Source: a virus. From it: 43,448 nucleotides of DNA. A model generated the notes under the pieces. It was not told the DNA's origin, did not search any database, and saw only the letters and a program-made list of their open reading frames with translations. The stretch spans positions 1-43,448 of the IMG/VR virus record IMGVR_UViG_3300032893_000110, one strand, 5' to 3'. The translations under genes were made by a program, and so were the position numbers. Positions 1 through 43,448 of the stretch are shown here, one piece after another; the first letter of the stretch is position 1, and the number at the start of each line of letters is the position of its first letter.

Positions 1-686
1 TTCCAATTACGCTTGGGTGCAGCGCGGTCCGAAACGAGCACGGTGTTTTCGTCACCGTCATCGTCCAATTCCGCCATGCAACCACCGACAATCTTGGTCT
101 TATCGTTCGGATCATAGATAACCAACTCGTTAACCATGTCCAGTTGCCACAGCAACCGGATAGCATCCTTGTACGCCTTGCGGACGGTGCCGCGCCGGCC
201 TTCCAGGTACTTCTTACGCTTGCGAATGAGTTGCGGATTGCTGGCATACTTCGCAAGCCACTTGGCATCGATGCCTTCCTTTGACATCTTGGGATCGGCC
301 GCTCGACTGCACCAATCGAGTTCCTCGACAACACGCGCACCTTCCGGTGTCCCGTCCGACCACACGATGTAGAAGGATATCTCTTTCGCCTTGCTGTCCG
401 GCTTGGAGGGGTCTTTCCACTGCGCAATGTCAGGATTGTTGTGGATAGTCCCATCTTTGTCGCGCCAGTGCTGGCCCGGCAATGGCAAGGCGTCGATTTC
501 GTCCTCTGTCAGGTTCTCTTTGATCGCCCGATAGAGCGCGATCGGAGCAAGGCTGTATTCGTGCTTGCTGTCAGCAGCCTTGACCACAACGAGATCAATC
601 GCGGTGCCAGTCTTGGCGGCATAGCTCAATGCCTTCGCTCGAACGGCATCGCCGATCTGCAAGGCGTTAGGTTGGACTTCAGCCAT
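1..686 (-). CDS. Hypothetical protein, runs off the left edge
   Basis: The frame is open from ATG 686 to base 1 (228 codons plus two bases), with an AGAGAGG ribosome site 8 bases upstream. The product starts MAEVQPNALQIGDAVRAKAL, is rich in charged residues, and has a basic stretch (LIRKRKKYLEGRRGTVRK) followed by an acidic stretch near the end (ELDDDGDE). I do not recognise the family. If the window is circular, the codon spanning the join is AAG and the next is TGA, giving a 229-residue protein. Base composition is clearly more GC-rich than most of the window, similar to the AAA+ gene at 37734-38732. It would be the gene just upstream of the one at 43143-43448 and so may head the replication cluster. 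Confidence 0.7.
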   Translation of the reverse strand, partial: MAEVQPNALQIGDAVRAKALSYAAKTGTAIDLVVVKAADSKHEYSLAPIALYRAIKENLTEDEIDALPLPGQHWRDKDGTIHNNPDIAQWKDPSKPDSKAKEISFYIVWSDGTPEGARVVEELDWCSRAADPKMSKEGIDAKWLAKYASNPQLIRKRKKYLEGRRGTVRKAYKDAIRLLWQLDMVNELVIYDPNDKTKIVGGCMAELDDDGDENTVLVSDRAAPKRNW

Positions 687-733
687 GGTCTAATTCCTCT
701 CTGTGTTAAGCCGGCTTTCTCACCGACCTTGTG

Positions 734-762
734 AACATAATCCCAGTGATCTGCTAAATCAA
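734..762 (-). promoter_or_regulatory. Possible sigma70 promoter for the left-edge gene
   Basis: On the minus strand TTGATT (762-757) is followed after 17 bases by TATGTT (739-734). This lies about 50 bases upstream of the ATG at 686. Each box matches the consensus at four of six positions, so this is a moderate candidate only. Confidence 0.35.
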
Positions 763-929
763 GCCCCTTGTCGTAGAATAATATTCTTTTCTTCTAAATC
801 GTAGACTGTGACTAGAAAAGCACAAAGATATCTTATTGCATTATAGTGCATCGGCCCCTCGGAGATATATTTCTCTGACGTATATATCTTAAGATATCTC
901 TTACGTATCTTACGTGTTCTACTTACCTG

Positions 930-945
930 ACGTAGTATACTACGT
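930..945. promoter_or_regulatory. Perfect 16-bp palindrome, operator-like
   Basis: ACGTAGTATACTACGT reads the same on both strands. It sits in the centre of the palindrome-rich gap and contains a TATACT on each strand, so it could be a dimer-binding site over a promoter. No binding protein is identified, although a small HTH protein is encoded at 40361-40546. Confidence 0.45.
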
Positions 946-1123
946 AAGCTACGTAATATACTTACTTAAGATACTCAAGTGTTTACTAGGTAAGAGTCTT
1001 ACGACGTTAGTCTCTTATACGTAGGATATCTCAGTGGCTAAGAAGATGCCGTTGCATCAATGTGGGGGACGTGGGGTGCTTCGCCGCGCAATGAACTACA
1101 CCTAAAAAATTACTCACCAAAAT

Positions 1124-1297
1124 CTACACCTCAAAAATATCGCACAGAAAATTTCTAAGATTTCTAGCTTCCATAATTGTAAGTTTATTCTCAGAGATAG
1201 AGTTTGGTCCTACTATGAAAATAGTATAACTATTCAAATCTTGAGAGTATTCTCCAAAGATCTCAATTTCATTTCCTAGTTCATTCACAAATTTCAT
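1124..1297 (-). CDS. Small hypothetical protein (57 aa)
   Basis: ATG 1297 overlaps the stop of the upstream gene as ATGA, which supports the start by translational coupling. The product is 57 residues, MKFVNELGNEIEIFGEYSQD at the start and ending NFLCDIFEV, acidic, with a strand-like middle (YTIFIVGP). It has no recognised family. It is the last gene of a three-gene minus-strand unit (1644 to 1124) that faces away from the structural cluster. Such tiny genes next to a control region are often early host-takeover genes in podoviruses, but nothing in the sequence proves that here. Confidence 0.6.
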   Translation of the reverse strand: MKFVNELGNEIEIFGEYSQDLNSYTIFIVGPNSISENKLTIMEARNLRNFLCDIFEV

Positions 1298-1497
1298 CGT
1301 AATAACTCGTGTATTCTCTGTTCAGTTCTCTCATGGATCCACCTACATGGATGATTTGGGTATTTTTCATAAAACCTCTTAAACTCTGCCCAAATCCTGA
1401 CATCATCGAAGAAATCCTCCACAAGCCTTTTAGAAGCCCGTACAGAGGTTTTACGTGTTTTGGCTAGTAGGGTAGCGGGCATCATGAAATAACGCAC
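1294..1497 (-). CDS. Small basic hypothetical protein (67 aa)
   Basis: The frame starts at GTG 1497, 21 bases after the stop of the upstream 41-residue gene, and ends with a TGA that overlaps the next ATG. The product is basic and helical in pattern (VRASKRLVEDFFDDVRIWAE, then RFYEKYPNHPCRWIHERTEQ). No strong ribosome site precedes GTG 1497, so initiation may rely on coupling, or a start slightly upstream in the same open frame may be used. No family recognised. Confidence 0.5.
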   Translation of the reverse strand: MRYFMMPATLLAKTRKTSVRASKRLVEDFFDDVRIWAEFKRFYEKYPNHPCRWIHERTEQRIHELLR

Positions 1498-1518
1498 CAG
1501 TGAGCTTCTAATTGAATC

Positions 1519-1644
1519 CTAGGGCCTATCTACGAGAGATGCTAGTCTGGACAACTCAGCTATTTTCTTTTTCACATTTTCTGCTCCATAGACTACTCCA
1601 AAGCCGTGTTCTTTAAGAAAGTCAAACTCTCTTTCTTTTTTCAT
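1519..1644 (-). CDS. Small hypothetical protein (41 aa)
   Basis: ATG 1644 has a strong AAAGGAG site 6 bases upstream. The 41-residue product (MKKEREFDFLKEHGFGVVYG at the start) is charged and looks like a short helical protein. It is the first gene of the three-gene minus unit and lies directly under the minus promoter at 1691-1663. Function unknown. Confidence 0.6.
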   Translation of the reverse strand: MKKEREFDFLKEHGFGVVYGAENVKKKIAELSRLASLVDRP

Positions 1645-1653
1645 AGTTTCTCC

Positions 1654-1683
1654 TTTACAGGAACTGTAGAAGTAGTTTATACT
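1654..1683 (+). promoter_or_regulatory. Sigma70-like promoter for the late structural cluster
   Basis: TTTACA (1654-1659) and TATACT (1678-1683) are separated by 18 bases, and each box matches the consensus at five of six positions. Transcription would start near 1690, just ahead of AAGAGG and ATG 1701. It is the only promoter-like site I see ahead of the 27-kb plus-strand cluster, and it overlaps the opposing promoter. Confidence 0.5.
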
Positions 1684-1691
1684 TATGTCAA
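1663..1691 (-). promoter_or_regulatory. Sigma70-like promoter for the three small minus genes
   Basis: TTGACA (1691-1686) is followed after 17 bases by TACAGT (1668-1663) on the minus strand. Transcription would begin about 1656, leaving a very short leader before the gene at 1644. It overlaps the plus-strand promoter at 1654-1683, so both cannot be occupied at once. Confidence 0.5.
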
Positions 1692-1700
1692 GAGGTATTT

Positions 1701-1844
1701 ATGTCAACTCTAGAACAATTAGTAGATAACCTAGACCAAAGAGGAATCCTAGTTCTACAGGTACTTCTAGGTCAACAAGCTATGAAGCTACTGTCTGAGA
1801 AGCATATCGAGACAGTCACTAAACCATTAGTATTAAAACCATGA
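1701..1844 (+). CDS. Small hypothetical protein (47 aa)
   Basis: ATG 1701 follows an AAGAGG ribosome site and is the first gene of the plus cluster. The 47-residue product (MSTLEQLVDNLDQRGILVLQ at the start) is predicted mostly helical with a hydrophobic middle (GILVLQVLLG). Its stop TGA overlaps the next ATG. No family recognised. Confidence 0.6.
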   Translation: MSTLEQLVDNLDQRGILVLQVLLGQQAMKLLSEKHIETVTKPLVLKP

Positions 1845-1984
1845 GTTTCAAGAGTGTCCAAGCAAAGATCGCTAAGCAAAAGGGAATCTCTAAAGATCGC
1901 GCAGGAGCTATCCTGGCAGCAAGTTCTCGCAAAGCATCCAGCGCTGCGAAGCGTAGAAACCCAAAGCTCAGAAAAGTAAGATGA
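1841..1984 (+). CDS. Small, very basic hypothetical protein (47 aa)
   Basis: The start overlaps the previous stop as ATGA. The product is strongly basic: SVQAKIAKQKGISKDRAGAI is followed by an Ala/Ser/Lys/Arg stretch and ends RRNPKLRKVR. Similar short basic proteins are known as hypothetical genes in other podoviruses. The composition suggests nucleic-acid contact, but no function is established. The stop again overlaps the next start. Confidence 0.6.
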   Translation: MSFKSVQAKIAKQKGISKDRAGAILAASSRKASSAAKRRNPKLRKVR

Positions 1985-2085
1985 AATACACCCAGAAGAA
2001 AGACGATGCCTTCGATAAGAAGAATGGCATCAAAGAAAACTCCAAGCAAGACAAGAAGCTGGATAAGAAGCGTAAGGTCAAGTAG
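1981..2085 (+). CDS. Lysine-rich peptide (34 aa)
   Basis: ATG 1981 overlaps the previous TGA. The 34-residue product is almost entirely charged or polar, about 40 percent lysine, ending DKKLDKKRKVK. It is likely to be disordered. Its place in an unbroken chain of overlapping starts and stops is the main evidence that it is translated. Function unknown. Confidence 0.5.
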   Translation: MKYTQKKDDAFDKKNGIKENSKQDKKLDKKRKVK

Positions 2086-2101
2086 TGATGGAATCACGTT
2101 A

Positions 2102-2236
2102 ATGCCAGCAGGCTATGAAAAGATGAGAGACGCCTTTGTCGCCAAAGGGATGTCTCTAGCTGCGGCTAAGACTAAAGCAGCTCGTATCTGGAACTCCAAA
2201 CACAAAGGCAAATCTGCCGTAGGCCGAGGCAAATGA
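2102..2236 (+). CDS. Small basic hypothetical protein (44 aa)
   Basis: The frame is open further upstream, but ATG 2102 (MPAGYEKMRDAFVAKGMSLA) is the likely start because it gives a compact helical protein and leaves a 16-base gap after the previous stop. The sequence AAKTKAARIWN followed by a Lys/Gly tail is a pattern I know from small phage hypotheticals. The stop overlaps the next ATG. Function unknown. Confidence 0.55.
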   Translation: MPAGYEKMRDAFVAKGMSLAAAKTKAARIWNSKHKGKSAVGRGK

Positions 2237-2493
2237 CCTCCCTAGACAGTATATCTCCTCAAGTCGTATCTATTGGTACAGCTCTATTCTCGGCATTCAT
2301 AGCAATATCTCTAGCAGTCTCTAAGCTTCTAATCTCTAGATTTGATAACATGGCCAAGGCTATTATAGACCAAGGCAAACAGATGAACAACTGGCTAGTA
2401 GATCACGAAGAGAAAGATCAAGAACGTCATGTCCAGAATCTCAATCGCTTCGAAAACATCTCAGTCACCCTCGCTAAATTAGGACTCAAGTAA
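2233..2493 (+). CDS. Small membrane protein with helical tail (86 aa)
   Basis: ATGA overlap with the previous gene fixes the start. Residues about 11-33 form one membrane segment (VVSIGTALFSAFIAISLAVS), followed by a charged helical tail (residues 38-80). This layout would suit an inner-membrane protein with a cytoplasmic or periplasmic coiled coil, such as a holin-like or i-spanin-like protein. However, the lysis genes lie elsewhere (13149-14636), so I do not assign a role. Confidence 0.6.
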   Translation: MTSLDSISPQVVSIGTALFSAFIAISLAVSKLLISRFDNMAKAIIDQGKQMNNWLVDHEEKDQERHVQNLNRFENISVTLAKLGLK

Positions 2494-2861
2494 TGGCCGT
2501 AATTTTCTATACGGAATCAACCCCTGTCGTAGCAACAGCTACCGCCGCAGCGGCTACCGCAACAGCAACTCTTACGTCTGTTCCTGGTCGTATCGCTTAT
2601 ATCACTGGTTTTGTCGTCTCTGGCCTCGGAGCCACTGCAGCTACTGCTTCAGCAGTCACTGTAACCGGCGTCCAAGGTGGAACTCAGACTTACCAATTCA
2701 ACGTCCCTGCCGGCGCAACCGTAGCAGCGACACCTCTACAAATCAATTTTCCTCTTCCTATCCCAGCTACCGGGTTCAACACGAACATCGTAGTCTCCGC
2801 AGCTTCCTTCGGCGCTGGCAACACCAACGCTAACGTAACTGCTTATGGATATCTTAAGTAA
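2493..2861 (+). CDS. Ala/Thr-rich small probable structural protein (122 aa)
   Basis: The start overlaps the previous stop as TAATG. The product opens MAVIFYTESTPVVATATAAA and continues as a beta-rich, Gly/Ala/Thr/Asn-rich chain (YITGFVVSGLGATAATASAV, then VVSAASFGAGNTNANVTAYG). The pattern is that of small beta-sandwich virion proteins of Alphaproteobacteria phages. A head-decoration or adaptor role is possible but unproven. Its end overlaps the terminase start by 17 bases. Confidence 0.6.
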   Translation: MAVIFYTESTPVVATATAAAATATATLTSVPGRIAYITGFVVSGLGATAATASAVTVTGVQGGTQTYQFNVPAGATVAATPLQINFPLPIPATGFNTNIVVSAASFGAGNTNANVTAYGYLK

Positions 2862-4452
2862 TACGGCAGCTTCGCTGCCTAAGAAAAGAGGACGTCCTAG
2901 GAAGAACAATCCTGAGCGAGTCGCCAAGAGAGAATTGGCTGAGTCTTCTCTCGAAGAATTCATCAAGCTAGTTCATCCCAATCGTCTTCTCGGAAATATA
3001 CATCGTAGTGTAATCAACTGGTGGACAAGCCCCGAGGCTTCTACCCATCAGCTGTTACTCTTACCAAGAGACCACATGAAGTCAGCGCTAGTCGCTTACC
3101 GTGTGGCGTGGGAACTCACCCGAGATCCTACCCTTCGTGTACTTTACATTTCTTCTACAGCTAACCTAGCTAAGAAGCAGTTGAAGTTCATCAAGGATAT
3201 CATCACCTGTGATGCCTACCGCAGCTACTGGCCAGAGATGGTCAACAAAGAAGAAGCTAAGCGTGAGAAATGGACAGAAGGAGAGATATCCGTAGATGAT
3301 CCTAGACGGGCTGCTGAGTCGATACGCGATCCTAGTATATTCACCGCTGGTCTTACCAGCAATATTGTCGGTCTTCATTGCGATATTGCCGTTCTTGATG
3401 ACGTCGTCGTCGTCGGAAACGCATACACAGAAGAAGGTCGCGAACGAGTAAAAGACCAATATGGTCTTCTTTCTTCCATCGAAACAGTCGGTGCCCGTGA
3501 GTGGGTCGTGGGAACACGCTATCATCCTCTCGATTTGTACAAAGACCTCATCAGCATGGAGATTGAAGAATTCGATGAATACGGAAACAAAGTCGGTGCG
3601 AAGCCGCTCTTCGAAGTCAAGCAAGAGCAAGTCGAAACCGCTGGAGACGGAAGTGGCCAATTCCTCTGGCCCAAGCAACAGCGAAACGACGGAAAGTGGT
3701 TCGGATTTGACGAAAGTGTACTCCGAACAAAACGAGCACAGTACCTTAACAAAATACACTTTAGGGCCCAATACTACAATGATCCACAGGACGTGGAATC
3801 ATCCCCAATTCAACGGGACCTCTTTCAGTATTACGACCCAAATAAACTCTCCAACCAAAACTACGCCTGGCACTACGTCAGAGAACGACTCAATGTCGTC
3901 GCAGCCGTTGACTTTGCCTATTCCACAAATAAGAAATCTGACTACACATCCATTGTGGTTCTGGGAGTGGACGGAAGATCCAATTATTACATTCTTGAAA
4001 TCGATCGATTCAAGACTGACAAAATTAGCGACTACTTCCAACACATCCTCAAGCTCTACCAAAAATGGGGATTCAGAAAAATCCGATGCGAAGTCTCTGT
4101 CGCCCAGCAAGTCATCGTCAGAGATCTGAAAGAGAATTACATCAGACCTCATGGTCTGACTCTAGCTGTAGATGAATTCCGTCCTACTAGATGGATTGGT
4201 TCCAAGGAAGAGCGCATCATGGCTATTCTAGAACCTAGATACGCCAACCGTCAAATCTGGCATTACCCTCACGGTAATACCCAAGTCCTTGAAGAAGAAC
4301 TCATCTTCCAGAATCCAGCACACGATGACGTCAAGGATGCCTTAGCTTCTGCCATTGACTTCGCTACAGTTCCTGTCAATGTCTTCCGGTCTTATTCTTC
4401 CAACCCTGTAACCAACTTCTCATACCACTCTAAATTCGGTGGTGTCATATGA
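2845..4452 (+). CDS. Terminase large subunit
   Basis: This is the ATP-driven motor that packages DNA into the prohead and cuts it to length. The 535-residue protein has a deviant Walker A at residues 73-80 (LPRDHMKS) and a Walker B at 181-186 (IAVLDD, with DD instead of the usual DE). A C-terminal RNase H-type nuclease follows, with its first Asp in VAAVDFAYST near residue 352 and the last in HDDVKDALASA near residue 497. Length and motif order fit phage large terminases. It starts inside the previous gene and its stop overlaps the next ATG. No small terminase is recognisable nearby; one of the unassigned small genes upstream may fill that role. Confidence 0.9.
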   Translation: MDILSNTAASLPKKRGRPRKNNPERVAKRELAESSLEEFIKLVHPNRLLGNIHRSVINWWTSPEASTHQLLLLPRDHMKSALVAYRVAWELTRDPTLRVLYISSTANLAKKQLKFIKDIITCDAYRSYWPEMVNKEEAKREKWTEGEISVDDPRRAAESIRDPSIFTAGLTSNIVGLHCDIAVLDDVVVVGNAYTEEGRERVKDQYGLLSSIETVGAREWVVGTRYHPLDLYKDLISMEIEEFDEYGNKVGAKPLFEVKQEQVETAGDGSGQFLWPKQQRNDGKWFGFDESVLRTKRAQYLNKIHFRAQYYNDPQDVESSPIQRDLFQYYDPNKLSNQNYAWHYVRERLNVVAAVDFAYSTNKKSDYTSIVVLGVDGRSNYYILEIDRFKTDKISDYFQHILKLYQKWGFRKIRCEVSVAQQVIVRDLKENYIRPHGLTLAVDEFRPTRWIGSKEERIMAILEPRYANRQIWHYPHGNTQVLEEELIFQNPAHDDVKDALASAIDFATVPVNVFRSYSSNPVTNFSYHSKFGGVI

Positions 4453-4688
4453 ACCCTCTCTGGGCACGTCTAGCTGAACAAGTCGGAGATAAACAACTTG
4501 CATTCAATCTCTTACGTAAGAGAGGTCACATCGATAGTGAAGGAAATCTCACCGCCTCAGGGCGTGTCCGCGCGCAGATGGGAGCGGCTGGTAGAGCAAA
4601 GGATCGGGCGTCCAAGTCGAGTAAACACAGCGCCGGCGAATACAAGTATAACCCTGCAACAAACAGAGCAACATTAAGATTTAAATGA
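4449..4688 (+). CDS. Small hypothetical protein between terminase and portal (79 aa)
   Basis: ATGA overlap with the terminase stop and an overlapping ATGA with the portal gene show that it is translated in the chain. The protein begins MNPLWARLAEQVGDKQLAFN, is helical in the first half, and has a basic low-complexity second half (GRAKDRASKSSKHSAGEYKY). Small genes in this position occur in several podoviruses without a known function. Confidence 0.6.
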   Translation: MNPLWARLAEQVGDKQLAFNLLRKRGHIDSEGNLTASGRVRAQMGAAGRAKDRASKSSKHSAGEYKYNPATNRATLRFK

Positions 4689-6580
4689 CCGGACGTGTAT
4701 TACCCCTTGAAAACGTAGCTCTCGAAGACGTCATAATTCCTGATCTTCTTGCCACTCGCATTACCGAGAAATTCCTTTCTTGGGAAGATATGCGACAGCT
4801 GAAGAAGAACTCTTGGGAAGAAGTTCGTCGATACGTCTACGCCACAGATACTACGCAGACAAGCAACAGTACACTTCCTTGGAAGAACAAGACTACTGTT
4901 CCAAAGCTGTGTCAGATCAGAGACAATCTCTTCGCTAACTACACTGCAACCCTGTTTCCAAAGAGGAAATGGTTGGAGTGGATCGCAGATGATCAAGATA
5001 GCAACTCCATGGCTAAGAAGGATGCCATAGTCAACTATATGACATGGTGTACTGAACAGCCTAATTTTCGTTCTGAAGTCGAGAAGATCATTCAGGACTA
5101 CATAGACTTCGGCAATGCCATTGCCACGGTCGAATGGAAGGATATGCGCGTTGAACAGAAAGACAAAACGCAAGTTGGCTTTGTTGGGCCGGCTATACGT
5201 CGCATCAGTCCTCTTGACATTGTCTTTAATCCTACTGCTGAGTCTTTCATCGAATCACCTAAGATTGTTCGGACGATAATCTCCTTAGGAGAATTGAAAG
5301 ATCTTCTAGAGAGGATGTCCAATGACGAAAACAGAAATGCCTACGAAGAACTCTACAAGTACCTTAAAGAAATCAGATTTCACGCCCAGCAATACCAGGG
5401 TGACTGGAGCCAGAAAGATCGACTCTACATCGTTGACGGATTTACTTCATTCCGAGCTTATCTCACGTCGGATGTTTGTGAAGTCCTAACTTTCTACGGC
5501 GATTGGTATGATCCCTATTCTGATACGTTCCAGAAGAACCGAGTCATCACTGTCGTAGATAGACACAAGCTGATTGAGAACAGAGCTAACGAATCCTTCT
5601 ACGGTTATGCTCCAATCTTCCATACACCATGGCGTCGTAAACAAGACAACCTCTGGGGTATGGGTCCTCTCGATAACCTAGTCGGTATGCAATACCGCAT
5701 GGATCACATCGAGAACATGAAGGCTGATATCTGGGATCTTGTTACTTACCCAGTCCAGAAGGTTAAGGGTTTCGTCGAAGACTATACCTGGCAACCAGGA
5801 GAGAAGATCTTCGTCACCGAAGAAGGTGATGTCGAGCTTGTTCAACCTGAAGTCCAGATCATGCAATCTAACATGGAGATCAGCACACTAGCTACTACCA
5901 TGGAAGAGATGGCAGGAGCACCTAAGGAAGCTATGGGTATTCGTTCACCTGGTGAGAAAACCAAGTACGAGGTCCAGCGTCTAGAGAATGCATCTTCCCG
6001 TCTTTTCAATAATAAGATCTTCCAGTTCTCTGAGTACATGGATTGGCTTCTGAATGCCATGCTAGAAATGGCAAGGCGGAACATGACTGGCGTCACAGCA
6101 ATCCGAGTATTCAACGATGAATTCCAGACTACTACTTTCCAGAATCTCACTGTCGATGACATCACAGGCATCGGGCGAATCAAAGCTGTCGGAGCACGTC
6201 ACTTTGCAGAACAAGCTGAGCTTGTTCAAAATCTTACCGCCCTTACGAGTTCTGGGTTATGGTCCACAGTCCAACCTCATTTTTCCGGGATTATTCTTGC
6301 TAAGATCATGGAGAATGTCTTTGATCTTAAAGACTTTGGGGTTGTTACTCCGTACATACAGTTGGCTGAACAAGCTGATGCTCAACGATATATCCAGGCT
6401 ATGCAAGAGCAACTCCATCAAGAAGCAGGCACAGCTACAGGAATCGGCGGCGACTACGACGTCAATCAACAAGGACAATTCTCTCCGCCTCCTCCAGCTA
6501 CTAGGCCGGGGCAGCAGCTAGGACTACAACGTAATCCACCCTCTAGCGCTACTCCCACAGGAACATTAGGAACACAGTAA
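4685..6580 (+). CDS. Portal (head-tail connector) protein
   Basis: The portal forms the dodecameric ring at one capsid vertex through which DNA enters and leaves, and to which the terminase and tail attach. The 631-residue length, the position between terminase and scaffold, and stretches such as RQDNLWGMGPLDNLVGMQYR and MEEMAGAPKEAMGIRSPGEK are typical of podovirus portal proteins. The last 60 residues are Gln/Gly/Pro-rich and probably disordered. The stop overlaps the next gene as TAATG. Confidence 0.85.
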   Translation: MTGRVLPLENVALEDVIIPDLLATRITEKFLSWEDMRQLKKNSWEEVRRYVYATDTTQTSNSTLPWKNKTTVPKLCQIRDNLFANYTATLFPKRKWLEWIADDQDSNSMAKKDAIVNYMTWCTEQPNFRSEVEKIIQDYIDFGNAIATVEWKDMRVEQKDKTQVGFVGPAIRRISPLDIVFNPTAESFIESPKIVRTIISLGELKDLLERMSNDENRNAYEELYKYLKEIRFHAQQYQGDWSQKDRLYIVDGFTSFRAYLTSDVCEVLTFYGDWYDPYSDTFQKNRVITVVDRHKLIENRANESFYGYAPIFHTPWRRKQDNLWGMGPLDNLVGMQYRMDHIENMKADIWDLVTYPVQKVKGFVEDYTWQPGEKIFVTEEGDVELVQPEVQIMQSNMEISTLATTMEEMAGAPKEAMGIRSPGEKTKYEVQRLENASSRLFNNKIFQFSEYMDWLLNAMLEMARRNMTGVTAIRVFNDEFQTTTFQNLTVDDITGIGRIKAVGARHFAEQAELVQNLTALTSSGLWSTVQPHFSGIILAKIMENVFDLKDFGVVTPYIQLAEQADAQRYIQAMQEQLHQEAGTATGIGGDYDVNQQGQFSPPPPATRPGQQLGLQRNPPSSATPTGTLGTQ

Positions 6581-6828
6581 TGGCAGATCTAGCTTGGACC
6601 AAGAAGCTAAAGACTCCCGAAGAAAAGAAACAATATCTGGAATCTCTTCAAAGAGTGAAGTGGGTTCTAGAGGACCTTAAAGGACTAGTCGAGAGCAACC
6701 AAGCTTCTCGAGAAGCAGCAGAAATCTCTCCTGCTGCATACGATAACGCCAATTGGCCTTATCGGCAAGCCCATAACAATGGGTATAAACAAGCACTGAG
6801 AGACTTTCTAGCGCTTATAACCATATAG
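6580..6828 (+). CDS. Small hypothetical protein downstream of portal (82 aa)
   Basis: The TAATG overlap with the portal stop fixes the start. The product is helical, with EEKKQYLESLQRVKWVLEDL in the first half and the pattern YRQAHNNGYKQALRDFLALI near the end, which I know from short conserved phage proteins placed between portal and scaffold. No function is known to me. Confidence 0.6.
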   Translation: MADLAWTKKLKTPEEKKQYLESLQRVKWVLEDLKGLVESNQASREAAEISPAAYDNANWPYRQAHNNGYKQALRDFLALITI

Positions 6829-6835
6829 GACTACA

Positions 6836-7564
6836 ATGGCCGACAGCCTATTCGATGAGACCAGACCGTCTCCTTCGCTGACTAAAGAAGACATTATCGC
6901 AAAGTGGAAGGACAAGCCACGAGAAGAACTAGAATCTGCTAAGGCAGAATCAGATCTCTACATTAAAACACTAGAAGCTCGTATCGACGATCTCAGTAAA
7001 GACTACCTTGAGACCAAAGAACAGCTTAAGACCGGAACACAGATTAAGGATTTGATTGACCGCTTAGATAATCCTAACAAGGACAGTAACCCAGCTAACA
7101 CCGATTTGGGACAAGTCCAACCGGGTATGACGCCTGAAGAAATCGAGAGACTTATTGACCAGAGGTATGCTGCCAACCAGCAGAGACTTCGTCAGAATGA
7201 AAACCTCTCAGCTATGCAGGCTAAACTCCGTGAGACGTTTGGTAATGAATACCAAGCGGCTTACAAACAACGCCTAGATACTCTTGGATTGACTCCAGAG
7301 TTTGCTGACGATCTCGCTAAGAATCATCCTACCGTCTTTGTCAAGACCTTCGGATTAGATCAGCAACCTCAACTTCCTCCAACTCTTCCTCGTAACTCAG
7401 TCAGACCGTCTTCGTTTGCTCCAAGCACTCAAAAGCGCGATTGGAATTACTACCAAGAGATGAAGAAGAACAATCCTCGGATGTATCTTGATCCCAAAAT
7501 CGCTGTCCAAATGCATAACGATCTCATGGCCTTAGGTCCTGACTTCGGTCTGCCAATGGACTAA
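6836..7564 (+). CDS. Capsid assembly scaffolding protein
   Basis: Scaffolding proteins direct prohead assembly and leave before or during packaging. This 242-residue protein lies directly before the coat gene. It has a long coiled-coil pattern (residues about 25-65, EELESAKAESDLYIKTLEAR), a second helical zone near 100-160 (MTPEEIERLIDQRYAANQQR), and a basic/aromatic C-terminal part (RDWNYYQEMKKNNPRMYLDP) of the kind that binds coat. The call rests on position, length and composition rather than a catalytic motif. Confidence 0.75.
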   Translation: MADSLFDETRPSPSLTKEDIIAKWKDKPREELESAKAESDLYIKTLEARIDDLSKDYLETKEQLKTGTQIKDLIDRLDNPNKDSNPANTDLGQVQPGMTPEEIERLIDQRYAANQQRLRQNENLSAMQAKLRETFGNEYQAAYKQRLDTLGLTPEFADDLAKNHPTVFVKTFGLDQQPQLPPTLPRNSVRPSSFAPSTQKRDWNYYQEMKKNNPRMYLDPKIAVQMHNDLMALGPDFGLPMD

Positions 7565-7582
7565 ATCTGAGGTTAAACTTCT

Positions 7583-8542
7583 ATGGCTGGTTTTACAGAC
7601 CAATCACAAGCTAATCTCGTAAGGACGCAGCTCTGGTCTCGCCAGATCAAGGAACTGCTTCTTGACGAGCTCATGGCGATGAAGTTTGTCCGCATTATTC
7701 AAGACTTCCCTGATGGTTACACCATCAATATCCCGTCGCTCGGTGAAGCTGAGACTGCTGATTTCAATGAAAATCAAGCTGTCAAGTACAACCAGTTCGA
7801 CACCGGTAACTTCCAATTCTCGTTTGACCAGTACAAGTACTCGGCTAACGCGATCTCTGAGAAGTTCAAGAGGGATAGCTTCTACGCCAATGACGTTATC
7901 GCGGCCTTCGTGCCACGTCAACATCGTGCGTTGATGGAAGCTGTTGAAACTCGCATCTTCGCAGTTGCGAATTCTGGACAGACTGCTTCGTCTCTAAACA
8001 CTATCAACACCGCGTCCCACCGTTGGGTGGCCTCCGGAACTGGTCAGACCATTACTCTGCCAGACTTCCAGAAGGCTATCTACGCACTGCAGAAGGCTAA
8101 CGTCCCTCTGACCAATCTGTGCGCTGTTGTGGACCCGTCTGTTGCCTATACTCTCGCTACGCAAGCTAACATGGTTAACTTGCTCTCTCCAAACATGCAG
8201 TGGGGTGATGTCACCCGTGACGGTATCGTCACTGGTTTCAAGTTCCGGTTTAACGTCTTCGGTTTCGATATCTATGTGTCGAACTACCTTCCGGCGATTT
8301 CCTCGGAAACTATCAACTCCGTGAGTGTTTCGGGAGGTGTGGCTAACTTCTTCTTCTCGGCGACTCCTGGGGACACCTGTCCCTGGATCGGCGCTTTCCG
8401 TCAGCAACCGACTGTTTACTCGGAGTTCAACAAGGATCTCCAGCAAACTGAGTACCTGACGATCGCTGAATATGGCTTCAAGCTGTATCGCCCTGAGAAC
8501 ATGGTCACGATCCTAACCAGCACCTCTGCTGTGCCCGCCTAA
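7583..8542 (+). CDS. Major capsid protein
   Basis: This 319-residue protein follows the scaffold and has the N-terminal and core patterns of HK97-fold podovirus coat proteins (LLDELMAMKFVRIIQDFPDG, NFQFSFDQYKYSANAISEKF, and the late ILTSTSAVP tail). A TGAGG site precedes the ATG. The codons lean to C-ending forms more than in neighbouring genes, as expected for the most abundant protein. No protease gene is seen, so the coat is probably not cleaved. Confidence 0.85.
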   Translation: MAGFTDQSQANLVRTQLWSRQIKELLLDELMAMKFVRIIQDFPDGYTINIPSLGEAETADFNENQAVKYNQFDTGNFQFSFDQYKYSANAISEKFKRDSFYANDVIAAFVPRQHRALMEAVETRIFAVANSGQTASSLNTINTASHRWVASGTGQTITLPDFQKAIYALQKANVPLTNLCAVVDPSVAYTLATQANMVNLLSPNMQWGDVTRDGIVTGFKFRFNVFGFDIYVSNYLPAISSETINSVSVSGGVANFFFSATPGDTCPWIGAFRQQPTVYSEFNKDLQQTEYLTIAEYGFKLYRPENMVTILTSTSAVPA

Positions 8543-8557
8543 GAAAGGATACAGAAC

Positions 8558-9112
8558 ATGGTTGCAGGCTCTTGGCTTGATAATGACGGCAAGTTCCGTC
8601 AATACGGTACGCAGAAGGCTGTGCCTGAAGTTGGTGGCGATTTCCTCTCATACGGTGAAACCCGTTGTTTGGAACTCACTATCGATCTCACTCAGCTGAC
8701 TACGTCTCCACTCGTTCAGTCGTATACTACTTTCTTCCCTGCCTCTAACACCCAGCTCTTCGTTGAGAAGGTTGTTTATGACACGGAAGTTGGTATGACC
8801 GCCTCTGGTGCGACAGCGATCAATATCGGTACGGGTTATCTCACCCCCGGTACGCTGACCAATCCTCCGGCTGTTACGGCTATCTCTAACACCGCTTTCG
8901 TCAACGGTGCCCTCAATGCTACGTTCACTACCGCTGGTCAGCAAACTACGCTGACGAATGGTAGCACGGGTGCTGGTGGTTACATCGGTTCGACCTCTGC
9001 GGATCAAACCCACAAGAACTATATTACGGCTATGTCTGTCGGTGGTACTTATACTACTGGTAAGATCAAGGTTCGTATTTACTATCGTGGCTTTGGTACG
9101 ATCACTCAGTAA
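8558..9112 (+). CDS. Probable head-associated structural protein (184 aa)
   Basis: Preceded by a strong AAAGGAT site 15 bases after the coat stop, and followed by a UUCG hairpin, so it shares the highly expressed coat segment. The protein is rich in Thr, Gly and Asn with a beta-strand pattern (SYTTFFPASNTQLFVEKVVY; KIKVRIYYRGFGTI at the end) and no catalytic motif. A head-decoration or minor capsid role fits position and composition, but sequence alone does not prove it. Confidence 0.6.
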   Translation: MVAGSWLDNDGKFRQYGTQKAVPEVGGDFLSYGETRCLELTIDLTQLTTSPLVQSYTTFFPASNTQLFVEKVVYDTEVGMTASGATAINIGTGYLTPGTLTNPPAVTAISNTAFVNGALNATFTTAGQQTTLTNGSTGAGGYIGSTSADQTHKNYITAMSVGGTYTTGKIKVRIYYRGFGTITQ

Positions 9113-9119
9113 TGGATAA

Positions 9120-9139
9120 GGGGTCTTCGGACCCCCTTT
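9120..9139 (+). terminator. UUCG hairpin after the coat segment
   Basis: GGGGTC and GACCCC form a perfect 6-bp stem closing a TTCG tetraloop, followed by only a short CTTT. It may act as a partial terminator or a 3' stabiliser that separates expression of the coat segment from what follows, comparable in position to the terminator after T7 gene 10. Confidence 0.6.
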
Positions 9140-9155
9140 CCTAGAAAGGATATTC

Positions 9156-9635
9156 ATGACTGTTGATAAATCAAAAACCATCGATATGTCAGGTAATGAC
9201 CTTATCGTTAAGCAGATTCTGACTAACTCAGTGTCTGCCGGCGGTACAGGCTTTAAATGGCTCGGTGGTAATGGTACCACTCCTTCAAGTGTTACTACGA
9301 CTTCTACTACGGTTACGGCAGCGAGCATGCTTGCTGGTGTATTCGTAAACGCCAACGCTGGCGCAGTTACTGCCACCCTTGACACTGCTGCGAACATCGT
9401 GGCTGCTGTCAACTCGGCATCTGCTGGCGCTAATGTCGGTGACATGATCTCATTCGAACTCATCAATGGTGGCAGCTCCTCTGGTGCTATCACCTTGGGT
9501 GCAGGTACGGGTGGAACTTTCGATACCAACGTCCCGGCAGCGAATAAGGTTGTTGCGATTAACCTCGCTAAGACTATCTTTATTCGTCTGACTAACGTGA
9601 CGGCTGGTTCCGAAGCTTACGTCGTCTATATGTAA
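9156..9635 (+). CDS. Probable head-associated structural protein (159 aa)
   Basis: An AAAGGAT site precedes ATG 9156. The protein is Ala/Thr/Gly/Asn-rich and beta-like (KWLGGNGTTPSSVTTTSTTV; then FINGG-type turns, ending EAYVVYM). It is flanked by two UUCG hairpins, so it forms its own expression segment. It may decorate the head or form short fibres; this is inference from position and composition. Confidence 0.6.
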   Translation: MTVDKSKTIDMSGNDLIVKQILTNSVSAGGTGFKWLGGNGTTPSSVTTTSTTVTAASMLAGVFVNANAGAVTATLDTAANIVAAVNSASAGANVGDMISFELINGGSSSGAITLGAGTGGTFDTNVPAANKVVAINLAKTIFIRLTNVTAGSEAYVVYM

Positions 9636-9636
9636 A

Positions 9637-9660
9637 GAGGGGGCTTCGGCCCCCTTATTT
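9637..9660 (+). terminator. Strong UUCG hairpin terminator
   Basis: GGGGGC and GCCCCC, extended by an A-T pair, close a TTCG loop and are followed by TTATTTT. This is a good Rho-independent terminator directly after the stop codon at 9635 and before the tail-fibre genes. Confidence 0.75.
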
Positions 9661-9670
9661 TAAGGAAAAC

Positions 9671-11572
9671 ATGTCTAAGATAACTCTCAATCAATCGGTC
9701 AATTTTCAGAACGAAACAACCGCAGCGAACACTATCAACAACAACAGTGCGATAGTTCAGTCTGCGTTTGATAATACTTTGTCAAGAGACGGCACCACTC
9801 CTAATCAGATGAATGCCAATCTAGACATGAATTCCAATCGAATTCTCAATCTCGCAGCTCCTGTTAGTTCAGATGAGCCAGCTAGACTTCAAGACCTTGC
9901 GGATCTCGCTGCAGGGCATTCAGTTACCTTGTCCAACCTTCCTACTGGAGGTACAACGGGACAAGTACTTACTAAGAATTCTTCCTCCAATTATGACGCC
10001 AGTTGGGCTACCCCAAGTGGTGGCGGAGGTGGTGGCGGTGGGTCTGGTAGCCGAATATTGCTCACAGGCAACACTACATTCTACGTTTCTACGACTGGTA
10101 GTGATACTGTCGGAGACGGAAGTGCAGGCAATCCTTGGCGAACCCGCGGTAAATTCTATTCTACTCTTTCTAATTTCTATGACCTAGGTGGTTATACTGT
10201 TACTTGTCAATTAGCTGATGGTGTCTACACAGATAGTCTACAAGCTTATGGCAATCAGATTGTTGGACAAAACGGTGCAGGTGGTATTATCTTCAATGGC
10301 AATTCCTCCAATCCTGCTAACGTCGTAATTCGTCCAGCTCTTAACGTCGGCTATGCCTATGGCTGTGCCTTTGGAGCGTCGTTCACTATCCAGAACCAAA
10401 CCATTGATATGATCAATGGAAATGCCGATGGTGTTGCTGTTGGTCAAGACTCTAACGTTATCTTCGGGCCAGCTAACCCTGGACCAAGTTCTGTCAACAG
10501 TCCTTATGGAATGATTTTCATGAGTCCAGCCGGTAATGGCTATAACATGGTTTCAGGCGGATTTAAGGCGTTCATAGAATTTGCTGGTAATATCAAGTTA
10601 ATGCCCTCTGTCTATACAACTACGGGTACATGGACTAGTGGCACTAACTCAATTACTCTTGCTAGTACCTCTGGAATCACTCCAGGTCAGTTCATGGGCA
10701 TTGAAGGAACTGGTATTGGTCTAACTAACGATATTAGAACAGCTGCCTCAAGTAACTACATAACTAGCGTATCAGGAAACGTTGCCACTCTGGCGTATGC
10801 ACCATCTGTTTCTGGTTCTAATGTCATTGTGACTCTCACCGCAGGTGGACAAGCTTTCCTAGATCTAGGCGGCCAATGTTCAGTCTATTGGAATACCAAT
10901 GGTGATCCCAATTATTCTGTCTATGTCGATATGACTACGGGAGCTTATCCTTTCTTCAGTGGTGGTTTCTTCTATGGACAAGGCAATTGCTATAACAACG
11001 CTCAAGCTATTACCTTCAACGGTGGAGCTAAAGGACGTGGTCCAGCTTTCGCTTATAAGGGTGTTTCTGTTCTAGACACTAACTTCCTAGGAACTCCATA
11101 CATTCCAGGTAATCCAGGTATTCTTTACTCGGGAACTTGGAGCGCAGGAGCTACTACTATCAACGTCGGCGCTGGTGGTAATTATCAGATTGGTAATACC
11201 ATCAACAGCTACTTCTCCTTTACTTCAACTTTCTCAGCTGGTGCTACCACCATTTCAATGGCAGCTCCTCTGATCGACGGAGGCGCTCAAGTTGGCATGG
11301 CCCTGCATGGTCCTGGTATCACAGAAGGAACGGTGGTTCTAAGTGTCGGCGGAGGCAACTGCACGATTTCCCATCCTACGTATAGTGCACAGACTAATGT
11401 TCAGTTGACCCAATGCCCTGGTGTTTTTGCAGGACCAGTTTCATCTGGTACTTACATAACAGCTATCTCAGGAACTACAGTTGGTTTGTCACAACCTGCA
11501 GTTAGCTCAGGGTCTGGAAGTCATCTAATTATACAGCCTAATATCCTACAATCAGGATCGTTCTATATATGA
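9671..11572 (+). CDS. Tail fibre/tailspike with beta-helix pattern
   Basis: The first 85 residues carry a virion-attachment domain with the pattern DMNSNRILNLAAPVSSDEPA and RLQDLADL, common at the N-terminus of podovirus tail fibres. A Gly-rich linker follows (residues about 117-126). After it comes a region typical of right-handed beta-helix tailspikes (FYVSTTGSDTVGDGSAGNPW, then repeated Gly/Asn/Thr strands to the C-terminus). Such proteins bind or degrade surface polysaccharide; no catalytic residues can be named. An AAGGAAAAC site precedes the start and the stop overlaps the next ATG. Confidence 0.8.
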   Translation: MSKITLNQSVNFQNETTAANTINNNSAIVQSAFDNTLSRDGTTPNQMNANLDMNSNRILNLAAPVSSDEPARLQDLADLAAGHSVTLSNLPTGGTTGQVLTKNSSSNYDASWATPSGGGGGGGGSGSRILLTGNTTFYVSTTGSDTVGDGSAGNPWRTRGKFYSTLSNFYDLGGYTVTCQLADGVYTDSLQAYGNQIVGQNGAGGIIFNGNSSNPANVVIRPALNVGYAYGCAFGASFTIQNQTIDMINGNADGVAVGQDSNVIFGPANPGPSSVNSPYGMIFMSPAGNGYNMVSGGFKAFIEFAGNIKLMPSVYTTTGTWTSGTNSITLASTSGITPGQFMGIEGTGIGLTNDIRTAASSNYITSVSGNVATLAYAPSVSGSNVIVTLTAGGQAFLDLGGQCSVYWNTNGDPNYSVYVDMTTGAYPFFSGGFFYGQGNCYNNAQAITFNGGAKGRGPAFAYKGVSVLDTNFLGTPYIPGNPGILYSGTWSAGATTINVGAGGNYQIGNTINSYFSFTSTFSAGATTISMAAPLIDGGAQVGMALHGPGITEGTVVLSVGGGNCTISHPTYSAQTNVQLTQCPGVFAGPVSSGTYITAISGTTVGLSQPAVSSGSGSHLIIQPNILQSGSFYI

Positions 11573-13152
11573 GCAAAATAACACTTAATGACATCGGGAG
11601 TCTTACGCAGAATCCAACGTCAGCACAGACGTTGATAAACGATAACTTCGAGATTATCCAGGCTGCTGTGGACAATACGTTGTCTCTAGATGGAACTGCT
11701 CCTAACCAGATGCAGAATAATCTGGATATGAACTCCAAGCAGATCATCAATCTGCCGGCTCCTGCTACGGCTAATTCCGCAGCTAGATTGCAAGATCTGG
11801 CTACAATCGCAGGAGGAGGCACTGTAGTAAACATTCCCACCGGGGGTACGACTGGGCAAGGACTTAAGAAGAATAGTAACGTCGATTATGACACAGGTTG
11901 GGGTAATGTTGTTTCATCGGTAGGTCTTTCTCTTCCAACCGACTTTACAGTAACCAATTCTCCTGTGACTAGTTCAGGCACCCTTACAGGCGCTTGGGTA
12001 ACTCCTCCTACTGGTGCAGGGGCCATAGTTAGAACAAATTCTCCCACCATCGCTACTCCTGTTATTAGTTCTCCGGTTTTGTCTGGAACTGCGACAGGAA
12101 CATATACTCTAGGAGGGACACCCACTCTAACTGCAGGCAGTGTATCTTCTAGTACCTTAGCTGATACTAATACGTACACGGCTAAGGATAATGCTTTTAC
12201 TCTAGAAGCTAATGCAGATACGACTAAGAAGTTAAATCTCAGTCTTTCTAGTATTACTACAGGTACAAACCGTACTCAGAACATCCAAGACGTAAACGAT
12301 ACTTTCGTATACAGAGCTTCTACAGATACTCTAACTAACAAGACGTTAACAGCTCCTGTTATTGGTACGATTACTAATACAGGAACTCTTACTCTTCCTA
12401 CGTCTACTGATACTTTAGTTGGACGTGCCACTACAGATACACTTACAAACAAAACTATAGATACTGCCAATAACACTTTCAAACTTAATGGAAATACAGT
12501 AGTAACTGCAACTAATATTGCAGCTTTATTTGGCACACCTACAATTTCTGTTCTCACTTCTGGTTCCGGGGCGACATATACGACTCCAGGAAATACTCGC
12601 TATCTAATCGTAAAGATGGTTGGAGGCGGTGGGGGTGGTGCAGGTTCAGGAACATCTCCTGGAGCTGCAGGAGCTGGAGGTGCTTCCTCATTCGCAGGCG
12701 GTGCAGTAACTATTACTTGTAACGGAGGAGCTGCAGGTGTCTCAACATCAGGCGCATATGTATCAGGAGGTACCGCAACTGGCGGAGACGCAAACTGGTC
12801 AGGAGGCGTCGGAGGTCCAGGTGAAGCCGGAGTTAACCGACCAGGAGGTGGAGGCGGCGGCTCTACAATGTTTGGCCCAGGTACTCAGCCAAATACTGTT
12901 CTAATCAATAACCCAGGCAATACTTCTCCAGTAAATAGTGGTGGAGGCGGTTCAGGTGCTTCTTCTGGTGGCACTGGTGGTGCAGGTTCTGGTGGTGGCG
13001 GAGGAGGTTCAGCCTTTAAACTAATCCCAAATCCTAACGCAACATATACCTACACAGTAGGTACAGGTGGAGCTGGTGGTACGGCGGGTACAAGTGGTTC
13101 CGCTGGAGGCACTGGCCAAGCTGGCATTATAATCGTGATAGCTTTTACATGA
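11569..13152 (+). CDS. Second tail fibre with glycine-rich adhesin-like C-terminus
   Basis: The N-terminal 85 residues are clearly related to those of the fibre just upstream (NNLDMNSKQIINLPAPATAN, AARLQDLAT). The middle has repeats of the type TDTLTNKTLTAPVIG and TDTLTNKTIDTANN. From about residue 345 the protein is extremely Gly/Ala/Ser-rich in short Gly runs (VGGGGGGAGSGT, RPGGGGGGST, GAGSGGGGGGSAF), a composition known from phage receptor-binding adhesins with polyglycine helices. ATGA overlap fixes the start. Confidence 0.75.
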   Translation: MSKITLNDIGSLTQNPTSAQTLINDNFEIIQAAVDNTLSLDGTAPNQMQNNLDMNSKQIINLPAPATANSAARLQDLATIAGGGTVVNIPTGGTTGQGLKKNSNVDYDTGWGNVVSSVGLSLPTDFTVTNSPVTSSGTLTGAWVTPPTGAGAIVRTNSPTIATPVISSPVLSGTATGTYTLGGTPTLTAGSVSSSTLADTNTYTAKDNAFTLEANADTTKKLNLSLSSITTGTNRTQNIQDVNDTFVYRASTDTLTNKTLTAPVIGTITNTGTLTLPTSTDTLVGRATTDTLTNKTIDTANNTFKLNGNTVVTATNIAALFGTPTISVLTSGSGATYTTPGNTRYLIVKMVGGGGGGAGSGTSPGAAGAGGASSFAGGAVTITCNGGAAGVSTSGAYVSGGTATGGDANWSGGVGGPGEAGVNRPGGGGGGSTMFGPGTQPNTVLINNPGNTSPVNSGGGGSGASSGGTGGAGSGGGGGGSAFKLIPNPNATYTYTVGTGGAGGTAGTSGSAGGTGQAGIIIVIAFT

Positions 13153-13805
13153 AAACATCTAAGAATGGAATTGCATTCATCGAGAAGGAAGAAGGAGTTA
13201 TCCTTTACGCTTACGATGACATGAACGAAAAACGTGTTCCAAAGGGAGGCTCTGTAAAGGGAACTCTCACAATTGGAACAGGACATACATCAGCTGCTGG
13301 TTTGCCTAGGGTTGTTCCTGGGATGACTATAACCAAAGAACAAGCTGATGAAATTCTTGCACAAGACCTAGCTAAGGTTGAAGATAACATCAACAACCTA
13401 GTCAAGGTCTCTATCAATCAAAATCAATTCGATGCTCTTGTGTCCTTTGATTTCAACACAGGTGGACTAGTCAAGTCCTCTGTACTTCGTAAATTGAATA
13501 ACAAAGACTACCAAGGTGCTGCTGATGCTCTACTTAACTGGAGCAAGGCTAATGGTAATCCTACTTTGCTTCTGCCTCGCCGTCAGCGTGAGCGTGCCTT
13601 GTTTCTAACTCCTTCTGCAGTCTCAACAACTCCATCTGTTATCACAGGTACAGTTGTTACTGGCGCTGCCGTCGGTGCTTCTTACTGGCAGACTGGAGAA
13701 CACTGGGTACGAACCCATATTCCCCAAGTCGCTATCTCAACCATTGCAGTCGGTGTCGTCACCGCTGTAATCATTCATCTAATTAGAAAGTATCGCAATG
13801 TCTGA
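13149..13805 (+). CDS. Endolysin, GH24 lysozyme-type, with C-terminal membrane segment
   Basis: The enzyme cleaves the glycan chain of peptidoglycan to lyse the host. The GH24 triad is visible as Glu15 (EKEEG), Asp24 (YAYDD) and Thr41 (LTIGTGHT). The Glu-Asp spacing equals that of T4 lysozyme, and an insertion of about 10 residues lies before the Thr. The catalytic domain ends near residue 152. It is followed by a weakly hydrophobic stretch (about 160-180) and a clear membrane segment (about 192-211, VAISTIAVGVVTAVIIHLI) with a basic tail (RKYRNV). There is no N-terminal signal or SAR segment. The ATG overlaps the fibre stop and the end overlaps the next membrane gene. Confidence 0.85.
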   Translation: MKTSKNGIAFIEKEEGVILYAYDDMNEKRVPKGGSVKGTLTIGTGHTSAAGLPRVVPGMTITKEQADEILAQDLAKVEDNINNLVKVSINQNQFDALVSFDFNTGGLVKSSVLRKLNNKDYQGAADALLNWSKANGNPTLLLPRRQRERALFLTPSAVSTTPSVITGTVVTGAAVGASYWQTGEHWVRTHIPQVAISTIAVGVVTAVIIHLIRKYRNV

Positions 13806-14040
13806 TATTTTTACGGCAGCTGCTAAGTCTGCCAAGTGTGTTCCTGAAGTTTTCAATGGAGTTTCTTATATGACCGCAATTATCTCTAGCCTTCTTTCAG
13901 CTGCTGTCGCCGGTGGTTTGGGTTGGTATGTCCGTGGCCGTGGTATGGCTGGTGTCAAGATCGATATGGATAATATGAAAAATGAAATCGAAAAGCTCAA
14001 GAACCAAATCACTTCCCCAGCAGTCACACCCACTGCTTAA
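13798..14040 (+). CDS. Membrane protein with coiled-coil tail, possible i-spanin or holin (80 aa)
   Basis: It overlaps the lysozyme end by 8 bases. There is one membrane segment (about residues 26-43, AIISSLLSAAVAGGLGWYV), then RGRG and a short coiled coil (MDNMKNEIEKLKNQI). One N-terminal membrane segment plus a coiled coil is the layout of an inner-membrane spanin, but the tail is short and no lipoprotein partner was found. An internal ATG at residue 25 would give a 56-residue form. Its place in the lysis block is the main support. Confidence 0.5.
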   Translation: MSDIFTAAAKSAKCVPEVFNGVSYMTAIISSLLSAAVAGGLGWYVRGRGMAGVKIDMDNMKNEIEKLKNQITSPAVTPTA

Positions 14041-14245
14041 ACACTTCCATGACAGCGCTACTATCCTCACCGCTCGTATTACAGCAGTATCTGGATTTGT
14101 TACTGCAGTTATTGGCGGCCTCGACTGGTCTCCTCTGCTTGGTATTACTGGCTTTGATCGCAAGCAAGTGATTGCTCTCGGTGGCGTTATTCTTCTAATC
14201 GGTGTCTCTCATGAGATCGCCAGACGTAGGACACTAGATGCTTAG
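13982..14245 (+). CDS. Two-pass small membrane protein, lysis-region (87 aa from ATG)
   Basis: The protein has two membrane segments (ARITAVSGFVTAVIGGLDW and KQVIALGGVILLIGVSHEIA) and an Arg-rich end (RRRTLDA), like small holin-type proteins in phages of Alphaproteobacteria. The only in-frame ATG (13982) lies 59 bases inside the preceding gene. The related-looking part begins at HFHDSAT, just after that gene's stop, so a non-ATG start near 14035 or a nested start are both possible. The stop overlaps the next ATG. Confidence 0.5.
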   Translation: MKSKSSRTKSLPQQSHPLLKHFHDSATILTARITAVSGFVTAVIGGLDWSPLLGITGFDRKQVIALGGVILLIGVSHEIARRRTLDA

Positions 14246-14636
14246 TTGGATCCCGTTGATTGGCCCTATTATTCAGGGCCTCTCAGCACCTCTAATGAAG
14301 TTCTTCGATACCAAGGCAGCTCTAGCAAAGACTGAAGCTGACCGGGATGTCGCAGAAGCTCAGGTTAGCAGAGATATCATACATGACACACAGGATGACA
14401 TAGGCCTACGCTTTATGCGTGATCTTGCTATTCTACCTGTAGTTGTATGGTCTTGTCTCATGGGTTGGGATACAATCATAGCTGGTCGAATGAGGGATGG
14501 CACTCCATATCACCCAGACCTAATCCAGTATCAATGGCATGTTCCTGACTACCCAGTCGCTGTAGCCTATCTCCCGTATGTCGTAATGGTCTTCTTGTTC
14601 GGTAACATCGGCCTCAATATTTGGAAGCGAAAGTGA
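14238..14636 (+). CDS. Holin-like membrane protein (132 aa, 3TM type)
   Basis: The protein begins MLSWIPLIGPIIQGLSAPLM, has a charged helical middle (ALAKTEADRDVAEAQVSRDI), then two membrane segments (AILPVVVWSCLMGWD and YLPYVVMVFLFGNIGLNIW) and a KRK end. This is the pattern of the GTA-holin/3TM family of small phage membrane proteins. It would release or activate the lysozyme at the membrane. Assignment rests on pattern and position. Confidence 0.6.
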   Translation: MLSWIPLIGPIIQGLSAPLMKFFDTKAALAKTEADRDVAEAQVSRDIIHDTQDDIGLRFMRDLAILPVVVWSCLMGWDTIIAGRMRDGTPYHPDLIQYQWHVPDYPVAVAYLPYVVMVFLFGNIGLNIWKRK

Positions 14637-15529
14637 AATACACGAACCTTCAATACGTTCAATCCATTCTAAGTTCTCTAGGTTCTGATGAAGTAAACTC
14701 TGTGTCTGATAACGCAGAGTCTCTTCAAGTCCTAGAGTGCCTAAAGACTACTTACTTCAATATCATTTCCAGGACAGACCTCCCTGAACATAAACAACTT
14801 GTTCAGCTTGAACCTAGCCTAGATCCGAATATGCCTGTTCTTATGTACATCCCAGACGGCATCAAGAAGATTGAGTGGTTGAAGTATTTCAACAGTAATA
14901 CACTTCCTAACGCAGATGATAACGGCTTCGAGCATGACTTGAATGTCGATATATCTTCGCAAGGAGGAACTATCGCTTCTCCACCTCCTGGGTATGAGTA
15001 CGTAACTATTCTTCCTGTGCGTCAGTTCATTGATATGGTCAACTCCTTCAATCCTGATAACAGCGATGTCGCTTCGTTTACCTTCACTAACTCAGAGAAT
15101 GGCTTTCCTGGTACTTACACTTTCTATTACAAGAACGATAAGCAACCACAGTTCTGCACTATTCTAAGTGATTACTTCGTGATCTTCGACGGGTATGACT
15201 CCACACAGGACGACACTCTTCAGACAAGTAAGACTATGGCTTATGGTGAAGTAGTTCCTGTCTGGAAGAACGAAGACTCCTTTATTCCTAATATTGATGA
15301 AGATCAAGTTCCTCTTCTTCTGAACGAAGCTAAGTCTCTAGCTTTCTTTGAACTCAAGCAAATGGTGCACACCAAGGCTGAGCAGGAAGCTAAGCGTCAG
15401 TGGTCGTCGGTTCAGAAAGATAAATCAATCATCGATAGACCTTCATATTTTGATCAACTTCCTGACTTCGGCCGAAGGGGTACATCTCCTACGCGTCAGT
15501 TCAGAGAAAAGGGTTGGGATAGATTCTAA
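14633..15529 (+). CDS. Tail tubular protein A (T7 gp11-like)
   Basis: This is the adaptor between portal and tail nozzle. The protein resembles podovirus tail tubular protein A (VNSVSDNAESLQVLECLKTT, DPNMPVLMYIPDGIKKIEWL). GTG 14633 is chosen because it overlaps the holin stop as GTGA and has GGAAG 6 bases upstream; an upstream TTG at 14621 is possible. The length of about 298 residues is somewhat longer than T7 gp11 (196). The stop overlaps the next start. Confidence 0.75.
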   Translation: MKYTNLQYVQSILSSLGSDEVNSVSDNAESLQVLECLKTTYFNIISRTDLPEHKQLVQLEPSLDPNMPVLMYIPDGIKKIEWLKYFNSNTLPNADDNGFEHDLNVDISSQGGTIASPPPGYEYVTILPVRQFIDMVNSFNPDNSDVASFTFTNSENGFPGTYTFYYKNDKQPQFCTILSDYFVIFDGYDSTQDDTLQTSKTMAYGEVVPVWKNEDSFIPNIDEDQVPLLLNEAKSLAFFELKQMVHTKAEQEAKRQWSSVQKDKSIIDRPSYFDQLPDFGRRGTSPTRQFREKGWDRF

Positions 15530-15825
15530 TGTTTACATCACAAAGCGTTGATAAGTTCAATGACCGAGTTCTTGAGCTAGCTCCCATCGAAGGGAAAGCA
15601 GCTCTAGACGTCCGCGGCCAAGCAGATAAGCGTCTGTTTACAGGAGAGCAGAAGCTGCACATCAAGATGGATCCTGAGACTTGCCTTTGGTATTTCCAAT
15701 GGGAACAGAACGGCAACTTACCTGGTGGTTTGATGGGCAGGTTCACGGGTGTGAAGTCTGCTATTAAACATGCTGAAGAATACTTCTTACGCAGGAATGT
15801 CAAGGTTACTAGAGTAGTCGACTAA
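15529..15825 (+). CDS. Small hypothetical protein in the tail block (98 aa)
   Basis: TAATG overlaps at both ends place it firmly between tail tubular proteins A and B. The protein is mixed alpha/beta and charged (LFTGEQKLHIKMDPETCLWY; KSAIKHAEEYFLRRNVKVTR). It may be a tail assembly factor or a small virion protein; no family is recognised. Confidence 0.6.
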   Translation: MFTSQSVDKFNDRVLELAPIEGKAALDVRGQADKRLFTGEQKLHIKMDPETCLWYFQWEQNGNLPGGLMGRFTGVKSAIKHAEEYFLRRNVKVTRVVD

Positions 15826-18182
15826 TGCCCCAACAGATAAATACCTCCGTTGAAAACAATTTCACGAAGGGTTTCATTACCGAAGCAACCGGACTAAACT
15901 TTCCAGAGAACGCAGCTACTTCAGCAAGTAACTGCGAATTTACTATTGTTGGGGACACTGTACGTCGTCTTGGAATAGATGTAGAAGAGAATGGAAGTTC
16001 TCTGAATGTTAATCCAATAGGTCTAGCGGTCTCTACATATATCTGGAATAATCCAGGCGGTGATGGTAATGCCAAACTTCTCGTTAGACAGGTCGGGGGT
16101 ATCCTGTACTTCTACAAGATTTATGCGGCATCTCCGAATTCTCCTTTGTCTACCCAAAGACTTGGTAATACGGTTTCGCTTAGTTATGCCACTCCAGTTG
16201 GAGGCATCTTCGATACAAGCATCGAGTGTCAATACGCAGATGGCAATGGATACCTCTTTGTCTTCCATCCAAATCTAGAGCCTCAATATATTAGTTACAA
16301 TGTATCACAGCAAACATTCACTCTAGGTGTAATTTCTGTCACTACAAGAGACTTTACTGGAGTTAATGACGGCTTGGTGATTAATACCCGTCCATCTACT
16401 CTGACTTCAGATCATCAATACAATCTAATCAATCAGGGTTGGACTACCGGTAATCCATGGTTAGCTCTAGCTTCTAATTCATACACTGTTGGTACGACTG
16501 GAAGCACTGTATTTACAGTTGCTTCTGGTATGTCGGGGGTATCCAATGGTCAGCAAGTCAGTATTGCTACAGGAAATGATGCTCTTCTAACTAATCCTGT
16601 ATTTGCCCCACCGGGCATTGGTCAGAACTTCCAAGTAGCTACCGGAACTGTAACTAATTACACAGGTACGTCTCTTACAATTAACATATCTTCGGTATCA
16701 ACCTCTGACCCGAGATTTCTCGGTCAGAGTGATGTTTCTTGGTATATAACTCCATATACTTCTGGGTACATCAATACTTTCTTCGCAGCTGCTGGCGTCT
16801 ATCCAAGCAATGCTGACGTTTGGTGGTACTTCAAGAATTCATCTGGCGCATTCGATCCTGCTACAACTATAACCAATGTCAATCTCAATTCTGCGCAATC
16901 TCCTCAGGGACATGTTCTAACTCCAGCATTTCACTGGGATAGAAGTTCTAGCACTGGAATATCTGTCGGGCAGGTCTCCACTTTCGCTCGTCCAGCTACA
17001 GGAGCCTGGTTCCAAGGTAGGATGTGGTGCACAGGAGTGAATGCTCTTCAAGCTGCTAGTACAGATACTTCACAATATTCGTGGAACGAGAATATCTATT
17101 TCTCTCAGATAACAACTAACCCCCTTGAATTTGGCAATTGTTTTCAAGTTAACGATCCTACTGCAGAAGACTTCAACAGTCTATTGCCTACTGATGGCGG
17201 GGTCATAACCGTTGTTGGTTCTGGCACAATACATAAACTCTTTCCCATAGCTAATGGACTTCTGGTATTTGCAAACAACGGGGTGTGGTTTATTACAGGT
17301 AGCACTGGAATTGGATTTGCCGCTAACGATTACACAATAAGCAAGATAAGCTCTGTCAAGGTTCTTTCCTCAAACTCTTTCGTAGATGTCCTTGGTTTAC
17401 CTTTCTTCTGGAACGAAGAGGGTATCTACCAAGTCATGACACAGCAAAATGGCAGTCTAAGTGTAGAGCCTATTACGGTAGGTACCATCCTGAGTTATTA
17501 CAACGCTATTCCAAAGGCTAGTAAGAAATACGCAAGGGGTGATTACGACCCAATCAATTATGTAATCCAATGGAGTTTTAGAAGTACTCCGGAGAGCAAT
17601 GTCTCCAACAGATATCAGTATGATACAATTCTAAACTTCAATACGTATAACAAAGCTTTCTACCCATACGATCTCTCCAACACTGGAACACAATTCATAA
17701 ACGGTGTCGTGTATGTCTCCTATCCTTATCTGGGAAATGATACACCAGAACCTGGTTTTAAGTATCCCTGTGTTACTCAAAGTAGCTCACAATACTTTCT
17801 AAGTTTTGCTGAAGAGTTTGATACGTCTTATCTTGACTGGGGCGTAGCGGATTATACCAGCACTTTCACCACCGGGTATAAACTACACGGCGGAGCTTGG
17901 CGTAAGTTTCAAATTCCTTACCTGTATACCTACAGTAGAAATGATGGCTACTCTGCTTTCTATGTTCAGAGTGTATGGGACTACGGAATAAACTTCGACA
18001 GTAATAAATGGAGTTCTCCACAGTTTGTGGAGATCAATGATGCCAACGCAGGAGTCGTCATTAGACGACATCGACTTCGTGGCAGAGGTGAGGTTCTCCA
18101 ATTAAAAATTACGTCTGTTTCTGGGCAACCATTTGATCTAATGGGCTGGGCTGTCTACGAAACTATGAATACAGGTGCTTAA
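15825..18182 (+). CDS. Tail tubular protein B (T7 gp12-like nozzle)
   Basis: It forms the tail nozzle below the adaptor. The 785-residue length, the order A-small gene-B, the opening NTSVENNFTKGFITEATGLN and internal patterns such as KLFPIANGLLVFANNGVWFI and GLPFFWNEEGIYQVMTQQNG are typical of podovirus nozzle proteins. Overlapping start and stop with both neighbours suggest a coupled assembly module. Confidence 0.85.
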   Translation: MPQQINTSVENNFTKGFITEATGLNFPENAATSASNCEFTIVGDTVRRLGIDVEENGSSLNVNPIGLAVSTYIWNNPGGDGNAKLLVRQVGGILYFYKIYAASPNSPLSTQRLGNTVSLSYATPVGGIFDTSIECQYADGNGYLFVFHPNLEPQYISYNVSQQTFTLGVISVTTRDFTGVNDGLVINTRPSTLTSDHQYNLINQGWTTGNPWLALASNSYTVGTTGSTVFTVASGMSGVSNGQQVSIATGNDALLTNPVFAPPGIGQNFQVATGTVTNYTGTSLTINISSVSTSDPRFLGQSDVSWYITPYTSGYINTFFAAAGVYPSNADVWWYFKNSSGAFDPATTITNVNLNSAQSPQGHVLTPAFHWDRSSSTGISVGQVSTFARPATGAWFQGRMWCTGVNALQAASTDTSQYSWNENIYFSQITTNPLEFGNCFQVNDPTAEDFNSLLPTDGGVITVVGSGTIHKLFPIANGLLVFANNGVWFITGSTGIGFAANDYTISKISSVKVLSSNSFVDVLGLPFFWNEEGIYQVMTQQNGSLSVEPITVGTILSYYNAIPKASKKYARGDYDPINYVIQWSFRSTPESNVSNRYQYDTILNFNTYNKAFYPYDLSNTGTQFINGVVYVSYPYLGNDTPEPGFKYPCVTQSSSQYFLSFAEEFDTSYLDWGVADYTSTFTTGYKLHGGAWRKFQIPYLYTYSRNDGYSAFYVQSVWDYGINFDSNKWSSPQFVEINDANAGVVIRRHRLRGRGEVLQLKITSVSGQPFDLMGWAVYETMNTGA

Positions 18183-18718
18183 TGAATCCCCTTGAAATAG
18201 GCCTAGACGTTGTTGGCTTTGGTATGCAGGCCTTTGGAGCTTTTGGAGCAGCTAGTGCAGCTCACCAAGAAGCTGACATAAGCAAAGGCATTGCAGCTGA
18301 TGAACAACAGATCAGTGACCAGAAACGTCAACAGATGGAGTTAGAGGCTAGACGAAGTACTCTGCAACAGTTCAGAAACATCCAACGTCTAAGAGCTCAA
18401 GCTACTGCTGCTGCAGTAAACCAAGGAGCTAACTTCGGTTCTGGTCTGAAGGGTGGTCTGGCTGAAACAACTAACGAAGGATTGTTCAATGCTCAAGGCA
18501 TTCAACAGAACCTGAAGTTCGGAGAGAATATCTTCAACATCAACAGCGATATCTCCAGCAAGAAGATGCAGCTAGCTGACGTACAGGCAAGCATGGCTAC
18601 TGATCAAGCTTGGATGTCTCTCGGAGGTGCTCTGATGAAGAACTCAGGTACTATAGGTAACTTAGGTAAAAATGCTGCAAGCATGTTCAGCTTTCCAAGC
18701 TCAGGAGTTGGTATCTGA
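18182..18718 (+). CDS. Internal virion protein (T7 gp14-like)
   Basis: The 178-residue protein has a hydrophobic N-terminal stretch (VVGFGMQAFGAFGAASAAHQ) and a long Gln-rich helix (ADEQQISDQKRQQMELEARR, RNIQRLRAQATAAAVNQGAN). This matches the gp14 type of ejection protein that forms a channel in the outer membrane. It sits between the nozzle and the two largest ejection proteins, as in T7-like phages. Confidence 0.7.
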   Translation: MNPLEIGLDVVGFGMQAFGAFGAASAAHQEADISKGIAADEQQISDQKRQQMELEARRSTLQQFRNIQRLRAQATAAAVNQGANFGSGLKGGLAETTNEGLFNAQGIQQNLKFGENIFNINSDISSKKMQLADVQASMATDQAWMSLGGALMKNSGTIGNLGKNAASMFSFPSSGVGI

Positions 18719-21700
18719 TGGATAGTCTTCCGCCAGTTCAACCCATTGATCTTGACACCGTAAATCCAGTTCAACAGCCAGTATCCATTGATACTCAGAC
18801 TGAAGGCAATCCTGCGCCATCCGCGCCTGTCGCTGATGTACGTAGTAAGAAAGCTAGCTATGGTGTTGGTGAACTTCTAGGCAAGTCTCAACAAGAGATC
18901 TATACATTGATGATGCAAGGTCAAGAAGGTAATCTTCGAGATGAAGCTGCCGCCAAGATCGATGCCATCAATGAGCAGAACCGTGTCCAACATCTAATAG
19001 ATGCTGTACGTGCCAACGGCCGTACACTGACTATAGATCAGATGGAAGCTCTTCGTAAGCCTCCGACTGATCCTAACTCCGTGTTTGAGGATGGATATGC
19101 TGAGAAGTATCTCAACAATCTATTCAATACCGGTGCCAGAATGGATGGCACTGATCTAGACACAGCCATGACTACGTCTCCCGACACTGTTATGGCGGAC
19201 CTAGAGAAGGCTAAGTCTCACCTGTCTAATTACGATTATGCTCGTAGAAAGCAGGAAGACATATCCCAGATTTATGAAAACCAAGGATATCTTCCTTGGA
19301 TTGCAGACCAAGCTAAGAACATCATTCCATTCTATTCAGACGTCAAGCTACGTGGATGGTTGAAATCTGTAGGAGCTTTCGATGGCTGGCTTCAAGGTAA
19401 CAATCTAGAGGAACAGACTAGAGAATTGCTTCGTCTACCTGGCGATCAGTTTAGAGCTAAGCTTGACGAAATCCTAGGGAGACTATCTAATGACAATCCA
19501 ACCCTCGCCCTCCAATACGCTAATGCTGTTCTTGGTATGTCTTCCAGTGATATTGGTCTTGCTGATCTCAATAATGTCATTGATGTAGCAGGTCTACCGG
19601 GTGTTAGTTCAGGTGTCAAGGCTGGGCTAAAAGCTGTGTTTGGAGTTCGAAAGGGCATCGCTGATTCCGTCAAGGAAGCAACGATGACTGCTGTCCCTAC
19701 TCGGGCTACTATAGCTGAAGGTCTTGGAGACGCTGGTGATGCTGCTGTCTCTCGTTCGGTAGACACTCTGATCGCAGGTATGCGAGGAACTACAGAGCCT
19801 GCTAGCACTGCTGCTAAGCTGGCTGTGCCTAACGATCCAATCCTTAGAGCTAAGCAAGCACTTCCTACAGGTCTTCAGACAGATACAGAAAATATCGCAG
19901 CCAATCCTGGTCCTCTGTCCAGAGAACTGCTTAACCGCATCATGGAACAACAGGATGTTGCTAGTAAGCGTATCGTTGATGTCATTGAAAACGTAGCTAA
20001 GGTTCAGCGTATTCCTCTTGAGGAAGCTGGACAAGTCGTTATGGGTAGAATCAAGGAGGAGGTTGCTAACCAAAACCCTGGCATCAAAAATGCCATAGCT
20101 GACATCGGTGATCCAGTCTATAATCCGTTCAGCAATTCCTACAACTTCCCAGTCAAGCTATTCAACTGGACTGGAGAACAATTTGCTACAGAAGCAGGCG
20201 TACAACGCTTCTTAACTGAGCACGGTATACAAGAAGCTACCATTGCGGGTAAGGCTGGAGCTAGATATTTCATTCCTGAGGCAGCTGTGAAGCGTCCTTG
20301 GGAGACTGGAACACGTCTAGGTGAAACTCGCGTCGAAGGTGGCCGTCTCCGTGTATTCACAGATGATGGTTCTGAAGTGGCGACATCACTGAAACCACAG
20401 CCTGGTTTCATTCCTATTTCCGTTGAAGGTGACAAGGTTACATTCCATCCTACCTTGAAACCAGAAGACATTGATAAGGCTATCATTGATCAGAAGGGAT
20501 TAGGATACCACGCCATCATCTGGAAACCTCTCGACGAAAGTCAGAGTATCATCAAGGATCTGACCATTGCTCTTGAGTCAACTAAGTCTATCGCTAGCAA
20601 AGGCGGAGTACAGGCTTGGTTCAACAGTATTTTCCCTGTCGGCTACATGCGTAGTTCTGATGCGACGCTATCTCCTTTCGAGATCCATCAGCGTAAGACA
20701 GCTACCTATTCTATCTCCAATTACCAGAAGCTTCTACAAAGTGAAGTGAAGTATATGCAAGATGTCGCTCGTGGACGTATCAGAATTGATCCGGTTACTG
20801 GCGAAGACATCGGTGCTATCAAGTCTTGGATTAGAACGCTGTCGCCCATTACAACTTGGAATGCGAGGAATAAGTGGGCTGACTTCAAGCGAGCTCTAGA
20901 ATTTGCTCCTTCTGATAAGAATCCCCTGACTGGAGAGATTGGTTATCTCAAGTCTAATCCATATGAGATCAATGAACTCTGGCGTGAGAAGTTCAACCGT
21001 CCTGCCTCCTTTGAAGAGATCCAGGCTTACCTAGCATTCAAGAGAAACTATGAGAACGATCGTGTCTTCCGCTCTGTACGTGAATACACGAATAAAGCTC
21101 GACTTGGCGCAGAGCAACATCAATTTTCCTACATCGACAGAAACGGTAATAAAGCACAATCCGAGTTTTTTGATGCAGTGCAACATAAATCCCTGCCTGG
21201 AGGCGAGTATCCTATAGCTATTCTAGACGGACCTAGTCCTAGAGTCCTGCTGACCAATAAGCTTGGCAGTAGCTACAAAGAACTGGACAAGGCCGTCAAG
21301 AATGGTGAGATGGTTGTCTCTGAGATCTATGCTCCAGAGAACCGTCCTCTGAAGTCAATGCCAGAGGTTGGGTATAATTACGTCAAGTACGTAGTTGCTC
21401 CTGCTGGTAATAGACAGACTAAGTCTCTTAGTTGGGAACAAGTCAATCGTCTAAGCGGTGGACACTTCAACTATGACTATGAGCATTCTATCAAAGAAGC
21501 CAACGTCATCGAAACCCGAGCGGGCAGCAGTACCTATCACAGTTATGAGGGCGATAAGACCTTCATGTTTGTCAATGGCAGAGCCCAAGGCAAGCAGATT
21601 GTCAATGTTCTAAACGAAGTGAAGAAGAGACTTCGCGAAGGTGATGTCCCTGGCGCAAGAGATGTCTTCGAGAATGGTCTCAAAGGTGAGCGTGGTCCTG

Positions 21701-24036
21701 CCATGGAATGGAAGGATTTCTACGCCAGAACTAGACCAAAGAAAGACGAGTTCGGAAATACCATTCCTCCACAAATCAATATCCACGAACCATTCCACGT
21801 CGTTCCTAAAGGTAAGTCCATCATTGATATGGATAACTCCTTGGAGAGACGGTATGGCAGGTATGACGCCAGAGGTGAGTTCACTTCTACTTTCCAAGAC
21901 AGAACTAAGGGAGGTTCGCTAGCTCGTCAGTATCAAGTCGGTTACACGCAAGAGCGTGATGCCGATAACATGATGGCTCTGCGAAACATCGGTAGCAAGA
22001 ACAATCCAATCTACAAGTACGAACCAGCACGTATGGTTGATCCAATCACTACGATGAACCGTGCTCTCAATCAGATCACTCGTTCTTCGTTCATGGACGA
22101 CATGAAGATTGCAGCTATTGAGTCCTGGCTCCGTGAAGCTGAGAACCATCTCAAGGCTCCTAACATCGATGATATCCGTTCTTCTCCATTCTGGTATTTT
22201 AAGAATGCCAACAGCAAGGATGCTTTTAGACCTGGTACCGATCCTACCACTGTCGCTAATCTTCTTTCTAATCGGTTCAAAACCCAACAGTTCCTAGGCG
22301 TCCCTAGTAAGTATGATCTCTTCATGCACGACACAGCGCAGAAGATGGCTGACTGGGCTTATGATTTGATGGGACCAAAAGGTGAACTTATTCCTACTTG
22401 GTTGTTTACTAAGACAACTTCTCCAGTGCAGATGCTTCGCACCATGGCTTACCAATTCAAGCTTGGCTTGTTTGCTATCCCTCAGTTGCTGACTCAATCT
22501 CAGACTTACCTAACGATTGCTTCATTAGCTCCTAGATCAGCTCCAGCAGGTACTTATGCGGCAATGCTTACTCAATGGAGTAAATTTGCAACTAACCCTG
22601 CGTTCATTGATACCCTAGACAAGTGGGCCAGTAAGATATCTCTCCCAGGATTTCACGGCTGGAAACCCGGAGAGTATAAGGAAGCTCTAACAGAGATGAA
22701 CAACCGTGGCTTCGCCAATGTCGGTGGAGAATACGGTACACTGGACACTCAGATGAGTCATAAGTACTTCCGTGGTATCGGAGGTGATATCCTCGACGCA
22801 GGTCAGATGTTCTTCAAGATGGCTGAGCAGAATGTCAGGTATGGTGCTTGGTTCACAGCCTATAAGGAATACCGTGCAGCTAATCCTGGCATCCGTGTAA
22901 TGAGACGCACAGATTGGGATAAGGTTCTGGATAGAGCTGACGATATGTCTGGTAATATGTCCAGAGCTTCTTCGTCTATTCTTCAATCAGGTCCTCTGTC
23001 TCTCACCGGACAGTTCCTTACTTACCAGATGCATCTTGGTGAATTGTTCTGGGGTAAGCGTCTAGGTGAGAATGCCACAGAGCGTGCCCTGGCTCGTGTC
23101 CGCATGGGTATGATGTACGGTTCTGTCTTTGGTGTTGGTGGTCTTGGTATAACTGGTCTTCCTCTCAACGAGATGATCCGTAAGGCAGCTTACGACAACG
23201 GTTACGTCGTCGGAGACAACTGGATGACTTCCGCAGTGATGGAAGGATTGCCAGCTGTATTTCTAGCATGGGCTACATCAGATGATGGAGATATCAAGAA
23301 AGGTAATTGGTATAACATCAATGACAAATTCGGTGTCGGCGGTCTTACTCAATTCTACGATCTGACTAAGTCAGACGCCAAATGGTATACGTTCCTCGGA
23401 GGTGCTGCGACGTCTATTGCCGCTAACACTTGGAGTAATTCAGAAGGACTAAGACGTTCTACTTGGGATCTCCTGCATGCGAGCATGATGACTGGCAATC
23501 AGAAAGACCAGGCATTCCCGATGACGCTTGACGATATCATCGATACGTTCAAGGAAATCTCTATCGTCGATGCAGGCCGTAAGGGTCTTGCGGCTGTCAG
23601 CGCTGGTAAGTTGATCTCAAAGAACGACGCATATCAAGCTGATGTCTCCAGAGCTAACGGTATGTTTATGGCATTGACTGGTCTTAATCTCCAGAATGCT
23701 GCTGATAACTACGTCATTGGTCAAGACATCAAGGATCGCCAAGAAGATCAGAAGAGAGCTCTAAATCTCTTCACAACTCAGTTTAGACGAGGTATCCAAG
23801 CAGCTAATGATGATGACTGGGAGTCTTTCCATAAGTACATGACAAAGGCTTATAGCTATCTCGCACTCTACGATTACCCAACAGAAGAATATCCCAAGGC
23901 TGTAGCTATCGCTAGCAAAGGCTGGGAAACAAGAATTAATAGCATCAGAGAAGAATTCTACACCAAGAACGTTCCGGCCGGTAAGGAAGAGACTTATGGC
24001 GACGCTTGGCAGCGGTTCCTCAAAACTCAGGAATAA
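18718..24036 (+). CDS. Giant internal virion (ejection) protein, 1772 aa
   Basis: This is the largest gene of the window. Size, position after the gp14-like gene, a proline-rich disordered N-terminus and long helical regions fit the T7 gp16-type ejection proteins that pass into the host ahead of DNA and help to span the envelope. Hydrophobic stretches occur in the C-terminal third (QFKLGLFAIPQLLTQSQTYL near 1245; MMYGSVFGVGGLGITGLPLN near 1470). No transglycosylase Glu motif is evident to me, in contrast to T7 gp16. The start overlaps the previous stop. Confidence 0.75.
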   Translation: MDSLPPVQPIDLDTVNPVQQPVSIDTQTEGNPAPSAPVADVRSKKASYGVGELLGKSQQEIYTLMMQGQEGNLRDEAAAKIDAINEQNRVQHLIDAVRANGRTLTIDQMEALRKPPTDPNSVFEDGYAEKYLNNLFNTGARMDGTDLDTAMTTSPDTVMADLEKAKSHLSNYDYARRKQEDISQIYENQGYLPWIADQAKNIIPFYSDVKLRGWLKSVGAFDGWLQGNNLEEQTRELLRLPGDQFRAKLDEILGRLSNDNPTLALQYANAVLGMSSSDIGLADLNNVIDVAGLPGVSSGVKAGLKAVFGVRKGIADSVKEATMTAVPTRATIAEGLGDAGDAAVSRSVDTLIAGMRGTTEPASTAAKLAVPNDPILRAKQALPTGLQTDTENIAANPGPLSRELLNRIMEQQDVASKRIVDVIENVAKVQRIPLEEAGQVVMGRIKEEVANQNPGIKNAIADIGDPVYNPFSNSYNFPVKLFNWTGEQFATEAGVQRFLTEHGIQEATIAGKAGARYFIPEAAVKRPWETGTRLGETRVEGGRLRVFTDDGSEVATSLKPQPGFIPISVEGDKVTFHPTLKPEDIDKAIIDQKGLGYHAIIWKPLDESQSIIKDLTIALESTKSIASKGGVQAWFNSIFPVGYMRSSDATLSPFEIHQRKTATYSISNYQKLLQSEVKYMQDVARGRIRIDPVTGEDIGAIKSWIRTLSPITTWNARNKWADFKRALEFAPSDKNPLTGEIGYLKSNPYEINELWREKFNRPASFEEIQAYLAFKRNYENDRVFRSVREYTNKARLGAEQHQFSYIDRNGNKAQSEFFDAVQHKSLPGGEYPIAILDGPSPRVLLTNKLGSSYKELDKAVKNGEMVVSEIYAPENRPLKSMPEVGYNYVKYVVAPAGNRQTKSLSWEQVNRLSGGHFNYDYEHSIKEANVIETRAGSSTYHSYEGDKTFMFVNGRAQGKQIVNVLNEVKKRLREGDVPGARDVFENGLKGERGPAMEWKDFYARTRPKKDEFGNTIPPQINIHEPFHVVPKGKSIIDMDNSLERRYGRYDARGEFTSTFQDRTKGGSLARQYQVGYTQERDADNMMALRNIGSKNNPIYKYEPARMVDPITTMNRALNQITRSSFMDDMKIAAIESWLREAENHLKAPNIDDIRSSPFWYFKNANSKDAFRPGTDPTTVANLLSNRFKTQQFLGVPSKYDLFMHDTAQKMADWAYDLMGPKGELIPTWLFTKTTSPVQMLRTMAYQFKLGLFAIPQLLTQSQTYLTIASLAPRSAPAGTYAAMLTQWSKFATNPAFIDTLDKWASKISLPGFHGWKPGEYKEALTEMNNRGFANVGGEYGTLDTQMSHKYFRGIGGDILDAGQMFFKMAEQNVRYGAWFTAYKEYRAANPGIRVMRRTDWDKVLDRADDMSGNMSRASSSILQSGPLSLTGQFLTYQMHLGELFWGKRLGENATERALARVRMGMMYGSVFGVGGLGITGLPLNEMIRKAAYDNGYVVGDNWMTSAVMEGLPAVFLAWATSDDGDIKKGNWYNINDKFGVGGLTQFYDLTKSDAKWYTFLGGAATSIAANTWSNSEGLRRSTWDLLHASMMTGNQKDQAFPMTLDDIIDTFKEISIVDAGRKGLAAVSAGKLISKNDAYQADVSRANGMFMALTGLNLQNAADNYVIGQDIKDRQEDQKRALNLFTTQFRRGIQAANDDDWESFHKYMTKAYSYLALYDYPTEEYPKAVAIASKGWETRINSIREEFYTKNVPAGKEETYGDAWQRFLKTQE

Positions 24037-24038
24037 CA

Positions 24039-26225
24039 ATGGCTGTATTTAATCCTCAAGTCCAACCAACCAATGATCCTAACTGGACTAACGTCAGTCG
24101 ACCAATCAGCGATGTAACTCCTGATAAGTCGGCGGCAATAGCCATCTCAGGTTCTGCAGAGTTACTGGACAGTGGTGTCAAGATTGCAGATACCTTAACA
24201 AAGCAGAGCATCAAACAAGATGTCTACTCGGGTGTAGATAAACTTAGAGATGCCTACACAGATAGTCTCAAAGATCTACGCAATGCCCAGATAGCTTCGA
24301 CAGATACTACTCTGCTTCCATCTAAGGATAACGGCGACGGTGGTGGAGATAATCCTCCTGTTGGTCTTCAGAATGGCCTAGACAGGGTCAAGCAGATTGG
24401 CGTAGCCATCGCTCAGAATGGTGGTAAGATCAACGACACACTTTACACTGGCGCTCTAAATAGCATGGCTAAGCAACTGAGAAGTTCTTACCCAGGTTAC
24501 AGAGACTACATCGATGAGCAGATCAAGTCTGTGTCCGGAATGGACCCAGCTAATGCTTTCATGAAGAACCTCATGGAAGACATCAATAGGAATGCAGAGA
24601 ATAATAAGACTGAAGTCAATGCCACAAGAGCTATGCTTAGACAAGGTGTTGCCGAAGGCTTTCATGATGTCAATAATGTCTCTGCGGCTCAAGTTCTACA
24701 GGCTTACGATAATGGTGCAATAACTATTGACCAAGTCAATAAGTGGTACAACGGTGCCCGCAAGATCGAATACGATCTGAAGATGAAGGGTACTGCACGT
24801 GCAGATCGTCAAGCTGACGATGCAGACGCAGTGAAGACAGCTAGTAAGGATCTAGCTTCAGCTACTGGTCAGATTGTAGATCAAGCTTGGACTACGATGA
24901 CTATCGGTAAGAATACAGATACTCCTGCTAAGCTTGCTAAGTTCCTCCAAGAAAATGCTGGTAATACTGCAGTCATGGATGAGCGTTCTCAAGCCATTGG
25001 TCAGCAACTACAAGCTATGCGAACAGCAATGTTCAATCAAGCTTGGGCTGAAGCCAATAAGGGTGGTAGCAATAGCATGATTGCTAAGATGGGTGGAGAT
25101 GGTGAAGCAGCGAAGAAAGTCATCGAAGGGCGTCTAGCTACAGTAGATCTAGCTGTTCAAGCTGTCTTCAACAAGGATTGGGGTTCGGCTTATAGCCATA
25201 TGAACTTCAACAAAGCTATCGTCCAAGACTCTACCAATCTGATGTACAACGCTACTGATGAAGAAGTCAGGCGTTACAACAGAATGGTTGGGGCAGTCAA
25301 TCAAATGAGCCCACAGGCAGCTAGTCAGTTCTTCCAACAGTCTGTGCTTGGTGGTGTTCCTCAGGGTGAGAAAGAGTATCTCAAGAACATGAAGCTTGAG
25401 CTTCTGACACAGCCTGATGCTCCTCAAGGTAGTCTGATATCAGCTCAAGGTCAGCTTGATAAGATGCGAGGAAAGGGTGTCACCTCTCCTAAGTCTTACT
25501 CTGACTTCATCGATACAGTTAAGCTCATCGCAGATAAAGACTGGTCACTTGAGAATAGAATCAACCTAGCTCGTGGTTTCTTTGATCCAGATAAGAACGC
25601 AGGTCTGCTTTCTGATAAGAATTTCAAGAAGGATACCATTATCAATGGTCGTCAGGTTCCTGGTAAATATTCTGTCTTCTCTCGTCTAGCTGCTCCAGAT
25701 ATTGGTGCGTCTATCCGTGAGATCGGGCAGTCACGCCCAGACATCGCTAAAGACTATGAGGTCATGATGTCCCGTGAGTTCGGGGAACAACTATTCTCTA
25801 GAGAACTCCGAGACCTGGGGCAATCCAATGAGGCAGCTACAACTGCTAGAGGATACAAGGTAGGATACTTCGCTGACAAGGGTCAGGTACCAATGTTCAA
25901 GTTGACTGATCTACAAGGCAGAGAACTCACTACACAGCAAGCTCTTGCTGTAGGAGCTCCCCTGACAGCTGTCAACAGACTGAATAGTGGTATAGCTGGA
26001 ATGTACAGTGTCTACAACTACGCAGGTAGTAAAGATCCAGCTACTGATGTCCTCAATACGATGTACAAGTACGGCTATCAAGATGCCAAGACAATGAACC
26101 TTGACCGTGGTTGGACAGGAGATGCCACAGATGTGCCAAGGGCATTCTGGAACAGTCTCATCGCAGTTCAGCAAGATCGCCTACGCAAGGCTGGTGAACA
26201 GATGCGTAAGCAGGAAGGTAAGTAA
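24039..26225 (+). CDS. Internal virion (ejection) protein, 728 aa
   Basis: ATG 24039 (MAVFNPQVQPTNDPNWTNVS) is the natural start: it lies 3 bases after the previous stop with AGGA upstream, although the frame stays open a little further up. The protein is mostly helical, Ala/Gln/Asp/Lys-rich, with no membrane segment or catalytic motif seen. By order and size it matches the gp15-like member of the ejection complex, which forms a periplasmic tube. The stop overlaps the next ATG. Confidence 0.7.
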   Translation: MAVFNPQVQPTNDPNWTNVSRPISDVTPDKSAAIAISGSAELLDSGVKIADTLTKQSIKQDVYSGVDKLRDAYTDSLKDLRNAQIASTDTTLLPSKDNGDGGGDNPPVGLQNGLDRVKQIGVAIAQNGGKINDTLYTGALNSMAKQLRSSYPGYRDYIDEQIKSVSGMDPANAFMKNLMEDINRNAENNKTEVNATRAMLRQGVAEGFHDVNNVSAAQVLQAYDNGAITIDQVNKWYNGARKIEYDLKMKGTARADRQADDADAVKTASKDLASATGQIVDQAWTTMTIGKNTDTPAKLAKFLQENAGNTAVMDERSQAIGQQLQAMRTAMFNQAWAEANKGGSNSMIAKMGGDGEAAKKVIEGRLATVDLAVQAVFNKDWGSAYSHMNFNKAIVQDSTNLMYNATDEEVRRYNRMVGAVNQMSPQAASQFFQQSVLGGVPQGEKEYLKNMKLELLTQPDAPQGSLISAQGQLDKMRGKGVTSPKSYSDFIDTVKLIADKDWSLENRINLARGFFDPDKNAGLLSDKNFKKDTIINGRQVPGKYSVFSRLAAPDIGASIREIGQSRPDIAKDYEVMMSREFGEQLFSRELRDLGQSNEAATTARGYKVGYFADKGQVPMFKLTDLQGRELTTQQALAVGAPLTAVNRLNSGIAGMYSVYNYAGSKDPATDVLNTMYKYGYQDAKTMNLDRGWTGDATDVPRAFWNSLIAVQQDRLRKAGEQMRKQEGK

Positions 26226-28531
26226 TGCCAGTCGGTTTCTCTGATGGAACCAGCTTCACAGATGCTGGGGAATGGCTAGCTCATACCTCTTCTGGAGTGC
26301 CTCTAGAAAGCCCTACGGAGCCCGCTGGTGCGTCTAAATCAGAAGAGGGTACTAAGACAGCCCAGACAACTGGTGCAGCAGAAGTTCCTGACTATGACTA
26401 CGCATCATGGCAGAAAGCTAACCCTGGAGTCCAGATGGCTCCCGGACAACACTACCCAGATACTTACAAACTTCCTAACCATATGACTTTCAGCGATGAA
26501 AGTATTTATCACGGTGTCAACGGCACTTCAGGGGGACATTGGGGTACTGACGAAAATGGAGCGGATACGTTTACTCCAGGCAGGACTAATCTAGAACATC
26601 ATTCTATGAATGAACTCCGAGATTATTTCGCCAGAGTAGAACCTAATGCTAAGTTACTTCTTCCTGATATCAGTGACGTACCTCACCACGATTGGATAGA
26701 GAATGTATTTAGTGCAATCAAGTCTGGTTTAACTCTTCCAGGCGATGTCGCTACTGGAAAGGTAGATCCATTATCTCAAGAAGGAATTGAAAGAGCCGCT
26801 GATTTAGCTGGCACTGCTGTGCTAGGCCCAGCTCCCATTGCAAGATCTACAAGTGGCGTAACTCTCGGTTCGTTCGCAGGAGCTAAAAGTCTTACCGCAG
26901 ATACTCGTCTTCTCAACACTGCTAAGCAGATGGAATCTGATGCAGTACATCCAATGGATATCCATGCAGACACGGGATGGTTCAAAGGAGCAGACAATCA
27001 GTGGCGTTATGAGATTCCTGATAAAGATGCAAAGCTAGGTAAAGCAATCGATGTCAATGTGACTCCGAGTCCTGAAGGCTCGACAGGGATGAATATCCCA
27101 GGTCTTTCTAAATTACCAGGATTTCTTGGTGACTTAGGTCGTAACGGTGGTAACGAAGCGCTGCACACAGCAAATCTAAACATAGGTAAAGATGAGCTTG
27201 TTCCGTTGCCAGATGTGTTAGACCATCCTGAACTATTCAAGGCATACCCACAGTTAGAAGATATCTACGTCGCCCATCAAACAGATGAGATGAATGAAAT
27301 AGGTTGGAAGGGAGCCATGGACACCAATAATGGTATTATGTATCTCGCCCCTAACCAACATCCAGAAGGATTGAAAAGCACCATCCTTCATGAAACGCAG
27401 CATATGATTCAAAGAATGGAAGGCTTCGCTCCAGGCGCTGCTGGTGACTATTCCAAATATGCGAAAGCTAAAGAAGTCTATGATAATGCCATAAAGGCTG
27501 GAGCAGATCCAAATCATCCTAACATGATTGAAGCTGCACGCCTAATCAATCAAGAAGATAAGAGAGTATTTGAAAATTATCAGCGTTACATGGGTGAAGT
27601 AGAAGCTAGAAACACTCAGTCAAGAATGAATATGACTGAGGCTGAAAGAGCTGGATCTTACCCACCAACCACAGAAGATAGACCTAGAATTTTTCAGACA
27701 GATCCTAGGACTCTAAACCAACCTGTTATGGCGTCTGAACCTGAGAGAATCAAGTCAGCTGCTCTACGATATAAAGATCAAATCTTCGAAGGTGAGAACC
27801 ATGGAATAGCCCTAGGCAATCTAGGTGAAGCCCATCCCGACATAGATATGAGTAGATTCTATTCCGATGTCGATCAAGGATTCACGACTTCAACTGGACG
27901 CTTCATATCTAGAGAAGAAGCAGCAGATATGGTGGGGGCTAATAAGAGTTACTTACTCTCGGAAGACTTAGATAAGCTACAGCCTTATAAATTTCACGGC
28001 ACAGATGAAGAGCGTAAAGCAGCTATCGCAGCTAGCAAGAGAGCTTACAAAGAGAAGTATAAATCAGACTCTTCTCTACGTGAAAATGAATTCAAAGAAG
28101 ACATAGATAGTCCTAGCTGGGGAAAGAGACAAGAGATTGATGGTCTTCTGAATAAGGGGAAGCTCACTGAACTGGAGACGGCTAGACTGAGATACCTCTT
28201 GAAAGATCGGTATAAGAAACCAAACATCCAACCCATGGCAGAGCCTACACAGTTTAGACGAGCAGCTAATGATAACTTCCCAGAAGGACACCCTGATCGT
28301 CCATACAATGTCAGAGAGCCTGGTATGATTGGGTCTGATGAAGAAGATAAAGCTTTGATGGATTCCTGGAATGCTCTAGCTAATAGACAGAAGAGACTGG
28401 ATGAACTTTACCAAGAACGAATGAAGCTTTATGACATTCTGAAACAACGTGAATGGACAGACATAGAGAAGGCTAGGTTCAAGAAGAACGAAGCCGAGCA
28501 TGAGAAACTGACGTCTCCAATTAATCGCTAA
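26225..28531 (+). CDS. Ejected virion protein with HExxH metalloprotease-like motif
   Basis: The last gene of the late cluster encodes 768 residues. An N-terminal region (DYDYASWQKANPGVQMAPGQ, then DTYKLPNHMTFSDESIYHG) is a pattern common in phage virion proteins. A middle region has TGWFKGADNQWRYEIPD and LPDVLDHPELFKAYPQLEDI, then ILHETQHMIQRMEGFAPGA with HETQH at 389-393. This order is that of a 'large polyvalent protein' associated domain with a zincin-like HExxH motif. The C-terminal third is charged and helical. It probably enters the host with the DNA and may cut a protein there. Residues 25-46 are encoded by the dispersed repeat at 26298-26361. Confidence 0.65.
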   Translation: MPVGFSDGTSFTDAGEWLAHTSSGVPLESPTEPAGASKSEEGTKTAQTTGAAEVPDYDYASWQKANPGVQMAPGQHYPDTYKLPNHMTFSDESIYHGVNGTSGGHWGTDENGADTFTPGRTNLEHHSMNELRDYFARVEPNAKLLLPDISDVPHHDWIENVFSAIKSGLTLPGDVATGKVDPLSQEGIERAADLAGTAVLGPAPIARSTSGVTLGSFAGAKSLTADTRLLNTAKQMESDAVHPMDIHADTGWFKGADNQWRYEIPDKDAKLGKAIDVNVTPSPEGSTGMNIPGLSKLPGFLGDLGRNGGNEALHTANLNIGKDELVPLPDVLDHPELFKAYPQLEDIYVAHQTDEMNEIGWKGAMDTNNGIMYLAPNQHPEGLKSTILHETQHMIQRMEGFAPGAAGDYSKYAKAKEVYDNAIKAGADPNHPNMIEAARLINQEDKRVFENYQRYMGEVEARNTQSRMNMTEAERAGSYPPTTEDRPRIFQTDPRTLNQPVMASEPERIKSAALRYKDQIFEGENHGIALGNLGEAHPDIDMSRFYSDVDQGFTTSTGRFISREEAADMVGANKSYLLSEDLDKLQPYKFHGTDEERKAAIAASKRAYKEKYKSDSSLRENEFKEDIDSPSWGKRQEIDGLLNKGKLTELETARLRYLLKDRYKKPNIQPMAEPTQFRRAANDNFPEGHPDRPYNVREPGMIGSDEEDKALMDSWNALANRQKRLDELYQERMKLYDILKQREWTDIEKARFKKNEAEHEKLTSPINR
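26298..26361 (+). repeat. 64-bp dispersed repeat, copy A (inside a gene)
   Basis: This segment aligns without gaps to 40275-40338: 48 of 64 bases match, arranged as near-perfect blocks (the first 18 bases identical, then GGTGCGT, GGGTACTA and GACAGC) around a divergent 13-base centre. Here it lies in frame in the linker of the ejection protein, encoding PLESPTEPAGASKSEEGTKT. Confidence 0.7.
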
Positions 28532-28571
28532 AACCTATCACAAGCCCTTAATTCCTGATTTAGACAAAAAG

Positions 28572-28603
28572 AAACCCCCGTTGGCCGAAGCCTTCGGGGG
28601 TTT
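28572..28603. terminator. Bidirectional terminator between converging clusters
   Basis: AAACCCCCG and CGGGGGTTT form a perfect 9-bp stem around an inner GGC-CGAA-GCC hairpin. It is followed by TTTTAGTTT on the plus strand and TTTCTTTTT on the minus strand. It lies 41 bases after the last plus gene and 49 bases after the last minus gene, so it can stop both converging transcripts. Confidence 0.85.
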
Positions 28604-28651
28604 TAGTTTGCCAGTACGTAAGTCTAGGAGGCGACTTTACCTAGGCGGCTC

Positions 28652-28801
28652 TTACGACTGGGGTAGGTTCTGAACAGGGGTCTGGCCATCGACCGGCGCT
28701 TCGACCTTCTTCTCTTCAGGCTTAGCCATCTCTTCCATCATTGCAGCAAGCTTTTCAATCTCGGCTGCATCTGCCTTAATAGTCTCAATATTATCGTTCA
28801 T
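28652..28801 (-). CDS. Small acidic hypothetical protein (49 aa)
   Basis: ATG 28801 has AAAGGATAATC upstream and follows the previous stop by two bases. The product starts MNDNIETIKADAAEIEKLAA, is helical and acidic, with a Pro/Gln-rich end (PVDGQTPVQNLPQS). It is the last gene of the minus cluster before the bidirectional terminator. Function unknown. Confidence 0.6.
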   Translation of the reverse strand: MNDNIETIKADAAEIEKLAAMMEEMAKPEEKKVEAPVDGQTPVQNLPQS

Positions 28802-28803
28802 GA

Positions 28804-29100
28804 TTATCCTTTGTTTCTTTGTCGTCCCCGAGCTTTGGTACTCGGTTGACGTATACGATTTGCGTGACGACTGACAACAGCAGTCCGGACATGATCCAAA
28901 CTTCCGGTGCGATGGTAGCCGAGATGATCGACTTCCTTTCCGTCTCCTTTACGAGCTCGGCCTGCCTTGATCGCCGCAGCCCTTGCACGATTACGCGCTT
29001 CACGACGTCGAACCTGATCCGGCCTGTTCTCATAGGCAGTCTCTTTCTTATAGTTTCTTACCACGGCTTGGTTCAGCTTCCTTAATGTATATGTTGACAT
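28804..29100 (-). CDS. HNH-like small basic protein (98 aa)
   Basis: The pattern NRARAAAIKAGRARKGDGKE followed by VDHLGYHRTGSLDHVRTAVV and SRHANR resembles short phage HNH proteins of the type GDGKDVDH...N.RVVSRS.NR. The DH pair and the downstream VVSRHANR are kept, but the usual spacing and Asn residues are altered, so nuclease activity is uncertain. It is very basic. The start overlaps the previous gene by 53 bases. In other phages such genes lie near packaging or replication genes. Confidence 0.6.
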   Translation of the reverse strand: MSTYTLRKLNQAVVRNYKKETAYENRPDQVRRREARNRARAAAIKAGRARKGDGKEVDHLGYHRTGSLDHVRTAVVSRHANRIRQPSTKARGRQRNKG

Positions 29101-29287
29101 CCACCAGATCCGTGGTCAAATCAGGGATATCGACGTCAATGATTTCTTGTTTGCGGAAGATCGGAAGATCCTCCAAGTATCTTATAACAGCAGACTTAAT
29201 ATGCTCTCGATGGAGTTGTCTCGTCTCGAATGCCGATGTCCGCTTCGCTCGGCGTTTCATCATTTCTTCCCAAGGTATCCGCTTCAT
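29048..29287 (-). CDS. Hypothetical protein (79 aa)
   Basis: ATG 29287 has AAGGG 9 bases upstream. The first half is basic and helical (MKRIPWEEMMKRRAKRTSAF), the second half strand-rich and acidic (KQEIIDVDIPDLTTDLVDVN). It overlaps the HNH-like gene by 53 bases, a longer overlap than usual here, so the end of this or the start of the next gene may differ. Function unknown. Confidence 0.5.
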   Translation of the reverse strand: MKRIPWEEMMKRRAKRTSAFETRQLHREHIKSAVIRYLEDLPIFRKQEIIDVDIPDLTTDLVDVNIYIKEAEPSRGKKL

Positions 29288-29352
29288 CCTTCGAGCCCTT
29301 TCGGCGAGAATGTGTCAACGAATACTTTCTGTTAATGTTTAATCTTTCGGCC

Positions 29353-29499
29353 CTACTTGTAGGGTGTTTCGAAGCCGTAGGCATGAGCAAATACGTTTCT
29401 TAGATAACGACGCTGTTCATTGTTAATAGTATACCAGTAGTCCCGATCGACAGGGATTTCATAGTATTTTGTTCTGGTTTCATCTGTGAAGAACTTCAC
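29353..29499 (-). CDS. Small hypothetical protein (48 aa)
   Basis: GTG 29499 overlaps the upstream stop as GTGA. The 48-residue product contains KYYEIPVDRDYWYTINNEQR and is rich in aromatic residues. It has the look of a compact folded small phage protein, but I know no family. A 65-base gap follows before the gene at 29287. Confidence 0.55.
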   Translation of the reverse strand: MKFFTDETRTKYYEIPVDRDYWYTINNEQRRYLRNVFAHAYGFETPYK

Positions 29500-29639
29500 G
29501 TGAACTCCAATGGTATAATCTCAGGTAACTTGATGATGCCTTTCTCGACAAGATACTCCAGCATGTCTTCTTCAGTAAGATCATTCATTTCTAAGATTTC
29601 AGAAAGACTGTATGCTTCGAGTAATGAGGAGATTGACAT
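29496..29639 (-). CDS. Small acidic helical protein (47 aa)
   Basis: The start overlaps the upstream stop as TAATG and the end overlaps the next start as GTGA. The product (MSISSLLEAYSLSEILEMND, then EEDMLEYLVEKGIIKLPE) resembles short acidic proteins found in many podoviruses and T7-like phages near nuclease genes. Function unknown. Confidence 0.6.
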   Translation of the reverse strand: MSISSLLEAYSLSEILEMNDLTEEDMLEYLVEKGIIKLPEIIPLEFT

Positions 29640-29779
29640 TATTTAGGAAAATGTAGGAAATCCAAGAGTTTGTCAAGAAGATTGTATTCATCGAGGACGC
29701 CAATAAGTAGGCACACGGCAAGCATCAATGCAGCCCCGACACCGGCGTAAAGGAACTTATCTTTGTCGCTTTCTGACAC
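29639..29779 (-). CDS. Small single-pass membrane protein (46 aa)
   Basis: GTG 29779 lies inside the end of the endonuclease gene, and the stop overlaps the next ATG. Residues about 10-28 form a membrane segment (LYAGVGAALMLAVCLLIGVL), followed by a short amphipathic end. The overlap on both sides supports translation. It may be an early membrane-acting protein, but there is no direct evidence. Confidence 0.5.
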   Translation of the reverse strand: MSESDKDKFLYAGVGAALMLAVCLLIGVLDEYNLLDKLLDFLHFPK

Positions 29780-30104
29780 GGCGTTTCTTCTTTCGCTTGG
29801 GTTTAGGTGGAACTTTCCAACCAGGGTATTCCGAGGTCAGGTAGTTGTATGCATTAAGCAGAAGTGTCTCGCCCTTTCCAAGACGATGCCTTCCAACGAT
29901 GTATCTGTTACAATTGATACAGAGGAGTCCTCTGATGAGCCCCGTACTGTGATCGTGATCGACACAGAGTTTCTTCTTAAACGAAGAAGAAGGTCTACCG
30001 CAAACTGCGCAACAAGATTGCTGTTTCCGTAGAAGTTCATCGTACTGATCCTCGGTTATTCCGAATTTTCTAAGTAGATGATTTCTTCTAGACTTCTCTT
30101 TCAT
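29757..30104 (-). CDS. Endonuclease VII-type (HNH) recombination nuclease
   Basis: Endonuclease VII resolves branched DNA such as Holliday junctions during replication and packaging. The 115-residue protein has the family's zinc and catalytic pattern: ITEDQYDELLRKQQSCCAVC, then CVDHDHSTGLIRGLLCINCN, with two CxxC pairs and the DHDH motif. A very basic tail follows (KRKKKRRVRKRQR). It is T7 gp3 in role, though not in fold. No good ribosome site precedes the ATG, which sits 4 bases after the previous stop, so reinitiation is likely. Confidence 0.85.
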   Translation of the reverse strand: MKEKSRRNHLLRKFGITEDQYDELLRKQQSCCAVCGRPSSSFKKKLCVDHDHSTGLIRGLLCINCNRYIVGRHRLGKGETLLLNAYNYLTSEYPGWKVPPKPKRKKKRRVRKRQR

Positions 30105-30108
30105 CTAA

Positions 30109-30975
30109 TTAATTGTATATTACCTTACCATTTCTGTCAACCTCTATTACATCTGGCTTCCTGACTACTTTGGTTAGGTATCTTGGTCCATCTGAGTAGA
30201 GGAAACATCTGAGATTAGGACGGCATTGATACTTAAAAGGATTATAACTAGCTTTAGTATCAAGCTTGATATTTCCGCTCTTGCCATCGTGGACTTCACC
30301 GCATGTGCACCTTGGAGGGGATCGAAGCCCAACAATTCGTTTACACTCTCTAATGCGATCTCTAATGCTCTGCTCTCTAATTCTGTGCTCATATAGATGA
30401 AGCTTTCCTAATACCTTATCAATGAATAATATATACGCTTTATCCTTTACCCGAACAAGAGGATCTTCATAGGAAGCCACAGTATACCCGTCCAACTGAT
30501 CCAGATAGTCCCGAAGGAAAGTATCCGTAGCCACAAGGCCTGCTTTGACCTTCTGAAAGCCAAGGCTATTAATAGACTTGACATCCACAGTACAACCATC
30601 AATGACACAATCCCGGTGACCCTTGACTCCATCAAGAATGACCTCATCTTGTTCTCCCGTCACTTCATGGCCAGAAGCCTTAGCCATGCTGATTACAAGC
30701 GTTTCAAGGATATGTCCGTAGGTGAATTTGATTTTGGCCCAGGGTTGGTAGGGCTCCGCAAGCTCTGGGGTATGAACAGAGTGCCACAGTTGGCACGGGC
30801 AGCATTCACCCATCTTAGATAGACGGAGACCAGGAACTTCAGTTCTGGGTCCAGTGCTTTCCAAGAGGCGGCGTCCAAGCTCTCCGCTAAAGTCTTGAGA
30901 CAAGTCGTGGTTGAACCATCCGTCTTTACCGACGACATCGTAAATATCCTTAACTAATGTGTATATTGTCTTCAC
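30109..30975 (-). CDS. PD-(D/E)XK nuclease, Cas4/RecB-like
   Basis: The catalytic core is visible as GHRDCVIDGC (Asp) and TVDVKS (D-x-K). The N-terminal motif LRLSKMGECCPCQLWH matches the S..G.C...LW pattern of RecB/Cas4-type exonucleases. Near the C-terminus more cysteines occur (CTCGE, then YQCRPNLRC), so a Cas4-like iron-sulfur cluster is possible. Such nucleases replace the T7 gp6 exonuclease in many podoviruses and would degrade host DNA or process replication ends. GTG 30975 starts 26 bases inside the upstream small gene. Confidence 0.75.
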   Translation of the reverse strand: MKTIYTLVKDIYDVVGKDGWFNHDLSQDFSGELGRRLLESTGPRTEVPGLRLSKMGECCPCQLWHSVHTPELAEPYQPWAKIKFTYGHILETLVISMAKASGHEVTGEQDEVILDGVKGHRDCVIDGCTVDVKSINSLGFQKVKAGLVATDTFLRDYLDQLDGYTVASYEDPLVRVKDKAYILFIDKVLGKLHLYEHRIREQSIRDRIRECKRIVGLRSPPRCTCGEVHDGKSGNIKLDTKASYNPFKYQCRPNLRCFLYSDGPRYLTKVVRKPDVIEVDRNGKVIYN

Positions 30976-31105
30976 TACCGTAAATTCTCTTAAATTCCCA
31001 ATACATCATATCTTTCTTGGGATCATATTCTTTCCTGACAACTTCTAGCAAAGTTCCTTCGGGAACATCTGCCATAGCCAGGTCTGGCGTATAAAATCCA
31101 TCCAT
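30950..31105 (-). CDS. Small hypothetical protein (51 aa)
   Basis: ATG 31105 has GGAT 9 bases upstream and lies just after the hairpin at 31121-31137. The product opens MDGFYTPDLAMADVPEGTLL and has a strand-rich end (YWEFKRIYGSEDNIHIS). It overlaps the nuclease start by 26 bases, which may couple the two. Function unknown. Confidence 0.55.
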   Translation of the reverse strand: MDGFYTPDLAMADVPEGTLLEVVRKEYDPKKDMMYWEFKRIYGSEDNIHIS

Positions 31106-31115
31106 TGTAATATCC

Positions 31116-31137
31116 AAAGAGGGGGCAACCGGCCCCC
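31116..31137 (-). terminator. Hairpin terminator on the minus strand
   Basis: GGGGGC and GCCCCC form a 6-bp stem with a CGGTT loop, followed by TCTTT on the minus strand. It stands 2 bases after the stop of the 106-residue gene and before the 51-residue gene. It may partly isolate the ncRNA and membrane-gene segment from the nuclease block. Confidence 0.6.
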
Positions 31138-31139
31138 AG

Positions 31140-31460
31140 TTAATGTAGAAGAAGGTACATCATGGCCCAGTTGACTGGGACTAACGCCAACAGCAATAAA
31201 GCGACTCTGTCTACGTTGACGTCAAACAATGATGACTTCTTATCCTTGTCCTTGTCGTCACCAAGCTGTTTCTTCAAGACTTTCATGAAGTCATCGAACT
31301 TGGCTCGACGCTGCTGCTCTTCCAACCAAAGCTCTTCCCATGACTTGGGTTTTTCTTTTCTTGTTCGCTCTGGCTTCTTGTCGTCATCTGGCTTCTTAGC
31401 CATCTGTTTCCCTATTTCTATTAGGGCTAATGCTTCTCCAAATCCAAATCCTTTGGCCAT
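31140..31460 (-). CDS. Charged protein with C-terminal membrane anchor (106 aa)
   Basis: ATG 31460 has a GGGAG site. The protein has an N-terminal helix (GFGEALALIEIGKQMAKK), a long, highly charged helical middle (KSWEELWLEEQQRRAKFDDF) and one C-terminal membrane segment (RVALLLLALVPVNWAMMYLL). It is the first gene after the structured RNA region and may share its transcript. No family recognised. Confidence 0.6.
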   Translation of the reverse strand: MAKGFGFGEALALIEIGKQMAKKPDDDKKPERTRKEKPKSWEELWLEEQQRRAKFDDFMKVLKKQLGDDKDKDKKSSLFDVNVDRVALLLLALVPVNWAMMYLLLH

Positions 31461-31499
31461 GGTTGTCTCCCTGGCTCTGTTAGCTGTCAGCTTCGCTGA

Positions 31500-33050
31500 C
31501 TAATCATCTAATGTGAGGCATCGGCTCTGTCACCGCCTAAGCCCCACTAGTCTTATGGTGGCTGAGGCTGCATCACGATTGAGACTGATTTCATAGCTGT
31601 TACTCCTGCTCGTAGCACACGCTGATCTGGCGTGAATGAGTCTAGAAGAGGACGAACTACACGACACACGCGGTAGCCCCAACCATGTACTTCGGACAGG
31701 AACTAGTCGTCTTACTGCGTCTTACGTTTCCGATAGGTACTCGCATCCTTTCCCACATCGGTTAGTGTAGAACATCGATCAAGCTACCGATGAGTAGCTT
31801 TTGGTGTGCCTAAGAAACCTTCTGAGGTCATTCCTTCCACAGCTCTCTTGCTTGTAAGGCTAGCTGTAGGGTGTTACTCCACCAGTTGTAGCACGGCACC
31901 ACCTCCCCGATTTCGGGGCAACTTGGTCTCGGCGATCAACAGATCGCAAACCTTCATGTCATGGCTTCCGCTTTCGCACATACTGCTCATAGGCGACTAG
32001 TTTACCGAGGGGCTTTATTTCCACCCAACTAGTCTGTGCAGACAATGACATGACGCACTCTTGCTTCCAGCGAACTAGGGCCACCTGGGCTGCCGTCAGA
32101 CATTTAAAGCTTCGGCTCGGTCTTCTTGAGGCCTTCCCTAAGCTACAGCTTGCTTGAACAAGTCCATCAGTCCCGTGGGTTGGATTGAGGGTCCAACTTA
32201 GAGTTAAGCTACCATGGTATTCTCAAGGCCCTATGGTACGGCCTTCCTAAGTCAGCATTTATCTAGTGTCTACTTCTACGGGCTTCGGTCGGACTTGAAC
32301 CGACATAATCCAGGTTGCAACCCGGATGCCTTCCCGGCACAACTGGCATACGTCAGAGATTTCTTCACACCCGATGCACGGGTCGGTCGAGTTACACCAC
32401 CGTCTCTGCTTCCAGCAAGGTACTGTGTCTATTCGGCCACTCAGCGTAACGTCTACATTTCGACACCAAAGCCATTGGCACTCCACCTGGCATGACTGGC
32501 TTAGTACATATCTCTACAGCCTCTACGTTTTCTCTTAAGAGAGTTTCAACGAGGTTAGTATAGCGACAAGACTACTTGAGCTTGTCCCTGCAGGTCACTG
32601 CAGGTAATACCTGTAGGACGACTTCTGTTTGATTTCTGTCCAGGCCGTTATGCTAATGAGACATACGTACCTGTTGCGCTCGGACAAACTGCGAGGGAAC
32701 TAAGCTCTACCCACCGTAGTAGGAATTTCCCTACGCTAGCAGATTACCATCTCTCGATATCAGTTGCTAAGCTGGATTGTCGGTTCAGCGCTTAGTGCTT
32801 ACGCCCTTCCTGAAGGGGCCACTCTCACGGATTGGACACCGGTGTTGAGGAAGCGGTTAGGTTTCATTAAGCTAATGTGGTTAGGAGAGCTGGATGAGTA
32901 GACCAATTACGGCGGAGGTACTTCTCAGGCCAACCAACTCTCCCTCCCGAAACGGCGTTCGGCAGGTTGTCACTCACTTGGGTTGACTACCAACGGTCCC
33001 GTTGCTACGGGGACGGACATTCAACTTATCTAGAAAGAAGCTGCCTACTA
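31500..33050 (-). ncRNA. Candidate giant structured non-coding RNA (about 1.55 kb)
   Basis: No credible gene lies here on either strand, although genes elsewhere in the window mostly overlap. The minus strand, the same sense as all neighbours, folds into many local hairpins. Perfect stems (plus coordinates) include 31781-31787 with 31794-31800, 31837-31844 with 31862-31869, 31905-31909 with 31914-31918, 31932-31937 with 31942-31947, 31995-32002 with 32027-32034, 32179-32184 with 32192-32197, 32225-32230 with 32240-32245, 32565-32570 with 32581-32586, 32719-32723 with 32730-32734, 32767-32772 with 32790-32795, and 32884-32889 with 32938-32943. A GC-GAAA-GC loop and a tRNA-like core are present. 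GOLLD and ROOL are known large phage RNAs of about 800 and 600 bases, often beside tRNAs. Membership cannot be tested here; the exact ends are estimates. Confidence 0.65.
32281..32357 (-). other. tRNA-like domain without acceptor stem
   Basis: Read on the minus strand from 32350: T8 A9, a D stem TGCC/GGCA with a long 14-base loop, base 26 T, an anticodon stem CCGGG/CCTGG with a 6-base loop TTGCAA, a 5-base variable loop ATTAT, and a perfect T arm (GTCGG, TTCAAGT, CCGAC) ending at 32288. The bases at the acceptor positions (TCTGACG and CGAAGCC) do not pair beyond two base pairs. The anticodon would be GCA (Cys). With no acceptor stem, a shortened anticodon loop and no CCA, it is not a normal tRNA. 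It lies in the middle of the structured RNA region. Confidence 0.6.
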
Positions 33051-33053
33051 GCA

Positions 33054-33239
33054 TCAGTGAATTACTGACTGATAACCTTGGACGACATGTCCCATAATTC
33101 TTCCAAAGCCCTCTGGGAAGAGGACAATTAGAAATCCTATAAAACTTAGAGGAAGGTACGAATGTGAGACATGTACTTCGTGATTAGAATAGGAGTCGTA
33201 AGGCCACCCCCAATACCAATGCCATTTCTTTTCTTTCAT
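33054..33239 (-). CDS. Small membrane protein (61 aa)
   Basis: ATG 33239 has a strong AAGGAG site. The product starts MKEKKWHWYWGWPYDSYSNH, rich in Trp and Tyr, then has one membrane segment (YLPLSFIGFLIVLFPEGFG). It is the last gene before the structured RNA region, 9 bases after the ssDNA-binding protein. Function unknown. Confidence 0.6.
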   Translation of the reverse strand: MKEKKWHWYWGWPYDSYSNHEVHVSHSYLPLSFIGFLIVLFPEGFGRIMGHVVQGYQSVIH

Positions 33240-33248
33240 AATTACTCC

Positions 33249-33740
33249 TTAGAAGAGGGGTTTAGAGCCTGATCCTTTGGCTTCCTCTTTCTCGTACTTG
33301 TCGAGGTCCCTCTCGCTTTCGAAGGGGACGAGATTGTCGATGCGGGCACTAACCCAACGAATTGCTTTAGCCGTGCCACCGCCTGGTGTAGCATGTGAAT
33401 AAACCTCTAACTTTAAAGTAGCGTCACTGTCGTTACCGACGTTACCGTCATATCTATTTCCGTCTCGATCAAATACCTCGACGGGATCGAAGGATATGAT
33501 CTTACCAGTGGCAGTCTCCTTAGTGACTGGACGGGAAAAATTGCAATAATATCCATTGTCGTCTTTCTTCAGCTGGTTCTTACAACCCTGTGCTTGTAGA
33601 TCACGGATGATTTCAAGACCTTTAGCATCAGGATGGATCTGAGTGGACCACTTGTTCCACTTATTAGGAGCCTTGGTTCTAAACCAAGTCACCTTTCCAC
33701 TGATGTAAACGTACTCTGTTTTCTTAGCCAATGTTAACAC
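33249..33740 (-). CDS. Single-stranded DNA-binding protein, T7 gp2.5-like
   Basis: The protein binds exposed single strands during replication and recombination. The 163-residue sequence (YVYISGKVTWFRTKAPNKWN, IIRDLQAQGCKNQLKKDDNG, LKLEVYSHATPGGGTAKAIR, WVSARIDNLVPFE) matches the ssDNA-binding proteins of many podoviruses. It ends with a charged stretch and a terminal Phe (DKYEKEEAKGSGSKPLF), as in gp2.5, where the C-terminal Phe contacts the polymerase. The start is GTG 33740 or TTG 33731; both lie inside the end of the small gene upstream. Confidence 0.75.
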   Translation of the reverse strand: MLTLAKKTEYVYISGKVTWFRTKAPNKWNKWSTQIHPDAKGLEIIRDLQAQGCKNQLKKDDNGYYCNFSRPVTKETATGKIISFDPVEVFDRDGNRYDGNVGNDSDATLKLEVYSHATPGGGTAKAIRWVSARIDNLVPFESERDLDKYEKEEAKGSGSKPLF

Positions 33741-33864
33741 TTTCTTCTAGTTCAATATCTCTTTCAACAAGATCAATTAGATAATCCGTTTCGTCAGGTT
33801 CGAACTCTGACATACTGCTTCGGTATGCCTTCAATTCTTTAAGGATTAAATGCTTATCAATCAA
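33724..33864 (-). CDS. Small acidic hypothetical protein (46 aa)
   Basis: TTG 33864 overlaps the polymerase stop as TTGA, with GGAG 9 bases upstream, and the frame runs to a TAA inside the start of the ssDNA-binding gene. The product (MIDKHLILKELKAYRSSMSE at the start) is helical and acidic. The non-ATG start and small size lower certainty, but the position in a chain of overlaps supports it. Confidence 0.5.
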   Translation of the reverse strand: MIDKHLILKELKAYRSSMSEFEPDETDYLIDLVERDIELEESVNIG

Positions 33865-35798
33865 TGTGTCTTACTCCAATTGGTATCTATGGTGTAGTCT
33901 CTTGCTTTATCGTTCCAATAACTTCCAGCTAGTGGACATCTCAAACCCAACTCTTCACCTACCAATCTCAAGCTATCTGCTTGCATCTCTGCGATAGCTA
34001 ACGCTATCTTCATGTCATTAGGACACTCAGTTTGCCACTCATCGTGGACGAAGTTGACTAGCCTGGCATCGTAACTCTCCAGCTTTTGCCACCACTTCAG
34101 GGTGGCATTTTTCATTACGACTGCTTCTCCGTTTTGGAGATAGCCTGACATACAGAGATGTTTACGATAACTTACAGTATCTCCAGGTATACGAACTTTA
34201 CGTCCGTCTATCCCTATAAACCATCCTCGTTTGGCATCAATAGGAAAGACATTCTCTTGTAAATTACGAAGGCCCGGGTATTTCTCTAAGAGAGAAGAGA
34301 TAGCATATTCAGCTTCTTCTTTCTTACAACTCATAATTTCCGCTACCTTACCGGCCCCACCCCCAAAGAAAATAGCATAAAGGGAGTGCTTAGCTGCGTC
34401 CCTGGTCTTGCAGAATTCCCCAAAGTATTTCTTATTAAGAGAATGGGGATCAGTCCCATCGGATTTCTTACCATTGACGATAGCATCTGTTAGAACAGGA
34501 TCATCAATCATGTGAGCGAAGACACGAAGTTGGATAGCTTCGGCATCAACACCTATTAGTAATCTACCCTTGGGGGCTTGCCAGAGAGACCTTAATTCTT
34601 TTCCGTAAGGATTAATCTTACCGTCTGATACTCTAATAGAATTAGGAATGTTAGAGGTGTTAGGGTTTTGGTGGGCCATACGATGAGTCCAGGCGCCTAA
34701 CCCATAGAATTTACCATGGATACGCCCATCTTTAGCGTCTACTAGAGGTAACCACTCAGTTAACGTTCGACGCCTAGACTCAAGGAGGATACGCTTAGCC
34801 AGCAGCCTGGCACCAACTGGAGCGGAAGGTGGGAGAGTTTCTAGGTTGGCTTCGTTAACCTTCCACCCAGTTTTCTGTAATGTTCTAAGCTTTATGGCAA
34901 GAGTTTCTAGCTCCTGTTTATCTTTTCCGCGTTGTCTACTAAGTTTATTGTACTCACGCTCAGTATCCTTGTGGGTCTCAGTTTTGTCTACAGGTCTCCA
35001 GCCAGCTTCTCCAAGTACCTTAACGATCTGACTATGGCTTGAAGGATTAAAGTCAGACCAACTACAATATGTGAAAGGGGCAGCAATAGTAAGATCAGCG
35101 ATATCTTTACGAAGCGTCTTAGGTATGGAAGAAAGAGAGATAGTACCATACTTCGTCTCCCGCGGCGTGACCACTCTGATAGGTTTCAGCTTTGGCTGGA
35201 ACGCTTCCAGGATATCCTTGTCTAGAACTTCAAGCTCTCCTGTAACTTTTTCAAGGAGTTCTGTCGCTTTCTTAATATTGAAAGCAAAGCCATTGTTGTG
35301 CAGGTCGTTGCAAACAAGCTGAAATCTATGCTCAAGTTGAATAGATTTACGATGCTCGGGTTTAGAGATGTAATTACTATACTTACGATACACGCGCTCG
35401 CAGATATCGACATCGCGTATGCAGTAAGTTTCCATATCGATTGAATACTTATCGAAGTCATTGAATGTAATCTTTTCTAATCCAAACTCTTCTCCGTAGT
35501 TCTCTATGCTATGACCGGAGCGGGGATAGTCAACCAGTTTGGAGATGATGAGTGTGTCGATACAAGTATCAGGTTCATAATTAAACCCAGGATGAAGCTT
35601 AGCCAGAACAGGGAAGTCATAGCCCAGAATATTGTGGCCAATCCAAAGACTAACCCGTTTCGAATAAGTGATAAAGCTTTCAATATCGTTCTCTCTAAAT
35701 ATGCTGTATTCTCCGGTGTCAATGTCCTTGCAGACAATGACCCAGATCTTACTAGGGTTCTCTAACCCATTAGCTTCAATGTCTATTACTACTCTCAA
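33861..35798 (-). CDS. DNA polymerase, family A (T7 gp5-like)
   Basis: This is the replicative polymerase with proofreading. The exonuclease motifs are Asp6 and Glu8 (VVIDIEANG), IGHNILGYDFPVL near 53-65, and YCIRDVDIC near 125-133. Polymerase motif A is GVDAEAIQLRVFAH with Asp418, and motif B is RDAAKHSLYAIFFGG with Arg466, Lys470 and Tyr474. Motif C is HDE at 585-587. At 645 residues it is a little shorter than T7 gp5 (704). The steric-gate Glu of motif A (T7 Glu480) is Gln423 here. The nucleotide-selecting position equal to E. coli Phe762 is Tyr474, as in T7. It is preceded by a 111-base control gap. Confidence 0.92.
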   Translation of the reverse strand: MRVVIDIEANGLENPSKIWVIVCKDIDTGEYSIFRENDIESFITYSKRVSLWIGHNILGYDFPVLAKLHPGFNYEPDTCIDTLIISKLVDYPRSGHSIENYGEEFGLEKITFNDFDKYSIDMETYCIRDVDICERVYRKYSNYISKPEHRKSIQLEHRFQLVCNDLHNNGFAFNIKKATELLEKVTGELEVLDKDILEAFQPKLKPIRVVTPRETKYGTISLSSIPKTLRKDIADLTIAAPFTYCSWSDFNPSSHSQIVKVLGEAGWRPVDKTETHKDTEREYNKLSRQRGKDKQELETLAIKLRTLQKTGWKVNEANLETLPPSAPVGARLLAKRILLESRRRTLTEWLPLVDAKDGRIHGKFYGLGAWTHRMAHQNPNTSNIPNSIRVSDGKINPYGKELRSLWQAPKGRLLIGVDAEAIQLRVFAHMIDDPVLTDAIVNGKKSDGTDPHSLNKKYFGEFCKTRDAAKHSLYAIFFGGGAGKVAEIMSCKKEEAEYAISSLLEKYPGLRNLQENVFPIDAKRGWFIGIDGRKVRIPGDTVSYRKHLCMSGYLQNGEAVVMKNATLKWWQKLESYDARLVNFVHDEWQTECPNDMKIALAIAEMQADSLRLVGEELGLRCPLAGSYWNDKARDYTIDTNWSKTH

Positions 35799-35909
35799 TG
35801 AGTATCCTTAGATATCTTAGTATAGCTAAGTCTTCATAGTTATAGTCTAATAACTACGTTGGTTACTATGTATAATATCTTAACTACGTTGTCAATATCT
35901 AATGAATAC
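35799..35909 (-). promoter_or_regulatory. Control gap upstream of the polymerase gene
   Basis: This AT-rich gap holds two perfect 11-base direct repeats, TAACTACGTTG at 35851-35861 and 35881-35891, exactly 30 bases apart, or about three helical turns. On the minus strand TTGACA (35895-35890) overlaps one repeat. The best -10 candidates (TATACA at 35874-35869, spacing 15; TATTAT at 35877-35872, spacing 12) are poorly spaced. The arrangement suggests an operator over a promoter serving the polymerase and the genes downstream. The motif family (TACGT) resembles that of the 780-1030 control region. Confidence 0.5.
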
Positions 35910-36677
35910 CTAGTGGTAAATTTTCTCTTGTCTTACCCAAATCCAACTGGCGGGGGAGGGACCGAAGTCCCCCTCCTTTAGCCGTTCAAACATGTCTTCG
36001 CCTCTGGACACAGGGTCTACAACCACAAATGTTCCATCAGCTCGGAGCATCATATTTCCTCCATGGAGGTCGAAATTTACCACATCGGTGTTCCACTTCT
36101 CGCTTAGCTTCAGGAGGAAATCACTTAGTCCCGGAGCAAGCATCTCCGTGAACTTCCTTGCTATCTCATTGCTCTTGATCCTGTGAAGGATGTCAGGCAA
36201 CACCTTCAGGTTATGGTCTCCTGGAGTATTAGATAGCGTTACTTCCAATTTCTCCACCACCGCGACAGCGAAGGTGGCCTTAGCCCCTTTGATTTTCTTG
36301 TAGCTGAAAACCTTCGGAGCGAAATGACCGGCTTCCCCGATCTGCGCCGCCCAGTGGACGTAATTGATCCATCCATCAGGACGCCGGATAACCTTGATGA
36401 CACGGCTCTGACCCTCTTTGCCGAGGACAGTGCTGAATGCACCAACACCAAGCCGCTTGAAACCACGCTTCTCCAATGCCTTGATGAAACCATTGGCATC
36501 TTCGAAAGCTTTCTTCTCGAACTTACGGAACAGCCACTTGCGGTTTCCCTGGGCGAAGTCACGGTTCCATGATCGAATGTACTCTAACTTACCGACCTTA
36601 CCTTTACGGTTGTCAGTCTTTGTCATATTGGCTCTGAGCATGGCGTTAAACTCGCCCATGGCTCTGCCGAAATCCAT
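35910..36677 (-). CDS. Protein kinase-like enzyme
   Basis: Kinase-fold signatures are visible: a glycine-loop type motif GVGAFSTVLGKE, a Lys in SRVIKVIRR, the catalytic loop NFDLHGGNMML (Asp and Asn kept), and VVVDPVS at the metal-binding position. This fits a small Ser/Thr-type or phosphotransferase-like kinase, comparable in role to T7 gp0.7, which modifies host RNA polymerase and other proteins. ATG 36677 (MDFGRAMGEFNAML) is preferred because it follows the upstream stop by 19 bases; an ATG at 36758 would overlap that gene by 62 bases and add 27 residues. Confidence 0.7.
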   Translation of the reverse strand: MDFGRAMGEFNAMLRANMTKTDNRKGKVGKLEYIRSWNRDFAQGNRKWLFRKFEKKAFEDANGFIKALEKRGFKRLGVGAFSTVLGKEGQSRVIKVIRRPDGWINYVHWAAQIGEAGHFAPKVFSYKKIKGAKATFAVAVVEKLEVTLSNTPGDHNLKVLPDILHRIKSNEIARKFTEMLAPGLSDFLLKLSEKWNTDVVNFDLHGGNMMLRADGTFVVVDPVSRGEDMFERLKEGDFGPSPASWIWVRQEKIYH

Positions 36678-36696
36678 CCAACGTTTCTGGATGGTG

Positions 36697-37731
36697 TTAA
36701 TAGTCCCAGTGGGGATCGTCTTCTTCTTCATCCTCTTCAGAGGGTTTTTCCAGATCATCTTCGTGATCCTTCAGCTTCGGGAAAGCAGGACATCCCTGCT
36801 TTTGCAATTCCCTAACGATTGCGTTCAGTCCTGTCGTTGCTGATGTATCCATGTCTTTGAACAGGCTAGCTTTGATGGGCTGTCCAGCAGAAGAGATAGA
36901 GTAAATCTGCACTTCGTTATGAGTCTTGGATGCGGCCATAGACCCAGCACTGCCAAGTCCTTCGCCGATTTCCTTGAACTCATGATTGCGCTGCATATCT
37001 GCAAAGAATAGACCGCGGAACATCGCAGCATGCCCGAGACTGAAAGCTAGGCGATTGATGTCGACAGGGTGGTGACTTTCTTTCACCCTAACAAATTCAA
37101 ACGCAATAATACCGTTCCAAGTTCTTGTAGCCACAGTTGCGATGACTTCTACGGCAAATCCCTTGGCTTCGATCTCATCGATCAAAGCAGCAGTGACCGC
37201 AGCCTTGTTGGTGATCATCTCGGTATTGCAACCACCATTCTCACACATGTTGTAGACGAGAGTAATGGTTTTCTTCTTCCTCTGCGCCGAGGGTTTCGGC
37301 TGGCGCATATTGAGAAGATTGCCGGCGATAGCGCGGGGAACATTAGGAGTTGTCCCCGCGATACCATATTTCACAAGTTTGGGAGAGAGCGGATTTAAGG
37401 CCTTGACGTAGCCTCGTGTCTTTTCAATGAGCGCGCCGCCCTCTGCCCAACCGTGAATTGCCATATCCAATGCTTCATCAAAGGAGTCGCAACCGTTGAA
37501 GCTTTTGCTCCAATCGTTGCGGACGTTGCGGTGTGCCCACCACTTCGAGCCGTTGTCTCCTTTGAATTGTCTTGCAAATACTTCAATGGAAGACCAACTC
37601 GCGATGATCTGCTTATGGTGCCTAGGATCCTTGTTCGGTTCAGCATTCACAAGCATCAGTCGTGTCAAGTCCGGGGCATCCCCGATCTCGACAGTGAGGA
37701 GGGGATTACCCCCTCCGCTGTCTTCGGTCAT
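36697..37731 (-). CDS. Putative vWA-like partner of the AAA+ ATPase (344 aa)
   Basis: The protein follows the AAA+ gene by two bases with an AGAGGAAG site. Patterns such as GCDSFDEALDMAIHGWAEGG and KTITLVYNMCENGG, then HPVDINRLAFSLGHAAMFRG, are known to me from phage proteins encoded next to CobS/MoxR-type ATPases. The second half looks like a von Willebrand A-type fold without a full DxSxS metal site. The C-terminus is very acidic (EKPSEEDEEEDDPHWDY). By analogy with CobS-CobT or MoxR-vWA pairs, it may present substrates to the ATPase. The target is unknown. Confidence 0.6.
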   Translation of the reverse strand: MTEDSGGGNPLLTVEIGDAPDLTRLMLVNAEPNKDPRHHKQIIASWSSIEVFARQFKGDNGSKWWAHRNVRNDWSKSFNGCDSFDEALDMAIHGWAEGGALIEKTRGYVKALNPLSPKLVKYGIAGTTPNVPRAIAGNLLNMRQPKPSAQRKKKTITLVYNMCENGGCNTEMITNKAAVTAALIDEIEAKGFAVEVIATVATRTWNGIIAFEFVRVKESHHPVDINRLAFSLGHAAMFRGLFFADMQRNHEFKEIGEGLGSAGSMAASKTHNEVQIYSISSAGQPIKASLFKDMDTSATTGLNAIVRELQKQGCPAFPKLKDHEDDLEKPSEEDEEEDDPHWDY

Positions 37732-37733
37732 GA

Positions 37734-38732
37734 TTACTTCCTCTTCTTCTTGTTCTCAGCTGCGGCCTTCAACTCGGCCTCGGTCTTGATCCCAGCTGCG
37801 CGATCAAGGATGCGCTTCTTTAACTCGGGATCGATGCCCTTCCAAATCACACGCTCTTCGACGATCTCCTGCTTCCAGCCGATGCCGAGAAGCTTTGCGC
37901 CATGGATCGACGCGCGGGGAGAGATCACGATGCGGGCCTTCTCGATCAGCGCTGCGGCACGCAGCTCCTGGACACGCTTGGCCCAATCGATATTGCCAGC
38001 GAGAGCGGTTTCCAGCTTCTCGTCATATTCGAAATTGAAGAAGACGAAACGGTCCAACGTGGACGCGTCGAGCTGGTTGGCACCGACATAGATGCGGTCG
38101 GCACCGCTGCCGAAGGTGTTGGCACCGATGACAGCACGGAACTTCGGATGACGGTTCACCGGATCAGGCTTGTCCGGGAACATCGCATGGCCATTGGCCA
38201 GTGCGGTATTGAGCCACTTCAATGCACCAGGATCGGAGGTATCGACCTCATCGATGAAGAACACACCACCGTGCTCGAACGCGGTCCGAAAGGTCGTGGT
38301 GTTGTACTTGCCGTTGGCATCGAGGTAGCCGGCGACTTCGTGAGTGCCGGTGACAGCGTTCTGGAGGAAGTATTTCAACTCCAGGGCGTCAGCGATCTGC
38401 TCGATCATCGTGGACTTACCGGCACCGGCAGGTCCGACCAGAGCAGTCGGGATGTTGGCATTGACGGCGGCCAGAACCTCGGGGAAGAGGAAGTGGCGGG
38501 GAACATCAGCGAGATCACGAGTGACGCCCTCAGTCGTCAGCTCGATCTTGTTGAGCATATTGAAGTCGATGATCTCCTTCTGGATCATCCGAACGACTTC
38601 TTCTTTGCTCGGCGCGTTGATGGCAGCGCGCATATGAGCGATGGCGGGGTTCTCAATAGTCTCGCTCGGCGAAAGAGCGGTGGCGTTGTTGAGAGAGTCT
38701 TCGAAACTCTTCAGGGAAGCAAAACCAGACAT
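37734..38732 (-). CDS. MoxR/CobS-type AAA+ ATPase
   Basis: The 332-residue protein has a Walker A GPAGAGKST (residues 100-108), a Walker B VFFIDEVD (157-164), a sensor-like AVIGANTFGSG and the ASTLDRF motif of the family. Such ATPases work as rings that remodel or load metal into partner proteins, usually with a vWA-domain partner, here probably the next gene. An AAAGGAC site precedes the start. The gene is distinctly more GC-rich than most of the window, together with its partner and the gene at 1-686. Confidence 0.85.
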   Translation of the reverse strand: MSGFASLKSFEDSLNNATALSPSETIENPAIAHMRAAINAPSKEEVVRMIQKEIIDFNMLNKIELTTEGVTRDLADVPRHFLFPEVLAAVNANIPTALVGPAGAGKSTMIEQIADALELKYFLQNAVTGTHEVAGYLDANGKYNTTTFRTAFEHGGVFFIDEVDTSDPGALKWLNTALANGHAMFPDKPDPVNRHPKFRAVIGANTFGSGADRIYVGANQLDASTLDRFVFFNFEYDEKLETALAGNIDWAKRVQELRAAALIEKARIVISPRASIHGAKLLGIGWKQEIVEERVIWKGIDPELKKRILDRAAGIKTEAELKAAAENKKKRK

Positions 38733-38762
38733 TGACTGTCCTTTCTTATTACTCGAAATGAG

Positions 38763-39041
38763 CTAATCGCAGGAGTAATCTTTGAGGGTTTGTCTAGAAC
38801 CCATGATCTTGCAATGTATACAGTGAAATAAACCTGACCAATATTTCACCCGAGAACCGTCCGGGTTGACTTTGATGTCATAATGAACAAGGTTGACACG
38901 ATGCCCGTGGATATAAGCTGGGAGGACTTGGTATCGTACAAAGGGAATACCATTTTCAGTGCCAATAGTTTTCAGGTAAGGATGATCGAATTGTTTCGGA
39001 ACTTTAATGCGGAGATGCCTAGCTGATCCCATCTGGCGCAT
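38763..39041 (-). CDS. Hypothetical protein after the tRNA (92 aa)
   Basis: ATG 39041 (MRQMGSARHLRIKVPKQFDH) is chosen because GGAGG lies 5 bases upstream. The open frame continues into the tRNA, but a start there is unlikely. The product is strand-rich (RYQVLPAYIHGHRVNLVHYD) with one CxxC (HCIHCK), so a small metal-binding fold is possible. It follows the tRNA by 16 bases, so RNase P/RNase processing of the tRNA may set its 5' end. Function unknown. Confidence 0.6.
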   Translation of the reverse strand: MRQMGSARHLRIKVPKQFDHPYLKTIGTENGIPFVRYQVLPAYIHGHRVNLVHYDIKVNPDGSRVKYWSGLFHCIHCKIMGSRQTLKDYSCD

Positions 39042-39057
39042 CCTACCCTCCAAAGAT

Positions 39058-39134
39058 TGGTGCAACTCCCTGGATTTGAACCAGGAACCTTTCGATTATC
39101 GATCGAATGCTCTAACCAGTTGAGCTAGAGTTGC
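39058..39134 (-). tRNA. tRNA-Ile (GAT), with C33 and encoded CCA
   Basis: The cloverleaf is complete: acceptor GCAACTC/GAGTTGC, TA, D arm GCTC-AACTGGTTA-GAGC, A, anticodon arm TTCGA-TCGATAA-TCGAA, variable AGGTT, T arm CCTGG-TTCAAAT-CCAGG, discriminator A and CCA. The loop gives anticodon GAT (Ile). Position 33, almost always T, is C. All stems pair perfectly and the 3' CCA is encoded, so the gene looks functional rather than decayed. Confidence 0.9.
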
Positions 39135-39142
39135 AAAGATTT

Positions 39143-39171
39143 GGGGCTCCGGGAGAGGATACCGGAGCCCC
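39143..39171 (-). terminator. Strong hairpin just upstream of the tRNA
   Basis: A perfect 10-bp stem, GGGGCTCCGG with CCGGAGCCCC, has a 9-base loop and is followed by AAATCTTTG. It lies after the 47-residue gene and 8 bases before the tRNA 5' end. It could be a terminator with a weak U-tract, or a processing signal that frees the tRNA. Confidence 0.6.
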
Positions 39172-39187
39172 TTGCGTGGCCGACAGA

Positions 39188-39331
39188 CTACGCGATAATC
39201 GTGACCTTCGGAACGTAGACAGGCACGGGAAGTTTGCCGGTGTTGACCCCCATCGCGATGATAGCGGCAGTCATCAGAAGGGCTGCCGCAGTCGCCAAGA
39301 TCATGCAAATCTTCGCTGTGGTGCTTTCCAT
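39188..39331 (-). CDS. Small membrane peptide (47 aa)
   Basis: ATG 39331 has GAGGATAAA upstream. Residues about 6-27 form a membrane segment (AKICMILATAAALLMTAAII), followed by a Pro/Val-rich end (GKLPVPVYVPKVTIIA). One Cys near the N-terminus is present, but a lipobox is not clear. It is the last gene before the 10-bp hairpin and the tRNA. Function unknown. Confidence 0.6.
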   Translation of the reverse strand: MESTTAKICMILATAAALLMTAAIIAMGVNTGKLPVPVYVPKVTIIA

Positions 39332-39338
39332 TTTATCC

Positions 39339-39524
39339 TCATGCTGCTAGAGAGTGTGACCTTTCCTTGATGTCTTCGAAGAAAGATCTAAGAGCTGCCT
39401 CGTTCCTTTGGACAGCTTCTATTACATCGGCATCTTGAGGTAATTGCTTTAAATTTCTAATATGCTGTTTGACCATGTTCATTACGAACCAGTCAGACTT
39501 ACTCTGCATCCAAATTACGTTCAT
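39339..39524 (-). CDS. Small hypothetical protein (61 aa)
   Basis: The likely start is ATG 39524 (MNVIWMQSKSDWFVMNMVKQ), inside the end of the upstream gene. ATG 39509 is an alternative. The product is helical (DADVIEAVQRNEAALRSFFE). Neither start has a strong ribosome site, so coupling to the upstream gene is likely. Function unknown. Confidence 0.5.
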   Translation of the reverse strand: MNVIWMQSKSDWFVMNMVKQHIRNLKQLPQDADVIEAVQRNEAALRSFFEDIKERSHSLAA

Positions 39525-40062
39525 TGTTATTCTCAATAGGTATAGGTGGGAATTCTGAGATTAGTTCCCAATACTGGCAGAAAGCTATTGGCTCAACAGC
39601 GAGCCATTCTCGCTCATCCGCTACGACATCCTCTGATCCCATCATGGGAACAAGAAGGACAGCGTTCTTGCGCAGACCAGCATGGAGGAACTTCGCCAAC
39701 ATCCAAGTCTTCTGCATCTTTGGACGGACGTAGAACTGCGTACCCCACGCCATCGGCGTCAGCCAGTCCGTAGTCCCGTTCGGACCCTTGGGTTTAGTCC
39801 TGGGATAATTTTTGCGGAACTCTTCTAGGGAGACGACGTCTCCTTCAGCTTTCGCGTATTTTTCCACAATCTGCTCCTGCTGATCTTCCACCATCATAGC
39901 AGAATATTTTCTTAATGCAAATTCTAGGCTCATAATTCGTCCTGCTTGCCGGATGTTACGGTCATATATTCTTTCATCGTTTCTCCGTATCTCTAATAGT
40001 TCTTTGATCCAACACACGAGTTGGTGGTATGTATTCTTGTAGATTTCAGTGTCGGAGATCAT
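39499..40062 (-). CDS. Hypothetical protein (187 aa)
   Basis: AAGGAG precedes the ATG, and the start overlaps the upstream stop as ATGA. The N-terminal half is helical (NTYHQLVCWIKELLEIRRND). The C-terminal half is mixed with many aromatic residues (GTQFYVRPKMQKTWMLAKFL, WLAVEPIAFCQYWELISEFP). No motif points to an activity and I do not recognise the family. Confidence 0.65.
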   Translation of the reverse strand: MISDTEIYKNTYHQLVCWIKELLEIRRNDERIYDRNIRQAGRIMSLEFALRKYSAMMVEDQQEQIVEKYAKAEGDVVSLEEFRKNYPRTKPKGPNGTTDWLTPMAWGTQFYVRPKMQKTWMLAKFLHAGLRKNAVLLVPMMGSEDVVADEREWLAVEPIAFCQYWELISEFPPIPIENNNERNLDAE

Positions 40063-40259
40063 ATGTCATCTCCTTGTGGAACACAGATAATCTTGTATTG
40101 GTCAGTTATAATAAGACCCTGGTCTGAGAATAGCTTTCTAACTTTCCGTTCACATTCAGCTGCATCTGTGGCTTTCATAGTCTCGAAACCATAACCTCCC
40201 ATGTATGGGCAGAATGCGAGGAGCTTTAGACAGAAGATTACCACTGTAAAAGTGGGCAT
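40059..40259 (-). CDS. Small hypothetical protein (66 aa)
   Basis: ATG 40259 has a strong AGGAGG site. The hydrophobic N-terminus (TFTVVIFCLKLLAFCPYMGG) may be a signal-like or buried stretch. The rest (ATDAAECERKVRKLFSDQGL, YKIICVPQGDD) is a mixed fold. The repeat copy B lies directly upstream. Function unknown. Confidence 0.6.
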   Translation of the reverse strand: MPTFTVVIFCLKLLAFCPYMGGYGFETMKATDAAECERKVRKLFSDQGLIITDQYKIICVPQGDDI

Positions 40260-40274
40260 AGGTTCCTCCTAGAA

Positions 40275-40338
40275 TGCCTCTAGAAAGCCCTAGGAAGCCC
40301 CGTGGTGCGTTATTTCTTGTCGGGGGTACTAGGACAGC
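40275..40338 (+). repeat. 64-bp dispersed repeat, copy B (in a gap)
   Basis: This is the partner of 26298-26361, with 48 of 64 bases identical and no gaps. It fills most of the 101-base gap between the HTH gene and the 66-residue gene, in the orientation opposite to those genes. It even keeps a short open frame matching copy A (PLESPRKPRGALFLVGGTRT). This suggests that it derives from a coding segment, or that both derive from a shared element. Confidence 0.7.
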
Positions 40339-40360
40339 GGGCAATGTGCAAAAGGCAACA

Positions 40361-40546
40361 TTAGTCCTTCTTTCGACGGTCTGTATTCTGTTGCCTGTAA
40401 TAGTCCCAAAGAGGATAATCTTTCATGACTTCCCATGCAGTCGACTGTGCTACATCAGCTTCTTCTGAAATAGTTCGGATAGAAAGATGTTCTGTAGAAG
40501 CATCAAGTATTCTAGAAAGCTTTGTCTTGTCTAATCTTTTCTTCAT
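40361..40546 (-). CDS. Small helix-turn-helix protein (61 aa)
   Basis: The segment LSIRTISEEADVAQSTAWEV has the pattern of a helix-turn-helix, followed by MKDYPLWDYYRQQNTDRRKK. Basic ends flank it. It overlaps the upstream gene by 35 bases. It is the only clear small DNA-binding regulator candidate in the window and could act on the palindromes at 880-945 or the repeats at 35851-35891, but this is untested. Confidence 0.6.
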   Translation of the reverse strand: MKKRLDKTKLSRILDASTEHLSIRTISEEADVAQSTAWEVMKDYPLWDYYRQQNTDRRKKD

Positions 40547-40754
40547 CTTTCGCTAATTTGAATACAGTAATTCCTCGGGTATGCAAAATATAGAAGTTCG
40601 CACTCTCAGTAAGACTTACTATTTCAAATTCTCCCAGTTCGCCATTTTCCCAGAAATCATTGGGATCGTTGTAGACGTAACCCCAGATTGTCTCTGGGCG
40701 TCCGTTGAGTTTCTGACGCCACCAATGTCTAAGCTCAGCTGTCATGTAGCTCAT
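40512..40754 (-). CDS. Hypothetical protein (80 aa)
   Basis: GAGGACAATC precedes ATG 40754, which lies 8 bases after the glycosylase stop. The product is Trp-rich at the start (MSYMTAELRHWWRQKLNGRP) and mixed alpha/beta after (ELGEFEIVSLTESANFYILH). A small folded phage protein is likely; no family is known to me. Confidence 0.6.
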   Translation of the reverse strand: MSYMTAELRHWWRQKLNGRPETIWGYVYNDPNDFWENGELGEFEIVSLTESANFYILHTRGITVFKLAKDEEKIRQDKAF

Positions 40755-40762
40755 GATTGTCC

Positions 40763-41584
40763 TCAGAATAGGAGTGACGTATAGATGTTAGGTGACGTTG
40801 CCTGCCTTTTGAGTCCACCCAAGTCTGCTCCGGTAATGTTCGGAAGTACATTACCTCGAACCACACCTGTTGGTGGTATGTAACCTTGACCAATATCTCC
40901 TGGCTTGAACTCTTCATCTTTCAACTCCCAATCTACTGATCCTCGCCCGACTTCTCGGAGCCTGGCGTTGATGGTGCTGAAGAGACGTGACCCTGTGAAT
41001 GGAGTTTTACTAGCTCTAATGCCTCGTGGGCTTGGATGGGATGTTCGGATAATGCGATTGTTGCGAGGATTGATGAGGCTTTCGTTTCGAGCTGCGACAT
41101 TTCCAAGCAGAGCAAAGACAATCCCTCTATCAGAGAGCCGTGTGATGATTTCACGGGTGAGGTATCCCCATTCATCCCAATCGCAAGAAAGAGGCTGACC
41201 CGCTTTGCAACATAGTACGGAGTTCCAGAGAAGGACGCCTTGTTCCGTCCATCTGCTGAGATCACCTGAAGTCGGACTTGGCAATCCAAGATCTTTGGTG
41301 TATTCCCCGAAGATGATCTTGAGGGTGTGAGGAAACCGGCTTGGACCAACGTCTTTTGGGATGGAAAAAGCGACACCAGTTGCCATATCGACCGCAGGAT
41401 ACGGATCCTGTCCAATGATCGCAACTCGGACTTCTCTTTCTGGTGTTGCTGAAAGAGCCTTGTAGAGGAGGCCCTTGCTCGGGCTACACGCAATTCCCCG
41501 TTCAAAAAGATCATCGATCTTCTCCTCTGCTGCCTGGCGTTCGCCAGAGTTCCACCATCTTAAATCAGACCACGGGTGCGTCAT
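40763..41584 (-). CDS. ung: Uracil-DNA glycosylase, family 1
   Basis: The enzyme removes uracil from DNA by cleaving the base-sugar bond. The water-activating motif is IIGQDPYPA with Asp60, where family 1 usually has GQDPYH. The DNA-intercalation loop motif is HPSPRGIRA (183-186 for HPSP). VLLWNSVLCC and a late FSTINARLRE fit the fold. About 50 residues beyond the usual end (from about 222, with DIGQGYIPPTGVV and GLKRQATSPNIYT) form an extra C-terminal tail. The start overlaps the primase stop as ATGA, tying it to replication. Confidence 0.85.
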   Translation of the reverse strand: MTHPWSDLRWWNSGERQAAEEKIDDLFERGIACSPSKGLLYKALSATPEREVRVAIIGQDPYPAVDMATGVAFSIPKDVGPSRFPHTLKIIFGEYTKDLGLPSPTSGDLSRWTEQGVLLWNSVLCCKAGQPLSCDWDEWGYLTREIITRLSDRGIVFALLGNVAARNESLINPRNNRIIRTSHPSPRGIRASKTPFTGSRLFSTINARLREVGRGSVDWELKDEEFKPGDIGQGYIPPTGVVRGNVLPNITGADLGGLKRQATSPNIYTSLLF

Positions 41585-43161
41585 GCTGCCACCAATTGTT
41601 TAAGACGGAAGTCAGAGACTTCCTTAAAGTTGTCATTTGCAGGATAACCAATATCTTCGGATAATGTATACGTTTGAGGATCAAATAGTAGAGTACCAGC
41701 AGGACCAGTTCTTCCACAGAACCTATTCTTAGATACCATGAGATGCATTGTTCTGCGTATGATTGGATCGGCCGACTTGATATCACGACTGAGGTCGATC
41801 CGTATATCAGCGACTTTGCTGATGTTGCGTGATCCTCGTGTCAGACCATCATCATTGACATGTGAGACTAATATCAACGAGAAGTCTAGCGCCTTGACCA
41901 TCATCTCCAACTGAGTCGTGAGATAATCGAGAGCGCGCCGTTCATTATCGCCTCCCAATCCGCTAACAACCATTGAAACGTGATCCAGCAGAACACGGCG
42001 ACACTTACGCGCGGATACCAGAAATCTAATGGTGTCGATAATAACCTCAGGATCGTCTGATCCAAAATGACTATAGACATGAAGACGGTCATCCACCTGT
42101 ACCACACGACGTAGCGCTTCGAATGTCTCTTCATCGCTGACCCCACTATCAGGCAGATGTACAGGACGCTGTAGATCAATCCCGGCAATCGCCTGGAGCA
42201 AGCGTTTCTTAGGCTCTTCCAGGAAGATACAGCCGATTGGTTCGTCTGTCTGAGACAGGAGATTATGAAGGATTGCATGCATCACCTCTGTTTTGCCGAC
42301 ACCTTCCTGGGCAGTAACCAGAACACTCTCACCCGTTCGGATGCCATACGTCATGTAATTCAGAGTTGGCCATGGATAGCTGACGCCTTTCTTAGGCTCT
42401 TCCTTCAGTATCTTCTCAAACTCATCGAAGCCTGAAACGATCTGCTCAGGAAGGTAGCGCTTTGCGTCATGCCATAGCTGAGCTAGTTCGTCGCGTTCTC
42501 CGAACCGTAGGTAATCGTTGGCATCCTTCCGGTTGCCGCCGGGGAAACGGAGGACGTAGACTTTGTTGGGATCAAAGAGTTTAGCAACCGCCGCAGTTGC
42601 TCGTCGCCCGGCCTCGTCTCCGTCAAATGCGAGATATATTCTCTCGTATTCGTTAAGCCAGGATCTCTCCATGCCAGCATCAGTGCCAGCAGAAGAAGCA
42701 GATTTAACCGATACGACTGGCGAGCGCAGTACCTCGTAAAGCGAGAGTGCGTCCAGCTCACCTTCGGTGATGGTGATTGTTCGATGGGGGCTTGCAGCGA
42801 ACCGATCTCGTCCATAGAGTGTTCCCTTCTCGGAGGTTTGGCCCTCTGGATAATGCCAGAAAAATCCCTTCTTGTCCAAGAGCCTAACTTTATACGATTT
42901 TCCGTATTGGAACCCAATGGAGACTGGCTTGCCGGCAGGATCAATCTTAGTCTTTGCATCAAAGAACCTAAATGTATCCGCCGAGATACCTCGATGTGGT
43001 AAATATTCGTAGCTAAAACCTATCATTTCATCTCTGCCAGACGGCGTATAAGTCAGACAAGAGAAACAGTAACTGTGGCCATCGTCGTACTTACACAAGG
43101 CATCCGATGAGCCACAGTCTGGGCACGGTTGATGGAGTTCAATTATTTCCGACTTGGACAT
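41581..43161 (-). CDS. Primase-helicase (T7 gp4-like)
   Basis: One protein makes RNA primers and unwinds the fork. The N-terminal zinc motif has Cys13, Cys16, Cys32 and Cys35 (HQPCPDCGSSDALC, SYCFSC). The TOPRIM core follows (TITITEGELDALSL near 128-141, IYLAFDGDEAG near 175-185), then a DnaB-type helicase with Walker A AQEGVGKT at 284-291. At 526 residues it is close to T7 gp4 (566). The ATG has AAGGAATAA upstream and overlaps the previous gene by 19 bases. Confidence 0.9.
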   Translation of the reverse strand: MSKSEIIELHQPCPDCGSSDALCKYDDGHSYCFSCLTYTPSGRDEMIGFSYEYLPHRGISADTFRFFDAKTKIDPAGKPVSIGFQYGKSYKVRLLDKKGFFWHYPEGQTSEKGTLYGRDRFAASPHRTITITEGELDALSLYEVLRSPVVSVKSASSAGTDAGMERSWLNEYERIYLAFDGDEAGRRATAAVAKLFDPNKVYVLRFPGGNRKDANDYLRFGERDELAQLWHDAKRYLPEQIVSGFDEFEKILKEEPKKGVSYPWPTLNYMTYGIRTGESVLVTAQEGVGKTEVMHAILHNLLSQTDEPIGCIFLEEPKKRLLQAIAGIDLQRPVHLPDSGVSDEETFEALRRVVQVDDRLHVYSHFGSDDPEVIIDTIRFLVSARKCRRVLLDHVSMVVSGLGGDNERRALDYLTTQLEMMVKALDFSLILVSHVNDDGLTRGSRNISKVADIRIDLSRDIKSADPIIRRTMHLMVSKNRFCGRTGPAGTLLFDPQTYTLSEDIGYPANDNFKEVSDFRLKQLVAA

Positions 43162-43448
43162 TTATTCCTTTCAATGGGATACCGATAATACTTGGGAAGC
43201 CAAACGATATTATCCTTGGGGAATTCCGGAATGGGACGGCGCAGAAGGTTGTGGTCTTCGTCATTCCAGTGAGACTTCAGACCGACGTACATCTTGGCGC
43301 TGATGACGCACACTACCTGGTTAGAGACATAGTGGCGCAGACCGAGTTCGGGGACAGTCCGGATCATCCCCTTCGGGAAGTTGCGAAGGAACTCTTCGTT
43401 GCCGATCGACATCAACTGGTGGTTCCTGTCGGTGACCAGGATGTTCAC
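43143..43448 (-). CDS. Hypothetical protein at the right edge (101 aa)
   Basis: The frame is open to the right edge, where the first codon is GTG 43448. An internal ATG at 43412 (MSIGNEEFLRNFPKG) has AGGAA about 10 bases upstream and is an alternative start. If the window is circular, GTG 43448 overlaps the stop of the left-edge gene as GTGA. The product is mixed alpha/beta and rich in aromatics (NIVWLPKYYRYPIERNK at the end). No family recognised. It overlaps the primase start. Confidence 0.6.
   Translation of the reverse strand: MNILVTDRNHQLMSIGNEEFLRNFPKGMIRTVPELGLRHYVSNQVVCVISAKMYVGLKSHWNDEDHNLLRRPIPEFPKDNIVWLPKYYRYPIERNKCPSRK

Follow-up and report, generated by a model that had tools for sequence, protein, structure and literature searches.

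To our knowledge, very few structured noncoding RNAs in the size range of ~1.4 kb are known besides ribosomal RNA. Large RNAs of phages and prophages include GOLLD, of which many exceed 800 nt, and ROOL, which forms an 8-mer nanocage, both being often encoded near a tRNA island. Rearranged tRNA-like domains inside larger RNAs are familiar from tmRNA, which takes permuted, two-piece forms in some bacteria. Bacterial Y RNAs such as YrlA combine a tRNA-mimicking module with a basal stem that binds the Rsr/Ro60 ring protein. GOLLD assembles into a 14-mer cage and at times carries phage tRNAs in its linker, and the RNA-only cages of GOLLD and ROOL have prompted the question of whether large RNAs in nature commonly build cages (PMC12286853). 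In YrlA, DusA and TruB modify the tRNA-like domain, to which PNPase also binds (PMC8394870).

Here we report a structured RNA encoded in a 43.4-kb IMG/VR virus record (IMGVR_UViG_3300032893_000110), the whole of which (43,448 nt) we refer to as the window. Comparison with related phages establishes the RNA and its fold, the strand on which it lies, its presence at a single locus across a phage clade and its mimicry of tRNA. As a kind it joins the large ornate phage RNAs, from which it differs by its greater size and built-in tRNA mimicry, and the window-type RNA is larger than the giant phage RNAs described to date. Like GOLLD, it is ornate, combines conserved with variable domains and has tRNA-related sequence in its middle, but it shows no sequence or covariance match to GOLLD, measures ~1.4 kb, lies in a replication gene cluster rather than a tRNA island, and belongs to a family whose tRNA-like modules are built into the fold, often in permuted order, instead of being intact tRNAs. 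It resembles ROOL as a large ornate phage RNA without a known protein partner, and differs in having no match to it, in occupying another locus and in being more than twice the ~600 nt quoted for ROOL in an earlier reading of the window made from its letters (the sequence-only reading). With YrlA many relatives share a T-arm, a loop-closed acceptor-like stem and a D-arm, the anticodon side being joined to the rest of the RNA; however, their similarity falls under the cut-off of 69 for YrlA, the module makes up little of an RNA of >1 kb, and the permuted D-arm is not found in the window version. The rearranged tRNA-like domain within a larger RNA also recalls tmRNA, but ARAGORN finds no tmRNA and the acceptor ends of the permuted mimic are closed by a loop. 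By analogy, the best precedent for the function of the module would be YrlA, and for size and phage setting GOLLD and ROOL.

Genomic setting and extent of the RNA

Structural genes occupy the plus strand of the window (2006-28531) and a T7-like replication cluster the minus strand. The RNA runs in the same direction as the replication genes and is placed between the gene of a 163-aa protein, on the polymerase side, and that of a 106-aa protein:

41581-43161, minus strand: primase-helicase of the replication cluster
33861-35798, minus strand: family A DNA polymerase of the replication cluster
33249-33740, minus strand: upstream neighbour, conserved 163-aa protein following the polymerase, 59-78% identical in the nearest relatives
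31501-32877, minus strand: the structured noncoding RNA over its full conserved length, with homologues in L013 and L002/L135 and an interval at the same locus in 66 relatives
31140-31460, minus strand: downstream neighbour, 106-aa protein whose C-terminal part includes a hydrophobic stretch, 47-48% identical to its counterparts in L002 and L013
30109-30975, minus strand: Cas4-type exonuclease of the replication cluster

The 163-aa protein has no Pfam, PHROG or convincing PDB match, and our guess, from position alone, is that it could be an ssDNA-binding protein. The tRNA-island neighbourhood of GOLLD and ROOL is not seen here, the sole tRNA that ARAGORN finds in the window being a tRNA-Ile (39058-39134) ~6 kb from the RNA region, with almost none in the relatives.

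Alignment sets the ends of the conserved RNA at 31501-32877 on the minus strand, a length of 1,377 nt. The sequence-only reading had proposed a giant RNA across 31500-33050 (~1.55 kb), of which 31501-32877 proved conserved and 32878-33050 did not; the latter lies outside the conserved RNA, since in L002/L135 the RNA starts 10 nt past the upstream stop codon. A 61-aa ORF (33054-33239) and the adjoining 32878-33053, which contains some hairpin-like sequence, are without counterpart in L002/L135. The RNA start lies 7-11 nt past the stop codon of the 163-aa gene in L092, L095, L135 and L087, making co-transcription likely, and from this arrangement the RNA is probably co-transcribed and then processed. 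Scans for promoters and terminators gave no clear excess.

Coding potential and searches for known families

The longest ORF in the RNA span encodes 93 aa, a length reached by 59% of shuffles, and no ORF of >40 aa is common as a whole protein to the window and both close relatives. The earlier statement that the region holds no credible gene thus stands, and no protein match spans it, such a match having been named in advance as a finding that would overturn the RNA interpretation.

A cmscan of the window against all 4227 Rfam models returned a single match, to the tRNA-Ile at 39061. The sequence-only reading had proposed a search with the GOLLD, ROOL and HEARO models; carried out in the window and ~20 relatives, it gave no match. 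The RNA region itself has no GOLLD, ROOL, HEARO or OLE match down to E=10, these families are likewise not found in 13 relatives, and in L087 and six more none appears even at relaxed thresholds, membership of a family being defined as a covariance-model match at its curated score. At gathering and relaxed thresholds, Rfam yielded chance matches only, save a tRNA fragment in the window and YrlA in L041. Searches with blastn against 50,697 phages and 72,556 plasmids found no match to the RNA, and a literature search, with subscription papers and preprints mostly outside its scope, found no account of such an RNA in open-access papers. The RNA family is therefore new in having no match to an Rfam family, isolated phage or plasmid. 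Of the two options once offered for it, a new or a strongly enlarged class, the first is well supported by the combination of no Rfam match, strong covariation (below) and no spanning protein, and the second, an enlarged GOLLD or ROOL, is not borne out by Rfam in the window or ~20 relatives.

Relatives at the same locus

Searches of IMG/VR with the polymerase and exonuclease yielded >100 loci. At a polymerase identity of roughly 49% or above, the interval between the 163-aa gene and the exonuclease measures 1.5-4.2 kb where both ends are present, whereas at <46% identity the noncoding interval is absent or at most 1.15 kb. After removal of duplicates there are 66 intervals of at least 1.4 kb, so that ~66 related phages carry 1.4-4.2 kb at this locus, and the carriers form one clade of uncultured soil phages. 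Sequence change is fast: L013 and L002/L135 alone align well with the window by blastn, across ~1.4 kb in which some islands are conserved perfectly.

Covariation supports a conserved fold on the minus strand

Perfect local stems alone are no proof here, and the case rests on comparison. The density of folding on which the sequence-only reading had drawn is, when taken as energy, not above chance: mean z was -0.5 for the minus and -0.7 for the plus strand, compared with -0.7 and -0.8 for coding controls, and energy was dropped as evidence because neither strand showed an excess over dinucleotide shuffles. That the minus strand is structured was borne out through covariation instead, homologues having been gathered as had been suggested, and the signal is strong both in a group of nine phages and in a model transferred to the window.

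This second group (L087 and others) can be aligned over ~1.1 kb. RNAalifold predicts 240 pairs for the nine sequences with 91% of cells paired, 125 of the pairs showing double changes (reverse strand, 97). As this structure was derived from its own alignment, column shuffles are the control against which to read it, and in six of them 178-191 pairs were obtained, 25-38 of which had double changes. Folding is better for the transcript strand than for its complement, and a structure obtained from five of the sequences holds in 86% of the cells of the four left out.

A model of the 3' domain (R1), built from seven members of the nine-phage group, located minus-strand positions 31950-32056 of the window (E=8e-7) and marked none of the pairs there as non-standard. 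In a joint alignment (A5) fitted to R1, whose sequences exclude the window and L013, 93.5% of cells are paired and 16 of 21 pairs have changed on both sides, a value reached by none of 500 shuffles (slid structures, 25-45%). G-U pairs occur on the transcript strand of A5, which favours pairing in RNA rather than DNA. A further model, R2, matches the 3' domain at E=1.4e-13 and recovers L135 at E=2e-4; alignments A1-A3 were misregistered and left out of the models. Even within the window, L013 and L135 alone, dozens of helices show compensatory changes. Such changes beyond chance on one strand, our criterion for a structured RNA, are thus observed.

Exact DNA patterns searched in IMG/VR returned mostly chance matches, and of those scanned, the domain was present in L149 alone, whose contig L092 already represents. 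A search for hosts in GTDB genomes found a 46%-identical polymerase in a Ca. Dependentiae MAG contig (RXKB01000026.1, L197) and one weak match. L197 has no match to R2, and its polymerase may be either a hint at the host or a binning contamination.

Architecture of the RNA

From 5' to 3', the following parts were distinguished:

32792-32877, minus strand: 5' domain, CATTAGCTTAATGAAACC ... CCCTT-CAGG-AAGGG ... TAAGCACTAA, with a covarying closing helix (TTAGC/GCACTAA and TTAATG/CGTAA helices)
32649-32665, minus strand: hairpin with the family-wide 9-nt loop UCUCAUUAG (loop 32653-32661), in 24 phages
32587-32604, minus strand: 6-bp hairpin CCTGCA/TGCAGG, 5 of 6 pairs with double changes, 0 broken
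32328-32347, minus strand: tentative D-arm-like hairpin GCC-AGTTGTGCCGGGAA-GGC, within a sub-threshold Rfam tRNA match, not conserved in L013/L135
32308-32327, minus strand: anticodon-arm-like hairpin ATCCGGG-TTGCAA-CCTGGAT, 3 nt before the T-arm, stem variable with partial compensation
32288-32304, minus strand: tRNA T-arm mimic GTCGG-TTCAAGT-CCGAC, invariant in the window, L013 and L135
32072-32165, minus strand: helical arm, 32155-32165 with 32072-32083 (9 bp) around 32145-32149 with 32089-32093, double changes in 6 of 9 and 3 of 5 pairs, 0 broken
31950-32056, minus strand: 3' domain with a long stem, a GCACA/TGTGC stem, a covarying hairpin and CAGTATGTGCGAAA (R1, R2, A5)
31657-31770, minus strand: arm closed by CTACAC/GTGTAG (31765-31770 with 31657-31662), CTGTAA/TTACAG in L013, 3 of 6 pairs with double changes, 0 broken
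31618-31634, minus strand: hairpin CACGC/GCGTG (CCCTC/GAGGG and CCCAC/GTGGG in relatives), 2 of 5 pairs with double changes, 0 broken
31551-31561, minus strand: CCACCATAAGA, the form taken in the window by the CCNCCWUAA motif that the family shares near the 3' end
31501-31555, minus strand: 3'-terminal long hairpin TAAGACTAGTGGGG ... CCTCACATTAG..TTA, 22 pairs in the three-sequence consensus, 4 double changes

Several of these elements recur with altered sequence in other phages. The helix of the 5' domain is formed in the other phage group by GCAGT/GCTGC, ATAGC/GCTAT and GCAAC/GTTGC, and relatives replace CCTGCA/TGCAGG with CACGGG/CCCGTG and CCCATG/CATGGG. The hairpin with a UCUCAUUAR loop is found in 24 phages of several groups, the window included; across its 22 distinct sequences 97.7% of stem cells are paired and all 4 pairs change on both sides, with 0 of 500 shuffles matching either the paired percentage or the covariation score and slid structures reaching 28-46%.

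The CCNCCWUAA motif, whose counterpart in the window is CCACCAUAAGA, occurs on the transcript strand of 59 of the 66 intervals as against 5 of 66 on the reverse strand. In the form CCWCCUUAA, near the 3' end of the RNA, it bears a likeness to the anti-Shine-Dalgarno tail of 16S rRNA. That reading was set aside: U and A alternate at position 3, and the window reads CCACCAUAA, which makes a structural role appear the likelier.

tRNA mimicry

The tRNA-like core suggested by the sequence-only reading was right in kind, and consists of the invariant T-arm (32288-32304) and the anticodon-arm-like hairpin (32308-32327). T-arm hairpins, defined by 5 bp and a TTCRANN loop, number 92 on the transcript strand of the intervals and 3 on the reverse, with 14 in four times as much flanking DNA, and GGTTCGAGTCC-type words are the most widespread in the intervals. 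A hairpin similar to the anticodon-arm-like one, with a GTGAAA or GTGCAA loop, precedes the T-arm in L087, L088, L095, L102, L120, L036, L041 and L060. The Rfam tRNA model matches the window at 32286-32352 with 18.2 bits, under its cut-off of 29, and ARAGORN finds neither a tRNA nor a tmRNA in the RNA region of the window, where no complete cloverleaf is present. It also finds almost no tRNA in the intervals of the relatives, the clear one being a complete tRNA-Ile (GAT) gene within the RNA interval of L014 (9425-9496), which recalls the tRNAs of the GOLLD linker.

Many relatives have, after the T-arm, first a covarying hairpin and next a D-arm (TGGYG-N-AA..GG-ANAC-RC). This circularly permuted order is the one that a tRNA would have if opened at the anticodon and sealed at its acceptor end. 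A strict detector for the full permuted mimic proved too strict, with 8 matches, and a model of the module (R3) was used in its place. R3 has matches in ~20 phages, all on the transcript strand down to E=0.001, and in the relatives 9 of 14 pairs of the module have changed on both sides with 98.8% of cells paired. The permuted module was not found in the window, where only the T-arm half matches R3 (11.5 bits) and the arrangement is a D-like hairpin, the anticodon-arm-like hairpin and then the T-arm. The copy in L041 aligns with positions 23-89 of the Rfam YrlA model at 29.4 bits (E=0.0008 within the interval), and each of its pairs is a standard one; this best score lies below the curated 69 bits for YrlA, and the window has no such match.

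Two relatives carry insertions in the D-loop of the permuted mimic. In L106 (4170-4265) extra sequence is inserted and the D-arm consensus resumes after it (GGCGTAAT..AGGCAAACGC), and L080 (10250-10343) likewise has an insert after which the consensus resumes (GGCGCAATC..GGCAGACGC).

Proposed role and alternative explanations

We propose that the RNA represents a new large phage RNA class that would act in trans as a scaffold or decoy by means of tRNA-elbow modules, having been processed from the replication transcript, a reading to which we would assign a probability of about 0.5. As part of the replication operon transcript, the RNA would be freed from the polycistronic message by processing, fold into many helices grouped in three domains, the inner one, between the 5' and 3' domains, carrying tRNA-elbow (T-arm) modules, and serve in trans as an RNA scaffold. 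Its tRNA-like modules may engage elbow-binding proteins such as pseudouridine and dihydrouridine synthases, RNase P and PNPase-type nucleases, and their purpose during infection could be self-stabilisation, or the diversion or organisation of those tRNA-binding factors. Judged by sequence, trans action would not be separable from cis action, and T-loops may also be plain tertiary-structure motifs without a tRNA-binding partner. We advance more tentatively, at a little under even odds, the wider view of a new giant RNA machine or cage, near 16S rRNA in length and belonging to one soil-phage clade, with at least one tRNA mimic (permuted in many) and a trans role in replication, such as that of a decoy or platform for host enzymes that process, modify or cleave tRNAs. 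The embedded permuted mimic offers a concrete handle on function, namely whether TruB, Dus, RNase P or PNPase bind or modify it, and the RNA is a good target for structure work because it is sequence-independent of GOLLD and ROOL, larger, and available in ~66 divergent natural variants at one locus.

The alternative that survives best is a GOLLD- or ROOL-like nanocage, in which many copies of the RNA would form a closed, protein-free shell with the tRNA-like part in a variable or linker region. A very large, ornate, phage-encoded RNA with conserved 5' and 3' domains and a variable tRNA-like middle would be in keeping with this, as would the GOLLD 14-mer with its occasional linker tRNAs (PMC12286853); however, neither the window nor the relatives match GOLLD or ROOL in Rfam, and the tRNA-like parts are non-functional as tRNAs and woven into the covarying fold. 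We rate the nanocage as less likely than the trans-acting scaffold or decoy, though still a serious option.

Less probable still is a cis element, namely a huge structured stretch of operon mRNA that would separate or regulate the flanking genes through processing, stability or concealment of a ribosome-binding site. Its position between genes of the same direction, without a clear excess of promoters or terminators, its start 7-11 nt past a stop codon in several phages, and the ability of CTCCTT in the L087 group to pair with a downstream AAGGAG across an 11-bp hairpin in which 7 pairs covary are all consistent with such a function. Yet 1.4 kb with dozens of conserved helices far exceeds the needs of a leader or attenuator, the 106-aa gene is matched in only three relatives as against 66 with the RNA interval, and no such sequestering helix was seen in the window.

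A decaying tRNA array or patch of tRNA pseudogenes would account for many T-arm and D-arm sequences on one strand, but we give it very little credence, as ARAGORN finds almost no tRNA in the intervals (the L014 tRNA-Ile apart), the T-arm/D-arm order is permuted with covarying, loop-closed acceptor hairpins, and covariation across the whole span, including outside the tRNA-like parts, contradicts it. That the region is instead a protein gene that went undetected, or a DNA element (a replication origin, for example), as its place in the replication gene cluster might suggest, is just as improbable given the shuffle-like ORF lengths, the lack of a whole protein common to the window and both close relatives, the G-U pairs on the transcript strand and the better folding of that strand than of its complement.

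Additional observations

In L088, L095, L102, L084 and L120, a CCTCCTT before the next gene can pair with the ribosome-binding site AAGGAG, with a long covarying hairpin between them, and translational control of the downstream gene is possible in that group on the strength of this pairing. The window also encodes (35910-36758) a protein matching phrog_15752, a phage protein kinase annotated as an inhibitor of host transcription and regulator of RNase III and RNase E. The sequence-only reading had described a genome with almost no other gaps, which is not quite the case: a second ORF-poor, AT-rich stretch lies at ~690-1680, between a minus-strand gene and the structural genes. It contains repeated TACGTA/ACGTA palindromes at ~880-1030 and is possibly an origin or early promoter region.

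Follow-up and report, generated by a model that had tools for sequence, protein, structure and literature searches.

A conserved T-arm module without an acceptor stem in a candidate large structured RNA of uncultured soil phages

On the minus strand of IMG/VR virus record IMGVR_UViG_3300032893_000110, analysed here over its whole length of 43,448 nucleotides (the window), positions 32281–32357 had been described from the letters alone as the body of a tRNA-Cys (GCA) that lacks an acceptor stem, and the question raised by this locus is whether it holds a broken tRNA gene or a tRNA-like element built into a larger RNA. We favour, at a probability of about 0.6, that the ‘tRNA body’ is a conserved acceptor-less T-arm module in a large structured non-coding RNA of an uncultured clade of soil phages, in which the T-arm would serve as an elbow joint. 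The module itself, its covariation, strand, recurrence and clade-wide retention, and the missing acceptor were established by computation. The plus strand of the window carries terminase, adaptor, capsid and tail genes, and the minus strand carries those for a DNA polymerase, a Cas4-like exonuclease and a primase-helicase. Identity of the polymerase to GenBank phages was at most 38%, with marine Roseobacter phages (Zobellviridae, Cobavirinae) at the top, and host assignment by genome scan gave one distant match (a Dependentiae MAG) and one spurious match. The candidate RNA lies within a stretch of about 1.7 kb that has no convincing gene, bounded on its 5′ side by a 163-aa gene (33249–33740, minus strand), which is kept in the clade, and on its 3′ side by a 106-aa gene (31140–31460, minus strand) with relatives in loci L001 and L012, both genes being without a Pfam match; the gene of the Cas4-domain exonuclease follows (30109–30975, minus strand; PHROG 1990, E 2.2e-18). 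The corresponding genes of the Roseobacter phages CRP-4 and CRP-13 are only 0–53 bp apart and the RNA is thus absent there; GenBank relatives have no ORF-poor RNA region.

A large structured phage RNA was taken to be a long ORF-poor region with covarying helices that is conserved across phages, and the candidate region showed each of these features. Its conserved span, determined by DNA alignment to L012 and L001, is about 1.4 kb (31498–32877, minus strand), both positions being limits of the alignment and not mapped transcript ends. L012 was alignable at 32877–31971 and 31658–31498 and L001 at 32638–31501, with identities to the window RNA of 62–77% in pieces. Although only 46% of the aligned positions were identical overall, the window, L001 and L012 share an identical 29-nt block (32466–32494, minus strand), the 20 nt ATGTCGGTTCAAGTCCGACC around the T-arm, which form the second longest such block, and 17 nt near the 3′ end that start a hairpin (GTGGGG/CCYCAC; 31542–31558, minus strand). 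Copies of CACATTAG lie close to either end of the conserved RNA (regions of 32877 and 31510, minus strand), in L012 as in the window. No ORF family was found on the RNA strand, only frames of 40–75 codons; a coding reading was rejected, as these frames match patchily along the conserved DNA and are mostly broken, and the gaps are not in threes. DNA searches of the RNA gave no match in GenBank phages and a single copy in its own genome, and Rfam searches at gathering scores and at E ≤ 5 returned nothing credible for it, the matches to sR18 and plastid ycf2 being at chance level. Folding energy was unremarkable (local z about −0.7; 200-nt windows about −0.4 to −2.2 on the RNA strand), and covariation was therefore used as the evidence.

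Relatives were gathered by polymerase and exonuclease searches, which yielded 164 loci with 90 non-redundant intervals. Within one polymerase clade (support 100), polymerase and exonuclease are separated by a long interval (2.2–5.8 kb) in all 65 phages; outside the clade, such an interval occurred only in L144 and L146, both without T-arms. About 20–30% of the RNAs of the clade contained no T-arm recognisable with the patterns used.

The module at the locus (type 1) opens with a hairpin of 5–7 bp that carries an NTGMAA hexaloop; 1–5 nt of linker, most often 3, separate it from a canonical T-arm. In the window, the T-arm is GTCGG-TTCAAGT-CCGAC (32288–32304, minus strand), a perfect 17-nt element that passed the tRNA T-arm test (GTTCRANYC) and fits 53-GUUYRANYC-61, so it had rightly been called intact. 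It follows the hairpin CCGGG-TTGCAA-CCTGG (32310–32325, minus strand; hexaloop at 32315–32320), with a possible extension to 7 bp (32308–32327). This hairpin stands where the preliminary description had placed an anticodon arm with a loop one base short. The position and the six nucleotides hold, and the test for a 7-nt anticodon loop failed; the loop is not an anticodon loop shortened by decay, since hexaloops (TTGCAA in the window, mostly GTGAAA or GTGCAA in relatives) are conserved as such in most relatives, GTGAAA and GTGCAA also being the top hexaloops on the RNA strand in an unbiased census of the relatives. The assignment to tRNA-Cys falls away: its ‘GCA’ is part of the conserved hexaloop, ARAGORN reported no tRNA at 32281–32357 (the sole call in the window was a tRNA-Ile at 39058–39134), and the Rfam tRNA model RF00005 reached 18.2 bits (E = 1.5) on 32352–32286, below the gathering score of 29. 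Of the claimed D-arm, there remains a possible variable hairpin, ATGCC/GGCAT (32326–32349, minus strand; 32349–32345 pairing with 32330–32326), which is no true D-arm, as the hairpins at this position differ in size and sequence among relatives (CGTGAC/GTCACG in L012, a longer one in L001) and have no conserved GG. An acceptor helix had been judged impossible, and indeed the 7 nt that follow the T-stem reached at best 5/7 pairs against a shuffled mean of 5.15, a value matched by shuffled flanks in 89% of trials; in 25 copies (the window and 24 others), this pairing was likewise no better than chance. ARAGORN searches of the window and the loci detected no tmRNA, and no tag-encoding frame with a tRNA-like domain was found.

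A covariance model of the module (R1) retrieved 30 full-length copies from 29 loci (E ≤ 1e-4), all on the plus strand of the syntenic region and half of them (15) in loci outside the seed, including L102, L050, L091, L042 and L098. In these copies, 94.4% of the cells were paired and two-sided change was seen in 11/11 pairs (T-arm 5/5, type-1 hairpin 6/6), all five T-arm pairs being kept; covariation was 0.874 versus 0.224 in shuffled alignments and at most 0.153 when the structure was slid. Because the R1 alignment is fitted to its own model, the count on an independent MAFFT alignment is the cleaner test: with 14 copies, 93.4% of the cells were paired, 10/11 pairs had changed on both sides, and covariation was 0.812 versus 0.260 in shuffles (0/500) and at most 0.145 when slid. 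RNAalifold, run on ten sequences and told nothing of the module, recovered both the type-1 hairpin and the T-arm and added a second T-loop hairpin upstream of them, with compensatory change in 13/16 pairs. Compensating mutations have preserved this design across dozens of related uncultured phages, which marks it as genuine RNA architecture rather than a broken tRNA gene; the suggestion that a tRNA-like module sits within a larger RNA was borne out, with acceptor-less copies and compensatory changes in 29 related phages. None of the copies compared was a full tRNA, and the intact relative that would have spoken for decay did not appear.

Descent from tRNA genes is a separate matter and is plausible, given that full tRNA-Trp(CCA)-like genes occupy the same polymerase-exonuclease interval outside the clade (L064:8822–8897, called by ARAGORN, and L076 near 7931, seen by eye) and that tRNA arrays of other phages present the same order of T-arm and D-arm across neighbouring genes; the tRNA-Trp(CCA)-like genes of these two loci are a possible source of the T-arms. 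Both observations would also suit a decaying phage tRNA gene, or a tRNA whose acceptor stem is completed by another route. This explanation is very improbable in view of the two-sided compensatory change in every pair, the 25 copies without acceptor pairing above chance and the conservation of a hexaloop in place of an anticodon loop, and decay was rejected on these grounds; moreover, the RNAs of the clade loci contained no ARAGORN tRNA save one odd call in L038.

T-arms are abundant in the syntenic regions and confined to one strand. Under strict criteria, the first 51 intervals (126.5 kb) contained 57 T-arms on the RNA strand, none on the other strand and none in 20 shuffles, and the enlarged set (199 kb) 76 versus 0 on the other strand; 518 kb of other phage DNA held a single one, inside the real tRNA-Ile of L061. 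In the unbiased loop census, which covered all 5-bp hairpins with 7-nt loops, TTCGA was the most frequent loop start on the plus strand (77), and TTCRA loops numbered 95 on the RNA (plus) strand versus 4 on the other. Among these 95, C56 was kept, the closing pair G53–C61 was present in 92 and a pyrimidine at position 60 (Y60) in 81. The full 53-GUUYRANYC-61 consensus on a 5-bp stem was found in 81 hairpins from 51/77 RNAs. The constraint on the T-loop is not uniform: G54 or G55 replaces U in some loops, 24 TGCRA loops have no U55 and retain C56, and GTCGA loops stand at the equivalent place in some relatives. Such variants at equivalent places (TGCRA, GTCGA, TGTAACT), together with the standing of T-loops as a generic module (PMC4810234), would be expected if these were convergent T-loops unrelated to tRNA and selected only as the sort of generic tertiary motif that riboswitches and RNase P contain. 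We regard convergence as distinctly unlikely, because the dominant loop matches the tRNA consensus in full (C56, Y60 and G53–C61 included), and because a tRNA-type D-arm sequence comes after 12 of the T-arms, that of L142 being exactly GCTCAGTGGTAGAGC.

In several relatives, D-arms of this kind are part of a second arrangement (type 2): immediately after a T-arm come a closed hairpin, TG or TA and a tRNA-type D-arm, and the strand behind them pairs back to the sequence preceding the T-arm. The result is a circularly permuted tRNA cloverleaf whose ends lie in the anticodon loop and whose acceptor stem is sealed. The best example, at L142:2780–2920, reads GCTTG, the T-arm GTAGG-TTCGAGT-CCTAC, a capped hairpin of 18 bp in the place of the acceptor, TA, the textbook tRNA D-arm GCTC-AGTGGTA-GAGC, G and CAAGC; those of L056, L114 and L078 are as clear. 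Acceptor hairpins of type 2 have 3–9 bp or more and loops of 3–20 nt, and the permuted cloverleaves contain no CCA and no tag reading frame. A cloverleaf descriptor matched 31 times on the plus strand, never on the minus strand and 0–1 times in shuffles. In a harder control that kept the T-arm and shuffled its flanks, 12.3 matches were expected (maximum 19) versus the 31 found, and at a score of at least 13, 1.8 (maximum 5) versus 11. About a dozen permuted cloverleaves are thus secure, and the low-scoring remainder is not trusted. A search of IMG/VR for the T-arm and D-arm DNA pattern was discarded as a test of the permuted module, as it returned mostly ordinary tandem tRNAs (spacing 50–55).

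The window may have a counterpart upstream of its type-1 module. The T-loop hairpin that RNAalifold recovered there, CGGTGG-TGTAACT-CGACCG (32384–32402, minus strand), shows compensatory changes and stands at a site where relatives have canonical T-arms, e.g., GCTGG-TTCGATC-CCAGC in L008. In the minimum-energy fold, it adjoins a closed hairpin at the place of the acceptor stem, ACCCG-TGCAT-CGGGT (32369–32383, minus strand), which has equivalents in L012 (GCCCCGT-GGG-ACGGGGT) and L001 (CCCCT...AGGGG). The same fold gives a possible helix, GCAGAGA (32409–32403) with TCTCTG (32359–32354), that encloses both hairpins (32354–32409, minus strand) in the window only and was not reproduced in the folds of L001 and L012. 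Judging by the fold of the window, the hairpin pair at 32402–32369 and its enclosing helix may be a degenerate (worn) permuted cloverleaf.

What the T-arms do in such an RNA is approached here through their conserved positions. An elbow needs C56 and the G53–C61 pair (PMC4810234), and because both are kept even where U55 is G, we infer that the T-loop adopts its tRNA fold and docks elsewhere in the same RNA, either on a partner resembling G18–G19 or on a second T-loop. A docked T-arm would form a tertiary ‘elbow’ joint that organises the large RNA. If the T-arm is an elbow joint within a large RNA, this would explain why acceptor stems are missing or else capped and of any length, and the permuted cloverleaves, with their capped acceptor and an anticodon stem opening into the RNA, would have kept the elbow and discarded charging. 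As a whole, the RNA would most likely have a structural or scaffold role and be expressed together with the genes for replication. Among the roles that had been proposed for the locus, a structural T-loop joint is the best-supported one.

Recruitment of host factors is the other role, and would amount to elbow mimicry: T-arms would bind host factors that read the elbow or the T-arm, with the RNA being modified, sequestering them or acting as a decoy. Candidates are the pseudouridine-55 synthase TruB, the U54 methyltransferase TrmA, RNase P and tRNA-cutting defence enzymes. The minimal substrate of TruB is a 17-nt T-arm, and TrmA requires just a 5-bp stem and a 7-nt loop (PMC7912444). Since TruB accepts a T-arm of this consensus and the 81 hairpins noted above have, by their sequence, the 5-bp stem and GUUYRANYC loop, host TruB and TrmA would probably modify the candidate T-loops if these are accessible. 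Y60 in 81/95 loops goes beyond the need of a bare T-loop fold, and known viral tRNA mimics that copy the elbow provide a precedent (PMC4810234). We nevertheless rate mimicry as rather unlikely to be what the T-arms are for: docking accounts better than TruB recognition for the 24 TGCRA loops that have C56 without U55 and for the GTCGA loops of relatives, and absent or capped acceptor stems remove EF-Tu, synthetases and normal cleavage by RNase P. An elbow joint and elbow mimicry are compatible with each other. In a broader proposal, to which we give somewhat less than an even chance, the RNAs form a new giant phage RNA class built of repeated tRNA-elbow modules, including sealed permuted cloverleaves, which could be a multi-elbow scaffold or cage, or a sponge for elbow-reading enzymes in the course of infection.

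Compared with known systems, the candidate RNA with its proposed elbow joints combines the kinds ‘large phage RNA’ and ‘viral elbow mimic’ in a new way. GOLLD and ROOL are likewise large non-coding phage RNAs, and GOLLD is often found near tRNAs and sometimes has tRNAs in its linker (PMC12286853). The candidate RNA is longer and of other sequence than both, it contains tRNA parts as structural pieces, permuted or lacking the acceptor, and not as whole tRNAs in a linker, and the Rfam covariance models of GOLLD, ROOL and OLE had no match in the window or eight relatives. Viral tRNA-like structures of the TYMV type also copy the tRNA elbow in a viral RNA (PMC4810234); these end in a chargeable acceptor, whereas in the candidate RNA the acceptor is missing or capped, the modules are internal and repeated, and the virus is a DNA phage. 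T-loops serve as tertiary joints in RNase P, the T-box and the L1 stalk of 23S rRNA, as proposed here, and in the candidate RNA, too, pairs of T-loops are located near each other; the T-loops of those RNAs are degenerate, whereas the candidate RNA keeps the T-arm consensus of tRNA in full. In permuted (two-piece) tmRNA and permuted tRNA genes, the chain runs from the T-arm through the 3′ and then the 5′ strand of the acceptor to the D-arm. Type 2 shares this chain order and differs in having no tag frame, no CCA and an acceptor closed by a loop. The permuted, sealed cloverleaves are the most unusual part; we know of no described natural parallel to them, and none was found in the literature searched, which was covered in part. 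Within that same partial coverage no such RNA was found described, and no Rfam family fits. If read correctly, a large viral RNA has taken up parts of tRNA as structural units and dispensed with charging, which offers a testable case of elbow mimicry or of elbow-based RNA architecture. Permuted capped cloverleaves would confuse tRNA annotation and are missed by standard tools.

Further observations concern sequences beside the module and elsewhere in the window. In L005–L009, L088, L092 and L095, copies of GTAGTAG stand on both sides of the type-1 module (ACGTAGTAGAT, GTAATGTAGTAGGAT), and a strongly conserved GATAAAAGCGAGA follows the GTAGTAG motifs. The tRNA-Ile(GAT) of the window (39058–39134, minus strand) is complete (68.9 bits in Rfam), and L013, L134 and L061 likewise carry a tRNA-Ile(GAT). 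The minus-strand stretch at 35910–36758 has a weak PHROG match to a T7-like protein kinase, an inhibitor of host transcription.
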